Shown here: in pieces, positions 1 to 64,000 of the stretch
Numbering within the stretch: position 1 is the stretch's first letter
How the letters are laid out: the number at the start of each line of letters is the position of its first letter
Source of the DNA: Tepidicella xavieri
Lineage (GTDB): Bacteria > Pseudomonadota > Gammaproteobacteria > Burkholderiales > Burkholderiaceae_C
Reading direction: 5' to 3'
NCBI RefSeq assembly: GCF_004363315.1
Contig: NZ_SNYL01000010.1
Location: 1 to 64,000 of the forward strand
DNA: 64,000 bases
Translations under genes and position numbers: made by a program
The notes under the pieces: generated by a model
The model's input: the letters and a program-made list of their open reading frames with translations, nothing else
Told to the model about the DNA's origin: nothing
Databases searched by the model: none

Positions 1-112
1 AGGGCTGCCAGGGGCTGGAAATGCGGATCCAGCCGGTTGAAAGCCGACGCAGGCAGAGCCTCGGCTGCTTCGATGGGCACTTTTTCAACGGCCTGCTAAA
101 CCCTGAGGTGAT
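1..112. other. Unassigned left edge
   Basis: These bases lie downstream of the prophage lysozyme gene. Short open stretches exist on both strands, but none has a start, a ribosome binding site or a recognisable product. No copy of the tmRNA 3' end, which might mark a phage attachment site, was seen here. Confidence 0.4.
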
Positions 113-571
113 TCAGACGGACAGAATACTCACTTCTGCCTCACGCCGGGCTACGAGGCCAGGCAGAACCTTGCCTCCACCGTAGACCCACCGCCGTAGC
201 TCAGTCGCGGCTGCGGTCCAATCCCTCTGATTGACCCGCCGCCGCAGCGCCGATGTCTGCAGCCGCCCCGCGCCGAGGTTGAAGGTGAAATCCACGATGG
301 CCGCGAGCCGTCCTTCGGGCTCAGTGGCTAGCACTGGGCAGTAGCGCAGCGTGGCGGCGAGCGCCACCCGCAGATCCTGGGCAAGGTAGGCCTCGGCCTC
401 GCCTTCCGTGATCGGCGGATGCTTGGGGTCGCAGAGGTGGCCGTAGCCGATGGTCCAGTAGCCGGCCGGGCAGACGTAGGGATGCGCCCGGCCAGGATCG
501 GCTCGCGGCACACGGTGGAAGCCCTCGAAGCGCTTGGCCAGGTCGATGGCCGCCTGCGGCACCGCGATCAC
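113..571 (-). CDS. Phage endolysin, GH24 (T4-type) lysozyme
   Basis: This 152-residue protein should cleave the MurNAc-GlcNAc bonds of peptidoglycan at the end of the lytic cycle. The T4-lysozyme pattern is visible: a catalytic Glu in FEGF (E16), then VCPAGYWTIGYGH with Cys34 and Thr40 at the usual Asp/Thr positions, and later FTFNLGAG and a C-terminal GLVARREAE block. The start is a GTG whose last bases form the stop of the holin gene (GTGA overlap); the longer open frame upstream is a shadow of the holin. There is no signal peptide, so release presumably depends on the holin. No Rz/Rz1 spanin gene was seen next to it. Confidence 0.9.
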   Translation of the reverse strand: MIAVPQAAIDLAKRFEGFHRVPRADPGRAHPYVCPAGYWTIGYGHLCDPKHPPITEGEAEAYLAQDLRVALAATLRYCPVLATEPEGRLAAIVDFTFNLGAGRLQTSALRRRVNQRDWTAAATELRRWVYGGGKVLPGLVARREAEVSILSV

Positions 572-1044
572 GGCCGCACCCGGTCGAACACTCGCCCAAG
601 GAACCAGAAGTTCAGCACGCCAGCCCAAAGCGCCTGATCGGCCTCTGTCCAGGCGTGCAGGATGGCCAGGCCCCAGCCCGCATCGGCAGTCACGGCGGCC
701 GCGAACGCCGCCGTCTTGGCCGCGCAGTACAGCGCCATGAACCAGTAAGTGATCACCGGCCGCACGCTGGCGGACAAGGCGTCGACCCAGCGCACGCCGG
801 ATCGTTGACCTTGGGCGGCGACCGACTCGCGCAAGGCCTCGAGGGCGCCGACGTTCCACGCCGCATCCGCGCTCGCACCGATCTCGGCCATCCGCTGCGC
901 GCCGCGCAGTTTCTCGAACTCCAGCGCCTTGTCCTGCATGGCGAGTTCATGGCTGCGCTCGCCTTTTCGGTCAAGCCACTTCAGGATCTCCGGCGCCAGA
1001 CGGAAGGCTCCGCCCAGCAGCCCACCGAGCAAGGTCTCGATCAT
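568..1044 (-). CDS. Phage holin, 3TM (GTA-type) family
   Basis: A 158-residue membrane protein beginning MIETLLGGLLGG. A glycine-rich hydrophobic N-terminus is followed by a long charged helix (about residues 20-60), then two hydrophobic segments (around PVITYWFMALYCAAKTAAF and the AGVLNFWFLGRVF end). This layout fits the 3TM holin family of GTAs and lambdoid phages, which makes the membrane lesions that let endolysin out. It overlaps the lysozyme by 4 bp downstream and the 100-aa gene by 4 bp (ATGA) upstream, so the three are probably translated together. The family is inferred from layout and position. Confidence 0.75.
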   Translation of the reverse strand: MIETLLGGLLGGAFRLAPEILKWLDRKGERSHELAMQDKALEFEKLRGAQRMAEIGASADAAWNVGALEALRESVAAQGQRSGVRWVDALSASVRPVITYWFMALYCAAKTAAFAAAVTADAGWGLAILHAWTEADQALWAGVLNFWFLGRVFDRVRP

Positions 1045-1343
1045 TGGCTCCCTCCCATCAGCTTGAGCTTGATGGCGGCCCCGACCAGCAGTGCGGCGAG
1101 GATGCCGGTGGTGACGACCTTGATGACGGTCTGCCACGCGGTGCGCCGCGCGTCGCGCCAGGCTTCGAGCAGGTCGCGCAGTTCGCGGATGTCGCGCGCA
1201 GCGTGGCCGTTTTCCAAGCCAAGGTGGGTCAGGACACGCTCGGCCCCGCGTTCAGCGGCGCTGTCCAGCAGTTCGTCGAAGTCCTCGCGTCGAATGAGCA
1301 GCATGTTTTCCACGAGGGCGGCAGGTTGGTGTTCGTCGGTCAT
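1041..1343 (-). CDS. Small phage membrane protein (DUF6127-like)
   Basis: A 100-residue protein beginning MTDEHQPAAL. A charged, helical first 75 residues (EDFDELLDSAAERGAERVL, then DIRELRDLLEAWRDARR) precede one C-terminal transmembrane helix (TTGILAALLVGAAIKL). It sits just before the holin with an ATGA overlap and resembles small proteins in phage lysis cassettes (DUF6127 type). It may help lysis, for instance as an antiholin or holin partner, but nothing in the sequence proves that. Confidence 0.65.
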   Translation of the reverse strand: MTDEHQPAALVENMLLIRREDFDELLDSAAERGAERVLTHLGLENGHAARDIRELRDLLEAWRDARRTAWQTVIKVVTTGILAALLVGAAIKLKLMGGSQ

Positions 1344-1408
1344 TGCAGTCTCCAAAAACGACGAACCCGCCTTGTGGGCGGGTTCAGATGGTTGCGGGTG
1401 GGTGAAGA

Positions 1409-1759
1409 TCAGATGGCGATGCCCGCGCTCCAGCCGGTGGACTTGTAGGCCGAGAGCTTGGCCTCGTCCTCGATGTAGCAAAGCCAGCCGATCTTGGGCA
1501 CGTGGTACTCCCAGGCATCGGCAATGCGCACGGCGATCTGGTTGGTTTTGCCTGCCCACACGCCCGTGGCAGCGGCAGGAATGAGGTAGCGGTCGCCGTT
1601 GGCGGGGCTGGCCGGTGGTGTGGTCAGGTCGCGGTCTTTCACGGACAGACCTACCACCGCGCCGAGGCGCTTGAGGTTGGCGTCCATGCCGGTGTCCCAG
1701 CCACTTTCGCCGAGCGTCCAGCCGTAATTGAGTCCCAGGTTTGGGTCGGTCGATGACAT
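1409..1759 (-). CDS. DUF2793-type phage tail/fibre-associated protein
   Basis: A 116-residue protein starting MSSTDPNLGLNYGW. The pattern GLNYGWTLGESGWDTGMDANLKRLG, then NGDRYLIPA, GVWAGKTNQIAV and a closing WEYHVPKIGWLCYIEDE is typical of the DUF2793 domain in phage and GTA tail-fibre or host-contact proteins. Its place after the tail-tip gene and before lysis fits a small distal tail component or fibre domain. It is much shorter than many DUF2793 proteins, so it is probably a single domain. Confidence 0.7.
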   Translation of the reverse strand: MSSTDPNLGLNYGWTLGESGWDTGMDANLKRLGAVVGLSVKDRDLTTPPASPANGDRYLIPAAATGVWAGKTNQIAVRIADAWEYHVPKIGWLCYIEDEAKLSAYKSTGWSAGIAI

Positions 1760-1762
1760 GGT

Positions 1763-2359
1763 TTATCTCCAGAGATTCGAGGCTTGACGAATACGCCGGA
1801 CAGCGTCCGGGTCGCCGGTGCGGTGGCTTTGCTGCGGGTGTTGTCGCCAATGCCGCCCAACGATGGGTAGGTACAGCACGCCGCCGCGCTTGGCCACGAG
1901 CAGGGTCAGCAGCCAGTCGGCGAAGTTGTTGAGGTCGGTGGTTTCCTTGAGCACGGCCTCGACGACGGATCGACGCATCACGATCAGGCCATGCACGTGG
2001 CTGGCGCTGTTGGCGTGCTGCCAACGGCTGTAGGCCAGACGCCGCACCGCGATGTCCTGGCCGTTTTCGTCGGTCAGCGCCTCGTCGGTGTAGGCCATCA
2101 CCGCCTGTGGGCAGGCATCCAGCGCATCGGCCAGTTGGGTGAAGGCACTGGCTTCGTACAGATCGTCGGGATCGACGAAGGACACCAGTGGCAAGGTGCC
2201 TTGCGCATAGCCTGCCGCGCGTGCTTCTCCAATCCTGCCCGGAATGCCCGGCAAGACGTGCAACTGAATAGGCGCACCATCGAGACTGGCGATGCAGGCC
2301 TCCCGCCATTCGGCAGGCTCGTTCAGGGTGAGCAGATGAACATCGATGCGCGGCTCCAT
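1763..2359 (-). CDS. Phage-borne glycosyltransferase family 2-like protein
   Basis: A 198-residue protein with the GT-A pattern of family 2 glycosyltransferases. An N-terminal strand reads IDVHLLTLNEPAEWREACIASL, a metal/nucleotide-sugar motif VSFVDPDDLYE lies near residue 67, and a later helix-rich segment contains SHVHGLIVMRR. It would move a sugar from an activated donor to an unknown acceptor. The start is an ATG overlapping the stop of the tail-tip gene (ATGA), so it is part of the tail operon and made late. Possible roles are decorating tail tips or altering host surface sugars; the sequence does not decide. Confidence 0.7.
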   Translation of the reverse strand: MEPRIDVHLLTLNEPAEWREACIASLDGAPIQLHVLPGIPGRIGEARAAGYAQGTLPLVSFVDPDDLYEASAFTQLADALDACPQAVMAYTDEALTDENGQDIAVRRLAYSRWQHANSASHVHGLIVMRRSVVEAVLKETTDLNNFADWLLTLLVAKRGGVLYLPIVGRHWRQHPQQSHRTGDPDAVRRIRQASNLWR

Positions 2360-4632
2360 CACACACCTCCCCAATACTGTCCCCAGCGCAGGCCGTAGCC
2401 CGCGCGATCCAAGACACGCACCTGGGGCTGCCAGCTGCTCAAACCATCGCGCTCGGCACGGATCTCGACCGTAATGCGGTCGCCCAGCGCACCGGTATCC
2501 AGCGCGGCCACGGCCGCCGTCCAGACGTAGGTGGTGCCAAGCAGCCCCGTTTCCGTGTGCGCCAGCACGTTGTTGCGATTGCGGATGCCTACCGTATAGG
2601 TCACGCCCGATTCTGGCCCGATATCGCCTTCGTCCTGCCGCACGAGGTAGGCGGTCTGCTGCGTGCGGTCACGATGTGCCCACGCGACGTTGAGATCACC
2701 GGCCACAACGGCAGGCTCAGTCTGGCCATTGAGGCGGATACGACCGGGTGGATATGGCAAAGCCTGCCGACCAGCGAGCACCATCGGCTGCCCATTAGCG
2801 GCCAGCAGAGGATCGCCCTGATCGGTCGACGTGCGAGGCATCGCGCCCACGAACACCGACTCGCCCGGGGCGCGCTCCGCGCCTTCCGATGCCAGCCATT
2901 CGCCGACACCGATCAGACGAGCCCCCGAGGCATGTGCTTGGGGTGTGGTGTCTAGTACGCCGCGTGCAAGGTCAACCGTGGCCGCAGTGGTATCGAAGTC
3001 CAGGACAGCGACGGCTTCGCGGATTTCACCGCTGCCATCGACCAGATAGGCGTAGTCGCCCACGGCCAGTCTTTCCGGCTGGCTGATGGCCGTCACCGGC
3101 ACACCGATGGCATCGGCCTCACTGGCTGGCAAGGCGGCATCGAGCGTCAGCAGCGGCGCATAGTCCTCGCCCACGACGGCAGTGAGGTCGCCGCCGGATG
3201 CGCCGGTAGCCAGTTGCCAGTTCAGTTGCCCGGTGCCACCGGCGGCAGCCAGCGCTCCAAGATAGGTGTCCGTGTCGGTCAGGTAGGCCAGATCTGCGCG
3301 CGACAAGCGCCGGGCCAGTTCCCAATACGGCACTTCGACGGCCAGTACCAAGGCGGGCGGCAAAGGTTCGATGGTCGGCTCATCGACGTGCGGTGGCGGG
3401 GGCGACAACACGGTGTTGCTCATCCCGAACACATCTTCCATCGCTTCGATGCGCCACTCGGCCGCGCCCAAGGTGCCGGTGTCGATGCCGGTGACGCGCA
3501 CCACCATCTGATCCACACCCAAACGCGGCCAGTTCAGCAGAAACACATCGCCCGGCAGCGGCGCACGGGGAAGCCGGTCGCGCGCCACGGTCAGACTCAT
3601 CCGGGCCAGGGGTGAACCCAAGGCGCGCAGGTCACGCAAGGCCAGCCGGGCAGCCAGCGGCCCGTAGTTGACGCCCGGGTAGTCGCGGCGCTGATTGATC
3701 ACGCCGCCTTGCAACTGGATGGCGGCCAGGTTCTCGACGGTGACCGTCGCATCACCGCCCGTTTGCCAGTCGGTGTAGACCACGGTCAGTTCGTTGGGCA
3801 GCTCGCCCCACTGGGCGCGCTCAAAGCGTTCCAGCCGCACGATTTCGTCAGGTCCCAACTGCGGCAGACTGTCGATCCAGTAGTCGTCACGCAGCAGCTT
3901 GAGTTCAAACGTGCCTTGCTCCGGATCGGTGTAGAGGATGCCGCCAATGTGGTCGACGACCTGGCCGATGAAGCTCTCGATGGGCTGCTGGCGCGTCCAG
4001 ATCAAATTGAGGCCGAAGCCCTCGCTCGACAACGCCCATGCCGCGTTCCAGAAGCTCCAGCCGATGGTGCTGTGCGGATAGCCCATGCCCCAGTGCGGAT
4101 CGGTGAGGCACTGAACCAGGATGTGCGCCGGGTTCATGCCGACGCTGATCTCACGGGCCTCAGTCTCATCCCAGGTGCGGACTTCGGCGTTCCACGCCAT
4201 CCACGGCGCATCGAACCAACCCGCCGTGAAGCGACGCACCCGTACCGCCCATGGCTTGATGTACGGGTTGTTGGCCGCGAACAGGATCTTGCGCGCCACC
4301 AAGGACAGCACACCTCGGAATGCCGGAATGGAACTGCCGAGACGGCTCATCAGGTAGTCGTTACGCCCCTGACCAGCATGGCCCGACAGCACATCGATGG
4401 TGCCCACGACGCCGCCTTCGCGCTCGTCGCCGCCAAACAGCGTGGGCTTGTTGATCGAGAGGCTGGTCAGCCCATGCCCGTTCGGTAGCGGCGCACGGTC
4501 GGCATCGCCCCACGCGGTACGGTCGCCCATCTGGATTTCCTGCACGGCATCGACGGGCCCTTGGCACAGGGCCAGATGCAGCCCCATCCGGTAGCGGTAG
4601 CCGACGGTTTGCTTTTTGCTACGCCCGCCCAT
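2359..4632 (-). CDS. Phage tail tip / host-specificity (J-like) protein
   Basis: A 757-residue protein beginning MGGRSKKQTVGYRYRMGL. The N-terminal third carries the pattern of baseplate-hub and tail-tip proteins (QTVGYRYRMGLHLALCQGPVD, LMSRLGSSIPAFRGV, NPAHILVQCLTD, WTRQQPIESFIGQVVDHIGG). The C-terminal half looks beta-rich and fibronectin-like (YLVRQDEGD, WTAAVAALDTG). Such proteins cap the tail tube and often contact the receptor. It lies between small tail-assembly genes and the glycosyltransferase, as J does in lambda-like tails. The exact subfamily (PF13550-like) is my estimate. Confidence 0.75.
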   Translation of the reverse strand: MGGRSKKQTVGYRYRMGLHLALCQGPVDAVQEIQMGDRTAWGDADRAPLPNGHGLTSLSINKPTLFGGDEREGGVVGTIDVLSGHAGQGRNDYLMSRLGSSIPAFRGVLSLVARKILFAANNPYIKPWAVRVRRFTAGWFDAPWMAWNAEVRTWDETEAREISVGMNPAHILVQCLTDPHWGMGYPHSTIGWSFWNAAWALSSEGFGLNLIWTRQQPIESFIGQVVDHIGGILYTDPEQGTFELKLLRDDYWIDSLPQLGPDEIVRLERFERAQWGELPNELTVVYTDWQTGGDATVTVENLAAIQLQGGVINQRRDYPGVNYGPLAARLALRDLRALGSPLARMSLTVARDRLPRAPLPGDVFLLNWPRLGVDQMVVRVTGIDTGTLGAAEWRIEAMEDVFGMSNTVLSPPPPHVDEPTIEPLPPALVLAVEVPYWELARRLSRADLAYLTDTDTYLGALAAAGGTGQLNWQLATGASGGDLTAVVGEDYAPLLTLDAALPASEADAIGVPVTAISQPERLAVGDYAYLVDGSGEIREAVAVLDFDTTAATVDLARGVLDTTPQAHASGARLIGVGEWLASEGAERAPGESVFVGAMPRTSTDQGDPLLAANGQPMVLAGRQALPYPPGRIRLNGQTEPAVVAGDLNVAWAHRDRTQQTAYLVRQDEGDIGPESGVTYTVGIRNRNNVLAHTETGLLGTTYVWTAAVAALDTGALGDRITVEIRAERDGLSSWQPQVRVLDRAGYGLRWGQYWGGV

Positions 4633-4931
4633 CAGTCGTGCTCCCGCTGGCTGGACTGATTGCGTGCGTGCTCGACCACCCGCTGCGCCATGGCATCGCC
4701 GGTGGCCAGCAGGATGTCGGCGTCACAGCCATCGCGCAGGAAGGCGCGGAAGTCCAGATCGTGGCGCGCAAACCATGTGCGTGTTCCGTTCACGCAAAGG
4801 CCTGCGGCGCGCACGTGATCGATGGTGATGACGGTCTGCGTGGTCTCAAGAAACACGCCGGGCCGCCCCAAGTGTTTCTTGGCCCCTTGAGGGGCAAAAC
4901 GAGCGAAGCGAGTTTCGGGGTGTGGGATCAC
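4632..4931 (-). CDS. Conserved small phage tail-region protein with REP-derived N-terminus
   Basis: A 99-residue protein. Residues from about 35 onward (VITIDHVRAAGLCV, WFARHDLDFRAFLRDG, ADILLATGDAMAQRVVE) match a small protein often found beside the J-like gene in siphophages; its function is not known to me. Residues 1 to about 33 are encoded by palindromic, REP-like DNA that looks inserted. The first possible start is a GTG overlapping the upstream stop (GTGA at 4928-4931); the GTG at VITIDHV would give a 65-aa protein closer to the likely ancestral form. The gene abuts the tail-tip gene. Confidence 0.65.
   Translation of the reverse strand: MIPHPETRFARFAPQGAKKHLGRPGVFLETTQTVITIDHVRAAGLCVNGTRTWFARHDLDFRAFLRDGCDADILLATGDAMAQRVVEHARNQSSQREHD
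4847..4895. repeat. REP-like palindromic element inside a coding region
   Basis: A perfect 10-bp inverted repeat CAAGAAACAC (4847-4856) / GTGTTTCTTG (4872-4881) is followed at once by a second palindrome GCCCCTTGAGGGGC (4882-4895). Compact double hairpins of this kind are typical of dispersed intergenic repeats in Comamonadaceae-like genomes. Here the element is read through as the N-terminal part of a phage gene. Confidence 0.6.
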
Positions 4932-5155
4932 TTTTTGCCACCTTTCTTCTTGATCGGATCGGCTTCCAGATCGCCGTACCAGACGACGTTGGAGCCGCGC
5001 AGCAGCACGGTGCCGAACACGACGGGAATCGGTCGGCCTTCTTCTGCGGTGGGGGCATCGACGTCGGACAGGGACGCCGGTTTGGGTTCGGGCGGTTTCG
5101 GGGCGAGCGCGACCGAAACCAGCGCCGCCACCACGAGGACGACGAGGTACCACAT
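4928..5155 (-). CDS. Small membrane-anchored phage tail-assembly protein
   Basis: A 75-residue protein with one N-terminal transmembrane or signal-anchor helix (MWYLVVLVVAALVSVALA), a proline-rich stretch (PKPPEPKPASL) and a conserved GRPIPVVFGTVLLRGSNVVWYGDLE core, ending in a Lys/Gly-rich tail. The core motif also occurs at the N-terminus of larger tail-tip proteins in this phage group, so it probably takes part in tail-tip assembly. It overlaps the next gene by GTGA, and an AGGAG lies upstream of its ATG. Confidence 0.7.
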   Translation of the reverse strand: MWYLVVLVVAALVSVALAPKPPEPKPASLSDVDAPTAEEGRPIPVVFGTVLLRGSNVVWYGDLEADPIKKKGGKK

Positions 5156-5157
5156 GG

Positions 5158-5313
5158 CGATTTCTCCTGGGATTCAGAACACGCCCGTCGAGAACGGGTT
5201 CTTGCTCGGGATGGCGGGAAAGCCGCCGTAGTTGTGGCTTCGGCCGCCGCTGCGCGGCTTCACGTCGGCTGTGCCGACATGGGCCTTCGCCGAAACGCTG
5301 CGGTTTTCGGTCA
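5158..5313 (-). pseudogene. Vestigial second copy of the BR0599-protein C-terminus
   Basis: Just after the stop of the BR0599-family gene another frame reads NYGGFPAIPSKNPFSTGVF-stop, matching the true end of that gene (ENFGGFPFIPTKNPFSGTPIF-stop). About 90 bp of non-matching, hairpin-containing sequence separates the two ends. No start or ribosome binding site precedes this copy, so it looks like a leftover from recombination or insertion at the 3' end of the gene. Confidence 0.6.
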
Positions 5314-6102
5314 GAAGATCGGTGTGCCGCTGAAGGGGTTCTTCGTTGGAATGAACGGGAATCCACCGAAGTTTTCGAGGTTGCCGAAGCGCGACTCGCA
5401 GGTGGCCGTGCTGTGGTCGCAGCCTACCGTCAGCAGCACTTCGGTGCCGACCTCAAAGGCGACCGGATAGAGCAACTCGACGCCGCCACCGTAGTCACTG
5501 ACGATCATGTGGCGGGCACCTGCCGGGGTTTGCAACCAGCCACCGGCCAAGCCACCGCTGACGCTGCCGGGCGTGCCGCCGTCGAAATCGACGTTGCGGC
5601 CATAGCTGTTGCTCACGATGGCACTGGCGGAAATGGGTGAGGCACCACAGGCTGCCGAATACAGCACGTGGGAACACTTGCGGCTGTAGAGCCGCCGCAA
5701 CCCGATGCGCTTGAGGCTGACTTGCGCCGACTCGCAGCGAACACGAGCCACATCGTCAGCGACTTCGACGCCCAGCACCCGGCCCATCCAGCGCGTGCCG
5801 GAGATCCACCAGTAGTCGCCCCAGGTGTCACGTCGACCGATGCGCAGGGTGATCGAGGTGGTGTCACCGGTCAGCGAGTTGGCGAGCAGATGGCGCACCA
5901 CATCACAGTTCGGCGGCAGTTTCAGATCCAGCCCAGCCTTCGCAGCTTCAGCACCCAGCGCCAGTTCGTTGCGCTCGATGGCAAGGCTCTGATAACGGTT
6001 GCCGTCGAGATCGACGTCGAATTCGTGGGGCGTCAGGAAGAACTGGGCGGTGTTGCTGGCGAAGGCGTATAGCTCGACTTCCAGCAAGGGGTTCTGGCTC
6101 AT
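5311..6102 (-). CDS. Phage BR0599-family tail assembly protein
   Basis: A 263-residue protein starting MSQNPLLEVELYAF. Features of the BR0599 family are a central GTRWMGRVLGVEVADDVARVRCES segment, a cysteine-containing block (SRKCSHVLYSAACGASP) and the C-terminal signature CDHSTATCESRFGNLENFGGFPFIPTKNPF. Members are tail proteins conserved in siphophages and GTAs (the rcc01695 group), probably minor tail-tip components; the cysteines might bind metal. It sits between the 523-aa protein and the J-like cluster. The C-terminus appears duplicated just downstream. Confidence 0.85.
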   Translation of the reverse strand: MSQNPLLEVELYAFASNTAQFFLTPHEFDVDLDGNRYQSLAIERNELALGAEAAKAGLDLKLPPNCDVVRHLLANSLTGDTTSITLRIGRRDTWGDYWWISGTRWMGRVLGVEVADDVARVRCESAQVSLKRIGLRRLYSRKCSHVLYSAACGASPISASAIVSNSYGRNVDFDGGTPGSVSGGLAGGWLQTPAGARHMIVSDYGGGVELLYPVAFEVGTEVLLTVGCDHSTATCESRFGNLENFGGFPFIPTKNPFSGTPIF

Positions 6103-6107
6103 CGTGC

Positions 6108-7679
6108 TTACTCTCCCTCGTAGGTTTGACGGTCATTGCCACGTGGTTCGGGCAACTGGCGCGCGGTCAGGGTGATCTCCAGCAGCGTCGGGCTGTGCCA
6201 GTACAAGTCGATGGCATCGTGGTCGAGGCGGCAGCGCACGAGGCGAATGACACGGCTGCCTTCGGGCACTTGAGTCTCAAGTCCAGAGCGCAGCACCAAC
6301 ACACCGCCCTGATCCAGATGGCAAGTCGCCGTCAGGGCGTACTGCCGGTAGCCGTCCGGATGCACGATCGAGCAGGCGGCGGGGCGATGCCAGAACGCGG
6401 ATATGTCTTTGCCATCCACGCGCAGGAAGCCATCTGCGGGATCGGCATCGACGGTCACCCACAGGATCGGGGCCAATCCATCGGGCAGCCAGAACGCTTC
6501 CAGACGGCCTTGGGTGCGCCACAACCGCGCCCGCCAGATTTCGATTTCATCGAGTGAGCTGGCCAGATAGCGCCGCTGCAAAGTCGTCGTCGACCACGGA
6601 TCGTCCCGGCGCACCCACGGATCAGCGGGCGACAAGTCCTGGCGGGTGATCGTCGCTTGTGCGGCAGCCGTCGGATCGTCGCGCCAGTTGCCATCCGGCC
6701 AGACCGGGATCTCGTCGAGCCATGGGTCATCCAGGACATCCTGATCGGGCAATGGCGCAGGCTGGATCTGCGTAGGTACGTTGCCGCCGACCATGCCCGG
6801 CACCCACTGCGTGAGATCCGCCGGGTCGATGGCCTTGCCCCACACCAAGGGCATGACGGTGCTGCCCACGGCTGCGGCGCGTGCCAAGGGCTCCGTCAGC
6901 CACAGCAGGCCGCTTTCCACATCGCTGAGCTGGGCGATCTGCCAGCCGTCCAGAGCGATGATCAAAATCCAGCGGCCATTGTTCTCAGTTTCCTGCCAGC
7001 CCTGCACCCCATCGTAGGTCAGATGCACATTGGCCGAGAGGGGCCCGAACTGTTTCCCGTCCGCTTCCGTCACGCTGAGCGCCAGTGCGCCACGTTCGCA
7101 AGACTCGGTCAGGTGAACCGCGTACTGTGGCAGCGGCCACAGCGCCATTTGACCGAGATGATCGGCCAGCCAGTCGGCCACCAGGGCATCGGTCTGGCGA
7201 GCGTTACCCACCTTGTAGGTGAGCCAGCGCCGGGGAATGCGGCGGCGTGCCTGCCGGGATTCGCTGCCACTGGCCAGCCGCGTGACGCTGGTCTGCCACT
7301 CCAGCCGTTCCACGAGGGGCTCCATCCAATCGTGTCGGAAGGCAAACACGCCGCGTTGCACATCCGGCCACGGCTGGTCGCCAAAGGCATCCATACCGGT
7401 GGCATTGATGCCGCTCGAGGCCGTATCCCGGCGCAGCACTTCGACCAAAAAGGTCGGTGCATCGATGGGTGGCCAGGGGCCTGCCAAGGATTCCGCCAGC
7501 AGGCTGGCCGCCAGATTGGGGGGCAGCGGAGCCACAGCTGTTTCCGGCGTGAAGCGGGCTGCGCTCGCCCCGAAGGTGGCGCGCGAGAGCACTTCACCCT
7601 GGAAGGCGGGCAGTTCGCTTCCCGGCGTCGGCGAGCTTCCAACCTCCGCGAGGTCTTGAACGACGACGCGATCGGTCAT
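6108..7679 (-). CDS. Phage tail-tip region structural protein, family unknown
   Basis: A 523-residue soluble protein beginning MTDRVVVQDLAEV. It has many Trp and Pro residues and beta-type patterns (RWILIIALDGWQIAQLSD, RRYLASSLDEIEIWRARLWRTQGRLEAFWLP), with no membrane segment or enzyme motif. Proteins of this shape lie between tape measure and hub genes in related siphophages and belong to the distal tail, but I cannot name a family. Its ATG overlaps the next gene's stop (7676-7679), and only 5 bp separate it from the BR0599 gene. Confidence 0.6.
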   Translation of the reverse strand: MTDRVVVQDLAEVGSSPTPGSELPAFQGEVLSRATFGASAARFTPETAVAPLPPNLAASLLAESLAGPWPPIDAPTFLVEVLRRDTASSGINATGMDAFGDQPWPDVQRGVFAFRHDWMEPLVERLEWQTSVTRLASGSESRQARRRIPRRWLTYKVGNARQTDALVADWLADHLGQMALWPLPQYAVHLTESCERGALALSVTEADGKQFGPLSANVHLTYDGVQGWQETENNGRWILIIALDGWQIAQLSDVESGLLWLTEPLARAAAVGSTVMPLVWGKAIDPADLTQWVPGMVGGNVPTQIQPAPLPDQDVLDDPWLDEIPVWPDGNWRDDPTAAAQATITRQDLSPADPWVRRDDPWSTTTLQRRYLASSLDEIEIWRARLWRTQGRLEAFWLPDGLAPILWVTVDADPADGFLRVDGKDISAFWHRPAACSIVHPDGYRQYALTATCHLDQGGVLVLRSGLETQVPEGSRVIRLVRCRLDHDAIDLYWHSPTLLEITLTARQLPEPRGNDRQTYEGE

Positions 7680-8734
7680 GCTGACTCCACGCCGAACTCA
7701 GCGGCATTGAAGGCAGCCTCCGTCCACTGCACGTTGCCGTTCGGGTTGCGCTCGAACAGCGTGCTCTGCCACGCCAGTTGCTCCTGCAGAATGATGTCGG
7801 GGCTGACGGCGCTTTGCGCACCGCTGACCACGAGGCCTTTGAGCTTGCCCAGACCGGCGTCGGTCTTGCGCGCCAGCATGGTCAGTTGCACGCCGTAGAT
7901 GGCAGGCGTGGCCATCACCGGCAGCGGCTCGACATCGAAGGACTGACGCAGACCGCTGCTTGCCGCACTGATTGCCGTGGCCTCGTCCTCGTCACTGACG
8001 GCTTCCCATGCGGCGGTACCGACCGGACTGGCTGTCCACTGGTTCAGGCTGCCATCGGCCTGAGCCTGCAAGGCATCGACGCGCACGTCGCCAAGAAAGG
8101 TGTTGTTGATCGTGCCGCTGGTGTCGGCAATGTAGAAGTCGTCGACATCGATGGTGAGCGGACAATTCTGACCGGGCACTGCGCCCACGAAAGCCGTGAG
8201 CAGTTGGCCACCGCCCTGGATGGTGTTCTGCGCCGTCATCTGGATGGCCAGGACGCCGTTGATGCGCACCGACAGAATGCCGTTGCTGGTGCCTTGGATG
8301 ACCTGCAACTCGATGTAGTGCCAGCCGCGTGCCGAAGCCGTGGCTACCGAGGTCGAGATCAGCTGCTCGTAACCATACTGCCAGCGGTAGAGCTTGAGCC
8401 GACCGTCCTCGCCAATCTTCACCAAATGCGCGACCTGTGAGTTGGCATCGCGCACGCCGAGCAGCAAGGGTTCGGTGTAGGTGTTCTGGTACGGCACCAC
8501 ACGAATGGCCGCGCCCACGATGAGGCTGGTCTTGGTGGCGTCGAGGTTCTTGACGTAGCCGCCTCCGGAACCTTCCGGCAATCGCAGGGCATAGGAGGAC
8601 GGACGACGGCCATTGATGCGGGTGGCCTGCGGCGACAGGTAGGCCGCCTTGCCGCGCGCCAGCCAAGGATCGCCAAAGCTGTCCACGGCTTGCGGGTCGT
8701 AGTGATCGAAACCGTCGATGAACAGAAGTGCCAT
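7676..8734 (-). CDS. Phage structural protein with lectin-like (LamG/ConA) fold
   Basis: A 352-residue protein starting MALLFIDGFDHYD. The opening and the following beta pattern (GWHYIELQVIQGTSNGILSVRINGVLAIQM, CPLTIDVDDFYIADTSG) are typical of concanavalin/LamG-like jelly rolls used in phage tail and capsid decoration. C-terminally it has an LAWQSTLFERNPNGNVQWTEAAFNAAEFGVE block common to such tail proteins. It lies between tape measure and distal tail genes, so it may be a distal tail or carbohydrate-contact protein. Confidence 0.65.
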   Translation of the reverse strand: MALLFIDGFDHYDPQAVDSFGDPWLARGKAAYLSPQATRINGRRPSSYALRLPEGSGGGYVKNLDATKTSLIVGAAIRVVPYQNTYTEPLLLGVRDANSQVAHLVKIGEDGRLKLYRWQYGYEQLISTSVATASARGWHYIELQVIQGTSNGILSVRINGVLAIQMTAQNTIQGGGQLLTAFVGAVPGQNCPLTIDVDDFYIADTSGTINNTFLGDVRVDALQAQADGSLNQWTASPVGTAAWEAVSDEDEATAISAASSGLRQSFDVEPLPVMATPAIYGVQLTMLARKTDAGLGKLKGLVVSGAQSAVSPDIILQEQLAWQSTLFERNPNGNVQWTEAAFNAAEFGVESA

Positions 8735-8752
8735 TGGACTTTCCCCTGAAAT

Positions 8753-11458
8753 TCAGCCTTGCAGCGCCGCACGGATGGCCCGTGCATTGCGCCCGATGAT
8801 GTTGACGATGACTTTCTCCCCGGCAGGCGACTGCAGGTGGTCGTGGGTGACGCCCGGATCGACCGCGTTGACGATGCGCACCGCCTGGTTCATCTGCGGC
8901 TGCGCGGGCGGCACTTTCACTTGCGGAACCAGACCGCCTGCCGCGAAGGCCAATTCGCCGCCCTTGAAACGTGGGCCTGCCGACAAGCCGTTGAGCGAAT
9001 CGAGAAAGGCCACGCCGACCTGGCGCACGGCGGCCGCCCGCACCACGTACTCGCCTGCGGACAGACGCGCCGGGATCGAATCCGAGGTGGCGCTGCCCGG
9101 CCCGGTGACCAGACCGCCACCCGCGAACTTCTTGATGCCGCCCAAGAGCGCCATCACCGCCGCGACCATCGCCACCATCGCGGCAATGGCCAGCCCCGGG
9201 CCGACGATGGGAATGGATGCCTGCGACGCTGCCGCACCGGCTCCCGCCTTGGCCGCATCCATCGACACCATGGCAGTGGTTTCCGTGGCCTTTTGCGCGA
9301 CCTTGGCGGCGCTGGCCGCCGCATCGACGGTCTGCTCCTGCTGGATGAAACCCAACTTGAGGGCCAGCATCCGCGCCTGCATGGCGATCCACTGCTGGAA
9401 CGGCTGGATCACGATTTGCTGCAGGAAGGTGTCGGCCACCTGCTGAAAAATGCTCGCCAAGGCACTGCGCCAGGTTTGCGCGCCGGTGATCATCCCGTTG
9501 AGCGCACTGCCGAAGCTCTCGCCGATGCGATTCCACAGCGGAGCCATTTCATCGACGGTGAGCCGGGTGCGCTCCAGCTCGTTGCGCCACGCCTGCACGC
9601 GAATCACCGCATCTGGCCCGATGGCCTGCGCGGCTTGCTGCATGGTCGGCAGCAGGCGCTCCATCTCGGCGGCCGATTGCTGCTGCAAGGCCACGATCTG
9701 CTGGCGCGCCTGCGCTTCGGTGAGTAATCCGGCCTGCTGCTGGATGCCGATGGCTTCTTGCGCATTGCGCAGTCGTTCGGTGACCTGTCGCCACTGGGCT
9801 TCCAGCGCCGCCAGATTGGCTTGCGCGGCCTTCACATTGATCAGCCGGTCAATGAGCGACACGCCGTCGGCATCGGCCTCGAGAGCCAGTCGCGCCCGTA
9901 GATCGCGATAGCTGCGTTCGATGGCGGCCTGCCGGTCGGCGTCGGTGGCCGTGCCGGTGATCTGCGCCAGTTCCTCGCGCGCAGCGGAGAGCGCATCGGC
10001 CAGTTCCCGCTCGGCTTGCGCCGCCTTGCGGGCATTGGCCTGCTCGATGTCCGTGCGCCGGTTGTTGAGCGTGATGAGTTCGGCTTCCGCCTTGGCGACT
10101 TCGGCCTTGGCACGCAGGCGGTCGTTCTCTGACTTGCCTGTGGTGGCGACTTGCTGACTGCGGGCCAGCTCCTGCTGCTTGCGGGCGATCTCGGCATCAA
10201 CCTCGCGCTGCTCGATGGCCGTTTTCTGGGTGTAGTAGTCGCGCACCGAAACCAGACGGTCTTCGAGCGCAGCATCCAGCGCAGTTTGTTGCCGGGCCAG
10301 TCCATCCTTGAGCAGCGCAAACTCGGCGTCCAGCTGCGCTTTCATCAGCGTGGTTTGCGCGCTGGTCGTGTCCTGCGCGGGCTTGACGGCTTTGGGCTTG
10401 GTCAGGCGTTGCAGAAGCTCCGGATCGGCCTGAATCTTGGGTGCCTTGACCTCGATGGGCTTGGGATCGAACAGGCTGTCGCGGAAGGACGCCAGTTCAT
10501 CCAGCCGTTTGACCAGATTGCCCTTGAGGTCGGCAATGATGGCCTTGGCCCCGTCGGTGTTGCCCTTGAGCGCTTCGACCGCCGCCGCCACACCGGCACC
10601 AATGGCCTCGCCCAGGGCGACGAAGGCCTTGCCAACCGTGGCGGCACCGAGCGCCAGGGTCTTGAGCACCAGCACCACGCCATCCAGGATTGCGCGCAGC
10701 GTGCCGCCTTGCTTTGCCGACTCGACCATGCCTCCGGCCATGTCGTTCAGGGCGGGCAGCAAGGACGCGATGATCTGGTTGCCGATGCTGGTGGTGGCCA
10801 GCTTCAGCTTGTCGAGCGCATCGTTGAAGTTGCCCGCTTGCGCTGCAGTCTCACTGCTCATCTGCACGCCGAGTGCCTGCATCTCGGCAGCGAGCTCATT
10901 GATGCCGTCGCGCCCTTGATTCAGAAACGGGATCAGCTCGGCTCCCGACTTGCCGAATAGTTGCACGGCCAGGGCGGTTTTCTCCGCACCATCGGGCATG
11001 GCCTTGAAGCGCTCGGCCAGATCCAGCAGCACCTGATCGGTGGCGCGCAGGGTGCCGTCCTGGTTCTTGAACTCGACGCCCACGGCGGAGAATCCGCGCG
11101 CGGCATCCTCCGACCCGGTCGCGGCTTCCAGCATCGTGGTGGACAGCTTGCGCAGGCCCTTCTCGAACGATTCGCCCGAAACACCGGACTGCTCGGCTGC
11201 CGGTTTCCAGACTGAAAGAGTCTCGACGCTGACACCGACACGTTGCGACATCTCATCCAGCGCGTCGCCAGTGTCGATGGCCGATTTCACCATCGCGGTC
11301 AGGCCTGCCACGGAGACAGCCACGCCGAGATTGGCCAGCACGCCGTTGACGCTCTTGGCGGTGTCGGTCAGGCCACCCAAGCCCCGCTTGATCGAGTCGA
11401 AGGCGGTCTTGGTCTGGTCGACGGCGCTGATCAGGATCTGGGCACGGTTGCTTGCCAT
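8753..11458 (-). CDS. Phage tail tape measure protein
   Basis: A 901-residue protein that sets tail length and is ejected with the DNA. Residues about 1-250 form the TP901-type domain (ISAVDQTKTAFDSIKRGLGGL, TAMVKSAIDTGDALDEMSQRVGVSVETL, ALAVQLFGKSGAELIPFL). A long coiled-coil region follows (about 340-620, rich in Ala/Gln/Arg/Glu), then a hydrophobic glycine/alanine stretch (about 760-800) and a C-terminal GGLVTGPGSATSDSIPARLSAGEYVVRAAAV motif. It is the largest late gene and comes right after the tail-chaperone region, the standard order. Its start overlaps the upstream gene's stop by one base. Confidence 0.95.
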   Translation of the reverse strand: MASNRAQILISAVDQTKTAFDSIKRGLGGLTDTAKSVNGVLANLGVAVSVAGLTAMVKSAIDTGDALDEMSQRVGVSVETLSVWKPAAEQSGVSGESFEKGLRKLSTTMLEAATGSEDAARGFSAVGVEFKNQDGTLRATDQVLLDLAERFKAMPDGAEKTALAVQLFGKSGAELIPFLNQGRDGINELAAEMQALGVQMSSETAAQAGNFNDALDKLKLATTSIGNQIIASLLPALNDMAGGMVESAKQGGTLRAILDGVVLVLKTLALGAATVGKAFVALGEAIGAGVAAAVEALKGNTDGAKAIIADLKGNLVKRLDELASFRDSLFDPKPIEVKAPKIQADPELLQRLTKPKAVKPAQDTTSAQTTLMKAQLDAEFALLKDGLARQQTALDAALEDRLVSVRDYYTQKTAIEQREVDAEIARKQQELARSQQVATTGKSENDRLRAKAEVAKAEAELITLNNRRTDIEQANARKAAQAERELADALSAAREELAQITGTATDADRQAAIERSYRDLRARLALEADADGVSLIDRLINVKAAQANLAALEAQWRQVTERLRNAQEAIGIQQQAGLLTEAQARQQIVALQQQSAAEMERLLPTMQQAAQAIGPDAVIRVQAWRNELERTRLTVDEMAPLWNRIGESFGSALNGMITGAQTWRSALASIFQQVADTFLQQIVIQPFQQWIAMQARMLALKLGFIQQEQTVDAAASAAKVAQKATETTAMVSMDAAKAGAGAAASQASIPIVGPGLAIAAMVAMVAAVMALLGGIKKFAGGGLVTGPGSATSDSIPARLSAGEYVVRAAAVRQVGVAFLDSLNGLSAGPRFKGGELAFAAGGLVPQVKVPPAQPQMNQAVRIVNAVDPGVTHDHLQSPAGEKVIVNIIGRNARAIRAALQG

Positions 11459-12099
11459 CAGACTTTGTCCAGTTCTTGTTGAATCGCCCGCGCCAAGGCA
11501 GGCAGCGCGCGTTGCACGCCACCCGCCAGATTCAGTCGCCGTTTGAGATCGACGCGGCGGACCAACATTGCGATGGGAATCTCCTGGCCACGCTTGATCT
11601 GTTTTGCGCCAGTCCGGGCACGTTCGGCGCGCTTGAAGCGGCCCAGCTGCGCAGCGTTCTCTTTGATGTTCTCGGCCATCAGCAGCACGCGACCGTTCTT
11701 CTCGATGAAGAAGGCATTGCCCGAGCGCATCAGGCCGTCAATGACCGCCTTGAAGCGCTTGGGGCCGATGCGCCCGGGCAGCAGCGGGATCAACAGATTG
11801 CCACTGACCGTGCCGCCTTTTTCATGGATGCCCAGCCACGGAATCTTGCTGCCCACCCACAGGGCAGGCAGTTCCGTGGGCTTCTTGTCGAACACCTTGA
11901 CGCCCATCGAGGAGATGAAACTGTTGCGCTTGACGGTGAAGGCCGTGCGCATCTCGGATCGCGCGGCGTCACGCACTTCACGCCCGCCCGATTGCATGCC
12001 TTTGGCGACGGCGGTGTGGATGGCACGACGCCGCTCGGTGCTCCATGCTGCCAACTGGCGGGGATCGAGCAGCCCGGTGGTGGTGAGGGAGAGACGCAT
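11458..12099 (-). CDS. Phage tail-associated protein (DUF6441-like)
   Basis: A 213-residue basic protein beginning MRLSLTTTGLLDPRQLAAW. It contains a VREVRDAARSEMRTAF-type helix, a WLGIHEKGGTVSG segment and an Arg/Lys-rich C-terminal half. Proteins of this pattern (DUF6441 type) lie upstream of the tape measure in siphophages; their biochemical role is unknown, and a minor tail or tail-completion role is possible. The gene abuts the tape measure and is 4 bp from the small upstream frame. Confidence 0.6.
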   Translation of the reverse strand: MRLSLTTTGLLDPRQLAAWSTERRRAIHTAVAKGMQSGGREVRDAARSEMRTAFTVKRNSFISSMGVKVFDKKPTELPALWVGSKIPWLGIHEKGGTVSGNLLIPLLPGRIGPKRFKAVIDGLMRSGNAFFIEKNGRVLLMAENIKENAAQLGRFKRAERARTGAKQIKRGQEIPIAMLVRRVDLKRRLNLAGGVQRALPALARAIQQELDKV

Positions 12100-12103
12100 G
12101 GCA

Positions 12104-12259
12104 TCAGTTCTTCAGCAGATCGCGTTGCAGGTGCTCGATGCTGCGTCTGTCGCCCTGCGCTGCCACGGCATGAATGCCGAGCAGCTGGGCCAGTTGCTGC
12201 CGCTCGATCTGTCCGTCGGCATTCAGAAAGGCTTGCGCCTGCGTGAGCGTGTAGGCCAT
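12104..12259 (-). CDS. Small frame after the tail chaperone (possible gpT-like extension)
   Basis: A 51-residue frame starting MAYTLTQAQAFLNADGQIERQQLAQLLG, followed by a helical C-terminus. The same frame is open well upstream and overlaps the 3' end of the 138-aa gene in the -1 frame. It could therefore be an independent protein from the ATG or, as in lambda G/GT, the second half of a frameshift product. No perfect slippery heptamer was seen. Confidence 0.5.
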   Translation of the reverse strand: MAYTLTQAQAFLNADGQIERQQLAQLLGIHAVAAQGDRRSIEHLQRDLLKN

Positions 12260-12288
12260 GACGTCGCCCAGGCGGTGCCCGGCGCGGA

Positions 12289-12705
12289 TCAGGCGGGCGA
12301 CGGCACTATCCCACCCACATTGCCAGCCGAGTTCGTCAGTGAGCGCAGCGTCGGCGCGAGTCGCTGGGCCGCGCCCTGAATCGCCGGGACGACGTGCGCC
12401 ACGAAAAAATCCGCGTTGACCTCGAACACGGCGGCGGCCAGTTGCACGGCGTCCGCAAGATGAAGGTCGTTGATCCACGCACGCTCGCGTCGGGTGGTGA
12501 TCGCCAGCAGGTCGAGCACGGCCTCACCGTGCCGCCCGAGCAGCGCGAGCCAATCCGGCTCGGCCGAGAGGTCGGCTGCGATGGGCCGCACCGCGGCGAG
12601 TAGCCGCGGCAACTCGCCCAGGCGGATCGGCGTGAGCTCGACGGACACACCGGCCACCGTGACCACCTGGGGCATGGGTGGGAATGTCTTGAAGTCATCC
12701 ATCAC
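12289..12705 (-). CDS. Candidate tail assembly chaperone (gpG-like)
   Basis: A 138-residue acidic, helical protein. The first codons read GTG-ATG-GAT-GAC; the GTG overlaps the stop of the tail-tube gene (GTGA), and the ATG at 12702 is an alternative start. The N-terminal half (MPQVVTVAGVSVELTPIRLGELPRLLAAVRPIA) and the rest resemble small chaperones that coat the tape measure before tube assembly. The identification rests mainly on its place between the tail tube and the tape measure and on the overlapping -1 frame downstream. Confidence 0.6.
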   Translation of the reverse strand: MMDDFKTFPPMPQVVTVAGVSVELTPIRLGELPRLLAAVRPIAADLSAEPDWLALLGRHGEAVLDLLAITTRRERAWINDLHLADAVQLAAAVFEVNADFFVAHVVPAIQGAAQRLAPTLRSLTNSAGNVGGIVPSPA

Positions 12706-13454
12706 AGCAGCACCAGACGGCCGAACTGACCGAGATCACCGCCCACTGGCTTGGTCAGATCCGCCAGCACCTGGCCCGACAGCTCGAACTTCAGCAGTTC
12801 GTCCGTGATGATCGAGAGTTCCTTGGCCGGGTTGATGGCCACGCGGTACAGGTCGATCACCACCTCGCGGTTGCCGTCGGCAGTATTGAGCCCCTCGAAG
12901 CGAATCCATCGCTCGGGCAGCGGCTGGGTGAACATCGCCGTGCTCTGCGCCGCACCATAGGCGTAATCGACCGTGAACGGCTCGGTGTACGGGCCGCCCG
13001 ACGTGGCATCCAGAATCACCAGCGAGCCGTGCTTGGCATTGACGCTGTATTGGCTGGCCGGGAGCGTCTTGGGCGTGGCATCGGAGTCCTGGATCTGCAC
13101 GGCCGAGACGTTCTGCATGGCCAGCGGGTACAGACTGCCCGGCGTGACCGGGAGGGGCAATGCTTCGCCAGTCACCGTACCGGGAGTGATCGTGGTCGTG
13201 GTGCCATAGAGCGCGAGCGCCAGATTGGTGGCGATCAGCTCTTCCAGCGTGCAGGCGAACTCGCCTTTCTTGGTCTTGATGAGTTGCAGGTCGGTCAGGC
13301 GCTGCCCCGACTGCGCTTCCTGGTGCTCGATGGTGTCCACCGACAGCGACACCTTCAGTTCGGGCACGTTGCCGACGAAGGTCAGCCCGGCCGGGTTGCC
13401 AAGCTCATCACGTGCGCCGATATAGACGCGGCCTTGTCCGGAAAAGTAAGCCAT
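12702..13454 (-). CDS. Major tail tube protein
   Basis: A 250-residue protein beginning MAYFSGQGRVYIGARDELGNPAGLTFVGNVPELKVSLSV. The N-terminus (IGARD..GNP..L..VGNVPELK.S) and the segment HQEAQSGQRLTDLQLIKTKKGEF are characteristic of siphophage tail tube proteins, which stack as hexameric rings along the tape measure. It has no membrane segment. It precedes the chaperone candidate, to which it is coupled by a GTGA overlap, and follows the small DUF7210-like gene at 2 bp. Confidence 0.85.
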   Translation of the reverse strand: MAYFSGQGRVYIGARDELGNPAGLTFVGNVPELKVSLSVDTIEHQEAQSGQRLTDLQLIKTKKGEFACTLEELIATNLALALYGTTTTITPGTVTGEALPLPVTPGSLYPLAMQNVSAVQIQDSDATPKTLPASQYSVNAKHGSLVILDATSGGPYTEPFTVDYAYGAAQSTAMFTQPLPERWIRFEGLNTADGNREVVIDLYRVAINPAKELSIITDELLKFELSGQVLADLTKPVGGDLGQFGRLVLL

Positions 13455-13456
13455 GT

Positions 13457-13660
13457 TCAGTCTCCTTGGGTGGCTGCAGTGGTGGAAACACCGGACGTGG
13501 CATCACGGCGGGTGGTTTTGGAATCGGTGGCAGTGGTGGCCGCTTTGGCCGTGCCTTGGGCGATCAGCCAACGGGCGCTGGCGTCATTCAGATCAAGGCG
13601 ATCACCCACGGCGAGGCGCTTGCCTGCGTGGGTATGGGGTTTCAACAGTTCGATGTGCAT
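13457..13660 (-). CDS. Small phage protein (DUF7210-like)
   Basis: A 67-residue protein beginning MHIELLKPHTHAGKRLAVGDRLDL. The pattern (K.HTHAG....GD.L.L....A.WL..QG.A) matches the short DUF7210-type proteins encoded near head-tail joining genes of phages; their role is unknown. A Thr/Ala/Ser-rich tail follows the conserved core. The start is fixed by this core; a longer frame upstream is a shadow of the neighbour. Confidence 0.7.
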   Translation of the reverse strand: MHIELLKPHTHAGKRLAVGDRLDLNDASARWLIAQGTAKAATTATDSKTTRRDATSGVSTTAATQGD

Positions 13661-13667
13661 TGGGGAT

Positions 13668-14093
13668 TCATCCTGTTTGGGTAAGGTCGATGGCGTGGGT
13701 GCGGTAGCGGATTTCGTAGCGGGCGGGCAGCGCGACAGCCCCGGCGTCGGCGTCGTCGAATTCCCATTCGCAGTCGATCTCGCGCACGGCGATGGCCAGC
13801 CCGCCCAGATTCGGGTCGGCGAGCATTGCCGCGTGGGCCGCGACCAGCGCTTGGTCGGCGACGTCGAAGGCATCCGCGCCGCGTGCCACCACGGCGAGCC
13901 GGACGACCAGCAGCCGGTCGACGAGGTGGTTGGCGTGGGCGGTGATGCTGTCGCCATCGACGAACAGCAGCAGCGCCGGACTGGCCTCGCGGGTGACCGG
14001 CACGGCAGGCATGCGCAGCACCGGGATCGGGGCAATCGCATGGCCTAAGCGCGTGACGACCTCCCGCAAGACGCGCTCGCGGATGGAGTTCAT
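13668..14093 (-). CDS. Phage head-tail / tail-completion protein
   Basis: A 141-residue protein starting MNSIRERVLREVVTRLGHAI. The alpha/beta pattern (an N-terminal helix, then PALLLFVDGDSITAHANH, RLLVVRLAVVARG and a closing VALPARYEIRYRTHAIDLTQ) and the position between gpFII-like and tail-tube genes fit a tail-terminator or minor tail protein (lambda gpU/gpZ region). The family is not certain. An upstream in-frame Met exists, but this ATG has the better context and matches the conserved start. Confidence 0.6.
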   Translation of the reverse strand: MNSIRERVLREVVTRLGHAIAPIPVLRMPAVPVTREASPALLLFVDGDSITAHANHLVDRLLVVRLAVVARGADAFDVADQALVAAHAAMLADPNLGGLAIAVREIDCEWEFDDADAGAVALPARYEIRYRTHAIDLTQTG

Positions 14094-14103
14094 GGGGCGT
14101 TCC

Positions 14104-14382
14104 TCAGAGTTGGGAGAGCGAGGCGCGACGCTCGGAGCCGTCGCCGATGGCACTCACGTCGCGCACCCGGTAGCTGTGGCCTGCCACCTCGACCATGTCC
14201 CCAACGGCCAGCGTCAGCCAGGACGCCGGGTAGTCGATCTGGTAGTCCCGCGACAGTGCGAAACCATCCAGCACGGTTTCGTCCGGCGCACGAAAGGCGC
14301 AGTGCACCGTGTTGCCTGCCACCGTGACGGCGGTGAGCAATCCGGCGTTGCGCGCCGCCTCGTAGAGCGTGACGACATCCAT
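14104..14382 (-). CDS. Head-tail attachment protein (gpFII-like)
   Basis: A 92-residue protein starting MDVVTLYEAARNAGLL. The C-terminal beta pattern (DYQIDYPASWLTLAVGDMVEVAGHSYRVRDVSAIGDGSERRASL) is the lambda gpFII-type fold that joins the filled head to the tail. Its start overlaps the stop of the major capsid gene by 4 bp (ATGA), so capsid and joining protein are translationally coupled. Confidence 0.75.
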   Translation of the reverse strand: MDVVTLYEAARNAGLLTAVTVAGNTVHCAFRAPDETVLDGFALSRDYQIDYPASWLTLAVGDMVEVAGHSYRVRDVSAIGDGSERRASLSQL

Positions 14383-15386
14383 CAGGACGCCAGCACCTTC
14401 ACCAGTACCGCAGGCCGGTGGCACATCGGCAGCGGGTTGGACTGCGTGTGCAGATCGGTGCCCCGGTCGAACTTGCGCGGTTCCTGCTTGGCGTACAGCG
14501 GCTGGCCCAGTGTGTTGGCCGTTTCGTTGAAGTCGGCAGGCGCGAAGTACGTGGCGAAGGTGTCCACCGTGCCTAGCGGAAAGGCGTGGCCTTCGCCTGC
14601 TTCGATGAATCGGCGCACGTTGTCGTCGCCATCGCTGGCTTCGCCTGCGTATTCCTCGAAGGTGATGCCGCAAAACGGGAAGCCCGAACGCATATCAGTG
14701 CGCAGCACCTGTCCGTCCTGCCAGCGATGGTAGGCTTCGATCACCTTCTCGTGGCTGGTGAAGGCGTCGAAGAACTCCGGTGACACGAGGCAATGCACGC
14801 CTGTCATCCGTTCACCCTTGAGGTTCTTTTCCATGTGGCGCTTGAGATCGAGACACTTCTTTTTGATGTCGGTGCCCGCGTTAGTCAGCTGGAAATTGAC
14901 CACCTTCGGCGTGATCTCGAACAGGTCGAACAGGTCGTACAGCTGCGATCCATCGGCATCGAGGATGATGCCCTTGAGCGCGCCGATGCGCAGATGCTCG
15001 AGCGTGATCGCGTGCTTGTTGCGCATTGTCTGCAGATGCTCAGCCATCACTGTTGCGATGGTCTGCACTTCGGTTTCCGAGCCGAAGGCGCGGATGCCTT
15101 GCACTTCCTCCGGCAGCACCACGTCATCGTGCGGGATGTGCGGAATGGCAAAGGAGCGCAGCTTGCGCTTGCCGCGCACGCCAACCGTTCCGGGCGAACC
15201 CACCGGCATCGTCGGCAGCAGTGTCAGGACGCCGTTCTTTTCCTCGACGGCCACCGAACGAAAGCGCACCGGCTTGGGCGGGAACAGGCCCATGCTTTCC
15301 ATCAACCCGTAGTTGTTGGGCAGGATGTTGATGGCAGCGGTCAGCGCCGACATCGAGAACGCGGGATTCTCGAAAACGTTGTTCAT
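14382..15386 (-). CDS. Major capsid protein (lambda gpE family)
   Basis: A 334-residue protein starting MNNVFENPAFSMSALTAAINILPN. The first 60 residues (LTAAINILPNNYGLMESMGLFPPKPVRFRSVAVEEKNGVL), the central LPEEVQGIRAFGSETEVQTIATVMAEHLQTM and the C-terminal GTVDTFATYFAPADFNETANTLGQPLYAKQ block are classic gpE-family (PF03864) signatures; this HK97-fold protein builds the icosahedral shell. The annotated ATG follows a Shine-Dalgarno-like AAAGGAG; a 30-codon upstream extension of the frame lacks such support. It is 2 bp from the gpD-like decoration gene, as in lambda. Confidence 0.95.
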   Translation of the reverse strand: MNNVFENPAFSMSALTAAINILPNNYGLMESMGLFPPKPVRFRSVAVEEKNGVLTLLPTMPVGSPGTVGVRGKRKLRSFAIPHIPHDDVVLPEEVQGIRAFGSETEVQTIATVMAEHLQTMRNKHAITLEHLRIGALKGIILDADGSQLYDLFDLFEITPKVVNFQLTNAGTDIKKKCLDLKRHMEKNLKGERMTGVHCLVSPEFFDAFTSHEKVIEAYHRWQDGQVLRTDMRSGFPFCGITFEEYAGEASDGDDNVRRFIEAGEGHAFPLGTVDTFATYFAPADFNETANTLGQPLYAKQEPRKFDRGTDLHTQSNPLPMCHRPAVLVKVLAS

Positions 15387-15388
15387 GG

Positions 15389-15766
15389 TCAGACTCCTTT
15401 GCGAACGAGGATGCCGAGGCTCTTGAGTTGCGCGATGGCAGCCTGTTTTTCGGCGGCGGTGATGGTGGCGGGCCACACCAGGGCGTGATCGGCGATGATG
15501 GCGTGGCGGGCCAGCATCAGCCCGTCCTCGCGGTCGATGAGCGTGGCGTCCACGGCCTGCATCAGCACGCCTGCGGCGTACTGGCTGCCATCGGTGGCCG
15601 ATGGGTCGATCTGCTTGATCTTGCCGGTGGCGGTCACCAGACCGACCACTGTGCCCAGCGGCAGGTTTTGGCCTGCGCCCACGGTGATCTGGTCGCGCGA
15701 GTAGAGGTTCGGCGCTTCGTATTTCAGAAGATCGCCGAGGTTGAGGCCTTCAGTGACGACGGGCAT
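15389..15766 (-). CDS. Capsid decoration protein (lambda gpD family)
   Basis: A 125-residue protein. The pattern EAPNLYSRDQITVGAGQNLPLGTVVGLVTATGKIKQIDPSATDGSQYAAGVLMQAVDA is the gpD-type head decoration domain (PF02924), which trims the expanded capsid and stabilises it against the packed genome. Length and order (protease, decoration, major capsid) match lambda. The C-terminal helix (ITAAEKQAAIAQLKSLGILVRKGV) is also typical. Confidence 0.9.
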   Translation of the reverse strand: MPVVTEGLNLGDLLKYEAPNLYSRDQITVGAGQNLPLGTVVGLVTATGKIKQIDPSATDGSQYAAGVLMQAVDATLIDREDGLMLARHAIIADHALVWPATITAAEKQAAIAQLKSLGILVRKGV

Positions 15767-15767
15767 G

Positions 15768-16091
15768 TCACTTCTCCAGTCCGGCGCGGGCGCGAGCGGC
15801 CAGCACCAAGGGGTTGTCGTTGAGGGATTGCGCCGCCGAGGTGGCAGCGTTCGGGGTGATCAGGCTGCTGATCTCCTGCCCGGTGGCGCGCGCCGTCAGC
15901 AGATGGCGGCGCACCGTGGCTGCCGGGGTGCGCGTTGCCAGAAAACCGGCAATGCGTTCGGGACATCCCGCCAGTGCGCACAGTTCGGCGACCTCCTGCG
16001 CGTCCTCGATGGTCATCTGCGGGGGCGTGCCATCAACGCGATCAGCATCAGCGCCAACCCCAGGGTCAGCAGTGGTTCCGGGTTCATTCAT
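15768..16091 (-). CDS. Nested scaffolding protein (Nu3-like), internal start in protease gene
   Basis: An in-frame ATG at codon 296 of the protease gene is preceded by GGAG with a 7-nt gap (TGGAGCATTTCATG), a good ribosome binding site. The 107-residue product (MNEPGTTADPGVGADADRV, then an acidic and helical tail) corresponds to the scaffold part of the protein, as lambda Nu3 is the C-terminal part of gpC. Expression of the short form is inferred, not shown. Confidence 0.6.
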   Translation of the reverse strand: MNEPGTTADPGVGADADRVDGTPPQMTIEDAQEVAELCALAGCPERIAGFLATRTPAATVRRHLLTARATGQEISSLITPNAATSAAQSLNDNPLVLAARARAGLEK

Positions 16092-16976
16092 GAAATGCTC
16101 CAGTCGTGGTTGGTGAAGGTGTCCCAGCGCCGCAGCCGCGAGCGCCGGAGGGGGTGAAAGTGCAGCGGTGAGTTCGGCCAGCAGGTCGTCGAGAGTGCCG
16201 ACGGCATCGGCAAGGCCAGCGGCAACGGCATCGGCCCCGAAGAACACGCCCGCTTCGGTGGCGCGCACCGCGTCATTGGTGAGGCCGCGATGGCTGGCCA
16301 CGGTGTCGACGAACAACCCGTAGATCCGATCCACCTCGCTCTTGAGAAAGGCGTGCGCTTCATCGGAGATCGGTTCGTGCGGGTTGAGATCGTTCTTGCG
16401 CGCCCCGGCAAAGACGGTCGTGTAGCGAACGCCGTCTTTCGCGTCGCGTACCGACTGGTCGGCGTGCATGGCAATGACGCCAATCGAGCCCACGCCGCCG
16501 GTACGGGTGACAAAGAAGCGACTGGCGGCAGACCCGAGCGCGTAAGCCGCCGAGTACGCCATGTCATTGGCCAGCGCCCAGATCGGTTTGACCTGCGCCG
16601 CCGCACGCACGCGGTCGGCCAGATCGAACACGCCGCCGGATTCGCCGCCCGGGCTGTCGATGTCGAGCACGATGGCGGCCACCGAGGGGTCGGCAACGGC
16701 GGCATCGAGCTGGGCGGCGATGTCCTGGTAGCTGGTCAGGCCGGAGGCTGCTTCCAGTCCGACGGTGCGCCGCACCAGCGTGCCGTAGATCGGCAGGATG
16801 GCGATGCCACTATCCGAGGCGGGCGGACTGCGCGTAGCGGGTAACGGAATCGCCGTGCCGCTTTCCGTCAGGCCGATGCGTGACCCCAGAACGGCGAGGA
16901 TGACTTCAAGTTTTGGGCGATGGATCAGCAGCGGCGCGCCAAAGATGCGCGCCGCCATGTGCGGTAGCAGGGTCAT
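15768..16976 (-). CDS. Capsid maturation protease, S49 family (lambda gpC-like)
   Basis: A 402-residue serine protease related to SppA/ClpP that processes the prohead. The S49 domain covers about residues 55-265: IVLDIDSPGGESGG (about 102-115), the nucleophile Ser142 in NDMAYSAAYALGSA, GVGSIGVI, and the general-base Lys194 in FAGARKNDLNPHEPIS. The last ~105 residues are low-complexity and helical, acting as scaffold, and can be made separately from an internal start at Met296. It lies between portal and decoration genes, as C does in lambda. Confidence 0.9.
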   Translation of the reverse strand: MTLLPHMAARIFGAPLLIHRPKLEVILAVLGSRIGLTESGTAIPLPATRSPPASDSGIAILPIYGTLVRRTVGLEAASGLTSYQDIAAQLDAAVADPSVAAIVLDIDSPGGESGGVFDLADRVRAAAQVKPIWALANDMAYSAAYALGSAASRFFVTRTGGVGSIGVIAMHADQSVRDAKDGVRYTTVFAGARKNDLNPHEPISDEAHAFLKSEVDRIYGLFVDTVASHRGLTNDAVRATEAGVFFGADAVAAGLADAVGTLDDLLAELTAALSPPPALAAAALGHLHQPRLEHFMNEPGTTADPGVGADADRVDGTPPQMTIEDAQEVAELCALAGCPERIAGFLATRTPAATVRRHLLTARATGQEISSLITPNAATSAAQSLNDNPLVLAARARAGLEK

Positions 16977-16987
16977 GGGGTGTTCCT

Positions 16988-18475
16988 TCAGGCGGACGAC
17001 TGATTGCTGTCGGTGGCCTGTGCGTTGGGCTCGGCGCTGCCGCCATCCTTGGAGGTGCGACGCGGATCGGAGTCAAAGATCAGGCCAAGCTCATCGGCGC
17101 GCTGGTTGTCGGCGGCGATTTCGCGGTCGACATCCTCGGCGTCGTAGCCGAAGGCCGAGATGGCTTCCGAACGGCTGATCAGTCCTGCGCGGATCGCCAG
17201 CAACATCGCCTTGAATTCCTTTTCGGGATCGACCCATTGCCAGCCCTGCGGAATCCATTTGCAGGCGGTGTAGTCACGGCGGCGGCGGGCATAGCCCGGA
17301 GCCTTCATGGCGCCTGCCAGCACCGCCTGATCGAGCCAAGCATTCCAGACCGGACGGCAGAGCTGATGCACCAGCACGCCGTGCTGGATGGCCTCGGTGC
17401 GGCGGCGAAACTCCAGCATTCCGGCCCGGATCGACGAGTAGTTGACCCCGGAGAGGTCGCCGGTCAGTTGCTCATAGGTCACGCCGATGGCGGCCGCTAC
17501 AGCACGAAACTGTGCGCGTAGGAATTCGCTGTAGCTTCCACCCACATCTGCGGGATCGGAGAACTTCACGTCCTCGCCGGGCTCCAGGATCTGCAGTGTC
17601 CCGGGCTCCATCCCAGCTAGCGCGATGCCTGCATCGTTGGCCACGCCTTCACCCATCAGGTTGTCCTCGGGGGACAGACGGGTGATAAAGCCAGCGAACA
17701 TTGCGGCAGTTTTCTTGCGCACGAGCTCGGCATCGTCGTACTGATCCAACTCGTTCAACTTGACCAGAGCGCGCGCAAGCCACGGTTCGCCGCGAATCTG
17801 TCCGGGGCGCAGCACGCGGTAGAGATGGATGATCTCTCGCGCATCGACACGCACGGTGTCGAATCCGCCTTGCCCAGACATCGGCGCAAGTCGGCCGTCC
17901 TCGGGATGCGAGCGATACAGGTGATAGGCCACACGTCGCCCCATCGAATCGAACTCGATGCCAGAGCGCACGACATTGCCGGATGGCAGCTCCGTGTTGA
18001 GATGCAGCGGCAGGTGTTCGGCCTCGAGCAACTGCAGTTGCAGGGGTACGTCCAGACCATCCTCGGGGCGACGGGGACGTAATCGGATCAGGCATTCACC
18101 ACCTTCGCACATCGCGCGTGCAGCCAGTGCCTGCAGGCCGTAGAAATCGGTCTGCCCGCTGGCATCGGCTTGTTCCGTCCAATCGCGCCAGAGGGCCTGT
18201 ACCTCGGCGCGGAAGGTTTCGTCCTTGGCCATCGACTGCGGCTTGATGCCGGTGCCGACCGCGTTGGAAACGAAAGCCTCGATACCGGCATTGGCCCACG
18301 CATTGCGGCGAACAAGATCGCGGGATTTGACGCGCAGTTCATTTGAGGTGGCCAGCATGGCTGCCACGGCACCGGGATTGCCGGGCATCCACGCAAGGGA
18401 TCGCCGCCCGCGTCCCGCTGCTTCGTGAATAGGTGACTGTCCGAACAGGCTGCGGAATTTGGAGTACCACGCCAT
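16988..18475 (-). CDS. Portal protein, lambda family
   Basis: A 495-residue protein starting MAWYSKFRSLFGQSPIHEA. Lambda-type portal signatures include SRDLVRRNAWANAGIEAFVSNAVGTGIKP (about residues 55-85), CEGGECLIRLRPRR, REIIHLYRVLRPGQIRGEPWLARALVKLNELDQYDDAELVRKKTAAMFAGFI and LTGDLSGVNYSSIRAGMLEFRR. The dodecameric portal forms the DNA entry vertex and docks terminase. The start was chosen at MAWYSKF because the 51-codon upstream extension overlaps the gpW gene. It is 1 bp from gpW. Confidence 0.95.
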   Translation of the reverse strand: MAWYSKFRSLFGQSPIHEAAGRGRRSLAWMPGNPGAVAAMLATSNELRVKSRDLVRRNAWANAGIEAFVSNAVGTGIKPQSMAKDETFRAEVQALWRDWTEQADASGQTDFYGLQALAARAMCEGGECLIRLRPRRPEDGLDVPLQLQLLEAEHLPLHLNTELPSGNVVRSGIEFDSMGRRVAYHLYRSHPEDGRLAPMSGQGGFDTVRVDAREIIHLYRVLRPGQIRGEPWLARALVKLNELDQYDDAELVRKKTAAMFAGFITRLSPEDNLMGEGVANDAGIALAGMEPGTLQILEPGEDVKFSDPADVGGSYSEFLRAQFRAVAAAIGVTYEQLTGDLSGVNYSSIRAGMLEFRRRTEAIQHGVLVHQLCRPVWNAWLDQAVLAGAMKAPGYARRRRDYTACKWIPQGWQWVDPEKEFKAMLLAIRAGLISRSEAISAFGYDAEDVDREIAADNQRADELGLIFDSDPRRTSKDGGSAEPNAQATDSNQSSA

Positions 18476-18476
18476 C

Positions 18477-18698
18477 TCAGAACCCCTTGCCCGTGGTGAC
18501 CCGGATCTGGCGTGGCGCACCGGGCCACAGTCCGGTATCCACGGCCTGCTCGAAGAGGTCGCGCTTGACCGCCGCAATGGCGGCCTGGAGTTCATCGATC
18601 GAGCGGTACTCGACCGTCTTGTCGCCAAAGGTCACGCGCTTTTCGCCCTTGACCAGCGCCGCTTCCAGTGCGTCGAGGTGTGCTTGTGTGTAAGCCAT
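18477..18698 (-). CDS. Head-tail joining protein gpW family
   Basis: A 73-residue protein starting MAYTQAHLDALEAALVKG. The pattern (two helices around KRVTFGDKTVEYRSIDELQAAIAAVKRDL) is the compact gpW fold (PF02831) needed to stabilise DNA in the head before tail joining. Its order just before the portal is that of lambda (A-W-B). The start overlaps the stop of the 130-aa fibre-like gene by ATGA. Confidence 0.9.
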   Translation of the reverse strand: MAYTQAHLDALEAALVKGEKRVTFGDKTVEYRSIDELQAAIAAVKRDLFEQAVDTGLWPGAPRQIRVTTGKGF

Positions 18699-19090
18699 CA
18701 GCGGTACACCGTGAGGTTGATTTCGGATGAGTCGTCGAACGACGCGGCCGTGGTGGCGCAACTGATGTCGACGAACTGGGCAGTCTTCTGGTCGGTGCTG
18801 GATCGCACGATGGCAATGCGCTGCGTGCCGCTGTTGGTGCTGCTGCGGGCGAGCGCCGTCCAGCAGTAGTTGGAATCCGGCATGGCAGTAGCGAAGGTCA
18901 CGCGGTAGCGGCCCGCCGCCGTCCTGGTCACGCTGGACACGTTGTGCGACGAGCGCACGACGATCTGGCTGCCGACGTAGCCAAAGCAGACCCACGCCCG
19001 CGCCAGACCGGGGTGGGCTGCGTCGATCTTGGTCTTGACCTCAAGCCCGACACGACTTGCCAGCGCACTGATGCGCGATGCGAGGCTCAT
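18698..19090 (-). CDS. Small fibre-like phage protein inserted between terminase and gpW
   Basis: A 130-residue protein starting MSLASRISALASRVGLEV. The N-terminal helix resembles that of its upstream neighbour (MSLATRIESLVIRVAQEF). The remaining ~100 residues are beta-rich (IVVRSSHNVSSVTRTAAGRYRVTFATAMPDSNYCWTALARS), a pattern common in the distal receptor-binding parts of tail fibres. It is linked by 1-bp and 4-bp overlaps to its neighbours, so it is made with the head proteins. A role as decoration, fibre or assembly factor cannot be decided. Confidence 0.55.
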   Translation of the reverse strand: MSLASRISALASRVGLEVKTKIDAAHPGLARAWVCFGYVGSQIVVRSSHNVSSVTRTAAGRYRVTFATAMPDSNYCWTALARSSTNSGTQRIAIVRSSTDQKTAQFVDISCATTAASFDDSSEINLTVYR

Positions 19091-19581
19091 CAGACCAGCG
19101 CGCCTACGAAGACCGCGACGAAGTCGGTATCGGTGTTGCCGACATCGCTGGCGGCGACAGCGCCGATGTTGCTGCGAGCCTGAAGTTGTTCGGCTACGGT
19201 CAGCGACTGAGCGGCGTCGAAGCGCACGCGGTTGTTGACGGCGGCGAGCAGCGCATCCAGACCACTGGTGCCGTTCTGCAGCAGTTGCTGGATTTCCAGC
19301 AAGGTGTCGTAGGCAGCATCGGCACCGCCCAGGATTTCTGACTTCAGTGCATCGAGCAGTGTGACGATCTTGCTGGACGAATAGGTGCTGGTGGTGGCGA
19401 TGTTGGCGTCGTCAATCACCGCCGAGGACACCACGGCCGCCTTCAGTTCGTTGATGGCCGCGACCAGATTCGATTTGTCGGTGGTGGTCAGGTTGGCGAG
19501 GTTGCCCGCCTTGGCGCGGACGTCGTTGAACTCCTGCGCGACGCGGATGACCAGGCTTTCGATACGGGTAGCAAGACTCAT
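19090..19581 (-). CDS. Fibre-like phage protein with tail-fibre repeat motifs
   Basis: A 163-residue, largely helical protein starting MSLATRIESLVIRVAQEF. It shows motifs usual in phage tail-fibre shafts: GNLANLTTTDKSNLVAAINELKA, STYSSSKIVTLLDALKSEILGG, LLEIQQLLQ, NRVRFDAAQSLTVAEQLQARSNIGA. Such segments form trimeric coiled shafts. Fibre genes normally lie at the end of the tail cluster, so the position directly after the large terminase is unusual. The downstream gene shares its N-terminal motif. Confidence 0.6.
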   Translation of the reverse strand: MSLATRIESLVIRVAQEFNDVRAKAGNLANLTTTDKSNLVAAINELKAAVVSSAVIDDANIATTSTYSSSKIVTLLDALKSEILGGADAAYDTLLEIQQLLQNGTSGLDALLAAVNNRVRFDAAQSLTVAEQLQARSNIGAVAASDVGNTDTDFVAVFVGALV

Positions 19582-19598
19582 GTTTTCTCCTTGGGATG

Positions 19599-21569
19599 TC
19601 AGGACAGCCAGCGGCTTTTGATCACGCGCCGACCGGGGTTGCGGTTGCCAGAAACAGCGAGGCCACCGCGTTGGGTGGCCTCAGTGGGTGATTCAGTTGT
19701 CTCAGGAGATGGCGGACTTGCCAGCCCCAGTTGTCGCTCCAGTTCGCGCCAGTGGCGTTCCTCAAAGCGATCCAGTCCCGCGCTGGATGCGGCCGCGCGG
19801 GCGTAGACGTAGCAGTCGAGCGCCTCGTTGCGCTCGCGCATCTTTTGCCACTCGCGCACCGGGAAGCCGTTGCGGTCACGGCGGGTGATCAGTTGCTCCG
19901 CGCAGAGTTGCTGGATGAACTCGGCATCGATTTTGGGCAGATGGACGAACCCGGCCGGGAACACCGTGGTCAATCCGTCCTCGCCAACATCTGCGCTCTT
20001 GCGCAGGTTGTTGTAGAGCTCGAGCTTGGCGATGCCCACTGCCACGCTGTAGACCTTGATACCCCGGCGCAGCTTCTTGCCCGCCTGGGAGACGTCCACC
20101 GCCGTTGGCGTGCCGATCAAGGCGGCGCCCCCCATCGCACCACTTCGCACGCCCTTGACCGCCATCACCCGGCTGTCGCGCACCTGCCGCACGAAGGCGT
20201 AGGCCTCCTGGGTCGCAAAGCCGGTGTCCAGCGCGAAGCGGGCCAGTGGCATCTGCGCCCCGCCAGCGTGCGTCCAGGTCTCGGCCAGCATCTCTGCGAG
20301 GCGCTTCCACACCGCGTCACGGGCGGTGTCGCCCATCAGCACCCGGTGCTCGATGAGCCAGCTCTCCTTGCCGCGCCCGAAGGCCCAGACCGACGCCTCG
20401 ATGCGATCCTTCTGCACGTCGGCACCGCCCACCAGCAACAGGCCACCCTCGGGCACCCGGCCCAGCGGATAGTCCTCTCGCCGCTCGACCAGCCGCTGCC
20501 AGTCCGGCGCTTCGCCTTCCTCGACCCAGGTTTCACCCAGCTCGGTGTTCTTGAAGGTCTTGATCGCCGCAGCCGACCCGGACTCCTTGCTGACCGCAGC
20601 CTCCCAGGCTGCGGCGATGTCCCGCCACGAGCGCCAACCCACCGGGCTGTACAGCGAGGACAGGTGAAAGCCCGCTGTCTTGACCCCGTTCTCGGGGACA
20701 AGCGCGCGCCACTCGCCATGCTCCAGCATCCATGTCTTGTGATGCTCGGCAATCGCGGTGTCACATGACTCGCAGATGTAGGCAGCGGTTTCCGGTTGCC
20801 CTTTGTCCCAAAGCAGCTGCTCGAAACGCAGCCACTGCCGGTGCGAGCAATGCGGACACGGCACGAAGTAGCGCCGCTGGTCGCTGGCCTCATACTCGCG
20901 CTCGATAGCCGATGCCCCAGAGATCGTCGGCGTCGAGACGATGAAGATCTTGCGCCGCGCAAAGGTGCGCGTGCGGGCCTCGGCCAGCGAGATCGCATCG
21001 CCTTCGCCCTCGACGTCCAGGGGATAGCCGTCCACCTCGTCGAGGAACAGGTAGCGCACCGGCATTGAACGCAGGCCCACGGCGCTGTTCGCGCCGGTCA
21101 TCACCAGCACGCCGCCGCGGAACTCCTTGGCCAGGATGGTGTTGCCCGAATCGCGGCTCCTCGCCGGTGCGATCAGTTCGGAGAGCACCGGCGACTCCTC
21201 GATCAGCGGGTCGATCCGCTGTTTGGAGTTGCGCTTGGCCATCTCCACCGTCGGCCACACCGCCATCATCGGCCCGGGCGCGTGGTGGATGACGTAGCCG
21301 ATCCAGTTCGAGCCCATCTCGGTGGCCCCCAACTGGGCGGCCTTCATGAACACCACCCGCTCGACCGGCGAGGTCGGCGACAGGCAATCCATGATGGCCT
21401 TCAGGTACGGCGTGCGGCTGGTGCGCCAGCGCCCCGGTTCGGCAGAGGCCTTGCTGGACAGCACCCGGTGACGGTCGGCCCACTCGGACACGGTGAGCAG
21501 CGGATCGGGCGTCAGCCCCTCGCGCCACGCGCGTTCGATCTCGGCCGCGCCTTCGTACTCGAATTCCAT
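19599..21569 (-). CDS. Terminase large subunit (lambda gpA family)
   Basis: A 656-residue packaging motor and nuclease. The ATPase half has the adenine/Walker A-type segment VVFMKAAQLGATEMGSN (about 72-88) and Walker B YLFLDEVDG (about 173-181, catalytic Glu178), with a coupling motif IVSTPT (about 210-214). A zinc-like CPHC...CESC pair follows (Cys238, 241, 266, 269). The nuclease half includes FALDTGFAT and the C-terminal NEALDCYVYARAA motif of gpA/GTA terminases. Its ATG overlaps the small subunit's stop by 4 bp. Confidence 0.95.
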   Translation of the reverse strand: MEFEYEGAAEIERAWREGLTPDPLLTVSEWADRHRVLSSKASAEPGRWRTSRTPYLKAIMDCLSPTSPVERVVFMKAAQLGATEMGSNWIGYVIHHAPGPMMAVWPTVEMAKRNSKQRIDPLIEESPVLSELIAPARSRDSGNTILAKEFRGGVLVMTGANSAVGLRSMPVRYLFLDEVDGYPLDVEGEGDAISLAEARTRTFARRKIFIVSTPTISGASAIEREYEASDQRRYFVPCPHCSHRQWLRFEQLLWDKGQPETAAYICESCDTAIAEHHKTWMLEHGEWRALVPENGVKTAGFHLSSLYSPVGWRSWRDIAAAWEAAVSKESGSAAAIKTFKNTELGETWVEEGEAPDWQRLVERREDYPLGRVPEGGLLLVGGADVQKDRIEASVWAFGRGKESWLIEHRVLMGDTARDAVWKRLAEMLAETWTHAGGAQMPLARFALDTGFATQEAYAFVRQVRDSRVMAVKGVRSGAMGGAALIGTPTAVDVSQAGKKLRRGIKVYSVAVGIAKLELYNNLRKSADVGEDGLTTVFPAGFVHLPKIDAEFIQQLCAEQLITRRDRNGFPVREWQKMRERNEALDCYVYARAAASSAGLDRFEERHWRELERQLGLASPPSPETTESPTEATQRGGLAVSGNRNPGRRVIKSRWLS

Positions 21570-22129
21570 CAGTCCACCCGTGGACGCAGCTCGCCCAGTT
21601 CGATCAGGTGCTCACGCACCGCCGCCTCCAGGGCGATGTGCATCGTGTGCGGATCGACGCCGAGCTTGGCTGCCATCTGTGCCGAGATGCGTGCGGGCCA
21701 GTTGAGCCACGCATCGCGTTCTGATCGCGCCAACTTGAAAACATGGGCGATGGCCTGCGGCCGATCCACCAGCTCGCCTTTGAGACGGGCCAGGCGCACC
21801 TTGTTGGTTTGCGCCTTGACCACCTCGTTGACCGTGCGCGCCTGCAGCAGCGAGGTGCCGCCCGCCGACATCGGCGGCGTGCTGGCGTCGATGGCATCGC
21901 GCTGCGGTATTGCTTCGGCTGGTGCACGTCGCGTCTGCGGCGTGCTGATCTTTTGCTGCGTGGCGGCGCGTCGTGGTTGCAATGTGTTCTGTGCCCACTG
22001 CGCGTCCGCCGCATCCGGGTCAATCGTGCCGTCCGGCAGCGGCGTGATCCGCCCGGTGTCGATGGCCTTCTTCACGGCCACGTGCGACACGCCACGGTGG
22101 CGCGCGTAGGCGCGAATGGACAGTCCCAT
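21569..22129 (-). CDS. Terminase small subunit (Nu1-like)
   Basis: A 186-residue protein. An N-terminal winged-helix DNA-binding motif (MGLSIRAYARHRGVSHVAVKKAIDTGRITPLPDG) recognises the packaging site in relatives. A proline/alanine-rich linker (about 45-95) leads to a helical C-terminal part (VNEVVKAQTNKVRLARLKGELVDRPQAIAHVFKLARSERDAWLNWPARI) that contacts the large subunit. The ATG at 22129 has GAAGAAGG upstream; the longer frame would start with TTG. First gene of the late minus-strand block. Confidence 0.85.
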   Translation of the reverse strand: MGLSIRAYARHRGVSHVAVKKAIDTGRITPLPDGTIDPDAADAQWAQNTLQPRRAATQQKISTPQTRRAPAEAIPQRDAIDASTPPMSAGGTSLLQARTVNEVVKAQTNKVRLARLKGELVDRPQAIAHVFKLARSERDAWLNWPARISAQMAAKLGVDPHTMHIALEAAVREHLIELGELRPRVD

Positions 22130-22170
22130 CGTCACCTTCTTCAATCATCTGTTCGTCAATCTGCGAATTG

Positions 22171-22202
22171 AGCTTGGCTTCCATCGGGAACAGCGCGTTC
22201 AT
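22171..22202 (+). repeat. Leader element copy 1 (before DUF6900 gene)
   Basis: AGCTTGGCTTCCATCG is followed by GAACAGCGCGTTCAT (22188-22202), 34 nt before the ATG. The same 15-mer occurs before the next two plus-strand genes. This copy keeps only the right arm of the hairpin seen in copies 2 and 3. Confidence 0.7.
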
Positions 22203-22236
22203 CACGTCACGCCAACCATCCCCGAAAGGAAACGCC

Positions 22237-22443
22237 ATGAACCAGATCGACACCGTCCTCACCCTGATCGCCCGCAAGCACCTGGGCATCGACACCCTGC
22301 AAACCCGACACGCCGACAGCCTCGATTTCCACGACGTGGCGGTGTGGTGCCTCAAGGACGCGCTGGAAGCGGCCTTCAAAGCGGGCGTCGAACTCGGCGC
22401 ATCGAGCCAGAAGGCCACGGAAGCGGATATCGCCGAGGACTGA
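22237..22443 (+). CDS. DUF6900-type small protein
   Basis: A 68-residue acidic protein starting MNQIDTVLTLIARKHLGIDTLQTRHADSLDFHDVAVW. The pattern LDFHDVAVWCLKDALEAAFKAG is that of DUF6900, found in mobile elements of Betaproteobacteria; its function is unknown. GAAAGGA lies 6 nt before the ATG. It is the first of three plus-strand genes against the flow of the prophage operon, and all three carry the same leader element, suggesting a co-regulated cargo module. Confidence 0.7.
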   Translation: MNQIDTVLTLIARKHLGIDTLQTRHADSLDFHDVAVWCLKDALEAAFKAGVELGASSQKATEADIAED

Positions 22444-22455
22444 TTGGAAAGCAAC

Positions 22456-22503
22456 GAAGCCAAGCAAAAAACGCTTGGCTTCACCGCCGAACAGCGCGTT
22501 CAT
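22456..22503 (+). repeat. Leader element copy 2 (hairpin plus 15-mer)
   Basis: A 10-bp inverted repeat GAAGCCAAGC / GCTTGGCTTC with a 7-nt loop (22456-22482) is followed after 6 nt by GAACAGCGCGTTCAT (22489-22503), 36 nt before the DUF3489 start codon. The hairpin could end or attenuate transcription of the previous gene; the 15-mer holds an imperfect palindrome GAAC-N5-GTTC. Confidence 0.75.
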
Positions 22504-22539
22504 CGCGTCACCCGATCAACCTCTGCGAAGGAGCAGACC

Positions 22540-23103
22540 ATGACCACCACCACCCTGACCCCCGCCCAGCACGCCATCCTCGCCCACGCCATCCACCACA
22601 CCGGCGGCAAGATCGAGTGGTTTCCCGAGCACATCAAAGGCGGTGCCCGCCAGAAAGTGCTCGACGGGATGTTCAACCGCGCCCTGATCACGCCCGATGG
22701 CGAGGGCTGGCGTGTCGCCGCCGAGGGCTACGACGCCTTGGGGCTGGCTCGCCCTGGCCTCGGCAACCAGCGCATCGGTCGATTCGAAGCCCGTCTCGAC
22801 CGGATCATCGCCAACGCTGAAGCCGCACAAGCTGGGACGGGCGATCCTGAACTGGAGGCTGCGGTTGCGGCGGCAGAAGCCACCTGGGCCAAGCCGCGCA
22901 CCCGGGCGAACAGCAAACAGGCCGAGGTGATCCGGATGCTGCAACGCCCCGAGGGCGCCACGGTCCGCCAGATTTGCGAGGCCACCGGCTGGCAGCCCCA
23001 CACGGTGCGCGGCACCTTTGCCGGCGCCTTCAAAAAGAAGCTCGGTCTGAACCTCGTCTCCGAGAAGTCTCAGGGCGGCGAGCGGGTCTACCGCATCGCC
23101 TGA
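22540..23103 (+). CDS. DUF3489-domain protein
   Basis: A 187-residue basic protein. An N-terminal domain (LTPAQHAILAHAIHHTGGKIEWFPEHIKGGARQKVLDGMFNRALI) looks like a winged helix. A variable linker follows, and then the C-terminal DUF3489 domain (NSKQAEVIRMLQRPEGATVRQICEATGWQPHTVRGTFAGAFKKKLGLNLVSEK), a helix-turn-helix-like fold. The family is common in phages and integrative elements; DNA binding is likely, but the target is unknown. A GAAGGAG precedes the ATG. Confidence 0.75.
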   Translation: MTTTTLTPAQHAILAHAIHHTGGKIEWFPEHIKGGARQKVLDGMFNRALITPDGEGWRVAAEGYDALGLARPGLGNQRIGRFEARLDRIIANAEAAQAGTGDPELEAAVAAAEATWAKPRTRANSKQAEVIRMLQRPEGATVRQICEATGWQPHTVRGTFAGAFKKKLGLNLVSEKSQGGERVYRIA

Positions 23104-23120
23104 GCAGAAAGATCGAGAAA

Positions 23121-23164
23121 GAAGCCAAGCAGCGCTTGGCTTCTCAATCGAACAGCGCGTTCAT
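23121..23164 (+). repeat. Leader element copy 3 (hairpin plus 15-mer)
   Basis: GAAGCCAAGC (23121-23130) pairs with GCTTGGCTTC (23134-23143) over a 3-nt loop; after 6 nt comes GAACAGCGCGTTCAT (23150-23164), 36 nt before the ATG of the 122-aa gene. Arms, order and distance to the start are conserved with copy 2, while the bases between vary. Confidence 0.75.
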
Positions 23165-23200
23165 AGAGCCATCGCAACGATCCACCGAACGGAGCCCACG

Positions 23201-23569
23201 ATGACGACCCAGCAGACCATCCCCGTCACCCAGAACGCAGCCTGGGGCTTTTGGGGCACGATGAACGAGCACGCCAGCGCCGCATGGCCCCTGGCGATGA
23301 CCGCGATCTCGGATGCCACCGGCCAGCCCCTCGAATCGGTTCGGGCCTTCCTCGACAGCCGCCACGGCCGCCACTTTGCCGACCACGTCCAGAACGGACT
23401 GTACGAAGGCAAGGCCCTGGCGGACGCGATCCACGCCGCCACCCGGCAATGGATGGCCTGGACCATCGGACGCCAGACCAGCAAGGACTACGGCATCCCG
23501 CGCGGCCTGCCTTACCTGACGGGCTTTGTGATTCACTGCGAGATCGTCGAGGAATCGCTGGCCGCGTGA
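23201..23569 (+). CDS. Small protein of unknown function (third gene of leader-element set)
   Basis: A 122-residue protein starting MTTQQTIPVTQNAAWGFWGTM. It looks compact and alpha-helical (AWPLAMTAISDATGQPLESVRAFLDSRHGRHFADHVQNGLYEG, then ALADAIHAATRQWMAW); I recognise no family. Proteins of this kind accompany DUF3489 genes in Burkholderiales mobile elements. A CGGAG lies upstream of the ATG. Its last 37 bp overlap the 3' end of the convergent methyltransferase gene. Confidence 0.65.
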   Translation: MTTQQTIPVTQNAAWGFWGTMNEHASAAWPLAMTAISDATGQPLESVRAFLDSRHGRHFADHVQNGLYEGKALADAIHAATRQWMAWTIGRQTSKDYGIPRGLPYLTGFVIHCEIVEESLAA

Positions 23570-24798
23570 TCGAAGGCCACACCATCGGCTTCGCGGGTGG
23601 CCTGCCGGCCCGTCCAGTCCTGCCAGCGGCGTACGATCACATCGACGTACTTCGGATCGAGCTCGATCAGGCGCGCCGAGCGGCCTGACTTCTCGGCGGC
23701 GATCAAGGTCGTACCGGAACCACCGAAGGGGTCGAGCACCACATTGCCCGGGCGGCTCGAGTTGCGGATCGCCCGCTCGACCAGTTCGACCGGCTTCATC
23801 GTCGGGTGCAGGTCGTTCTTCTGCGGCTTCTTGATGTTCCAGACGTCGCCCTGGTCGCGGTCGCCGCACCAGTGGCGCTGTGCCCCCTCGGGCCAGCCGT
23901 AGAGGATGGGCTCGTACTGGCGCTGGTAGTCCGAGCGACCCAGCGTGAAGGTGTGCTTGGCCCAGATGATGAAGGTCGACCAGTGGCCGCCGGCGGCGCG
24001 GAAGGCTGACTGCAGCACGTCGAGCTCGCTGGAGGACATGGCCACGTAGATCGCGCCTTGGGTGTGGGCGATCAAGAGCGTCAGCGCATCCCGCAGGAAG
24101 TCGTGGAACCCGTCGCCCAGCGCGTCATTGAGGATCGGACGGTGCTTGCCGCGCAGCTTGTCTTTGGCCGAGTTGGCGTAGTTCACGTTGTAGGGCGGAT
24201 CGGTGAAGACCATGTCCGCACGCTCGCCGTGCGGGAACAGGAGCGCGTAGGCCTCGGCGGTGGTGGCGTCCCCGCACACCAACCGATGGGGGCCGAGCAA
24301 CCACACGTCGCCGGGCTGGGACACCGGTTCTTCAGGGGCCTCGGGCACCGCCTCGTCGTCGGTCTGGCCGCTGTGCTCGGGCTCGTCACCCGCCAGCAGA
24401 TCGGCCAGCGCATCGGCGTCGAAGCCGGTAAGATCGAGATCGAAGCCTTCGAGTTGCAAGGCTTCGAGTTCGATGCGCAGCATCGCGTCGTCCCAACCGG
24501 CGTTCTCGGCGATGCGGTTGTCGGCGATCACCAAGGCGCGGCGCTGGGTGGGGGTGAGATGATCGAGCACGACCACCGGCACGACTTCCAGCCCGAGCTT
24601 CTGCGCGGCGGCCAGCCGTCCGTGGCCAGCGATGATGACGCCGTCGCTGCCTGCCAGGATCGGGTTGGTGAAACCGAACTCGGCGATGCTGGCGGCGATC
24701 TGCACCACCTGCTCCTCAGAGTGGGTGCGCGCGTTGCGGGCGTAAGGAATGAGTTTGGCGGTCGGCCAGTGCTCGATCTTGTCGGCCAGCCAGTTCAT
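23533..24798 (-). CDS. ParB-domain DNA methyltransferase 1 (adenine, DPPY type)
   Basis: A 421-residue protein. Residues about 10-95 are a ParB/Srx-like domain (LIPYARNARTHSEEQVVQIAASIAEFGFTNPIL, GHGRLAAAQKLGL). A linker of acidic and Pro residues leads to a beta-class methyltransferase: DPPYNVNY at about 200, then WSTFIIWAKHTFTLGRSDYQRQYEPILYGW, HPTMKPVELVERAIRNSS and the SAM motif DPFGGSGTT near 366. It should methylate adenine N6 in DNA. Phages often use such enzymes against host restriction. It is followed by 4-bp coupling to its paralogue upstream. Confidence 0.9.
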   Translation of the reverse strand: MNWLADKIEHWPTAKLIPYARNARTHSEEQVVQIAASIAEFGFTNPILAGSDGVIIAGHGRLAAAQKLGLEVVPVVVLDHLTPTQRRALVIADNRIAENAGWDDAMLRIELEALQLEGFDLDLTGFDADALADLLAGDEPEHSGQTDDEAVPEAPEEPVSQPGDVWLLGPHRLVCGDATTAEAYALLFPHGERADMVFTDPPYNVNYANSAKDKLRGKHRPILNDALGDGFHDFLRDALTLLIAHTQGAIYVAMSSSELDVLQSAFRAAGGHWSTFIIWAKHTFTLGRSDYQRQYEPILYGWPEGAQRHWCGDRDQGDVWNIKKPQKNDLHPTMKPVELVERAIRNSSRPGNVVLDPFGGSGTTLIAAEKSGRSARLIELDPKYVDVIVRRWQDWTGRQATREADGVAFDHAASDSSTISQ

Positions 24799-26210
24799 GC
24801 CACCCCCTCGGCTGGCTGGGTCGTGGCACGATCCGCCACCACCTGCTCGAAGGACTGACCGGTGGCCATCAAGCGCACCGGCACCCCGGGGTGGTTCTGC
24901 TGGAAGCGCCGGATGGCGACGTCCACGTACTCCGGCGCGATCTCCACGCTGCGGCAGCGGCGGCCCGTGCGCTCGGCGGCGAGCATCGTGCTGCCGCTGC
25001 CGCCGAAGGGCTCGAACACGAGGTCGCCCGCGTCGGTATAGGCCTCGATCACGAATTGGGGCAGCGCGACCGGGAACACAGCCGGGTGGTCGATCCCCTG
25101 GCCGATCTTGCCCTTGTGGCGCATCACGCGGATCACGCTGTCGGGGATGCGGCTGTCCTGCGTCGGTTGACCGGCATGCGTCCAGCCGCCGACTTCGCCG
25201 TCCTTGCCCCGCATTGCCGTGCTTGATCCATCGGCGCGAAGGTGCGATTCCTGGCCTGCGTGCTTGCAGGGCACGATCTTGTTGGGCTTGCGGCTCTCGC
25301 GGTTGAAGTGGAAAACGAACTCAAAGCTCGGCGCGAATCGACCCGCCCAGTCGCCGGGCATGCCCGGCCCCTGATCCCAGACGTACCACGCAAAGCGCCG
25401 CCATCCCTGTTGGCGCATCCAGGACAGCCAACCGTCCCAATACGGGATGACCTCGTTGTTTCTGTGGATCAGCCCCAGGTTGACCAACACCTGGCCATCG
25501 CCGGTCATCGGCAGGTGCGCGAACACGCCGCGCATCAATCCGTCCCAATCGGCGATGCCACCCGAGGTGTAGTCGCGCTGGTTCCCGTAGGGCGGCGAGG
25601 TGAAGCACAGACGAGCGGCATCGCCGTCCATCAGTGCCGCAACCACGGCCGGGTCGGCGGCGTCGCCGCAGATCAGGCGGTGCACGCCGATGGCCCAGAC
25701 ATCGCCGGGACGGGACACCGCCACGGCGGGGGCGTCGGGCACGTCGTCCGCTGCATCCTGTTCTTCTACATCGGATTCCGGGTCGGTACCGGCGTCGGTC
25801 ACCTCACCCGTGAGCAGCGCCTCGATCTCGGCATCCTCGAACCCGGTCAAGGCCAGGTCGTAGCCGGCCTCGGACAGTTCCGCCAGTTCCAGCGCCAGCA
25901 TCTCCTCGTCCCAACCGGCATTGAGCGCCAGGCGGTTGTCGGCGATCACGTAGGCGCGCTTCTGGGCCGGGGTGAGGTGGGCCAGTTCGATCACCGGCAC
26001 CTCGTCCAGCCCAAGCTTGCGCGCCGCAGCCAGACGCCCGTGACCGGCGATGATCCCGTTGTTCCCATCGACCAGGATGGGGTTCGTCCAGCCGTACTCG
26101 ACGATACTGGCCGCGATCTTGGCGATCTGCGCCTCGGAATGCGTGCGCGGATTGCGGGCGTAGGGAACCAGCGCCTCGACCCTGCGGTACTCGACGTTGA
26201 GCGTGTTCAA
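24795..26210 (-). CDS. ParB-domain DNA methyltransferase 2 (SPPY type)
   Basis: A 471-residue protein. Its N-terminal ParB-like domain is close to that of the downstream gene (YARNPRTHSEAQIAKIAASIVEYGWTNPIL, GHGRLAAARKLGLDEVPV). The catalytic half differs: SPPYGNQRDYTSGG at about 205 suggests cytosine-N4 or another beta-class target, and the SAM motif EPFGGSGSTMLAAERTGRRC lies near the C-terminus. The two share an overlap of 4 bp. A hairpin followed by T-rich sequence lies just upstream of the start. Confidence 0.9.
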   Translation of the reverse strand: MNTLNVEYRRVEALVPYARNPRTHSEAQIAKIAASIVEYGWTNPILVDGNNGIIAGHGRLAAARKLGLDEVPVIELAHLTPAQKRAYVIADNRLALNAGWDEEMLALELAELSEAGYDLALTGFEDAEIEALLTGEVTDAGTDPESDVEEQDAADDVPDAPAVAVSRPGDVWAIGVHRLICGDAADPAVVAALMDGDAARLCFTSPPYGNQRDYTSGGIADWDGLMRGVFAHLPMTGDGQVLVNLGLIHRNNEVIPYWDGWLSWMRQQGWRRFAWYVWDQGPGMPGDWAGRFAPSFEFVFHFNRESRKPNKIVPCKHAGQESHLRADGSSTAMRGKDGEVGGWTHAGQPTQDSRIPDSVIRVMRHKGKIGQGIDHPAVFPVALPQFVIEAYTDAGDLVFEPFGGSGSTMLAAERTGRRCRSVEIAPEYVDVAIRRFQQNHPGVPVRLMATGQSFEQVVADRATTQPAEGVA

Positions 26211-26221
26211 AGGGCAAGTCC

Positions 26222-26259
26222 AAAAGCAAAACCCGCCGAGCGCTGCCGCCGGGCGGGTT
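26222..26259 (-). terminator. Hairpin with T-rich tail before the methyltransferase pair
   Basis: AACCCGCC (26230-26237) pairs with GGCGGGTT (26252-26259); on the minus strand the stem is followed by TTTTGCTTTT. It could end leftward early transcripts or act as an attenuator 20 nt before the methyltransferase start. Confidence 0.6.
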
Positions 26260-26284
26260 GGGTGAATGAGGATTCTGGCGGGGT

Positions 26285-26320
26285 GGTAACCGGGGCCGGT
26301 AACCTGGCCGGGTGGTAACC
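26285..26320. repeat. Three GGTAACC repeats
   Basis: GGTAACC occurs at 26285-26291, 26298-26304 and 26314-26320; the outer two share the longer form GGGTGGTAACC. The repeats lie in the ~310-bp gap between the DUF6362 gene and the methyltransferases, which otherwise holds the hairpin at 26222-26259 and no gene I can support. Confidence 0.55.
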
Positions 26321-26522
26321 TGTTTTTGCGCCCTGACGCTAAACAAGCGCCGCGCTCGCGCCCCCCGCATGGCGGTTTCGGCAGGAAGGACCCGTTTTGC
26401 CTCGGGCCGCGCGCCGAACCGTCACCGCTGTCCAGAAGATAGCGGAAATACTACTCCCGACCGGGGTGGTTTGTTGCAGGGGCAAAAACCGCTGTAGGTA
26501 TCCGATGGCAGCGCATAACAGC

Positions 26523-26945
26523 CTATCTGCGCTCATTCGCGTTCAAAGACGATACCGCGACGGTGCAATCGTTGAGCTGGTCAGCCACCGTCTGCAGCGC
26601 CCGCTGCCAGCGCCGCCACGCGGTGGTGCGGTCGCAGGCGAAGCGGATCGTGATGTCCCTCCAGCCGTAGCGCTTGGCCCGCATCCACACCAGGTGGCGC
26701 TGCTCGACCTCCAGCCACTGCACCCAGCGCATCGTCTCCAGCATCCGGTCGATGGCCTCGGGGCTCGGTGGAAAGGGGCGGTAGACCTTCTCGTCTGCTG
26801 CGAAAGCCTCCCACTCCTTGCGCACGAAGGCCGGCCAGGTGTTGAAGTAGCCCTGCACGCGCACCGGGGGCAGGCGCCGCCCGGTGTTTGCCGCCTCCTC
26901 GAAGCGCGCCGCCACGTCCTCAACCGTCCAGTCCTTGCGGGCCAC
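26523..26945 (-). CDS. DUF6362-family phage protein
   Basis: A 140-residue protein. The GTG start is preceded by AGGAGGTG, an almost perfect Shine-Dalgarno. The sequence follows the DUF6362 pattern (WTVEDVAARFEEAANTGRRLPPVRVQGYFNTWPAFVRKEWEAF, then MRWVQWLEVEQRHLVWMRAKRYGWRDITIRFACDRTTAWRRWQRAL). The end looks like a helix-turn-helix, as in RinA- or terminase-type regulators; it may control late genes. It follows the resolvase gene directly. Confidence 0.75.
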   Translation of the reverse strand: MARKDWTVEDVAARFEEAANTGRRLPPVRVQGYFNTWPAFVRKEWEAFAADEKVYRPFPPSPEAIDRMLETMRWVQWLEVEQRHLVWMRAKRYGWRDITIRFACDRTTAWRRWQRALQTVADQLNDCTVAVSSLNANERR

Positions 26946-26946
26946 G

Positions 26947-27420
26947 TCACACCTCCTGTCCCAGGTGGTGGTGGACAGCCCAGTACAGGAGGGCCAGCGC
27001 GTCAGCTTCGTTGTCGTCAGCTGGGGCATGGCCACGAGCACGAGCAGACGCAATGATCTCGTCTTTGCTGGCGTTTCCCTTGCCCGTGGCGTGCTTCTTG
27101 ATCGTGCCCACCGGCACGCCCTGGTAAGGGATGCCGTGGTGCTCACACCAGGCGGTGAGCGTGGCCAGGAACCCGCCGTAGGCGTGCGCCGCATCGGTCG
27201 AGACGTGGCGGCGCACTTCCTCGAAATACAGCGCGCCGATGCCGTCCGCATGGCCCTTGAGTTCGGTGAGCCAGCGTTTGAAGCGCAGAAAGCGCATGCC
27301 GCCGCCTTCGAAGCGCTGCGGCCGGAAGCTCTCGCTGCCACTGGTGATCTGGCCGTCGCCGCTGCGCAGCGCCCAGCCGGTTTGGGAGCCCAGATCGAGG
27401 GCGAGGATGGTGGTGGTCAT
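26947..27420 (-). CDS. RuvC-like Holliday junction resolvase
   Basis: A 157-residue RNase H-fold nuclease. The acidic residues expected for metal binding are visible: Asp9 in ILALDLGSQTGWAL, Glu in GIGALYFEEVRRHV, and the C-terminal Asp pair in DDNEADALALLYWA. Phage RuvC-like enzymes cut branched DNA before packaging or during recombination. The start is the ATG before MTTTILALDLG; the 14-codon upstream stretch lacks conservation. It sits between the primase and DUF6362 genes. Confidence 0.85.
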   Translation of the reverse strand: MTTTILALDLGSQTGWALRSGDGQITSGSESFRPQRFEGGGMRFLRFKRWLTELKGHADGIGALYFEEVRRHVSTDAAHAYGGFLATLTAWCEHHGIPYQGVPVGTIKKHATGKGNASKDEIIASARARGHAPADDNEADALALLYWAVHHHLGQEV

Positions 27421-27445
27421 GGTGTCAGTCCTTATCCGGTGCGGA

Positions 27446-27541
27446 TCTGACGCAGCTGACACGGACTATCGAAACCCTCCATGAGGCGCGCGCACGCACG
27501 CGCGCGTAGGAGTTACGACAAACTGCGTCAGCTGCGTCAGA
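27446..27541. repeat. 15-bp inverted repeat around an alternating purine-pyrimidine tract
   Basis: TCTGACGCAGCTGAC (27446-27460) is repeated in perfect inverted form as GTCAGCTGCGTCAGA (27527-27541). Between them lies a 23-nt strictly alternating purine-pyrimidine run (27486-27508). The block fills the non-coding gap between the primase-helicase and the resolvase, where an origin or operator would be plausible. Confidence 0.75.
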
Positions 27542-27559
27542 CCGGATGGTTTTCATGGG

Positions 27560-29854
27560 TTAGTCGTCCGCGTAAGGGGTGTAGGAAGCGGTCGGCGGGT
27601 GCTTGAGGCCAATGCCTTGAAACCCGCGCACGCCCATGCCGTTGCGCCATTTGTCGAACCCGCGCGTGATCAGCAGATCGGAGAAGCGTCGCTGTGCGCC
27701 GACAAACTCGCCCGCGGCTTCGGCCCACTGCCGCCAGTCGTTGAACAGCTCGGCAGTCAACGACTTGGCGTTGGGCTCGCGCACGCAGCGCTCATCGAGC
27801 CAGCGTCCCAGCGCGTCCTCGGCCTCGAAGTACTCCTCGGTGGCTTCCACCACGCAGCGCGGCGGATCGAGCCGCCCCAGCCTCTGCCAGGCGAGGCACC
27901 CTTCGACCGCCCAGGCCAGGATGCCGTCGCGCTCGGCCAGCAGCTTCTGCTGGAGATGCTTGTCGCGGCGCTCGGGCGGCACCGTGATCGTGAAGGGGAT
28001 CAGGTGCAGTCGCCGCTTCATCGCCTCGTCAATGTTGCGAATCGCCGGTTTGTGGTTGCCCGCCACGAACAACTTGAACTGCGGGAAGAACTCGAAGAAG
28101 TCCTGCCGCATGAAGCGCGCCGAGATCTTGTCGCCGCCGGTGAGGCTCTTGACCTTGGACTCGGCCCAGCGCCGGCCCTGCTCGGTCTCGATCGCTGCCA
28201 CAAAGCGCGCGCCGCGCAGGCCCGCCATATCGGTCGGGTGGCGGTCGCTGCGCGTTTCCATGAAGGTGTCCATCGGCGCACTGGTGGCGTAGTCGCCCAG
28301 GATGGTGGCCAGGGTGTTGACGAACACGCTCTTGCCGTTGGCTCCCGTGCCGTACAGGAAGAACAGCGCGTGCTCCTGCGTCGAGCCGGTCAGCGCATAG
28401 CCCGCCATGCGCTGCAGGTAGGCCTGCAACGCGGCATCCCCGCCGGTCACTTCGGCAAGGAACTGCCTCCACGTCGGGCAGTCGCCGCCCGGAGTGGCTG
28501 CGGTGATCTTGGTCATCCGGTCGGCACGGTCATGCGCGCGCATCCGTCCCGTCTTGAGGTCGACCACCCCGCCCGGCGTGTTGAGCAGCCAAGGGTCGGC
28601 GTCCCACTCGGCGGTGGTCGCGGCATGACGTCGATCCGAGCGGGCCAAGCGTTCCACCCCGCTCACGGTGCCGGAGGTGGCGAGCTTGGCGGCCACTTTG
28701 GGGTTGTCGGCGCGCACTGCCATCTGGCGGCACACACTGCGGATCAAGTCGGTGGCCGCCAGCGTCTCCTCGTGACGCCAGCGCCGCCCATCCCACACCA
28801 GCCAGCGCCCCCATGCCGCCACGTAGCGCCAGTCACGGTGATAGCGCCGGGTGAAGGCCAGTGCCAGCGCATCCTCCGTGCCCCACACCGACTCGTCGCT
28901 GCTGACCACCGGCTCGTCGGCATCGGCCACGTCGTGCATCTGCACGCGCGGGCCGTGGGTGAGGAAGGTGGCGACATCGAAGCCCTCGGCCACGGCGTCC
29001 GCCGCGTCCCAGCCCTCGGCGGCCTCCTCGGGCGGGTAGAGGATGTGGCAGGACTTCGCGCCCGCTGCCAGAACGGCCTGCGCCGCCTGCACCGCGTACT
29101 CCCAGCCCGGCTTGTCGCGGTCGGGCCAGATCAGCACCGCTTTGCCCGCCAGCGGCGACCAGTCGGTCTTGTCCACCGGGGCGTTGGCGCCGTGCATCGC
29201 GGTGGTGGCCACGAAGCCCGCGTCGATCAGCGCCTGCGCGCATTTCTCGCCTTCGACCAGCACGACCTGCGCGGCACTGATCATCCCGGGCTGGTTGTAG
29301 AGCGGGCGCGGCTCGGGCGGGGTCATCTTGCGGCGGCGCGCGTCCCAGGGCCGGAACTGCTTCTTCTGACCGGGCGGGTCGTAGCGGTAGACGACGGCGA
29401 TCAGCCTGCCTGCCGCATCCAGGTAGTCCCACTTGGCGGTGGCGGGGCCGAGTTCATCGACCGGCATGCCCTTCTTGCTGGCCTTGCGTACTGGTGCGGA
29501 GCGCGAGCGTCCGAGCAGATCGGAAGCCTCGTCGAGCACACGCGGAAAGTCGCTCAGCACGTCGATACCGAGGTGCGCGGCGATCAGGTCGAAGATATCG
29601 CCACCATCGCCAGTGGCGCGATCCGTCCAGAGGCCAGCCTTCTCGCCGTCGAGCACGATCTCCAGGCTGTCGCCGGGGCTGCCCAGCACGTCGCCGATTA
29701 GGAACTTGCCACGACGTCTCTTGCCTGCTGGAAACAGCGTGGCCAGCACCGAGGAAAGGCCTGCAATCAGCCCGACCCGTAGTTCCTCGCGTTCCCTGTC
29801 ATTAAGGACGCGCCGGGGTTCGACGGTTAATTGGGTGTCGTTGAAGTCAAGCAT
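27560..29854 (-). CDS. Phage primase-helicase (P4 family, fused Toprim and SF3/D5 helicase)
   Basis: A 764-residue replication protein. The N-terminal half has a Toprim-type segment ([39 protein letters not shown]). The C-terminal half is a P4/D5 helicase: Walker [20 protein letters not shown], a [39 protein letters not shown] core, [10 protein letters not shown] and RRLHLIPF. The ATG at 29854 is 8 nt after GGAGG; an earlier GTG lacks a spaced site. It overlaps the sigma-like gene by 8 bp. Confidence 0.9.
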
Positions 29855-30443
29855 CGGCGGCACCTCCGATCACATCGGCGATGCCGGCCAGCTCCTGCGG
29901 GATGCGAGACTTGTGGCGCAACTTGCGCAAGGCCTTTGCTTCGATTTGACGGACGCGCTCGCGCGTGACTTCCATCTTCTCGGCGATCTCATCCAGCGAG
30001 GAATCAGAGAAAAAGCGCTCGCGAATCACGCTGGCTTCACGCGGCGTCAGCGAGTCAAGAGCATCCTGAATGATGCGGCTTGCCTGCGCATGGCTGGCCA
30101 GTCGCAAAGGATCGGCTGACGCCCCTCCACCGGCCAGTGCCTGCATGCTGTCTGCATCCAGATCGATGCTGGAATGATTCTTCGCCAGTGGCTGAAGTTG
30201 AGCGTCCGACCAAAGATCGGAGGGCGATGCGTTCAGGAAATCGCACAAGGCCCACGCGCATTCACGCAATAGCCCGTCCGGTGTCAATGGTGAGCGCGTG
30301 AGATTGATGTACGGCAATAATGCCCCGTAGTAGCTGATGCCGACGGCAGCTGCGAAAGGCGCGCCTGGCCTGTGGCCCGCACGCTCGATGGCACGCAGCA
30401 GACGGGCATTGCGTACGGAAATGCGAACACGGTAGTCACTCAT
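29847..30443 (-). CDS. Phage regulator: HTH domain joined to sigma70 region 4
   Basis: A 198-residue protein in two parts. The first ~90 residues look like an XRE-type helix-turn-helix with the phage pattern [42 protein letters not shown]. Residues about 124-180 are almost a host RpoD region 4 ([43 protein letters not shown]), which binds -35 elements. It may redirect RNA polymerase to phage promoters. It overlaps the primase gene by 8 bp, suggesting joint control with replication. Confidence 0.8.
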
Positions 30444-30648
30444 GTGCGCCTCCTTGCGTGATTGCCCATGCGCTGAGCTCCGACATCCGGAAGCGAACCA
30501 TCTGGCCTATCCGGTAGTGAGGAATGCGCTTCGAGACGCGGCACCGAGGCTTGGTGAAGTAATACAGCGGAAGATTGAGCAGACGGGCAACGTGGCGCGC
30601 CCCCATCATCGGTTCCGCCGCTGGTACTTGTGATTGGGGATGGTTCAT
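30436..30648 (-). CDS. Small helix-turn-helix (excisionase-like) protein
   Basis: A 70-residue protein starting [31 protein letters not shown]. The segment [48 protein letters not shown] is a MerR/AlpA-type winged helix as in phage excisionases and transcription switches. It overlaps neighbours by 8 bp and 4 bp. Role not provable from sequence. Confidence 0.65.
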
Positions 30649-31379
30649 GTCGTCCTCCAGCAGCGGTCTTGCCACGCACACATCCGGCATTCGAAGTGGG
30701 TCGGCTCATGGAAGGCGCGTGGCAGAAGCTCGCCTGCCTCAGTCGCCGTAATGACCTTCACCGCCCGGTCCGACATGCGCTGGGCAAGCGCCGCGTCAAA
30801 GGGCACGAGCTCGGTGTAGATCTCCATCGTGTCGGCGTTCAGCGCCGTGAAGATCGCCGGGTGCTCGTGCAGTTCGAGATAGGCCTGGTAGATCGCCACT
30901 TGCGCGGCGTAGATCGGCTTGGCCACGGCGAGCCGGTTTTTCTCCAGCTCGCGCCAGGACTTCGAGCCGAGGCACTTGTTTTCCCAGAGCGCGGGATAGG
31001 CGAAGCCCACTGGGCCACCGACGATGACGCCATCGATGTGACCCTGCAGACGGCCGTCGGCCACGGAAAAGCCGAACTGCTGGCCGTCGGCCTTGCGGGT
31101 ACGCAGGTCGAAGCCCGCGTCCCGCAGCCACGCGACCATGCAGTCCTCCATGACGTGGCCGCGCTGGAAGATCCGCAACATCCGGCCTTCGGTGTCGCGG
31201 CCGGGGTCGACCGGTGCCTTGGCGTACTCGTACTGCAGCGCGCGCTCGCAAGCCACGCCGAGACGCGAGGCACCAAGGTACTGGCGTTCAGCCTGCCGGT
31301 CGCGCGCCTGTTGCATCGCGGCGTCGATCAGCGCCGTGACCTGCCCAGAGATGCTCGAGGAGGAATTGAAGTCGATCAT
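30645..31379 (-). CDS. PD-(D/E)XK nuclease (YqaJ/RecB-like)
   Basis: A 244-residue protein starting MIDFNSSSSISGQ. Core motifs are GASRLGVACERALQYEYAKAP, GHIDGVIVGGP (Asp), WENKCLGSKSW (Glu-x-Lys) and QVAIYQAYLEL, which give the D-EXK arrangement of exonucleases in phage recombination. Four cysteines (ECRMCAWQDRCW at the end and CERA near residue 45) resemble a Cas4/AddB-type iron-sulfur site. With the Sak4-like ATPase and the SSB-like protein upstream, it suggests a phage recombination set. Confidence 0.85.
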   Translation of the reverse strand: MIDFNSSSSISGQVTALIDAAMQQARDRQAERQYLGASRLGVACERALQYEYAKAPVDPGRDTEGRMLRIFQRGHVMEDCMVAWLRDAGFDLRTRKADGQQFGFSVADGRLQGHIDGVIVGGPVGFAYPALWENKCLGSKSWRELEKNRLAVAKPIYAAQVAIYQAYLELHEHPAIFTALNADTMEIYTELVPFDAALAQRMSDRAVKVITATEAGELLPRAFHEPTHFECRMCAWQDRCWRTT

Positions 31380-31876
31380 GGCTTCTTCCCCTTCGGCTCG
31401 TCCCAAGGCAGGTCGTCCTCCAGATCTGCGAACGGATGGACGGCATCGGGGGCCAGCGGATCGGGCGTGGGCGGCAAGCCGCGCACCGGCGGGTACTTGC
31501 TCACCTCGTGGTGCGCGACCATCGCCTCCGTGTAGCGGGTCACGATGGCGTCGATCACCCGCAGCGCCTCGGCCTCGGAGTACTCGCCCAGCGGCTTGGC
31601 AAAGCCGATCTCGCCCGCCGCCTCGCCGAAGGCCTTGAGGCACTGCTTCATCGCGGCCAGCTCGACATCAGACGGATCGATCATGGCGACCCCCTTGATG
31701 TCGGTGTGTCCTTCCCGTACCCGCAGCCAGTTGCCGTACAGCGCGTGGAACGCCTCCTGGCAACGCCGCGAGCAGAACACCCAGTCGATGGGATAGCGCC
31801 GGGGATCGCCGACTCCGTGCCGGTTGTCGGTGTGGCCGTAGCCCCGGGCCTGTCGTTTGCAGATCCAGCATTTCAC
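31376..31876 (-). CDS. DUF6511-type zinc-binding phage protein
   Basis: A 166-residue protein starting MKCWICKRQARGYGHTDNRHGVGDPRRYPIDWVFCSRRCQEAFH. The two Cys pairs (CWIC, CSRRC) suggest a treble-clef zinc finger. The C-terminal part (MKQCLKAFGEAAGEIGFAKPLGEYSEAEALRVIDAIVTRYTEAMVAHHE) is the conserved DUF6511 region. Its role is unknown; genes of this type stand next to phage nucleases. It is joined to neighbours by 4-bp overlaps. Confidence 0.75.
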   Translation of the reverse strand: MKCWICKRQARGYGHTDNRHGVGDPRRYPIDWVFCSRRCQEAFHALYGNWLRVREGHTDIKGVAMIDPSDVELAAMKQCLKAFGEAAGEIGFAKPLGEYSEAEALRVIDAIVTRYTEAMVAHHEVSKYPPVRGLPPTPDPLAPDAVHPFADLEDDLPWDEPKGKKP

Positions 31877-32727
31877 GCCACCTCCTCGAGTTCATCGAGC
31901 AGCAGGCCCAACTGCAGGGCAGCGCCCGCAAAGGCGGCTTCGCAGCGGCGCTTGAAGTCGGGGTAGCTCGTCGAGCTGCGCGCAATCGCGGTGACCGCGT
32001 GAATCTGCGATTCCAGATGCGCGAGCCCCTGATCGGACAGCCACTGGTGGTGCTTTTGCGAGATGCCCTTGCGGTTGCGAATCTCGCCCAGCAAGTCCTC
32101 CGGGAGCACCGGCCCATAGACCCAGCGCAGCGTGATCTGACCGACAACGTGCGGAGGGTTCTGGTCGTGCCCCTGGTACTTCCAGCCGAACAAGCGGTAG
32201 ATGGCGCGGTAGTAGTCTGGGTGGAAGCGGCGCTCCCACGAGGCGCAGGACTGGCGCAGCAGCTTGGAGATCAACTCCTGCAGCGCGTCGGGGGCGCGGT
32301 GGTACTGATAGCCGGTGGCCTCGTCGATGAGCGCGACCTCGCCGGTGGTGGCCAGCGCCCGCATGATCTTCATGCAGTTGGGCACGATGCCCTGGCGGGC
32401 CTTGTGCAACGTACCGTTGATGGCGGCGTTGACGACCGCCGATGCGACGTCGGCAATGATTCCGGCGGGAAAGAACTGCGCCTGCCGCCCCGATGGCAGC
32501 AAAATCGGCCCAGATGATTTCTCCAATAACGACAATGAGTTAGGCGCGATTTCGGCGAGAAAGCGGGCAAAACGGCCACCCTTGTGCGATTCGTGGAAGC
32601 CGAGAAGCTTGGCCAGTTCTTTGCGGACGTAGCCGCGCTCACCGGTGGTGAGCACGACCGCCTCGCAGCCGAGATCGCCGAAATGCACAACGCCGTAGTG
32701 GCTGGCAGTGAGCATGGATGCGTTCAT
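31873..32727 (-). CDS. P63C-domain phage protein
   Basis: A 284-residue protein starting MNASMLTASHYGVVHFGDLGCEAVVL. An N-terminal segment (VRKELAKLLGFHESHKGGRFARFLAEI) is KilA/antirepressor-like. The C-terminal half carries the P63C pattern (KLLRQSCASWERRFHPDYYRAIYRLFGWKY, VVGQITLRWVYGPVLPEDLLGEIRNRK). P63C proteins occur in phages and elements and are thought to act as regulators or antirepressors, though without proof. Confidence 0.8.
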   Translation of the reverse strand: MNASMLTASHYGVVHFGDLGCEAVVLTTGERGYVRKELAKLLGFHESHKGGRFARFLAEIAPNSLSLLEKSSGPILLPSGRQAQFFPAGIIADVASAVVNAAINGTLHKARQGIVPNCMKIMRALATTGEVALIDEATGYQYHRAPDALQELISKLLRQSCASWERRFHPDYYRAIYRLFGWKYQGHDQNPPHVVGQITLRWVYGPVLPEDLLGEIRNRKGISQKHHQWLSDQGLAHLESQIHAVTAIARSSTSYPDFKRRCEAAFAGAALQLGLLLDELEEVA

Positions 32728-32739
32728 GGTCGCCCCCCC

Positions 32740-33363
32740 TCACTGCGCCCAGGACGGTTTGCCCGTCACCGACGCTCGCTGCGGGGCCGGGGCCGCATAG
32801 GTGGGCGCAGCCTGCACCGGAGCGCCGGAAGTGCCACCACCGGAAGTCTTGGGCGGCACGCCCATCAACTTGGCGTAGTCGGGGTGGTCGGGTTCGACCG
32901 CGATCCTGACCACGTTGCGGTCCTGGCCCTTGGCATCCTTCTCGATGTCCACGCGGGCGATGAACTCCAGACCATCCAGTTCGTGGAACCCCTGGATGCG
33001 GCGCGCGGCGGCGGCCTGCGGGCTGTTGTCCTGCGGGTGAACATTGCGGGCGCTGTTGAGGGCCGCGCGGATGAAGCTGCGCCCCATCTGGCCCCAGGTG
33101 GGGCCCTTCTTGGAGTAGAGGCCGATGTTCGACCACATCTTGCGCTTCGCGTACTCGCCCGAGGTGACCACGAATTCGGCGGCGAGATAGATGGAACCGG
33201 TCTCGAAGGACTCGGTGGCGTAGCCGCCGCCCCAGCCCTGCGACGGGTCGTCGTAGCCACCGGGCTTGAGGGTCATGCGCACCGGGACGACGGTGCCCCT
33301 GGGAATCAGATCGAAGCCGGATTGCTGGGCTTCGGCATCGTTGAAGTCAGTCCATGCGGTCAT
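32740..33363 (-). CDS. Phage SSB-like / DUF669-type protein
   Basis: A 207-residue protein starting MTAWTDFNDAEAQQSGFDLIPRGTVVPVRMTLKPGGYDD. It is beta-rich (GSIYLAAEFVVTSGEYAKRKMWSNIGLYSKKGPTWGQMGRSFI) with an acidic, Pro/Ala-rich tail after residue ~170, like single-stranded DNA-binding proteins. It lies directly after the Sak4-like ATPase, a standard partner of phage SSBs. The start is the ATG after a spaced GGAG; the longer frame runs back into the ATPase gene. Confidence 0.65.
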   Translation of the reverse strand: MTAWTDFNDAEAQQSGFDLIPRGTVVPVRMTLKPGGYDDPSQGWGGGYATESFETGSIYLAAEFVVTSGEYAKRKMWSNIGLYSKKGPTWGQMGRSFIRAALNSARNVHPQDNSPQAAAARRIQGFHELDGLEFIARVDIEKDAKGQDRNVVRIAVEPDHPDYAKLMGVPPKTSGGGTSGAPVQAAPTYAAPAPQRASVTGKPSWAQ

Positions 33364-33368
33364 TGCGA

Positions 33369-34274
33369 TTACTCCTGGGATTCGATGTGTTCGGGGGGGA
33401 CGGCGCTGGCAGGCGCGACGGTTGCGCCTGCGCACTTGGCGATCAGCGCGCCGAGATGTGGTGGCTCCAGCAGGTCGAGGCGACCGCTGCGGTCTTTGGC
33501 CGGAAAGCCGTAGGGATTGACGGTGTGGGTGACGAAAGCGCGGTAGCTACTGCCGTCCTCGGCCTTGATCTCAGCCAGCGTCACGACCTCGTCGACGATG
33601 CCGGGCAGCTCCAGACTGGTCTTGCTGCCCTCGATCTGCGGCACGAACACCTTGCGGTTGTAGTCATCAAGGCGCTCGTCGAGGATCGCCACGAACACCA
33701 CGTTCTTGCCCCTAGCGTGCTGCAGGTGGGTCAGCGCGCTGATCATTTCCTGGCCGAGCAGGCCATAGGCCGCACGCAGGTCGGACTTGCCGGATCGCTC
33801 GCTGACGGCACCCGGCTGCGTCTTGCACCACGCGAAGCACTGGCGGGACAACTGGGTGATCGAGTCGAGGAAGAAGGTCTGGTAGCGGTCGAGTTGCGCC
33901 GGGTCGCCAAACTTCTCGACGACGTGGTCGTAGTGCGCCTGCGAGAACGCAGCCTCCGACGGCAGCGACTTGTCCGGACCCGCGAGGAACACGAAGAAGT
34001 CGCGGGTCTCCGGCCAGGAGGCTGGGCGGATGGTGTCGCCCGGCCAGTCGGCTACGGCCAGGTCGCCCGCCTCGATGTCTAGGAACAGCGTGGTCGCCGG
34101 GTCGAGGTCTTTAAGCCGCGTGGTCTTGCCGATGCCGGACTTACCCAGCATCAGCAGCTTGACGCCCTTGCGCTCGGCCATCCGCTCGATGGCGGACACG
34201 ATGGGGAGCTTTTTGCTGGTGGCTTCGCCACCTTTCGCCTGCGGCTCACGAAACTGCGCTGCGCTTGTTTTCAT
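33369..34274 (-). CDS. Sak4-like RecA-fold ATPase
   Basis: A 301-residue protein. Walker A is GKSGIGKTT (residues 44-52) and a Walker B-like strand is RYQTFFLDSITQLS. The LLGQEMISALTHLQHARGKNVVFVAILDER and PQIEGSKTSLELPGIVDEV segments fit the AAA_24/Sak4 family. Such ATPases help anneal ssDNA in phage recombination together with an SSB; here both are adjacent (5 bp gap). It overlaps the upstream 160-aa gene by ATGA. Confidence 0.85.
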   Translation of the reverse strand: MKTSAAQFREPQAKGGEATSKKLPIVSAIERMAERKGVKLLMLGKSGIGKTTRLKDLDPATTLFLDIEAGDLAVADWPGDTIRPASWPETRDFFVFLAGPDKSLPSEAAFSQAHYDHVVEKFGDPAQLDRYQTFFLDSITQLSRQCFAWCKTQPGAVSERSGKSDLRAAYGLLGQEMISALTHLQHARGKNVVFVAILDERLDDYNRKVFVPQIEGSKTSLELPGIVDEVVTLAEIKAEDGSSYRAFVTHTVNPYGFPAKDRSGRLDLLEPPHLGALIAKCAGATVAPASAVPPEHIESQE

Positions 34275-34753
34275 GCCGCACCCCCATCGAGCGTCAGGGT
34301 GATGCTCGGCTTGCCTTCCTCGACCGTGCGGGCGGCAGCGAACTGCTGCTGCAGGGCCGAGGGCCAGTTGGTGTAGCGCGACTCAGACACCGACAACTTG
34401 ACGTCGATGTAATCCTCGACCTTGTCGCCCGAAGCGACGATGCGCTCGGCCATCTCCTTGAGGATGCCCTGATTCCAGGTCACCTTCTTGGGAAGCTCGT
34501 ACTTGATGTGCAGCGCACCGTCCCTGACATGGACAGTGCCGAAGTCGCGGCCAGAGTCGCGCAGTGCAGAACGGGCCTGCTCGCCGTAACGCTGGAGCTT
34601 GGCGGCATCCAGCTTGGTGCGCAGTTGTTTGAGGTAAGCGACGGCCTCGTCGACATTGCGCTCGGCAGCGACGAAATCGCTGATCGGTAGCGCCGCCAGC
34701 TGGGCAGTGCTCATGGCCGCGAGGTCGGCGGGGTAGAGAGTCAGTTCTTTCAT
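34271..34753 (-). CDS. Early phage protein of unknown function
   Basis: A 160-residue protein starting MKELTLYPADLAAMSTAQLAALPISDFV. An N-terminal helical part (VDEAVAYLKQLRTKLDAAKLQRYGEQARSAL) is followed by a beta segment (TVHVRDGALHIKYELPKKVTWNQ) and another helix. No family is recognised. Joined to neighbours by 4-bp overlaps, it lies between a small HTH gene and the recombination ATPase, so it may assist recombination or replication. Confidence 0.65.
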   Translation of the reverse strand: MKELTLYPADLAAMSTAQLAALPISDFVAAERNVDEAVAYLKQLRTKLDAAKLQRYGEQARSALRDSGRDFGTVHVRDGALHIKYELPKKVTWNQGILKEMAERIVASGDKVEDYIDVKLSVSESRYTNWPSALQQQFAAARTVEEGKPSITLTLDGGAA

Positions 34754-35076
34754 GACTGACCTCCTTTCACCGGCACACGTTCGGATGTGGAGGCGTAAAC
34801 GTGGCGTTTCTCGTAATCGAGCACCCCGTTCTCGCCCTCGAGGGGGTAAGCCACCTTCTTCGAGAACTTGACGAAAAAGGGACCTTTTCCCATGCCGCGC
34901 CAGCGGGTGAGGGTCTTGGGGGACATGCCCCAGCGGTTGGCGAGCTCGACCTCGCTCAAGAACCGCCGTTGGGATAGCGCCGTGGTTTCAGGGGTAGGCG
35001 TCGAACTGAAGCCGACGCCGGAATTGAGGCCCGGTGTGCCACCGGAGCCTCCAGCTAATGCCATGGAATAGGCCAT
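34750..35076 (-). CDS. Small AlpA/excisionase-like DNA-binding protein
   Basis: A 108-residue protein. A disordered N-terminus (Gly/Ser/Pro/Thr-rich, ~30 residues) precedes a MerR/AlpA-type helix-turn-helix: RRFLSEVELANRWGMSPKTLTRWRGMGKGPFFVKFSKKVAYPLEG. It is the first gene of the long leftward early block, directly behind the tandem palindromes, so it may be a regulator of that block. A second ATG lies four codons inside. Confidence 0.7.
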   Translation of the reverse strand: MAYSMALAGGSGGTPGLNSGVGFSSTPTPETTALSQRRFLSEVELANRWGMSPKTLTRWRGMGKGPFFVKFSKKVAYPLEGENGVLDYEKRHVYASTSERVPVKGGQS

Positions 35077-35171
35077 TGCCGTGCTCCTTCCCGTTCAGGG
35101 ATTAGGGCGCGACCGGTGGCCAATCCTGTACTGGCCGTTGATGACCGATGCACGCCTTCATCGGGGAAGGC

Positions 35172-35209
35172 GCTACATCCGGCGTAGCAACAGCTACATT
35201 TGGCGTAGC
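35172..35209. promoter_or_regulatory. Tandem palindromic operator
   Basis: GCTACATCCGGCGTAGC (35172-35188) and GCTACATTTGGCGTAGC (35193-35209) are two copies of a 17-bp site, each with GCTAC / GTAGC arms, spaced 21 bp start to start (two helical turns). They lie about 95-135 bp before the early gene at 35076, where a repressor operator would be expected. Confidence 0.75.
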
Positions 35210-35235
35210 GGAAAATTTTTTTGTTGGTTCCTCCG

Positions 35236-35712
35236 CTACCCGAGGGACGCGATCAAGCGGCGTTGCTCATCCCAGTCCAAAGGCACCTTGGCCCGCAGCA
35301 GGGCTTCCAAGGACACCGCCCGGGGCAGCCGTCCTTCGTAGGCGGCCTGGATGATGTCGGGGGCGAGAAGCGCCAGCCGCAGCAGATCGTTGACGGTGGA
35401 ACGGTGGATGCGCTCCCGTTCGGCGATCTCGGTGCCGCTGGCCACTGTTCCGTTGTCGATCAGCTGCTGCCAGTAGATGCCACGTCCCAGTGCCTTGAGC
35501 AGAGGGCGATCCTGTTCGGGGGAAAGCACCGGGGTATCGGTAACGGCGACAGGCTGGCTGACGCCTTCCGGTGCGACGATCACCTTCTTGACGCCGCGCT
35601 TCTTGAAATGAAATGGCACGAAAGTCGTGATCCGGACACCGCCGCCTTCCAGCGGGTGGTGGCGCTCGTGGGGTTTGCCATCGCTGACCAGCTTCTTGGA
35701 CGAGCGGTTCAT
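35236..35712 (-). CDS. ParB-like HTH protein linked to recombinase
   Basis: A 158-residue protein starting MNRSSKKLVSDGKPHERH. The C-terminal half (LLKALGRGIYWQQLIDNGTVASGTEIAERERIHRSTVNDLLRLALLAPDIIQAAYEGRLPRAVSLEAL) looks like a helix-turn-helix of the KorB/ParB kind. In mobile elements this family lies next to a serine recombinase, as here (4-bp overlap), so it may influence integration or excision. The function is inferred from context. Confidence 0.65.
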   Translation of the reverse strand: MNRSSKKLVSDGKPHERHHPLEGGGVRITTFVPFHFKKRGVKKVIVAPEGVSQPVAVTDTPVLSPEQDRPLLKALGRGIYWQQLIDNGTVASGTEIAERERIHRSTVNDLLRLALLAPDIIQAAYEGRLPRAVSLEALLRAKVPLDWDEQRRLIASLG

Positions 35713-37076
35713 GGGACAAGCTCCATTTCCAGCATTTCGCCCCCAATGCTGTTCGCCTGCAACTCACCGGCCAGATCCCGCCATCCCGACTCACGCCAGA
35801 CGATGTCGATGCCATCGGAGAGGAGCTGGACACGCTCAATCAGCAGGTTGACCAGCCGCACCTGTTCAGCGGGGAACAACTGCTTCCAGACCTCGCCGAG
35901 GCGGCGCATGGCCAGCACGGTGGTTGGCTCGTCGATCTCCGGGTAGTTGATGCGCACCGTGTTCCAGACCCCTTGGATGCTTTCGGGCGACTGGAGCGCG
36001 CCCACCAGCAGGTTCACCACCACTTCCTCGATCTGGTCGGCCGGGATCATCCCGGTGGCGCTGCTGCGGTAGCCGTAGCGGCTGTCCGCCTTAGGGATGT
36101 AGTAGCGGTACTTCTTGCCCGAGGGCTTCTTGCTGTAGGTGATGTGGTACTTGCCACCATCAGGGCCGTACATCAGTCCGCGCAACAACGCATCGGTCTT
36201 GTGCCGGGTTTGGGTCTTGCCCATGCGCTGGTGAGCATCCTCGGCGAGGATGGCTTGCACGCGATCCCAAAGCTGGCGGGTGATGATCGGCTCGTGCTGT
36301 CCAGCAAACACCTCCCCTTTATGGCGGATCTCGCCAACGTAGATTGGATTGCGCAGTACCTTAGAGATGTACTTCTTGTCCATTGGCGTGCCGTTGCGCA
36401 CGCGGCCATCCTTCAGGCGGTTGGGCTTGGTAGTGATTCCCTCCAGGGCCATCTCGCGGACGATATCCGTGATGGAGCGTGTCTCAGTGAAGCGCGTGAA
36501 AATGCGTCGGATGGTTTCGGCATCCCTCTCCTCGATGACCAGCTTGCGGTCTTTGACCTCGTAGCCCAGCGGGGTGTAACCGCCCATCCACAGGCCCTTG
36601 CGCTTGCTGGCGGCGATTTTGTCGCGGATGCGCTCGCCGGTGACTTCACGCTCAAACTGCGCGAAGGACAGCAGGATGTTCAACATCAGCCGTCCCATCG
36701 ACGTGGTGGTGTTGAATTGCTGGGTAACCGAAACGAACGACACCTTGTGGCGCTCGAACACCTCCACCAGCTTGGCGAAGTCGGTGAGGCTGCGTGTCAG
36801 GCGGTCGATCTTGTAGACGATCACGATGTCAATTTGGTCGGCAATGATGTCGGCCATCAGTCGCTTCAAGGCCGGGCGCTCCATGTTGCCTCCCGAGTAG
36901 CCGCCGTCGTCGTAGTCGTCGGCCACCGGCAACCAGCCCTCGGCACGCTGGCTCACGATGTAGGCTTGGCCCGCTTCGCGCTGGGCGTCGAGGGAATTGA
37001 AGGATTGGTCGAGGCGCTCGTCCGTGGACACGCGGGTGTAGACGGCGCAGCGTTTCTTGGTCACGACAGTGCTCAC
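35709..37076 (-). CDS. Large serine recombinase (likely phage integrase)
   Basis: A 455-residue site-specific recombinase. The resolvase domain has the nucleophile Ser17 in YTRVSTDERLDQ, then IVYKIDRLTRSLTDFAKLVEVFE and FAQFEREVTGERIRDKI. The Recombinase domain follows (TPLGYEVKDRKLVIEERDAETIRRIFTRF, KVLRNPIYVGEIRHKGEVF). The usual zinc-ribbon cysteines are absent (LMYGPDGGKYHITYSKKPSGKKYRYY). Start is GTG (GTGA overlap with the DUF2924 gene). It is the only integrase-class enzyme seen. Confidence 0.85.
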   Translation of the reverse strand: MSTVVTKKRCAVYTRVSTDERLDQSFNSLDAQREAGQAYIVSQRAEGWLPVADDYDDGGYSGGNMERPALKRLMADIIADQIDIVIVYKIDRLTRSLTDFAKLVEVFERHKVSFVSVTQQFNTTTSMGRLMLNILLSFAQFEREVTGERIRDKIAASKRKGLWMGGYTPLGYEVKDRKLVIEERDAETIRRIFTRFTETRSITDIVREMALEGITTKPNRLKDGRVRNGTPMDKKYISKVLRNPIYVGEIRHKGEVFAGQHEPIITRQLWDRVQAILAEDAHQRMGKTQTRHKTDALLRGLMYGPDGGKYHITYSKKPSGKKYRYYIPKADSRYGYRSSATGMIPADQIEEVVVNLLVGALQSPESIQGVWNTVRINYPEIDEPTTVLAMRRLGEVWKQLFPAEQVRLVNLLIERVQLLSDGIDIVWRESGWRDLAGELQANSIGGEMLEMELVP

Positions 37077-37543
37077 TTGGTGCCTCGCTTCTGCTTGTTC
37101 TTGTTGTTCTTGGTGATTCCGAAAAACAGCGGCCCTGACCACTGCGTGCCGGTGATGTGGCGGGCGACGCCCGACAAGCTCTTGAAGCGACGGCCTTCGT
37201 ATTCAAAAGTGCCGTCCGCCTGCGCGGTAACGCGGTGTTCGCGGTTGTCGAATTCCCGTACCAAAACGGTTCCGGGAACGACCTGGACTTCGACGCCACG
37301 CTGCGTCTTGATGTTGGATTGAGCTTCGCCGATCCGTGCCAGTTGCGTCTTCACGAGCAGGGTGGTACCCAGCGCCTCCTCCTGCATCTTGTAGGCGACG
37401 CGGCCTTCGACATAGGCCCGGTTATGGTGCGGTGGTCGCTGCGGGAAATACTTGTCCCAAAGCGCCCACAAGTCTTTCATGGACAGCTTTGGCAAATTGG
37501 CGATTTGCACCGCCAGGGACGGTGGTGTCTTTGGTACGTTCAC
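37073..37543 (-). CDS. DUF2924 protein (recombinase partner)
   Basis: A 156-residue protein starting MNVPKTPPSLAVQIANLPKLSMKDLWALWDKYFPQRP. The pattern NRAYVEGRVAYKMQEEAL, LVREFDNREHRVTAQADGTFEYEGRRFKSLSGVARHITGTQWSGPLFFGI is typical of DUF2924, which is regularly encoded directly before a serine recombinase. Its role is unknown; a DNA-binding accessory factor is plausible. Joined by GTGA overlap downstream and ATGA overlap upstream. Confidence 0.85.
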   Translation of the reverse strand: MNVPKTPPSLAVQIANLPKLSMKDLWALWDKYFPQRPPHHNRAYVEGRVAYKMQEEALGTTLLVKTQLARIGEAQSNIKTQRGVEVQVVPGTVLVREFDNREHRVTAQADGTFEYEGRRFKSLSGVARHITGTQWSGPLFFGITKNNKNKQKRGTK

Positions 37544-37740
37544 TTGAAAACTCCTTCTGTAGAGGGGTTTGTATGAACGCGCTCGGGTGCCGAGAAGCCA
37601 AGTGGAATATCGCTGTCTTGCGGACGCGTGGAATGCAAGCGTGCGATGGCGGCCGCGATGATTTCTGCGGCCTCGCGTGCCCGTTGCCGCGGCGACATCA
37701 ATTCAGGGAGTGTTGGTTCGACGGTCATTTCGGTAGCCAT
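37540..37740 (-). CDS. Small protein heading the recombinase cassette
   Basis: A 66-residue protein, probably starting at the ATG before ATEMTVEPTLPELMSPRQRAREAAEIIAAAIARL. It has one amphipathic helix and a low-complexity C-terminus. It overlaps the DUF2924 gene by ATGA. No family is recognised; small frames of this type head other DUF2924-recombinase cassettes. Confidence 0.55.
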   Translation of the reverse strand: MATEMTVEPTLPELMSPRQRAREAAEIIAAAIARLHSTRPQDSDIPLGFSAPERVHTNPSTEGVFK

Positions 37741-37825
37741 TAAAGTTGTCAGACCGTTACGAAGAATATGCACGCAGGGCGGTCGGGGTATCCCGTTTCA
37801 GCGTGCATCAGATGGGGAGAGCGAA

Positions 37826-38470
37826 ATTTCGAGGAGATTTTTCTGGGCGACATTGATCGCCTTGACGGCTTGCAGTGCCAGCGCGGAGACCATCATGGGC
37901 AGAGTGGTTGGCGTGGCCGACGGCGACACGGTCACCGTCCTCGATGCGGATGGGACACAGCACAAGATCCGGGTGGCGGGGATCGATGCGCCTGAGAAGA
38001 AGCAGCCGTTCGGACAGCGATCCAAGGCGTCGATGTCCAACCTCGTGTTCGGCAAAGACGTCGTCGTGATGGGCAGCAAGCGCGACCGCTACGGGCGGCT
38101 TGTTGGCAAGGTACTGGTCGCCGACTCCTCCTGTACCGCACGCACCTGTCCGAAGACACTGGATGCCGGGCTGGCACAGATCACAACCGGGATGGCTTGG
38201 TGGTACCGCCAGTACGCACGGGAGCAGTCCGCCGAGGATGCCGGTACCTACGAGCTCGCGGAGCAGGATGCACGCGACCGCCACGTCGGGCTGTGGCGTG
38301 ATGCTGCTCCGATCCCCCCTTGGGAGTGGCGTCGCGCCACGCACCCGCAGTCAGGCCAGAGATTTCCGCGTTGGGTCGCCTCCATTGACCTGATTTTTGT
38401 CAGGTCATATATTATGCAAATCGGCAAGGAGCAATGCCATGAGCAAGCGAAAGACCGAGGGCATTACTGA
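37826..38470 (+). CDS. Thermonuclease (SNase) family protein with export signal
   Basis: A staphylococcal-nuclease-like domain (GRVVGVADGDTVTVLDADGTQHKIRVAGIDAPEKKQPFGQRSK, RDRYGRLVGKVLV, WWYRQYA) with the catalytic Arg/Glu positions present. Before it is a signal-like stretch RRFFWATLIALTACSASA with a possible lipobox LTAC. No ATG/GTG/TTG lies before this stretch in a sensible place; an ATT at 37826 is 6 nt after GGGGAG and may be the start. The alternative ATG at 37895 would lose the signal. The frame runs 32 bp into the next gene, so its normal C-terminus seems replaced. Confidence 0.65.
   Translation: MSRRFFWATLIALTACSASAETIMGRVVGVADGDTVTVLDADGTQHKIRVAGIDAPEKKQPFGQRSKASMSNLVFGKDVVVMGSKRDRYGRLVGKVLVADSSCTARTCPKTLDAGLAQITTGMAWWYRQYAREQSAEDAGTYELAEQDARDRHVGLWRDAAPIPPWEWRRATHPQSGQRFPRWVASIDLIFVRSYIMQIGKEQCHEQAKDRGHY
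38385..38413 (+). promoter_or_regulatory. Sigma70 promoter containing a palindromic operator
   Basis: TTGACC (38385-38390) and TATATT (38408-38413) are separated by 17 nt. The palindrome TGACCTGA / TCAGGTCA (38386-38393 and 38400-38407) fills almost exactly the space between the two boxes. It lies 26 nt before the start of the LexA-type gene, so autorepression is likely. Confidence 0.8.
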
Positions 38471-38672
38471 GCCGCAGACCAGAACGCTGAGGGCGATTTG
38501 CCAAATCTTCGACAGCACAGGCCTGCCGCCCACCGTCAAGGAATTGGCCGAGGTGCTGGGCATCAGCCACGCCAGCGCTCACGAACAAATCGCGCAGCTG
38601 GTACGCAAGGGGTACTTGAGAAAAGAGGAAAAAAAGGCCCGGAGTATCGTGATCGTGAAACGGCACGAGTGA
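38439..38672 (+). CDS. LexA-type winged-helix repressor lacking the protease domain
   Basis: A 77-residue protein starting MSKRKTEGITEPQTRTLRAICQIFDSTGLPPTVKELAEVLGISHASAHEQIAQLVRKGYLRKEEKKARSIVI. This matches the LexA N-terminal DNA-binding domain (helix-turn-helix PTVKELAEVLGISHASAHEQIAQL) but ends where the cleavage and protease domain would begin. It cannot self-cleave like LexA. AAGGAG precedes the ATG. It leads the 263-aa and QueC-like genes, so it may repress that group. Confidence 0.8.
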   Translation: MSKRKTEGITEPQTRTLRAICQIFDSTGLPPTVKELAEVLGISHASAHEQIAQLVRKGYLRKEEKKARSIVIVKRHE

Positions 38673-38707
38673 TCGCGATGCTTTGATCTGAACAAAGGGA
38701 GTCCTGG

Positions 38708-39499
38708 ATGGGGCACGTTCGGCTCGGAGTACTGCCAAGAACGAAGGCGTGGAAGGAGGTCGTCGGTCTGATCGCCGCCGGCGCAAACGTCTCCCAAATT
38801 GCGAATGCCACCATCACGGCGGCCGAAAAGGCCTTCTCTTTCGTGATGAACGATGTGGGTTACACCGAGGCCGTCTGGCTGATGACCCAGATGGCGATTG
38901 CCGCCAAGAAGCCCGACATCCACCAGCACCTCGCTGCTGCGGGCATCCATCTTCCCACTGATCCCTCGCTCGTCGATGTGACCACGGCAATCACCGAAGC
39001 GCTGGATCGGCGCGTGGAAGGCACCGGCAAGCGCTCCGATCTCGGCATGCTCGCCAACCGGGCCATCGTTGGCGCCGTCAACGATGTACTGGCCCCCAAG
39101 CTCCATTCACTGTTTTCTTCCGACCCGGACACGATGCGGGCGGCCCTGGCGGATTTGGGCAAGCCCCGTGAGTTCGGTGAATTCTCCAGGCATTTCTTCG
39201 CCCGGCTTGCCAACGAGGGACTGCAGTATTTCTTGAGCAAAGTCATCAACACGCAGCTCGGCGAGGGGATGCGTTTTGCAACGATGAATCAGGCGGCCGA
39301 GTTCAACCTCGCGCTGCAAACCCACACCCGGGAGGCATCGCTCATCGTCGAGCAGTTTTCGAGTGAATGGTTTTCCAAGCACCGTTATCACGAAGGCGGT
39401 GACATCTCCAGAAAGTCATCGGACGGGTTCGCGGGCTACGCGCTGAAAAAGATGAGGGATGAGTTGAAGGTGGGAGCGAGTAGCGGCGATGCAAGATAA
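38708..39499 (+). CDS. Unknown protein paired with the QueC-like protein
   Basis: A 263-residue soluble, mainly helical protein starting MGHVRLGVLPRTKAWKEVVGLIAAGANVSQIANATITAAEKAFSF. Recognisable parts are a helical N-terminus, a central DVTTAITEALDRRVEG segment and a C-terminal REFGEFSRHFFARLANEGLQYFLSKVINTQLGEGMRF stretch. I recognise no family. It overlaps the QueC-like gene by 11 bp, so the two are almost certainly co-expressed and may form a complex. A GGGAG lies upstream of its ATG. Confidence 0.7.
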   Translation: MGHVRLGVLPRTKAWKEVVGLIAAGANVSQIANATITAAEKAFSFVMNDVGYTEAVWLMTQMAIAAKKPDIHQHLAAAGIHLPTDPSLVDVTTAITEALDRRVEGTGKRSDLGMLANRAIVGAVNDVLAPKLHSLFSSDPDTMRAALADLGKPREFGEFSRHFFARLANEGLQYFLSKVINTQLGEGMRFATMNQAAEFNLALQTHTREASLIVEQFSSEWFSKHRYHEGGDISRKSSDGFAGYALKKMRDELKVGASSGDAR

Positions 39500-41603
39500 G
39501 CGATACATCCTTTGCGGCAACGTATCCGCCAAGGGCATCAGTGAAGACCCCGCACGCGACCTGCGCTTGCGGCTCTCGGGCAGGGCCGGGTTCGGGAACA
39601 TCACCCTGCGGATCGAAGACGTTCATACCAAAATGTTTCGTGGCGTGCCGCCACTGTTTCACGACCTGCTGGAGATCGCCACCTATGTCTATAGCGCCGA
39701 TCAGGCGGTCAGACGCGGCGCGGACGATGTCGATACCTTTGGCAATGGCTGGCGGCGCGACCTGCACTTTGTGGTGCCGGTGCGTAACCCTGACTTCTGG
39801 AACAGGCGGGACGTACGAGAGGCGCTGTGCTCGACGCTTGGGTTCCTGTCCGACGACCAGTACCAGTTCGACTTCGTCAGGCTCGACCAAGATCATCAGT
39901 TCCAGGAGTACCTTGAGTTCAACGACACCCAGCAGATGTACGGGATGCCGGAGCAAGTGGTCATGTTCTCCGGAGGGCTGGACTCCCTGGCCGGTGCCAT
40001 TGATGAGGTTGTGAATCAGAGGAGGCGCGTGGTCCTGGTCACTCACAAGTCGACCTCCAAGCTCAACAAGCGACACCGTGTTCTCGAAGAGATGCTGGCC
40101 GCGAAATCAGGCGACAACGTGCCGCACCGCATTACCGTTCGCGTCCACAAGACCAAAGGACTGAACCACGAGTACACCCAGCGCAGCCGGTCGTTCCTGT
40201 ACGTCTCCATCGGCGCGACGATTGCGAGGATGCTGGGCCTCAAGAGTGTGCGCTTCTACGAGAACGGCGTGATCAGTCTGAACCTCCCGGTATGCGCACA
40301 GGTGGTGGGCGGTCGAGCCACGCGCACAACGCACCCCAGGGTGATGAAAGGCTTTCAGGACATCATCACCCTGGTGGCCGGCGAACCCTTCATCGTCGAG
40401 AACCCGTACATCTGGAAAACCAAGGCCGATGTGGTCAAGGTCATCACCAACGCGGGTTGCCATGATCTGATCAAACATTCGATGACCTGCACGCACACCT
40501 GGGAGATGAGCAACCAGCACACCCATTGCGGCGGCTGCTCGCAGTGCATCGATCGGCGTTTCGCCGTCCTCGCCGCCAAAGCCGATCAGCACGATCCGGT
40601 GGAGCACTACAAGGTCGACGTGTTCACCCAGAGCAGGAAGAAGGACGAGGATAAGATCATGGCGGCCGCTTATCTGGAGCGGGCCAACCAGGTGAAGAAC
40701 CTGACAGGCGTGGCCGACTTCATCAGCAGCTATCCCGATGTCGGTCGCGTGCTCAAGTACCTGAACACCAGCGCCGGGCAGGCCGCGCAGCGGGTGTTCG
40801 ACCTCTACAAGCGGCACGCCGAGGAGGTAACCGGTGCTGTCGACGAACTCGGGCGGCGTTACTTCACCCAGATCCGGGAACGGTCTTTGCCCGGCGACTG
40901 CTTGCTGCGAACGGTCTACGAGTCCGCTTCGGTGAATTCGATCCCCGCCGTGGTGTCGGTCGAGAAACAGCCGGAGAACTTCTTCCGCAAGCGCGGGGCA
41001 GTCTGGGAAGTGCGATTCCAGGGCCGCAACACCATCTGCCTGCTCAACGTCGACAAGGGCGCGGAGTACATCAACCTCCTGCTGGCGTTTCCCGAACGGG
41101 AACTGTCGGTTTACGAAATCGCCTGCGGAAGCGCCGCCAATGCCGTCGATCTGCCTACCAATAGCGGGGTTGCGCCTGAAGAGATCGAGGATGGCTTTCA
41201 GGTCGTCACCGGCGCACCGCTGACCGACGCGGGCGATGTTGCAGATCGGCGTGCCCTCCGCGAGTGGCAGCAACGTGCCCGCGAACTCCTCGGCGAGATC
41301 GGAGAGGCGCGCGACTCCGGAGACCACGCGCGAGTCGAGGAGATCGAAGAGGAGATGGCCTTCCTGACCAAAGCGCTGGAGGGAGGAAAGGGACTCGGCG
41401 GGCGGCAACGCAAGGCCGGAGACAAGCGCAAGAACGTCCGGGACGCCTTTCGCAATGCCGTCGACCGAGCCATCAAACAGATCGAGAAGTACGACAAACC
41501 CTTGGCGGAGCACCTGAAAGCCAGCATCAAGCACGGAAACGAGGTCGTCTACCGGCCCGGGATGCCGATCACCTGGGAGGTCCGGCCCATCGTAAACACA
41601 TAG
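39489..41603 (+). CDS. QueC-like PP-loop protein with unusual C-terminal module
   Basis: A 704-residue protein. Residues 1-150 form an unassigned N-terminal region. The QueC-like core has the PP-loop MFSGGLDSLAG (Ser161-Ser166) and a zinc motif with Cys334, Cys347, Cys350 and Cys353 (HCGGCSQC). QueC makes 7-cyano-7-deazaguanine from carboxydeazaguanine using ATP; stand-alone relatives belong to defence systems (Qat, type IV CBASS). Residues about 498-545 look like a winged helix (VWEVRFQGRNTICLLNVDKGAEYINLLLAFPERELSVYEI). A charged helical tail follows (about 590-700, with GLGGRQRKAGDKRKNVRDAF and a final YRPGMPITWEV), like C-terminal modules of actinobacterial ATPase and cyclase regulators. 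Confidence 0.75.
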   Translation: MQDKRYILCGNVSAKGISEDPARDLRLRLSGRAGFGNITLRIEDVHTKMFRGVPPLFHDLLEIATYVYSADQAVRRGADDVDTFGNGWRRDLHFVVPVRNPDFWNRRDVREALCSTLGFLSDDQYQFDFVRLDQDHQFQEYLEFNDTQQMYGMPEQVVMFSGGLDSLAGAIDEVVNQRRRVVLVTHKSTSKLNKRHRVLEEMLAAKSGDNVPHRITVRVHKTKGLNHEYTQRSRSFLYVSIGATIARMLGLKSVRFYENGVISLNLPVCAQVVGGRATRTTHPRVMKGFQDIITLVAGEPFIVENPYIWKTKADVVKVITNAGCHDLIKHSMTCTHTWEMSNQHTHCGGCSQCIDRRFAVLAAKADQHDPVEHYKVDVFTQSRKKDEDKIMAAAYLERANQVKNLTGVADFISSYPDVGRVLKYLNTSAGQAAQRVFDLYKRHAEEVTGAVDELGRRYFTQIRERSLPGDCLLRTVYESASVNSIPAVVSVEKQPENFFRKRGAVWEVRFQGRNTICLLNVDKGAEYINLLLAFPERELSVYEIACGSAANAVDLPTNSGVAPEEIEDGFQVVTGAPLTDAGDVADRRALREWQQRARELLGEIGEARDSGDHARVEEIEEEMAFLTKALEGGKGLGGRQRKAGDKRKNVRDAFRNAVDRAIKQIEKYDKPLAEHLKASIKHGNEVVYRPGMPITWEVRPIVNT

Positions 41604-41822
41604 GCCAGTTCCGGGGCCGGGTCGCCTGCGTGAACGCGGTTTCCGTGACGAACAAGCAGCCGAAAATCCCCGCCGTTGCTGGCGAGAGCGCGGCGGCGTC
41701 CTTCGCAGAAACAGAGAATAGACGGGAACAGAGAACGGAATACGGCCTGAAACCGGACCGCGCGGGGCAGCGGCGTCCTTCGCAGCAAGGCCGGAACCCG
41801 CGCCAATACTGGGCGTGCGCCC
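41604..41822. other. Non-coding junction between prophage cargo and tmRNA terminator
   Basis: About 220 bp with no supported gene. It contains two copies of GCGGCGTCCTTCGCAG (41693-41708 and 41770-41785), 77 bp apart. The right edge of the prophage probably lies in or near this stretch, but no matching left site is visible in the window. Confidence 0.45.
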
Positions 41823-41857
41823 AAAAAAGAAAAGGGGACAGAGCGAGTCTGTCCCCT
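41823..41857 (-). terminator. Intrinsic terminator of tmRNA
   Basis: AGGGGACAGA (41833-41842) pairs with TCTGTCCCCT (41848-41857) over a 5-nt loop. On the minus strand it is followed by a T-rich run TTTTCTTTTTT, and it starts just after the tmRNA 3' CCA. Confidence 0.85.
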
Positions 41858-41862
41858 GTGAT

Positions 41863-42238
41863 TGGTGGAGCTGGGGGGAATCGAACCCCCGTCCGCAAGC
41901 CTTCTTCGCGCAGTTCTACATGTGTAGTCGTCTGATTGGATCTCGCCTGACAAGCTGCGCAGCGACACGCTGCAAGCCAAGCCAGCAACCTTGGGTCTCA
42001 CTGCCAGGCAAGTTGCCCGCCTGACAGCCAGCCTATGTGAATTCCCTCGCAGTCAGGACGGCTTTGCAGCCACCCTCACCCAGCCCACAGGCCAACTGTT
42101 GCGAGGCTCGCCGGATTAGGCGGCGAGTGTGAAACGTTCGTCGTTTGCAGTTACTTTTTTTCTGCGGTTTAACGAGGTGACAGAACCTCGACATGCCCTG
42201 CTGCGTGCCCGAACCCACGTCGAAACCAATGCAGCCCC
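41863..42238 (-). ncRNA. ssrA: tmRNA (transfer-messenger RNA)
   Basis: The 5' end GGGGCTGCATTGG and the 3' end with a tRNA-Ala-like arm (GGTTCGATTCC loop, ...AGCTCCACCA) are both present, giving 376 nt. The tag frame (42148 down to 42116) reads ANDERFTLAA-stop, a betaproteobacterial SsrA tag. tmRNA frees stalled ribosomes and marks the incomplete protein for degradation. The gene is a common integration hot spot, and the prophage cargo ends about 260 bp past its 3' end. Confidence 0.97.
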
Positions 42239-42251
42239 ATAGCCGCTTAGT

Positions 42252-42920
42252 TTACGTCAAGTCCAGAAAGTTCAAGAGGGCCATGGGCGTCTCGATGACG
42301 GCATCGGCCCCCCAGGCATTCACATCGGCTTCCACACCCAAATAGCCATACCGGGCCGCGATCGTCGGCATGCCCGCGGCTTTGCCGGCGACGATGTCGC
42401 GATGATCATCACCCACATAAATGCATCGATCGGGTGCCACCCCCAGACGCCGTGCGGCTTCGAGGAGCGGGGCCGGGTGGGGCTTGGGGTGCGGCGTGGT
42501 GTCTCCGCCGACAACGGCTCCCACCCGCGCAAACAACGGCATGCCCGCGGTCAACGGCAACGCAAAGCGTTCCAACTTGTTGGTCACCACCCCCCACGCC
42601 AAGCCGTGGTTCTGCAAGGCGCGCAGCATCTCATCCACTTCGTCAAACGGCTGCGTGCGTTGCGTCATGCAGGCTTGATAGCGGTCAAAGAACTCCTGCT
42701 TCAAGCCCTCGAAATCGGGATGATCCGGCCCGTAGCCAAACGCGACTTGAATCATGCCACGGGCACCGGCACCGGCCAATGGTCGGTAGCGTGCCAAAGG
42801 CAGTGAGGGCAGACCACGGGCAACCCGCATCTGGTCTGCCGCATACCCGAGATCGGGCGCACTGTCCACCAGGGTGCCGTCCAGATCGAACAGCACCGCC
42901 TGCACGCCCGCAAACTTCAT
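42252..42920 (-). CDS. gph: Phosphoglycolate phosphatase (HAD family)
   Basis: A 222-residue HAD hydrolase. Motif I is [12 protein letters not shown] (nucleophile Asp12, Asp14), motif II WGVVTNK, and motif [15 protein letters not shown]...[11 protein letters not shown]. It removes phosphate from 2-phosphoglycolate (from DNA repair) and similar compounds. The start is the ATG before [12 protein letters not shown], overlapping ubiG by 4 bp; the longer frame is a shadow. ubiG-gph is a common pair in Burkholderiales. Confidence 0.9.
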
Positions 42921-43630
42921 GCAGGCTCCTTTTGCGTGGCCAACAGGTAGTTCACACTGGTGTCGCCACTGAGCCAGTAACGACGCGTCAGCGGGTTGTA
43001 CTCCATGCCTCGCGTGGCCCGAAGCGTCAGGCCAGCAGCGCGGCAATGCGCCGCCAATTCACTCGGCTTGATGAATTTGGCGTACTCATGCGTGCCTTTG
43101 GGGAGCAGTTGGAGAATGTACTCTGCGCCCACGATCGCAAACAGGAAAGACTTGGGATTGCGGTTGATGGTGGAGAAGAACACCCACCCCCCTGGTTTGA
43201 CGAGGCGGGCGCAGGCCTGGACCACCGAGGCCGGATCGGGCACATGCTCCAGCATCTCCATGCAGGTGACCACATCGAAGCTTTCGGGGCGCTCTTCGGC
43301 CAGTTGCTCGGCGCTGACCTCTCGGTACTGGACGCCCGTGGTACCCGCCTCCAGCGCGTGGAGTTGCGCCACTTTCAGCGCCTTGCCCGCGAGATCGATG
43401 CCCAGGACCTCGGCGCCTTTGCGGGCCATGGCATCGGCCAGAATGCCCCCTCCGCACCCCACGTCCAACACTGCCTTGCCCGCCAAAGCGGCGAGCCGGT
43501 CGATCCACTCCAGCCGCAAGGGATTGATCTGGTGCAAGGGGCGGAATTCGCTTTCCGGGTCCCACCAGCGGTGGGCCAATTCAGAGAATTTGGCCAATTC
43601 GGCCGGGTCGGCATTGACGTTTCTGTCCAT
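42917..43630 (-). CDS. ubiG: Ubiquinone biosynthesis O-methyltransferase UbiG
   Basis: A 237-residue SAM-dependent methyltransferase that carries out both O-methylation steps of ubiquinone synthesis. Motif I is [16 protein letters not shown], followed by [13 protein letters not shown] and the UbiG motif [16 protein letters not shown]. Start is [29 protein letters not shown], the conserved N-terminus. It overlaps gph by ATGA. Confidence 0.95.
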
Positions 43631-43664
43631 GGGGGAATTATCGCCTTGCCCGATGGCAGGCAAC

Positions 43665-43692
43665 AAAAAACCGCGCCGAAGCGCGGTTTTTT
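43665..43692. terminator. Bidirectional terminator between ubiG and ompA-like gene
   Basis: AAAAAACCGCGC (43665-43676), loop CGAA, GCGCGGTTTTTT (43681-43692): a near-perfect hairpin with A/T runs on both sides. It ends the ompA-like transcript (leftward) and could act in the other direction too. Confidence 0.9.
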
Positions 43693-43716
43693 GCGATCCG
43701 TGATGCGATCGGTGGA

Positions 43717-44382
43717 TCAGTTGTTGGGACGGGTGCCCACCACTTCGATTTCCACGCGGCGGTTCTTGGCACGGCCTTCGCGGGTGCTGTTGTCGGCCAC
43801 GGGCTGAGTCTCGCCCTTGCCTTCGGTGTAGATGCGGTTGGCATCGATACCCTTGCTGACCAGATAAGCCTTGACGGCCTCGGCACGACGCTCGGACAAG
43901 CGCTGGTTGTATTCGGCAGGGCCGGTGGAGTCGGTGTGGCCGACGGCGATGATCACTTCCAGGTTGATGCCCTGGATCTTCTCGACCAGGTCGTCCAGAC
44001 GGGCACGGCCTTCAGGGCGCAGCACGGCACGGTCGAAGTCGAAGAAGGCGTCGGCAGCGTAAGTCACCTTGGCAGCGGCCGCCACGGGCTCGGGAGCCGG
44101 GGCCGGGGCCGGGGCCGGGGCGGGAGCCGGAGCAGGCGCCGGGGCGGGAGCCGGAGCAGGTGCGGGAGCCGGGGCCTGAGCTGGTTGAGGCACGATGGCA
44201 CCGTCACAACCTTGAGCAGCGGTGGCCGGCGTCCAGTTGGCGTTGCGCCAGCAGAGCTCGTTGGTGCCGTTTTTCCAGACGGTGCCGTCTGCAGCGCGCC
44301 AGTTGTCAATGGTTTGGGCGCCTGCGGCAGAGGCCAGTGCAGCCGTGGCGAACAGTGCTGCGATTTTGTTCAAGTTTTTCAT
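43717..44382 (-). CDS. OmpA-family outer membrane protein with Ala-Pro linker
   Basis: A 221-residue protein. A Sec signal peptide ([23 protein letters not shown]) is followed by a small domain with a Cys pair (CWRN...GCDGAIV), a long Ala-Pro repeat (about residues 68-98, encoded by a GC-rich minisatellite around 44093-44185) and an OmpA C-terminal peptidoglycan-binding domain ([47 protein letters not shown]). It anchors the envelope to peptidoglycan. Divergent from gyrA. Confidence 0.9.
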
Positions 44383-44643
44383 CGGAATCCTCATTGATTA
44401 GGGTGAAATAACAGAGAATCAACCGAAGCGTGGTCGCCTCTCCCGAAACGGTTTCATTGTGCCATATTTGATCAAACGCGGCACTTTGAGCCGTTTCGGC
44501 ATGTTACGGCTTGCAACGCGCGCGACTTTTTGTTGTCTTGCAACAACAGGTCGCGCGGCCTCCACCCTCGCATGCGCTCCACATTCCAGCGCTATACAGA
44601 CACATAAAATGGCGGATTGTTCCCGAATCACGCCGTCGCACGT

Positions 44644-47280
44644 ATGACCTCATTTGCCAAGGAAACCCTGCCCATCAGCCTCGAAGAGGAGATGCGCCGC
44701 AGTTACCTCGACTACGCCATGAGCGTGATCGTCGGCCGCGCCCTGCCCGACGCCCGGGACGGCTTGAAGCCCGTGCACCGCCGCGTGCTGTACGCGATGC
44801 ACGAGCTCAACAACGATTGGAACCGACCTTACAAGAAGTCGGCGCGCATCGTGGGTGACGTGATCGGTAAATACCACCCGCACGGCGACTCGGCGGTGTA
44901 CGACACCATCGTGCGCATGGCGCAGGATTTCAGCTTGCGGCACATGCTGATCGACGGCCAGGGCAACTTCGGCTCGGTGGATGGCGACAACGCCGCGGCG
45001 ATGCGCTACACCGAAATCCGCCTGGCCAAGATCGCGCATGAGATGCTGGCCGACATCGACAAGGAAACCGTCGATTTCGGCCCCAACTACGATGGTTCGG
45101 AGAAGGAACCGCTGGTGCTGCCGACGCGCCTGCCCAATCTGCTGGTCAACGGCAGTGCTGGCATTGCGGTGGGCATGGCCACCAACATCCCACCGCACAA
45201 CTTGAACGAGGTGGTCGATGCCTGCCTGCACCTGCTGCAACACCCCGACGCCAGCGTCGATGACCTGATGGAGATCATCCCGGCGCCGGACTTCCCCACC
45301 GCGGGCATCATCTACGGCATCCAGGGCGTTCGGGACGGCTACCGCACGGGGCGCGGCCGTGTGGTGATGCGGGCCAAATGCCATTTCGAGGACATCGACA
45401 AAGGCCAGCGCCAGGCCATCATCGTTGACGAGATCCCTTACCAGGTCAATAAAAAATCGTTGCTGGAACGCATCGCCGAGCTGGTGCACGACAAGAAGCT
45501 CGAAGGCATCAGCCACATCCAGGACGAGTCCGACAAGTCCGGCATGCGCGTGGTCATCGAGCTCAAGCGCGGCGAAGTGCCGGAGGTGGTGCTCAACAAC
45601 CTGTACAAGCAGACCCAGTTGCAGGACACCTTCGGCATCAACATGGTGGCGCTGGTCGATGGCCAGCCCAAGCTGTGCAATCTCAAGGAGCTGATCGACC
45701 TGTTCCTGCAGCACCGGCGCGAGGTGGTGACGCGGCGCACGGTGTTCAACCTGCGCAAGGCGCGCGAGCGCGGCCATGTGCTCGAAGGCCTGGCGGTGGC
45801 GCTGGCCAACATCGACGAGTTCATTCGCATCATCCGCGAAAGCCCCACCCCGCCGGTGGCCAAGGCCGAGCTGATGTCGCGCCGCTGGGACAGCGCCCTG
45901 GTGCGCCAAATGCTGACCCGCGCCCGGGCCGATGGCAGCCTCGTCAATGCCGACGACTACCGCCCCGAGGGGCTGGAGCGCGAATTCGGCATGCAGGCCG
46001 ATGGGCTCTACCGCCTCAGCGACACCCAGGCGCAGGAAATCCTGCAAATGCGGCTGCAACGCCTCACGGGGCTGGAGCAGGACAAGATCGTGGCCGAATA
46101 CAAGGAGGTCATGGCCGAGATCGACGACCTGCTGGACATCCTGGCCAAGCCGCAACGGGTTTCAGCCATCATTGCCGAGGAGCTGACGGCAATCAAGACC
46201 GAGTTTGGCCAAACCAAGCTCGGGGCACGCCGCAGCCAGATCGAGCACAGTGCGCAGGATTTGTCCACCGAAGACCTGATCACCCCCACCGACATGGTGG
46301 TGACACTCAGCCATGCCGGCTACATCAAGAGCCAGCCCTTGAGCGAGTACCGGGCGCAGAAACGGGGCGGACGCGGCAAGCAGGCCACCGCCACCAAAGA
46401 GGACGACTGGATCGACCAGCTCTTCATCGCGAACACGCACGACTGGATTTTGTGCTTCAGCAACCGCGGGCGGCTCTACTGGCTCAAGGTCTGGGAGGTG
46501 CCGTCGGGCTCGCGCGGCTCGCGCGGACGGCCCATCGTCAACATGTTCCCGCTGCAAGACGGCGAAAAAATCAACGTGGTGCTGCCGCTGACCGGCGAAT
46601 TCCGCAGCTTCCCGGCCGACCACTACGTGTTCATGGCCACGGCAGGCGGCACGGTCAAGAAAACGGCACTCGATGAGTTCAGCAATCCCCGCAAGGCCGG
46701 CATCATTGCGGTGGACCTGGACGAAGGCGACTACCTGATCGGCGCGGCGCTGACCGACGGTCAGCACGACGTGATGCTGTTTTCCGACGGTGGCAAAGCG
46801 GTGCGCTTCGACGAAAACGACGTGCGCCCCATGGGCCGCAATGCCCGTGGCGTCAAGGGCATGACGCTGGAGGACGGGCAAAGCGTGATCGCCATGCTGG
46901 TGGCCGAAGACGAGACCCAGAGCGTGCTCACCGCCACCGAAAATGGCTACGGCAAGCGCACGCCGATCACCGAATACACCCGCCACGGGCGCGGCACCAA
47001 GGGGATGATCGCCATCCAGCAAAGCGAGCGCAACGGCAAGGTGGTGGCCGCCACCCTGGTGCGCCCGGACGATGAAATCATGCTCATCACCGACACCGGC
47101 GTGTTGGTGCGCACGCGCGTGGCCGAAATCCGTGAGCTGGGCCGCGCCACGCAGGGCGTCACGCTCATCAGTCTGGATGAAGGCGCCAAGCTCAGCGGCC
47201 TGCAGCGCATCGTCGAAAACGACGCCAATGGCGACGGCGGCAACGAAGACGGCGCGACCACCGGCGGAGAAACACCGTGA
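44644..47280 (+). CDS. gyrA: DNA gyrase subunit A
   Basis: An 878-residue type II topoisomerase subunit. The N-terminus ([34 protein letters not shown]) and catalytic Tyr122 ([11 protein letters not shown]) are present. The quinolone-resistance region [12 protein letters not shown] carries Ser83 and Asp87, the sensitive wild-type residues. The C-terminal domain has six beta-pinwheel repeats and a GyrA-box-like KRGGRGKQ. Start is the ATG at [10 protein letters not shown]; the upstream codons lack conservation. It overlaps serC by GTGA. Confidence 0.98.
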
Positions 47281-48407
47281 CACAAACCATGCGCCAGCGG
47301 CCCTACAACTTTTCGGCCGGCCCGGCCGCCATGCCCGAGGCCGTGCTGCAGCAGGCGGCCGCCGAGATGCTGGACTGGCACGGCAGCGGCATGAGCGTGA
47401 TGGAGATGAGCCATCGGGGCAAGGAATTCGTCTCGATCTGCGAGCAGGCCGAGGCCGACTTGCGGGAACTGCTGGCCGTGCCGCCTACCTTCAAAATCTT
47501 GTTCATGCAAGGCGGGGGCCTGGCGGAAAACGCCATCGTGCCCATGAATCTGGCGGCACGGAAACCGGCTCGCCTGATGGATTTCATCGTCACCGGCGCA
47601 TGGAGCCAGAAATCGGCCCAGGAAGCCCGCAAATATGGCGACGCGACCGTGGCCGCCAGCGGTGCCGATACCGGCTTCACCACCATCCCGGCCCCGGCCA
47701 CCTGGCCGCTGCGCGACGGCCTGAGCTACGTGCACCTGTGCAGCAACGAAACCATCCACGGGGTGGAATTTCACGAGTTGCCCGACCTGCAGGCGCTGGG
47801 TTGTGACGCCCCGCTGGTGATCGACTTTTCCTCGCACGTGCTGTCGCGTCCGGTGGACTGGTCGCGCGTCGGGCTGGCCTTTGGCGGAGCCCAGAAAAAC
47901 ATCGGCCCCGCCGGCGTGACGCTGGTCGTGGTGCGCGAGGATCTGCTGGGCCACGCCCTGCCCGTTTGCCCCAGCGCCTTCGACTACCGCACCGTGGCCG
48001 AGCACGCCTCCATGTACAACACGCCACCGACCTACGGCATCTACATGGCTGGACTCACCTTTCAGTGGCTCAAAGCCCAGCGCGAAGGCGCGCTCAGCGG
48101 CGTCGCGGCCATGGAGGCACGCAACCTCGCCAAAGCCCGGCTGCTGTACGACTGCATCGACGGCTCGCAGCTCTATGTCAACCGGGTCGATCCGGCGTGT
48201 CGCTCACGCATGAATATTCCATTCCAACTGCGTGAGGAGCGACTCAACGACGCTTTCCTGGCCCAGGCTCGGGCGCACGGGCTGTTGCAGCTCAAAGGGC
48301 ACAAATCCGTCGGCGGCATGCGGGCCAGCCTGTACAACGCCATGCCCTTGGAAGGGGTGCAGGCGCTGGTCGAGTTCATGCGCGATTTCGAGCGCCACCA
48401 TGCCTAA
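47277..48407 (+). CDS. serC: Phosphoserine aminotransferase
   Basis: A 376-residue PLP enzyme that transaminates 3-phosphohydroxypyruvate to phosphoserine (serine synthesis, and a related step in pyridoxine synthesis). Signatures are [15 protein letters not shown], the ITGAWS-like [19 protein letters not shown] and the PLP-lysine region [22 protein letters not shown]. Its first GTG overlaps the gyrA stop; an ATG four codons later (47289) is an alternative start. Confidence 0.96.
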
Positions 48408-48428
48408 CCCCCTCCTGCGCCCCGTGCC

Positions 48429-49553
48429 ATGACCGACCCACGCCCCCCCCACTCCGCGCCCGGCCCCGTGCAGAGCGAGGCCCTGGCCGCGCTGCGCCAG
48501 CAAATCGACGCCATCGATCAGCAATTGCTGAGCTTGCTCAACCAGCGGGCACGGGTGGCCGAACAGGTGGGCGAGATCAAACGCGCCGAAGGCTCCCCCT
48601 TCTTTCGCCCCGACCGGGTGGCCCAGGTCATCGACAAAATCCAGACCGCCAACCGTGGGCCTTTGCTCAACCAGCATGTGGCGGCCATATGGCGCGAAAT
48701 CATGTCGGCCTGCCTGGCGCTGGAGGCTCCGCAGCGGGTCGCCGTCCTGGGCCCCGAGGGCACTTTCACCGAGCAGGCGGCGATCGAATATTTTGGCAGC
48801 GCGGCCAACCTGATCCATTGCAGCAGCTTCGACGAAGTCTTCCACGCCACGGCGGCGGGCACGGCCCAGTTCGGGGTCGTGGGCGTGGAAAACTCCACCG
48901 AAGGGGTGGTCACCCGCTCGCTGGACCTGTTTCTGCGCTCGCCGGTGCACATCGTGGGCGAGGTCAGCCTGCTGGTGCGGCACAACCTGCTGCGCCAAGC
49001 GCCCAGCCTGGACGGCATCGAGGTGGTGATGGCACACCCCCAGGCGCTGGCGCAGTGCCAGGGATGGCTGTCCACCCATTTGCCGCAGGCCGAACGCCGC
49101 GCCGTCGCCAGCAATGCCGAAGGCGCCCGCCTGGCCACGGAGAACCCCGCCTGGGCGGCCATTGCCAGCGAACGCGCCGCCGCGCAGTTTGGGCTGCACA
49201 TCGTCTCTCACGCCATTCAGGACGAAGCCTACAACCGCACCCGCTTCGCCATCATCTGTCTGCCACAAACCATGGCCATGCCGCCGGCTTCCGGCAAGGA
49301 TTGCACCAGCCTCGTGGTGTCGGTGCCCAACCGCCCAGGCGCGGTGCACGACCTGTTGGTGCCCCTGAAGCAAAACGGCGTGTCCATGACCCGTTTCGAG
49401 TCCCGACCGGCCAAATCCGGGCAATGGGAGTATTACTTCTACATCGACATCGCCGGCCATCCCTCGCAGCCGCATGTGGCCACTGCGCTGCGTGAGCTGC
49501 AAAGCCTCTGCGCCTTCTACAAGGTGCTGGGGGCGTACCCGGTGTCGGATTGA
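48429..49553 (+). CDS. pheA: Bifunctional chorismate mutase / prephenate dehydratase
   Basis: A 374-residue enzyme of phenylalanine synthesis. Residues about 15-100 are the AroQ-type chorismate mutase (LRQQIDAIDQQLLSLLNQRARVAEQVGEIK). The dehydratase follows (VAVLGPEGTFTEQAAIEYFG, GVVGVENSTEGVVTRSLDL) and an ACT domain with the ESRP motif (TRFESRPAK) gives feedback regulation by phenylalanine. The gene is 21 bp after serC. Confidence 0.97.
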   Translation: MTDPRPPHSAPGPVQSEALAALRQQIDAIDQQLLSLLNQRARVAEQVGEIKRAEGSPFFRPDRVAQVIDKIQTANRGPLLNQHVAAIWREIMSACLALEAPQRVAVLGPEGTFTEQAAIEYFGSAANLIHCSSFDEVFHATAAGTAQFGVVGVENSTEGVVTRSLDLFLRSPVHIVGEVSLLVRHNLLRQAPSLDGIEVVMAHPQALAQCQGWLSTHLPQAERRAVASNAEGARLATENPAWAAIASERAAAQFGLHIVSHAIQDEAYNRTRFAIICLPQTMAMPPASGKDCTSLVVSVPNRPGAVHDLLVPLKQNGVSMTRFESRPAKSGQWEYYFYIDIAGHPSQPHVATALRELQSLCAFYKVLGAYPVSD

Positions 49554-49564
49554 GGGCCAGCCAC

Positions 49565-50476
49565 ATGCGGCCCACACCGGTGTTTGAGCAATTGGGGCTG
49601 ATCGGCTGCGGCCTGATGGGCGGATCGTTCGCCCTGGCGCTGAAGCAAGCGGGCTTGGTGCGCCGGGTGGCGGGCTACAGCAAATCGCCCAGCACGTTAC
49701 AACGCGCCCGTGAACTGGGCGTGATCGACGTGGAAGCGCCCTCGGCCCTGCTGGCCGTCTCTGGCGCCGACCTGGTGCTGATTGCCGTGCCGGTGGCGGC
49801 CACCGAAGACACCTTCAAAGCCATTCGCCATCTGGTCGGCCCCGAGGCGCTGGTGATGGACGTGGGCTCCACCAAAGGCGATGTGGTGGCCGCAGCGCGG
49901 CGCTCGTTCAAAGACAAGCTGGCGCAATTCGTGCCGGCGCACCCCATCGCCGGCAAGGAGTGCGCCGGCGTGGACCATGCCGATGCCCGGCTGTACCACG
50001 GCTGCCAGGTCATTCTGACGCCAACGCCCGAGACCCGAACGGCCCAGGTGGACCGGGCCCGGCAAGTCTGGACGGCCTTGGGCGCGCAGGTGCGCCAGAT
50101 GAGCCCCGAAGCCCACGATGCTGCCTACGCCACCGTCAGCCACCTGCCCCACCTGCTGGCCTTTGCGGCCATGAATGCCATCGGCGCCCAGCCCCAGGCC
50201 CAGGAATTTCTGGAACTGGCTGGCCCGGGGTTTCGCGACTTCACCCGCATCGCCGCGAGCGACCCGAGCGTCTGGCGCGACATTTTGCTGGCCAACCAGG
50301 CCGAGGTGCTGGCCCAGGCCCGCCATTTCCGCGCGGCGCTCGACACGCTGGAAGACGCCATGCGCCGTCAGGACGCCGCCGCCCTGCAATCGCTCATCCG
50401 CCAAGCCAGCGAAGCCCGCGCCCGCTGGCGGCTCGGCGGCCAGGCCGATCCATCGGCCCCGCCCGAATCCCCCTGA
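49565..50476 (+). CDS. tyrA: Prephenate dehydrogenase
   Basis: A 303-residue NAD-dependent enzyme making 4-hydroxyphenylpyruvate from prephenate for tyrosine. The Rossmann start is LGLIGCGLMGGSFALALK, and typical motifs follow: AVPVAATEDTF, DVGSTKGDVV, FVPAHPIAGKE. The ATG has GAGGG upstream; an earlier TTG overlaps the pheA stop. Joined to pheA and aroA-cmk. Confidence 0.95.
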   Translation: MRPTPVFEQLGLIGCGLMGGSFALALKQAGLVRRVAGYSKSPSTLQRARELGVIDVEAPSALLAVSGADLVLIAVPVAATEDTFKAIRHLVGPEALVMDVGSTKGDVVAAARRSFKDKLAQFVPAHPIAGKECAGVDHADARLYHGCQVILTPTPETRTAQVDRARQVWTALGAQVRQMSPEAHDAAYATVSHLPHLLAFAAMNAIGAQPQAQEFLELAGPGFRDFTRIAASDPSVWRDILLANQAEVLAQARHFRAALDTLEDAMRRQDAAALQSLIRQASEARARWRLGGQADPSAPPESP

Positions 50477-50483
50477 ATAGCCC

Positions 50484-52523
50484 ATGTACGCCATCCCGTT
50501 TCTGGACATCCCCCCATTGCGCAGCGCAGGCGGCACCGTCACCCTGCCCGGCTCCAAGAGCATCTCCAACCGGGTATTGCTGCTGGCCGCGCTCAGCGAC
50601 GGGGAGACCACGCTGCACGATCTGCTGGACTCCGACGACACCCGCGTGATGCTGACCGCGCTGCAAACCCTGGGCTGCCAGGTCACGCGACTCGGGCCGC
50701 AGCAAGTGAAAGTGCAAGGATTGGGCGGACGCCTGCCCGTGCGCCAGGCGCAACTTTTCCTGGGCAATGCCGGCACGGCCATGCGCCCACTGACCGCTGC
50801 GCTGGCCTTGCTCGCCAGCACGCACGGGGGCGTGTTCGAGCTCAGCGGCATCCCCCGCATGCATGAGCGGCCCATCGGCGACCTGGTCGATGCCTTGCGC
50901 CAACTCGGCTGCCCCATCGCCTGCCTGGGGCGCGAAGGCTACCCGCCGCTGCGCGTCGGCCATGGCGCGCCGGTGCCGCTGCAGCTGCAAGCCCCCATCC
51001 GCGTGCGTGGCGATGTGTCCAGCCAATTCCTGACGGCGCTGCTGCTGGCCTTGCCCCTGGTGGCCCAACAGGATGTGACCATCGAAGTGGTGGGCGAGCT
51101 GATTTCCAAGCCTTACATCGAGATCACGCTGGCCCTGCTGGCGCGCTTTGGCGTGGCCGTGATACGCGACGGCTGGCAGCGCTTCACCATCCCGGCCGGC
51201 AGCCGCTACCGCTCCCCCGGCGGCGTGCACGTGGAGGGCGACGCCTCTTCGGCGAGCTACTTCATCGCCCTGGGCGCGATTGCCCCCGCATCCCCCGGCC
51301 ACGACGGCATCACCATCCAAGGCGTGGGGCTGGCGTCCATGCAGGGCGACATCCGCTTCGTGGACGCCGCTCGCGCCATGGGCGCCGACATCACCGGCAG
51401 CGCCAACCAGCTCCATATCCGCCGCGGCCACTGGCCCCTGAAGGCCATCGACCTGGACTGCAACCACATCCCCGATGCGGCCATGACCCTGGCCGTGATG
51501 GCCCTCTACGCCCAGGGCACGACCACGCTGCGCAACATCGCGAGCTGGCGCGTCAAGGAGACCGATCGCATCGCCGCCATGGCCTGCGAGCTGCGCAAAC
51601 TCGGCGCCACCGTGGAGGAGGCCCACGACGCGATTCGCATCACCCCCCCGACCCACTGGCACGCGGCCCGCATCCACACTTATGACGACCACCGGGTGGC
51701 CATGTGCTTTTCGCTGGCCGCCTTCAACCCGGCCGGGCAGCCCGTGCGCATCGAAGACCCAAAGTGCGTCGCCAAAACCTTTCCCGACTATTTCGAGACG
51801 CTGTTTGGCGTGTGCCAGGCCGCGCCGGCCGACATCCCCGTGATCTGCATCGATGGCCCCACCGCCTCGGGCAAAGGCACGCTGGCCACCGCCGTGGCCG
51901 AGCGGCTCGGCTACCACGTGCTGGATTCGGGCGTGCTGTATCGGCTGGTGGGGCTGGCCGCCGAACGCCAGGGCATCCCGACCGATGCGGCCAGCCTGAC
52001 CCAGCCCGCCGTGGCCGAGCGGCTCGGCCAGCTGGCCGCCACGTTGCCAGTGCGGTTTGACGCCGGCCGCGTGTGGCTCGATGGCGAAGACGTCAGCGAT
52101 GCCGTGCGCACCGAATCGGCCGGCATGGCCGCCTCCCGGGTATCGGCGCTGCCGCCCGTGCGGCAAGCGTTGCTCGACCTGCAACGGCGCTTTCGCGCCC
52201 TGCCCGGCCTGGTGGCTGACGGCCGCGACATGGGAACGGTCATCTTCCCGGATGCCGCGCTCAAGGTGTTCCTGACCGCCAGCGCCGAGCAGCGGGCCAA
52301 TCGGCGCCATAAACAATTGATTTCCAAAGGAATCCCTGCTAGAATAGAAGACCTTTTGGCGGATTTGAAGGCGCGTGATGCCCGCGACATGTCGCGGCAA
52401 GACGCGCCCCTCAAACCCGCCGAAGACGCCTTGCCGCTGGACAACTCTGCGCAAAGCATCGAAGAATCGGTGCAGCAGGTGCTGGCTTGGTGGCAGGCGC
52501 GGCGCCCGGATTGGGCGCATTGA
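50484..52523 (+). CDS. aroA-cmk: Fused EPSP synthase and cytidylate kinase
   Basis: A 679-residue fusion. Residues about 1-445 are AroA ([72 protein letters not shown]), the shikimate-pathway enzyme joining shikimate-3-phosphate and PEP. Residues about 450-679 are cytidylate kinase (P-loop [63 protein letters not shown]). Separate genes in most bacteria; the fused form is known from some Burkholderiales. No stop or frameshift separates the halves. Confidence 0.97.
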
Positions 52524-52689
52524 AGCGCCGCCCGCAAGGGCGGCTTGGCCCTGATGGCCCCGCCGGATGTTCTGCCGTCCGCAGGCCGGAAGGTTATCAA
52601 CCTGCAACCCGCACACCGCCTGGTGTTGCGATCTTGTACATGCCGCATGTGCCACCACACGCAAAGGCCATGCGGTTTTAGGAAACCAC

Positions 52690-54369
52690 ATGTCTGAATC
52701 TTTTGCCGCCCTGTTCGAAGAGTCGCTGAAGCGCGCCGAAATGCGCCCGGGCGAAGTCATCACCGCTGAAGTCGTGCGCATCGAGCACAACCACGTGGTG
52801 GTCAACGCCGGCTTGAAGTCCGAAGCCTACGTGCCCATCAGCGAATTCAAGAACGACCAGGGCGAACTGGAAGTCCAGGTCGGCGACTTCGTCTCCGTGG
52901 CCGTCGAAGCCGTGGAAAACGGCTATGGCGACACCATCCTGTCGCGCGACAAGGCCAAGCGCCTGGCTTCCTGGATGGCGCTGGAAAAAGCCCTGGAATC
53001 GGGCGAATTCGTGACCGGCACCACCGGCATGAAAGTCAAAGGCGGCCTCAAGGTCATGGTCAACGGCATCAGCGCCTTCCTGCCGGGCTCGCTGGTGGAC
53101 AGCCGTCCCACCAAGGACCTGACGCCGTACGAAAACAAGACCATGGAGTTCAAGGTCATCAAGCTCGACCGCAAGCGCAACAACGTGGTGCTGAGCCGCC
53201 GCGCCGTGGTCGAAGCCTCCATGGGCGAAGAGCGCGCCAAGCTGCTGGAAACCCTCAAGGAAGGCGCCATCGTCACCGGCGTGGTCAAAAACATCACCGA
53301 ATACGGCGCGTTCGTGGATCTGGGCGGCATCGACGGCCTGCTGCACATCACCGACATGGCCTGGCGCCGCGTGCGTCACCCCTCCGAGGTGGTGCAGGCC
53401 GGCCAGGAAGTCACGGCCAAAGTGCTCAAGTTCGACGCCGAGAAGCAGCGCGTCAGCCTGGGCCTCAAGCAGATGGGCGACGACCCGTGGCTGGGCGTGG
53501 CTCGCCGCTACCCCGCCGGCACCCGCATGTTCGGCAAGGTCACCAACATCGCCGACTACGGCGCCTTCGTCGAGCTGGAGCCCGGCATCGAAGGGCTGGT
53601 GCACGTCTCTGAAATGGACTGGACCAACAAGAACGTGGCCCCGAGCAAAGTCGTCTCGCTGGGCGACGAGGTCGAAGTCATGGTGCTGGAGATCGACGAA
53701 GACAAGCGCCGCATCTCCCTGGGCATGAAGCAGTGCAAGCCCAACCCCTGGCACGAGTTTGCCGAAACCACCAAGCGCGGCGACCGCGTCAAGGGCCCGA
53801 TCAAGTCGATCACCGACTTTGGCGTGTTCGTCGGCCTGGCCGCCGGCATCGATGGCCTGGTGCACCTGTCCGACCTGTCCTGGAACGAGCCCGGCGAAGT
53901 GGCCGTGCGCAACTTCAAGAAGGGCCAGGAAGTCGAGGCCGTGGTGCTGGGCGTAGACGTCGAGCGCGAGCGCATCAGCCTGGGCATCAAGCAGCTGGAC
54001 GCCGACCCCTTCACCACCTTCGTCTCCATCAACGACAAGGGTGCCACCGTGACCGGCAAGGTCAAGAGCGTGGACGCCAAGGGTGCCGAGATCGACCTGG
54101 GCGACGACATCGTCGGCTACCTGCGTGCCTCGGAAATCTCCCGCGACCGCGTGGAAGACGCCCGCAACGTGCTCAAGGAAGGCGATGAAGTCACGGCCGT
54201 GATCATCAACATCGACCGCAAGACCCGCAACATCCAGCTCTCCATCAAGGCCAAGGACATGGCCGAGCAACAGGAAGCCATGGCCAGCCTGAGCCAGAAC
54301 GCCGGCAACGCCGGCACCACCAGCCTGGGCGCGCTGCTGCGGGCCAAGCTGGACAGCAACAACGGCTGA
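52690..54369 (+). CDS. rpsA: 30S ribosomal protein S1
   Basis: A 559-residue protein with six S1/OB RNA-binding repeats, recognised by recurring G.V..I..YG.F(V)...G..GL(V/L)H.S....(e.g. [27 protein letters not shown]). It unfolds mRNA and helps initiation. Start is [23 protein letters not shown]. The cmk-rpsA order is the usual one; the 166-bp gap upstream could hold a promoter. Confidence 0.98.
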
Positions 54370-54389
54370 TCGGCCGCTTGAAGTCCTCG

Positions 54390-54425
54390 GGGCCCGGTGC
54401 CGACCCACGGCGTCGGGCCCTTTTT
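54390..54425 (+). terminator. Intrinsic terminator after rpsA
   Basis: GGGCCCG (54390-54396) pairs with CGGGCCC (54414-54420), followed by TTTTT (54421-54425). It lies 20 bp after the rpsA stop and before ihfB, so ihfB may depend on read-through or its own promoter. Confidence 0.8.
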
Positions 54426-54449
54426 GATGTCATACAGCGCATTCCTCTC

Positions 54450-54746
54450 ATGACCCGTAGCGATCTCGTAGATGCCTTGGCCGAACGCTTTGGCCAGCTC
54501 GGTCAGCGCGATGCGGAACTGGCGGTCAAGACCATCCTGGAAGCCATCGGCGACGCCCTGGTCAAAGGCCAGCGCATCGAGATTCGGGGTTTCGGCAGTT
54601 TCTCCGTCAATCAACGCCCGCCTCGCATCGGACGCAACCCCCGCAGCGGTGAAAGCGTGGCCATCCCGGCCAAAAGGGTGCCTCACTTCAAGCCGGGCAA
54701 GGCCCTGCGCGAAGCCGTGGATGCCTCCACGCCGCCGGCGCCTTGA
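54450..54746 (+). CDS. ihfB: Integration host factor beta subunit
   Basis: A 98-residue HU/IHF-fold protein starting [37 protein letters not shown]. The DNA-bending arm is [45 protein letters not shown]. With IhfA it bends DNA at promoters, origins and phage attachment sites. rpsA-ihfB is the conserved proteobacterial order. Confidence 0.97.
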
Positions 54747-54822
54747 ATCGCTGGCGCTGTCGCCCCCGGCGAACTGCCCGCCGCCAGGGCCGCTACAATC
54801 CTTCAGACCACTGGGGGATTGT

Positions 54823-55107
54823 GTGAAATACCTCTCGTGGCTGCTCAAGGCAGCCATTTTTTTCACTGTGTTCGCCTTCGCCCTGAACAACCAGGGTGAT
54901 GTGCGGTTGCATCTGTTTTTCGGCGCGTATTGGGACGCACCGCTGGTGCTGGTGGTGCTCGTGGCGCTGGGCATCGGCGTGTTCATGGGCATTGGGGTGA
55001 TGGTCCCTCCGTGGCTCAAGGCGCGGCGCGCGGCCCAGTCCCGGCAGCAAGCCGCTGAGGCGGCCCAGCCCGCTGCACAAGGCGAAGCCCCTCCGCATGG
55101 AATTTGA
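54823..55107 (+). CDS. lapA: LapA-family inner membrane protein
   Basis: A 94-residue protein with two transmembrane helices (YLSWLLKAAIFFTVFAFALNN and APLVLVVLVALGIGVFMGIGVMV), then a cytoplasmic Arg/Gln/Ala-rich tail. Partner of LapB in controlling LPS synthesis. The start is a GTG (VKYLSWLL), since no ATG fits; its stop overlaps the lapB start by 11 bp. Confidence 0.88.
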   Translation: MKYLSWLLKAAIFFTVFAFALNNQGDVRLHLFFGAYWDAPLVLVVLVALGIGVFMGIGVMVPPWLKARRAAQSRQQAAEAAQPAAQGEAPPHGI

Positions 55108-56245
55108 TTTCACCTGGCTGCTGTGGAGCCTGCCGTTGGCCTTTGCGCTGGGCTGGCTGGCCTCACGTTTCGACTTGCGGCAATGGCGCTTTGAAAGCCG
55201 CCAAGCCCCGAAAGCGTATTTCCGCGGCCTCAACCACTTGCTCAACGAGCAGCAGGACCAGGCCATCGATGCCTTCATCGAAGCGGTGCAGAACGACCCG
55301 GACACCTCGGAACTGCACTTCGCCCTGGGCAACTTGTTCCGCCGCCGCGGCGATTACGACCGGGCGGTACGGGTGCATGAGCATCTGCTGTCGCGCGCCG
55401 ACCTGTCCCCGAAAGACCGCCAGCGCGCGCAACACGCCTTGGCACAGGATTTTCTGAAAGCCGGCCTGCTCGACCGCGCCGAGGCCGCCCTCGTCAAGCT
55501 CGACGGCACCCCTTTCGAGGCCGAAGCGCGGCTGGCACGGCTGGCCATTTACGAGCGCACGCGCGAATGGAACAAAGCCGCCGAAGTGGCCGAGTTGCTG
55601 GAGCACGCGCAGCGCGGGAGTTTTCGCTTGCGGCTGGCGCACTACCGCTGCGAGCAGGCCACGGCCTTGCGTCAGCACAACCGCACGACGGAGGCGCTCA
55701 CCCTGCTGGAAACGCTGGTGGCCGATGCGCCGGAGTCGGCCCGGGGCTGGATCGGGCTGGCCGAACTGCGTCACAGCCTGTCGAACACCGAAGGGGCTTG
55801 GGAGGCGCTGCGCCAGCTCTGCCTGCATGTGCCCAGCCACGTGCCGCTGGTGGCGCACAACCTGGCCATCTGGGCCAAGCTGTTGCAACGCACCGCCCAA
55901 GCGCGTGAATTGCTGCACAGTTGGTCGGCGCGCCATGCGCCGTCGCTGGACGTGACCCAGGCGCTCGCCCACCTGGAAGCCGACCCCACCGCGGGCCGAC
56001 AGCTCTATATCGAGCATCTGCGGCGCGAGCCTTCGCTGGTGGCCGCCAGCTTGTGGCTGGCTGGTGAGCACTGGGGCCAGGGCGAGGAGGAAAAGCTCGT
56101 CAAGCAGTCGCTGGATCGCGCCTGCGACCCCCTGAAACGCTACCGCTGCGCGGCTTGCGGATTCGAGGCCCGGCAATATTTCTGGCAATGCCCTGGCTGC
56201 CAAAGCTGGGACAGCTACCCACCGCGACGCGTCGAAGAACTCTGA
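55097..56245 (+). CDS. lapB: LPS assembly protein LapB (YciM)
   Basis: A 382-residue protein anchored by an N-terminal helix (FTWLLWSLPLAFALGWLASRF). Several TPR repeats follow (QDQAIDAFIEAVQNDPDTSELHFALGNLFRRRGDYDRAVRVHEHLL), ending in a rubredoxin-like zinc ribbon (CAACGFEARQYFWQCPGCQSWDS). It recruits FtsH to degrade LpxC, limiting LPS synthesis. Length is close to the E. coli protein. Confidence 0.95.
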   Translation: MEFDFTWLLWSLPLAFALGWLASRFDLRQWRFESRQAPKAYFRGLNHLLNEQQDQAIDAFIEAVQNDPDTSELHFALGNLFRRRGDYDRAVRVHEHLLSRADLSPKDRQRAQHALAQDFLKAGLLDRAEAALVKLDGTPFEAEARLARLAIYERTREWNKAAEVAELLEHAQRGSFRLRLAHYRCEQATALRQHNRTTEALTLLETLVADAPESARGWIGLAELRHSLSNTEGAWEALRQLCLHVPSHVPLVAHNLAIWAKLLQRTAQARELLHSWSARHAPSLDVTQALAHLEADPTAGRQLYIEHLRREPSLVAASLWLAGEHWGQGEEEKLVKQSLDRACDPLKRYRCAACGFEARQYFWQCPGCQSWDSYPPRRVEEL

Positions 56246-56263
56246 CCCGGACGGAGGCCCTGG

Positions 56264-56647
56264 ATGAACCTGGAAAAAGTGATCTTCGGTTTTTTCATTC
56301 TGCTGGCGGCCACGCTCAATTTCGGGTTCTTCCTGGGCGAAATCGACAACCCGGCCCACCACGACATTTACGAGCTGTTTGCCGCCCTGGTGGTCAGCCT
56401 GATTGCCACCGTGCTGAAACTGGGCGACCGCACGCAGATCGGGGCCGTGCACCTGTCCACCAGCCTGGTGGCCGATTTGCAGTTGCTGGCCGCAGCCATG
56501 GTCTGGGGACATGCCGCGCACATTGCCCCAAGCGGCGTCACGCCCGAAGTGATGGCCAGCATCGTTTCGCTCTCCGGCGGGGCGCTGTTTGCCAACGTGG
56601 TCTCCGTCATCATCCTGATCGCCGAAACCATCATGCAGCGCCGTTGA
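56264..56647 (+). CDS. Small integral membrane protein (DUF6394-like)
   Basis: A 127-residue protein starting MNLEKVIFGFFILLAATLNFGFFLGEIDN. Three to four hydrophobic segments are visible, with a conserved DIYELFAALVVSLIATVLKLGDRTQIGAVHLSTSLVADLQL loop. It lies 13 bp before the potassium channel gene, which is a common pairing, so it may be an accessory channel subunit. Confidence 0.75.
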   Translation: MNLEKVIFGFFILLAATLNFGFFLGEIDNPAHHDIYELFAALVVSLIATVLKLGDRTQIGAVHLSTSLVADLQLLAAAMVWGHAAHIAPSGVTPEVMASIVSLSGGALFANVVSVIILIAETIMQRR

Positions 56648-56660
56648 GCGCCCGCCAGCC

Positions 56661-58376
56661 ATGACCCGCCACGAGGAGATCAGCACCTTTTTTCTGGTGC
56701 TGAGGCGCGTTCGCAAGACGCTGATTGCGCTGATCGTGATCTACGCCGTCGCCGTGCTGGGCCTGACGCTGGCGCCAGGCCTGCCCGGCGAAGACGGCCA
56801 GCCAACGCGGCTGAGCTTTTTCCACGCGTTCTATTTCATCAGCTACACCGCCACCACCATCGGATTTGGCGAAATACCGGCCGAGTTTTCCGAGCAGCAG
56901 CGGCTGTGGGTGCTGGTGTGCATCTACCTGTCGGTGATCGGCTGGGCATTGTTCATCGGCTCGCTGCTGCAATTGCTGCAAGACACGAACCTGCAAAACG
57001 CGATTCGCGTACGCCGCTTCGCGCTGGAGGTGCGCAAGCTCCACGAGCCCTTTTACATCGTTTGCGGCTATGGCGAGACGGGGCGCCTGCTGTGCGCAGC
57101 GCTGGACCGGATGGGCTTTCGGGTGGTGGTGCTCGAAATCCGCGCCCAGCGGCTCGCCGACATCGAATTGCAAAGCTATTCGGCCGACATGCCCCATCTG
57201 GCCACCGACGCGGGCAACCCCCAAGTGCTGCGCATGGCCGGGCTGACACAGCGCCATTGCAAGGGGCTGATCGCGCTGACCAATGACGACGCCTGCAACC
57301 TGGCGGCCGCGATGACCGGCCGCCTGCTTGCCCCGCGCCTGCCGGTGCTGGCACGCGCAGAAAAACCGGAAACCGTGGACAACATGGCGTCGTTCGACAC
57401 CCGGCACATCATCAACCCGTTCGAGAAGTTCAGCAGCTACCTGGCCCTGGCCATGCACGCGCCGGCGGCCTACCATTTGCTGATCTGGCTCACCGGGCTG
57501 TCCGGCACCACCGTCTCGCGCCACCGCGACCCGCCCCGCGGGCCATGGGTGCTGCTGGGATTTGGCCGTTTCGGCCGCAGCCTGGCCCAACGCATGGCCC
57601 AGGAAGGACTGCCCGTGGCCGTGATCGATCTGCATGAAGCGCCACAGGAACCGCTCGACGGCGTGCGCTGGATCCAGGGCGATGGCACCGGCGCCAGTGC
57701 CTTACGCCGTGCCGGCATCGAGCAGGCGGTGGGCATCATCGCCGCCACGGCCAACGACGTGAACAACCTGTCGGCTGCGGTCACGGCGCGCCAGCTCAAC
57801 CCCCATGTGTTCGTCATCGTGCGTCAGAACGAACACACGAATCAGCCGCTGTTCAAAAGCCTGCGCGCCGACATCACCATGGTGCCCAGCGAGATCATCG
57901 CCCAGGAGTGCCTGGCGATTCTGACCACCCCGATGCTCGCGCCGTTTCTGCAACGCCTTGAAAGCGAAGGCGAGCCCTGGTGCGAGCAGGTGCTAGAGCG
58001 CCTGACCGCTCGGTTCGACGGACAAACGCCCCATGTCTGGAGCGTGCGCATCAGCGAAGCCGAAACGCCGGCCTTGCTGCGCCATTTGCAGGCAGGCGAG
58101 ATCATCCGCCTCGGTGACGTGCTGCGTCAGCCGTCGCGCCGCAGCGAGCCGCTGGACTGTGAGGCGCTGCAAATCGACCAGCGGGAGGGCGAGCGACTGA
58201 TGATGCCCGGCCCGGAAGTGGTGCTGGCCCCAGGCGATGAGCTGCTGCTGGCCGGCCGCCGCTCGGCCCAGTCGGCACTGGCGTTGACGGTGAACAACGA
58301 GCACGCGCTGAACTACGTGCTCACGGGGCGGGATTTGCCGGGCAGCTGGGTGTGGCGGTGGCTCAGCCGGCAGTGA
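56661..58376 (+). CDS. Potassium channel with two RCK (TrkA-type) domains
   Basis: A 571-residue protein. A first helix (KTLIALIVIYAVAVLGLTL), a pore loop with selectivity filter TTIGFGEIP (about residues 65-73) and a second helix form a 2TM channel. Then come two Rossmann/RCK modules (FYIVCGYGETGRLLCAALDRMGF and WVLLGFGRFGRSLAQRMAQ) plus a TrkA-C-like end (MMPGPEVVLAPGDELLLAG). Cytoplasmic ligand binding should gate K+ flow. Confidence 0.9.
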   Translation: MTRHEEISTFFLVLRRVRKTLIALIVIYAVAVLGLTLAPGLPGEDGQPTRLSFFHAFYFISYTATTIGFGEIPAEFSEQQRLWVLVCIYLSVIGWALFIGSLLQLLQDTNLQNAIRVRRFALEVRKLHEPFYIVCGYGETGRLLCAALDRMGFRVVVLEIRAQRLADIELQSYSADMPHLATDAGNPQVLRMAGLTQRHCKGLIALTNDDACNLAAAMTGRLLAPRLPVLARAEKPETVDNMASFDTRHIINPFEKFSSYLALAMHAPAAYHLLIWLTGLSGTTVSRHRDPPRGPWVLLGFGRFGRSLAQRMAQEGLPVAVIDLHEAPQEPLDGVRWIQGDGTGASALRRAGIEQAVGIIAATANDVNNLSAAVTARQLNPHVFVIVRQNEHTNQPLFKSLRADITMVPSEIIAQECLAILTTPMLAPFLQRLESEGEPWCEQVLERLTARFDGQTPHVWSVRISEAETPALLRHLQAGEIIRLGDVLRQPSRRSEPLDCEALQIDQREGERLMMPGPEVVLAPGDELLLAGRRSAQSALALTVNNEHALNYVLTGRDLPGSWVWRWLSRQ

Positions 58377-58466
58377 CGCCCCCAGCCGGCCATGACCAAG
58401 GGCATCACACGCACGAATAGACCGCTAGCACTGAAGCCTTGGAATCGCCGCTTCAGTGCGCTCGCC

Positions 58467-59471
58467 TCAGTTGAAAGGCTTGGGCCGCGGCGTCTGATCC
58501 GATGAAGGGGGCAGAATCGGCAGCATGAATTGCGGCTGATCCCCCGTCAAGGTCTTGAGGAAGGCGACGATCTGGTCGTTTTCCTCCTTGGTAAACCGCT
58601 TGCCCAACTGCAAACGCCCCATGATATCCACGGCTTCGGTCAAGGTATTGGCTGCGCCATCGTGGAAATAGGGATAGGTCAACTCCACGTTGCGCAGGGT
58701 GGGCACTTTGAAATTGAATCGATCGGCATCTTTGCCCGTGACTGCCGCGCGACCATCGGGCATATTGCCTTTGTAGGGCTCGACCACGCCCATTTTCTGG
58801 AAGGAGTTCCCACCCAAATTGGGGCCGTTGTGGCAGGCCACGCAGCCACTTTCGTTGAACAGCCTGTAGCCGGCAAGCTCATCTTTGGTCAGCGCGTCCG
58901 TTTTGCCCAGCAACCATTGGTCGAAACGCGAATTGGGCGTCACCAGCGTTTTCTCGAACTCGGCAATCGCTTCGGTCACCTGATCGATATCGATCTTGTC
59001 TTTTTTGAAGACGAGCTTGAATTCGCGAACGTAGGCAGGAATGGACTCCAGCACGTCAATGGCCAGCGTGTGGCTGAAGGCCATTTCCGCCGGATTGGCG
59101 ATCGGCCCGCCCGCCTGCTCTTTCAAGTCCGCCGCGCGGCCGTCCCAGAACTGGGCCAGGTTCAAGCTGGAATTCAAAACCGTGGGCGAATTGATGGGGC
59201 CTTGCTGCCACTTGTCGCCAATGGATGTGCTCAAATTGTCCGACCCGCCACGGCTGAGGTTGTGGCAAGAATTGCAAGAAATGAAGCCGGACTTGGACAG
59301 GCGGGGATCGAAAAACAGTTTCTTGCCCAACTCGGCTTTCCCCAAGTCGATCGACTGCGGCGGCGCGATCGGCGCATACAACGAGCGAAACTGGTCGGCC
59401 GATGCCACTCCCATGGCTGCCATCCCGGCAGCGGCCACCGCCGCCACAGCCAACATACTTTTGACGTTCAT
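58467..59471 (-). CDS. Periplasmic di-haem cytochrome c peroxidase
   Basis: A 334-residue protein with a signal peptide (MNVKSMLAVAAVAAAGMAAMGVASA). Two haem c motifs, CNSCH (about 66-70) and CVACH (about 210-214), match the CcpA/MauG family, which reduces H2O2 in the periplasm. The C-terminus ends in a Pro-rich tail. AAGGAG precedes the ATG; the GTG one codon earlier is less likely. An FNR box lies ~70 bp upstream, so low-oxygen induction is likely. Confidence 0.92.
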   Translation of the reverse strand: MNVKSMLAVAAVAAAGMAAMGVASADQFRSLYAPIAPPQSIDLGKAELGKKLFFDPRLSKSGFISCNSCHNLSRGGSDNLSTSIGDKWQQGPINSPTVLNSSLNLAQFWDGRAADLKEQAGGPIANPAEMAFSHTLAIDVLESIPAYVREFKLVFKKDKIDIDQVTEAIAEFEKTLVTPNSRFDQWLLGKTDALTKDELAGYRLFNESGCVACHNGPNLGGNSFQKMGVVEPYKGNMPDGRAAVTGKDADRFNFKVPTLRNVELTYPYFHDGAANTLTEAVDIMGRLQLGKRFTKEENDQIVAFLKTLTGDQPQFMLPILPPSSDQTPRPKPFN

Positions 59472-59540
59472 CACTCTCTCCTTCTTGGCTTAAGAACCTT
59501 TGTTGTGGCTCAAGGGTAAACCCTGAAGGCAAGAGGGTTA

Positions 59541-59554
59541 TTGACTCAGATCAA
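59541..59554. promoter_or_regulatory. FNR-type binding site upstream of the peroxidase
   Basis: TTGACTCAGATCAA differs at one position from the FNR consensus TTGAT-N4-ATCAA. It lies about 70 bp before the peroxidase start and 23 bp after the end of the FNR-type regulator gene, a sensible distance for activation at about -41. Confidence 0.75.
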
Positions 59555-59576
59555 ACCTGCGGGAGACCGAGGCGGC

Positions 59577-60287
59577 TCAACCCGCCGGCGGCAGCAGCAG
59601 AGATTCGTCGAGTATGCGGTACAGGCGGCCTTGTCGGTCGAGGGGCGCGATGGCGCCGATGCGTACCAGGGCGCTGATCTCGCGGCTGACGGTTTCGAGC
59701 TTGAGGTCCATCATGGCCCCCATGTCTTCGCGGGAAAACAGGGTAGTGACGGCCGGGTCGGTGGCGTGGCGCATCTTGAGCACGAAATTGGCCACACGCT
59801 GGCGGGCCGTGCCGAAGTTCAGGGCGGCAAGCCAGTCATCGGCCTCCTTGAGCGCCTGCTGCCATTTCTGCAGCAAGCGCCAGTGCAGCCGGGGGGAATT
59901 TTGGCTCAGGCGGTGGATCACATCGGACGGAATGCGGCACACGGAAACGTCTGTCAGCGCCACGGCCTCGCTGTCGTAACGGCTGGTGGCCAAGGCTTCG
60001 AGCCCGGCCACGTCGCCTGGGCGCAGAATCCGCAGGATGCGCTGGCGGCCGTCCGGGGTCACGCGCACCAGCTTGAGCAGCCCGGTGCGCAAGGTGAAGA
60101 TGCCGGCGGCAGGCGCGCCTTCCTGATACAGCGACAGGCCGGCGGTGTAGCACAGGTCATCGATCGGCGCATGGATCAGACCGAAGTCCTGTTCGTTGAG
60201 ATCGGAAAACAGCACCATGTCGCGGATGCCGCAGGACTTGCAGTCAGACGTTCCGCGCCAGGCGGATTCGGTCTTGATCGGGATCAT
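59577..60287 (-). CDS. FNR/CRP-family regulator with incomplete cysteine set
   Basis: A 236-residue protein. The cyclic-nucleotide-fold domain (GLSLYQEGAPAAGIFTLRTGLLKL, ILRPGDVAGLEA) and HTH with FNR-type reading residues (MMDLKLETVSREISAL: Glu, Ser, Arg) predict TTGAT-type sites. N-terminal Cys16-x2-Cys19 is present and Cys117 matches the distal FNR cysteine, but the third N-terminal cysteine is absent (Cys46 is further away). An oxygen-labile 4Fe-4S cluster is therefore doubtful. Confidence 0.88.
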   Translation of the reverse strand: MIPIKTESAWRGTSDCKSCGIRDMVLFSDLNEQDFGLIHAPIDDLCYTAGLSLYQEGAPAAGIFTLRTGLLKLVRVTPDGRQRILRILRPGDVAGLEALATSRYDSEAVALTDVSVCRIPSDVIHRLSQNSPRLHWRLLQKWQQALKEADDWLAALNFGTARQRVANFVLKMRHATDPAVTTLFSREDMGAMMDLKLETVSREISALVRIGAIAPLDRQGRLYRILDESLLLPPAG

Positions 60288-60420
60288 GCCCGAATTGTGC
60301 CTTGAGTCGATACCCCAGGGGGCAAAACCCGGGAAATCCGATCGGTAGCACCCTCAATTTGTCATGGACAGATATGACATCGAACGAGCCGCTGTCTATC
60401 ACAAAACCGATACGCACCGC

Positions 60421-61389
60421 TCATCGCGCAGAATGCCGCGTCCGCCAGGCGGCCACTTGGGCGGTGACATCACTGGCGCGCCCCAGCACCCGCACCGGCG
60501 GCGGCATGACCTTTCTGTAGAGCACGGCTGCCGCGCCCCCCACCCAGACTTCCACCCCCTCGGGCAGTTGATCAGCCAATTGCCGCAGGCTGTCGAGCAC
60601 CTCGCGCCGGGACGCATGGGCGCTGAAGCTCAGCGCCACCACATCGACGCCGAGCTGCCGGGATGCGCTGACGATGTCGGGAACCGGCGTGCTGGCGCCC
60701 AATGACACCCGCTGGCAAGCCTCCAGCGCGAAAAAACTCTCGGCCATGAGCAGCCCCAACGTGTGGGATTCGGACGGCGTGGTCGTCAGCAGCACCTTGG
60801 GGCGCCGCATCAACTCCTGACCGCTGGCCTCCACGGCGGCGATCGCGTCCCGCAAAACGGTGCGCACCGTCTCGGAAAACAGGTGCTCCTGAAACACCGA
60901 AACGTCGCCGCGCAGCCACGCATCCCCCACCGCCACGCACAGAGGCGCGACCAGCCGCTCCACCGCCGCCCCCAGGCCCTGGCGCATCACCTCGCGCTGC
61001 AAGGCGTGGCGCAGGCGATCGACGTCGTTGCGGCGCAGCCATTCGATCCATTGGGGCTCCAGCGCCGTCGATCCGATGGAATCGACCGGACAAGCAGCCG
61101 CTCGCCCGGCGGCCTCATCGCACAACGCTTCCAGCGCCTCCAGCGGCAAGCCCACCACCTTGCCGGGGCGGTGCCCAGCATCCATGAGCCGCTTAATGAG
61201 GCGCAGCCGCAGCAATTGGGCATGGTCGTATTGCCGCTCGCCAAAGGCGTCGCGCGTCGGGGTGGGGAAGCCGTAGCGCCGCTCCCACACGCGCAGGGTG
61301 TCTTTGCCCAACCCGGTGTCGCGCTCGACGTCGGCAATCGACCACAACACGTCCTTGGGCTCAGGAGAGGCATCCACGGCACATCCCAT
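60421..61389 (-). CDS. MerR-type B12-dependent light sensor (CarH/LitR-like)
   Basis: A 322-residue protein. A MerR helix-turn-helix (SIADVERDTGLGKDTLRVWERRYGFPTPTRDAFGERQY) is followed by a helical bundle and B12-binding domain. The CarH signature W-x9-EH is seen (Trp158 to Glu168-His169), and E-x-H of the cobalamin lower ligand (Glu207-x-His209, LTTTPSESHTLGLL) is present. CarH-type proteins repress in the dark and release DNA when adenosylcobalamin is broken by light. Divergent from the FAD-oxidoreductase operon. Confidence 0.9.
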   Translation of the reverse strand: MGCAVDASPEPKDVLWSIADVERDTGLGKDTLRVWERRYGFPTPTRDAFGERQYDHAQLLRLRLIKRLMDAGHRPGKVVGLPLEALEALCDEAAGRAAACPVDSIGSTALEPQWIEWLRRNDVDRLRHALQREVMRQGLGAAVERLVAPLCVAVGDAWLRGDVSVFQEHLFSETVRTVLRDAIAAVEASGQELMRRPKVLLTTTPSESHTLGLLMAESFFALEACQRVSLGASTPVPDIVSASRQLGVDVVALSFSAHASRREVLDSLRQLADQLPEGVEVWVGGAAAVLYRKVMPPPVRVLGRASDVTAQVAAWRTRHSAR

Positions 61390-61404
61390 CGTTGAGGTTT
61401 GGGG

Positions 61405-61477
61405 TTGGACAAAAACTTCACACACGCAGACGAAATGTAGCATACAATTATTTTGTCTAGGACATTTTTAGTCTGAC
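61405..61477. promoter_or_regulatory. Divergent operator region with TTGTC repeats
   Basis: The 98-bp gap between the sensor and the oxidoreductase gene holds TTTTGTCTAGGACA (with palindrome TGTC-TAG-GACA at 61454-61464), a related TTTTTAGTCTGAC next to it, and TTTTTGTCCAA on the other strand (61405-61415). The repeated TTTTGTC half-sites in both orientations suggest binding of the MerR-type sensor. Confidence 0.55.
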
Positions 61478-61487
61478 CGGGGGTTTC

Positions 61488-62795
61488 ATGAAAGTCGCCG
61501 TCATTGGCTCCGGCATCGCCGGATTGACCGCCGCCTACCGGCTGCGTCAGCAGGCACGGATCACGTTGTTCGAGGCCGCCGACTATTTCGGTGGGCACAC
61601 CCACACGGTGGACGTCACGTTGCCCGACGCATCGGGCGCGCCCGTCACCCACGGGGTGGATACGGGTTTTCTGGTGTTCAATGAGCGCACCTACCCCCAG
61701 CTGATTGCCTTGCTGGCCGAGTTGGGCATTCCCTCGGCGCCTTCGGACATGTCGTTTTCGGTGCAAGTGCCTGCCGCCAGCGGCGGCTCGGGGCTGGAAT
61801 GGAGCGGCAGCAGCCTGGCCACCGTGTTTGCGCAAAAACGCAATTTGCTCAATCCGCGCTTCTTGGGGATGCTGTCGGATCTGCTGCGCTTCAACAGCCT
61901 GTGCACACAAATCGCCACCGAAGGCCGCGACAGCGCCCTGAAGCAGCCCCTGGATGCGTTTCTGGCCCAACACCGCTTCGGCCAGGCATTCCGCGACTGG
62001 TACTTTCTGCCCATGCTGGGCTCGATCTGGAGCTGCCCCACCGACCAGATGCTGAAGTTCCCCGTGGCCACCATGATCCGCTTCTGCCACAACCACGGCC
62101 TGCTGCAAATCAATGACCGGCCGCAGTGGTTCACCATCCCCGGTGGGGCGCGCCGCTATGTGCAGGCCATGGTGGCGGCGCTGCCCGACGCGCGCCGGTC
62201 CACGCCGGTGCGCCGCATCGTGCGCGATGGCACCGGGGCCGTGGTCCACACGGCCGAGGGCAGCGAACGCTTCGATCACGTGGTGTTGGCCACGCACTCC
62301 GATCAGGCGCTGGCGCTCCTGGATCGGCCCACGCCGCTGGAACAGGAGATTTTGGGCAGCATCCGCTATCAGCCCAACCTGGCGGTGCTGCACACCGACA
62401 CCTCGGTGCTGCCCAAGCGGCAGGCGGCCTGGGCCTCGTGGAACTACGAGCGGGCCGCCGACGCCGGACAGGAGTCCACCCGGGTGTGCCTGCACTATCT
62501 GCTCAACAAGCTGCAGCCCCTGCCCTTCGCGCAACCGTTGGTGGAAACCCTCAACCCGGTGCGCCCGATCGACCCGCGGCATGTGCTGGCCACGTTTGAA
62601 TACGCCCACCCGGTGTTCGATCTTCGGGCCATCGAAGCGCAGCAACAGCTCGATCGCATCCAAGGCCGCCAGCGAACCTGGTTCTGCGGCGCCTGGGCCG
62701 GCTACGGTTTTCACGAAGACGGTCTCACATCCGGGATGCGCGTGGCGCAGTGGATCGGGACGCTGGCGGACTCGCCCGCGAGGCTGGCGGCATGA
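61488..62795 (+). CDS. FAD/NAD(P)-binding amine-oxidase-type oxidoreductase
   Basis: A 435-residue protein. The N-terminal dinucleotide fold MKVAVIGSGIAGLTAAYRLRQQARITLFEAADYFGGHTHTVD is typical of the amine oxidase/phytoene-desaturase group, and the C-terminus has the FAD-binding FCGAWAGYGFHEDGLTSG motif. In light-controlled clusters this protein accompanies DUF1365 and a cyclopropane-fatty-acid-synthase-like protein; a role in modifying unsaturated lipids is likely. Overlaps the next gene by ATGA. Confidence 0.9.
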   Translation: MKVAVIGSGIAGLTAAYRLRQQARITLFEAADYFGGHTHTVDVTLPDASGAPVTHGVDTGFLVFNERTYPQLIALLAELGIPSAPSDMSFSVQVPAASGGSGLEWSGSSLATVFAQKRNLLNPRFLGMLSDLLRFNSLCTQIATEGRDSALKQPLDAFLAQHRFGQAFRDWYFLPMLGSIWSCPTDQMLKFPVATMIRFCHNHGLLQINDRPQWFTIPGGARRYVQAMVAALPDARRSTPVRRIVRDGTGAVVHTAEGSERFDHVVLATHSDQALALLDRPTPLEQEILGSIRYQPNLAVLHTDTSVLPKRQAAWASWNYERAADAGQESTRVCLHYLLNKLQPLPFAQPLVETLNPVRPIDPRHVLATFEYAHPVFDLRAIEAQQQLDRIQGRQRTWFCGAWAGYGFHEDGLTSGMRVAQWIGTLADSPARLAA

Positions 62796-63586
62796 ACACG
62801 ACCGCCTGGCCCCACACGCCCACGGCGCTGATCGGCTTCGGTCAAGTTCGGCATACGCGCCTGCGCCCCTCGCGCCATGCGTTCAGCTATCCCACCTGGT
62901 TTTTGCTGCTGCCCATGCGCAACCTGGACCGTGGCGCGGCCAGCCAGGGGCTGGCGATCAACCGGCCGGCCGCGATCAGCTTCTATGACCAAGACCATGG
63001 CGACGGCCGCGGCCCACAAGCGGGCGGCGCGTGCGCCTGGATGGATGAGCTGCTGCGCACGCACGGCATCCTGGATGCCACGGGCCCCCTGTGGCTGCAC
63101 ACATACCCCCGGGTGCTGGGCTACACCTTCAAGCCGGTGAGCTTCTGGTACGCCCACCGGCCCGATGGCTCGCTGCGCGCCATCGTGGCCGAAGTCAACA
63201 ACACCTTTGACGAGCGCCATTGCTATTTGCTGGACGCTCCCAGGCTCGGGCAGGAACTGCACGCCAGCAAGTGCTTCCACGTCTCGCCTTTTTGCACCTT
63301 GGACGGGGGTTACCGCTTTCGCTTCATGCACGCGCTGCGCGATGGCCAGCCGCGCACCGTGGTGCGGGTGGACTACGACGATGACGACGGCCCGCTGCTG
63401 CAAACCAGCGTCAGCGGGACGCTGGCGCCCGTCTGCCCATCCACATTGCGCCGCGCCTTGTGGCGCTACCCGGCCATGACCGCCATGGTGATGGCCCGCA
63501 TCCACTGGCAAGCCTTGCGCCTGTGGCTCAAAAAAGTGGCCGTGCACCGCAAGCCACCGCCGCCCCAGCGCTTCGTGACCCGCTAA
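62792..63586 (+). CDS. DUF1365 protein
   Basis: A 264-residue protein starting MNTTAWPHTPTALIGFGQVRHTRLRPSRHAFSYPTWFLLLP. DUF1365 signatures are FSYP, RPAAISFYDQDHGDG, LHTYPRVLGYTFKPVSFWY, EVNNTFDERHCYLL and KCFHVSPFCTLDGGYRF. Its biochemistry is unknown; it is encoded between the FAD enzyme and the methyltransferase in lipid-modification operons. Start coupled by ATGA. Confidence 0.9.
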   Translation: MNTTAWPHTPTALIGFGQVRHTRLRPSRHAFSYPTWFLLLPMRNLDRGAASQGLAINRPAAISFYDQDHGDGRGPQAGGACAWMDELLRTHGILDATGPLWLHTYPRVLGYTFKPVSFWYAHRPDGSLRAIVAEVNNTFDERHCYLLDAPRLGQELHASKCFHVSPFCTLDGGYRFRFMHALRDGQPRTVVRVDYDDDDGPLLQTSVSGTLAPVCPSTLRRALWRYPAMTAMVMARIHWQALRLWLKKVAVHRKPPPPQRFVTR

Positions 63587-63618
63587 ACACCCACTGCAAC
63601 GACGCAGGAGTCTCGCCG

Positions 63619-64000
63619 ATGAACAGCCTCACCGCCCACTCCCCTGCCTCATTCACCTTGCCGCCCCACGTCCCGCCTGCCGCGCGGACGGTGTTCAAGC
63701 TGCTGCGCCACCTGCGCCACGGCACGCTGACCGTTCACCTGCCGGGCGATGGGCACATGCTGGTGGCCGGTGACGGCCAAGGGGAGCACGTCAGCATCCA
63801 TCTGCGCAACTGGAATGTCTGCGCCCAGGCCCTCAAATCCGGCGACATCGGCTTTGCCGAAAGCTACATCGCCGGCGACTGGAGCACCAACGATCTGCCC
63901 GGGCTATTGCGGCTGTTTCTGGCCAACCGGCAGGCCATGGACGCGGTCATCTACGGCACCTGGGCGGGGCGGCTGCTGTACCGCATCAAGCATCTGCTCA
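63619..64000 (+). CDS. Cyclopropane-fatty-acid-synthase-like methyltransferase (partial)
   Basis: The first 127 codons of a gene cut by the window end. The protein starts MNSLTAHSPASFTLPPHVPPA and includes the family's N-terminal pattern HLRNWNVCAQALKSGDIGFAESYIAGDWSTNDLPGLLRLFLANR. GCAGGAG lies upstream. SAM motifs would come later. With the FAD enzyme and DUF1365, it would modify unsaturated acyl chains. Confidence 0.85.
   Translation, partial: MNSLTAHSPASFTLPPHVPPAARTVFKLLRHLRHGTLTVHLPGDGHMLVAGDGQGEHVSIHLRNWNVCAQALKSGDIGFAESYIAGDWSTNDLPGLLRLFLANRQAMDAVIYGTWAGRLLYRIKHLL

Follow-up and report, generated by a model that had tools for sequence, protein, structure and literature searches.

A 31-nucleotide bipartite box, predicted to be a portable promoter, precedes small cargo genes in prophages of Tepidicella xavieri and in other mobile elements

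Why do three neighbouring prophage genes of different sequence have nearly the same sequence in front of their start codons? The question is raised by the stretch of 64,000 nucleotides of Tepidicella xavieri contig NZ_SNYL01000010.1 that was analysed here (the window). The window contains a prophage on the minus strand, with genes for a lambda-type portal protein, a gpA terminase, ParB-like methylases and a D5-type primase as well as DUF2924 and serine-recombinase genes. Three small plus-strand genes lie between the minus-strand terminase/portal and methylase genes, and thus oppose the operon around them, as the initial annotation had said. Gene 1 (22237..22443, +) encodes a DUF6900 protein of 68 amino acids (Pfam PF21841, E 9e-24; phrog_2555), gene 2 (22540..23103, +) a DUF3489 protein of 187 amino acids (Pfam PF11994, E 5.8e-33), and gene 3 (23201..23569, +) a protein of 122 amino acids that belongs to phrog_8020 and to no Pfam family. 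An AlphaFold2 model of the DUF3489 protein (mean pLDDT 83, pTM 0.41) has winged-helix-like domains predicted at both ends, and its Foldseek matches were weak winged-helix matches only, none with E <= 0.001; the model of the gene 3 product is nearly all-helical (mean pLDDT 88.2), and a fold search with it gave no match at E <= 0.001. The coding parts had been called unrelated, which is correct at the level of sequence, but a DUF6900 domain was found inside DUF3489 proteins in three of the five that were scanned (loci L289 and L303 and, just below the Pfam cut-off, L306); this domain arrangement makes a functional link between genes 1 and 2 probable. Anti-defence and host take-over roles are usual for such phage cargo; no PADLOC defence model matched any of 10 proteins examined, the three of the window included.

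What the three genes share is a bipartite box of 31 nucleotides, GCTTGGCTTC-N6-GAACAGCGCGTTCAT, in which N6 is variable and the spacing is constant: in all three window copies, GCTTGGCTTC ends 6 nucleotides 5' of the 15-mer GAACAGCGCGTTCAT. Exact matches to the 15-mer are found in the window at 22188-22202, 22489-22503 and 23150-23164, all on the plus strand, and at no further position. They are followed by the ATG codons at 22237, 22540 and 23201 after gaps of 34, 36 and 36 nucleotides, in agreement with the 34-36 nucleotides originally reported. The complete boxes are copy 1 (22172..22202, +; N6 is CATCGG), which is the first in the cluster, copy 2 (22473..22503, +; ACCGCC) and copy 3 (23134..23164, +; TCAATC). 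With a position matrix built from 550 pattern-selected copies, whose column frequencies are biased and which include the window's own three through the fetched loci, these score 50.1, 49.5 and 52.1, respectively; a weaker fourth copy (ACTTGGCTTC-TCGGCA-CCCGAGCGCGTTCAT; 37573..37603, -) scores 21.7, no other site in the window exceeds -0.4, and the best score among 12 block shuffles of the window, both strands considered, was 0.5. Copy 4 is situated 29 nucleotides 5' of the GTG codon of a DUF2924 gene (37073..37543, -; PF11149, E 3e-41), which is followed by a serine recombinase gene (35709..37142, -; PF00239 and PF07508) as the second gene behind this copy.

The association of the box with gene starts was examined by searching viral contigs with the three window proteins only and then inspecting the upstream regions of their relatives. 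The best 80 relatives were taken for each protein (out of 538 for DUF3489, 503 for phrog_8020 and 112 for DUF6900). Of these 240 loci, 70 were duplicates and 4 had too short an upstream stretch, which left 166 distinct ones. Within 200 nucleotides upstream of relatives chosen thus by protein similarity alone, the box is present in 162 of 166 distinct regions (59 of 60 for DUF3489, 53 of 55 for phrog_8020 and 50 of 51 for DUF6900), and three of the four box-less loci retain a decayed or spaced-out copy, as judged by eye. These 162 copies, referred to below as unbiased, are free of pattern selection, but a matrix score of at least 20 was required of them. Over all loci, 573 distinct copies (matrix score of at least 25 and enough flanking sequence; all totals are lower bounds) precede genes of 36 clusters, 24 with at least two members and 12 singletons. 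Among further cluster representatives, nine of 10 scanned have no Pfam family, and the one that has is a DUF932 protein. Start codons were called for 565 of the 573 copies, and 543 are located 27-45 nucleotides downstream of the box, compared with 285 of 1716 positions (17%) drawn at random from the same loci; by a stricter start score, the numbers are 369 of 573 box copies and 45 of 1716 random positions. The initial annotation had named a scatter of the element over random places, away from starts, as the finding that would count against it, and the opposite was found. That the box tracks gene starts and not random places strongly supports the idea of shared control.

The box is far more widespread than its three copies in the window, so that the original observation is right, yet understates the case. 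A second prophage of the same genome, on contig C5, has three more copies in a similar cluster and one before its DUF2924 gene. A scan with a 30-nucleotide pattern gave at least 120 stretches in viral contigs and at least 116 in genome contigs; the hosts among the matches listed are mostly Beta- and Gammaproteobacteria, and they are joined in the list by a Nitrospira with a complete chromosome and by a few bins from metagenomes that bear the labels of other groups. When 274 genomes of the class were scanned, T. xavieri included, 12 had a match at up to 3 mismatches, and the imperfect matches may in part represent a different element; six genomes have an exact copy, and a reversed control pattern had no match. 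Among published phages, Acidithiobacillus phage AcaML1 (JX507079) has the same box, with four copies in the 40.5 kb examined of its 59.4 kb, and, like the window prophage, it has a copy before its DUF2924 and recombinase genes; the feature table of this 40.5-kb stretch consists of CDS only. No mention of the box was found in literature searched for the box sequence, DUF3489, DUF2924, DUF6900, DUF6362 and AcaML1; the string matches, among those listed, are to GCTTGGCTTC alone and not to the rest of the box. The searched literature yielded nothing for DUF6900 or DUF6362; DUF3489 appears in PMC4520260, and DUF2924 appears in literature on Wolbachia.

Arrays of box genes were also seen, with at least four genes in locus L199 (about 3900-6000, -; from a Lysobacter metagenome-assembled genome that has no DUF3489 match) and at least six in locus L228 (about 3000-5700, +). 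In locus L193 (1500-4600, -), a lone box gene of cluster 8 lies beside genes that by eye look like serine-recombinase and restriction-type genes, and the box may be used in non-phage integrative islands as well. The entry 'srrA' in the attB table for AcaML1 is taken here to mean ssrA. The window contains a tmRNA gene (41863-42238, -) about 4 kb beyond the recombinase genes, and its prophage may use the same attachment site (ssrA/tmRNA) as AcaML1, for which a table of PMC3826726 gives attB as 'srrA'.

With 24 multi-member clusters and 12 singletons behind one box, and with a gene order that varies, the repeats might be thought to exchange cargo genes by recombination at the box, either integron-like or belonging to some other cassette recombination. 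The attC site of integrons is a folded recombination site with R' and R'' boxes that is used by an integrase. The box, however, stands at a fixed distance and in a fixed orientation to starts, and it also precedes integrase genes; moreover, leader and N6 together often track the gene family (by eye), which fits the movement of whole cassettes. Recombination at the box is therefore considered highly improbable. The modular gene exchange that had been suggested is upheld as an outcome, in that the box recurs with many genes as a cassette of box plus gene, whereas nothing marks the box itself as a recombination site.

Upstream of copies 2 and 3, the 10-bp hairpin noted in the initial annotation was located at 22456..22482 (+; between genes 1 and 2, with arms 22456-22465 and 22473-22482 and a 7-nucleotide loop) and at 23121..23143 (+; between genes 2 and 3, with arms 23121-23130 and 23134-23143 and a 3-nucleotide loop); in each, the right arm is the first block of the box. 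Folded as RNA, the copy-2 hairpin has -18.5 kcal/mol (z -4.8) and the copy-3 hairpin -19.8 kcal/mol (z -4.0); copy 1 has the right arm only (22172-22181), and its leader folds like shuffled sequences (z -0.08). For a comparison across loci, a copy was classed as first if no other box lies within 2.5 kb upstream on the same strand and at least 2.5 kb of flank is available, and as internal if another box lies within 2.5 kb; 92 copies fell into neither class and were left out. A stem of at least 6 bp with the first block of the box is possible in none of 107 first copies and in 151 of 374 internal copies (it is impossible in the other 223), and after shuffling of the upstream sequence it is possible in 1 of 573 copies. 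First copies have a median fold z of 0.19, internal copies one of -2.33. The hairpin is thus ruled out as a part of the element: because the stem depends on the upstream neighbour, hairpin and box are separate things.

The hairpin is best interpreted as belonging to the 3' end of the preceding gene, where it would act as a terminator, an insulator or an RNA stabiliser, with the GCTTGGCTTC block of the next box doubling as its right arm. Among 180 internal copies whose stem is in register, where the left arm has changed opposite a T, the new base is G in 129 and C or T in 49, a pattern that favours an RNA stem, though transitions are common anyway. A terminator scan gave none on the plus strand, and the hairpin has no T-run, so that "terminator" is used of it here as a putative role. 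The third copy of the C5 prophage has no left arm; a separate GC-rich hairpin with a short T-run lies upstream of it (L313, about 4420-4530; L008, 4437-4470). In the single-strand promoters of plasmid leading regions, the promoter lies in an obligatory hairpin; the box is unlike these, given that a stem of at least 6 bp with the first block is impossible in all 107 first copies.

The same data bear on whether the box acts as RNA, that is, as a 5' leader controlling the translation or stability of each mRNA. The tight distance from box to start codon would suit such a leader, as would a possible 4-bp GAAC/GTTC stem inside the box. The outer pair of this stem, however, is formed in 94 and broken in 68 of the 162 unbiased copies, without compensation, and the large hairpin is open to none of the first copies. 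In a consensus fold of 40 of 129 dereplicated leaders, none of four pairs has a double change, which is uninformative because the pairs are invariant there. The Rfam covariance models gave no match to the box at the gathering threshold; one sub-threshold microRNA match (24.1 bits, threshold 100) covers the copy-3 hairpin on the minus strand. An RNA leader is accordingly regarded as very unlikely. Shared RNA or operator control had been proposed from the three window copies: shared control is supported by the 543 of 573 copies at starts and an operator is possible, while stem and Rfam results speak against RNA.

Column by column, the 162 unbiased copies have two near-invariant blocks around a variable N6, with positions 28-29 alternating between CA and AC. 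Beyond the box, there is a pyrimidine at position 36 in 161 copies, a purine at 37 in 151 and a pyrimidine at 38 in all 162. A pyrimidine-purine (YR) step at 36/37 is found in 73% of 117 leaders (collapsed at 65% identity), the highest value of the 14 offsets examined, and its frequency is close to what the two column frequencies give when multiplied, which indicates conserved columns and not coupling. In the window copies, TTGGCT stands 17 nucleotides before GTTCAT. On the minus strand, the box can be read as a ribosome-binding site and the start of a small ORF (GGTGA-N4-ATG AAC GCG CTG TTC), in which the reverse complement is translated as MNALF..EAK and TCACC at 35-39 serves as the Shine-Dalgarno sequence. 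The ATG is lost in copies with GTTACT, CTTAAT or CTGAAT, position 28 is A in 55 of the 162 unbiased copies, and TGA in N6 stops the frame, for instance in window copy 3; the copies without ATG and the N6 stops largely refute this ORF start, which retains scarcely any probability.

Two blocks at a spacing like that of -35 and -10 regions, a YR step 6-7 nucleotides past the box and a diverged family that keeps a frame of 31-32 nucleotides together lead us to infer that the box is a portable promoter that accompanies each cargo gene, a prediction in which we have a fair measure of confidence. The 10-nucleotide block GCTTGGCTTC would be the -35 region, and the 15-nucleotide block, ending in GTTCAT or GTTACT, an extended -10 region. 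The transcript is predicted to begin with the purine 7 nucleotides past the box, leaving a leader of about 28-30 nucleotides before the start codon, and each box gene would be transcribed as a unit of its own, in the manner of phage moron cassettes. The diverged family consists of nine DUF3489 leaders from more distant genomes, CT(T/G)GAT(A/G)...GGCTNNAT, with a frame of 31 nucleotides in five and 32 in four. These have only the outer frame and the ends in common with the window box; the YR step at 36/37 is present in seven of the nine and absent in two, and the start codon lies 36-52 nucleotides further, a looser placement. A DUF3489 protein from this group had no relatives in viral contigs. 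The GC-rich leaders of alphaproteobacterial DUF3489 genes (71 distinct) were rejected as instances of the same skeleton, since they do not keep the 31-nucleotide frame (GCTTGG to CAT spans 26 nucleotides). Genes of this alphaproteobacterial type (L448-L527) have a conserved leader of their own, often with a GC hairpin, followed by CTCGTAGAAG and GCAT (by eye, in most of the 71).

If the box is a promoter, it is not a canonical one. With a TTGACA-like -35 hexamer, a TATAAT-like -10 hexamer with A2 and T6, and a spacing of 16-18 taken as the definition of a canonical sigma-70 promoter, a scan of 22100-23300 found none. TTGGCT agrees with the sigma-70 consensus in 4 of 6 positions and GTTCAT in 3 of 6, at a spacing of 17, and the lack of A at position 2 of the second hexamer led to rejection of the box as a promoter of this canonical type. 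Transcripts of canonical promoters begin 6-8 nucleotides past the -10 hexamer, and the counterpart in the box is the pair of conserved YR columns at 36/37. Positions 16-24, which are spacer in an ordinary promoter, are conserved as strongly as the ends of the box; the reader should therefore be something other than the plain sigma-70 holoenzyme.

Candidate readers were sought among the prophage proteins. One is a sigma-like protein of 198 amino acids (29847..30443, -) with a C-terminal sigma-70 region 4 (PF04545, E 1.6e-19). It was rejected as a required reader because contig C5, with four boxes in its prophage, lacks a match to it; other matches in the T. xavieri genome are on contigs C2, C16, C15 and C12, and in box-bearing AcaML1 none was significant in the 40.5 kb examined (of 59.4 kb). 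The region 4 of this protein is RpoD-like (TRERVRQIE), whereas its N-terminal part has no Pfam match, including none to sigma region 2, and is HTH-like in appearance, which makes it an unusual phage transcription protein in itself. Another is the DUF6362 domain protein (HTH-like; 26586..26879, -), which is encoded in 38 of 45 box-bearing genomes, a set picked by hand from box-search matches plus the T. xavieri genome; it too was rejected as a required reader, for lack of a significant match in the same 40.5 kb. Within that stretch, AcaML1 differs from the window prophage in both respects. The third is DUF3489 itself, and none of the three candidates tested is strictly required.

DUF3489 is also the best candidate, as an autoregulated protein, for the regulator in a different reading. 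Here the box would serve as operator to a conserved regulator of mobile elements and would overlap or replace part of a weak host promoter, with cargo genes and integrase as the regulon. A length of 31 bp is great for sigma contacts alone, and the conservation of positions 16-24 would also suit an operator. The modelled winged-helix-like folds at both ends of the DUF3489 protein, whose own gene has the box, are compatible with such a role. DUF3489 is found in 41 of the hand-picked 45 box-bearing genomes and in AcaML1, and above cut-off in five of six genomes with an exact box against 1 of 268 others (apparently the same draw of 274 genomes). Any gene that belongs to this type of prophage would, however, be expected to co-occur with the box in this way; the box occurs without DUF3489 in four genomes (G321, G632, G642 and G646), and where DUF3489 clades have other leaders, this may just reflect phylogeny. 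An operator is considered rather unlikely, and a promoter appears to fit the geometry of the box better.

The promoter reading can be carried one step further, although only tentatively and as a view more likely wrong than right, to a dedicated class of mobile-element promoters. A factor other than plain sigma-70, either encoded by the elements or broadly supplied, would read the 31-bp box in several host groups (one complete Nitrospira chromosome included) and drive small cargo genes and the integrase as a dispersed regulon, into which cargo would be recruited by gaining a box. The box predicts one shared regulator for cargo genes, and once its reader is identified, it should become clear by what means hosts of very different kinds express one and the same cargo. 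The box is also a handle on many small genes of mobile elements that have not been studied (36 clusters) and an easy tag for cargo in metagenomes.

As a kind, the box resembles the promoters of phage morons and the control sites of phage regulons. Like moron cassettes, the window genes are small, with their own control region and often a 3' hairpin, and they run against the neighbouring operon; they are accessory genes among phage genes and have their own orientation, on the plus strand between minus-strand terminase and methylase genes. Moron promoters are usually individual, whereas the control box described here is near-identical across many unrelated gene clusters (24 of them multi-member) and many hosts. 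With sigma-70-type promoters the box has in common the two blocks, TTG at -35, the 17-nucleotide spacing, the YR step and a short leader, and it differs from them in its second hexamer (GTTCAT or GTTACT, without A at position 2) and in its conserved spacer positions. The regulons of P2 Ogr and Mu C comprise late or middle phage genes with a known activator. As in these, one conserved box would govern several phage genes, but here it is cargo genes and an integrase operon that have the box.
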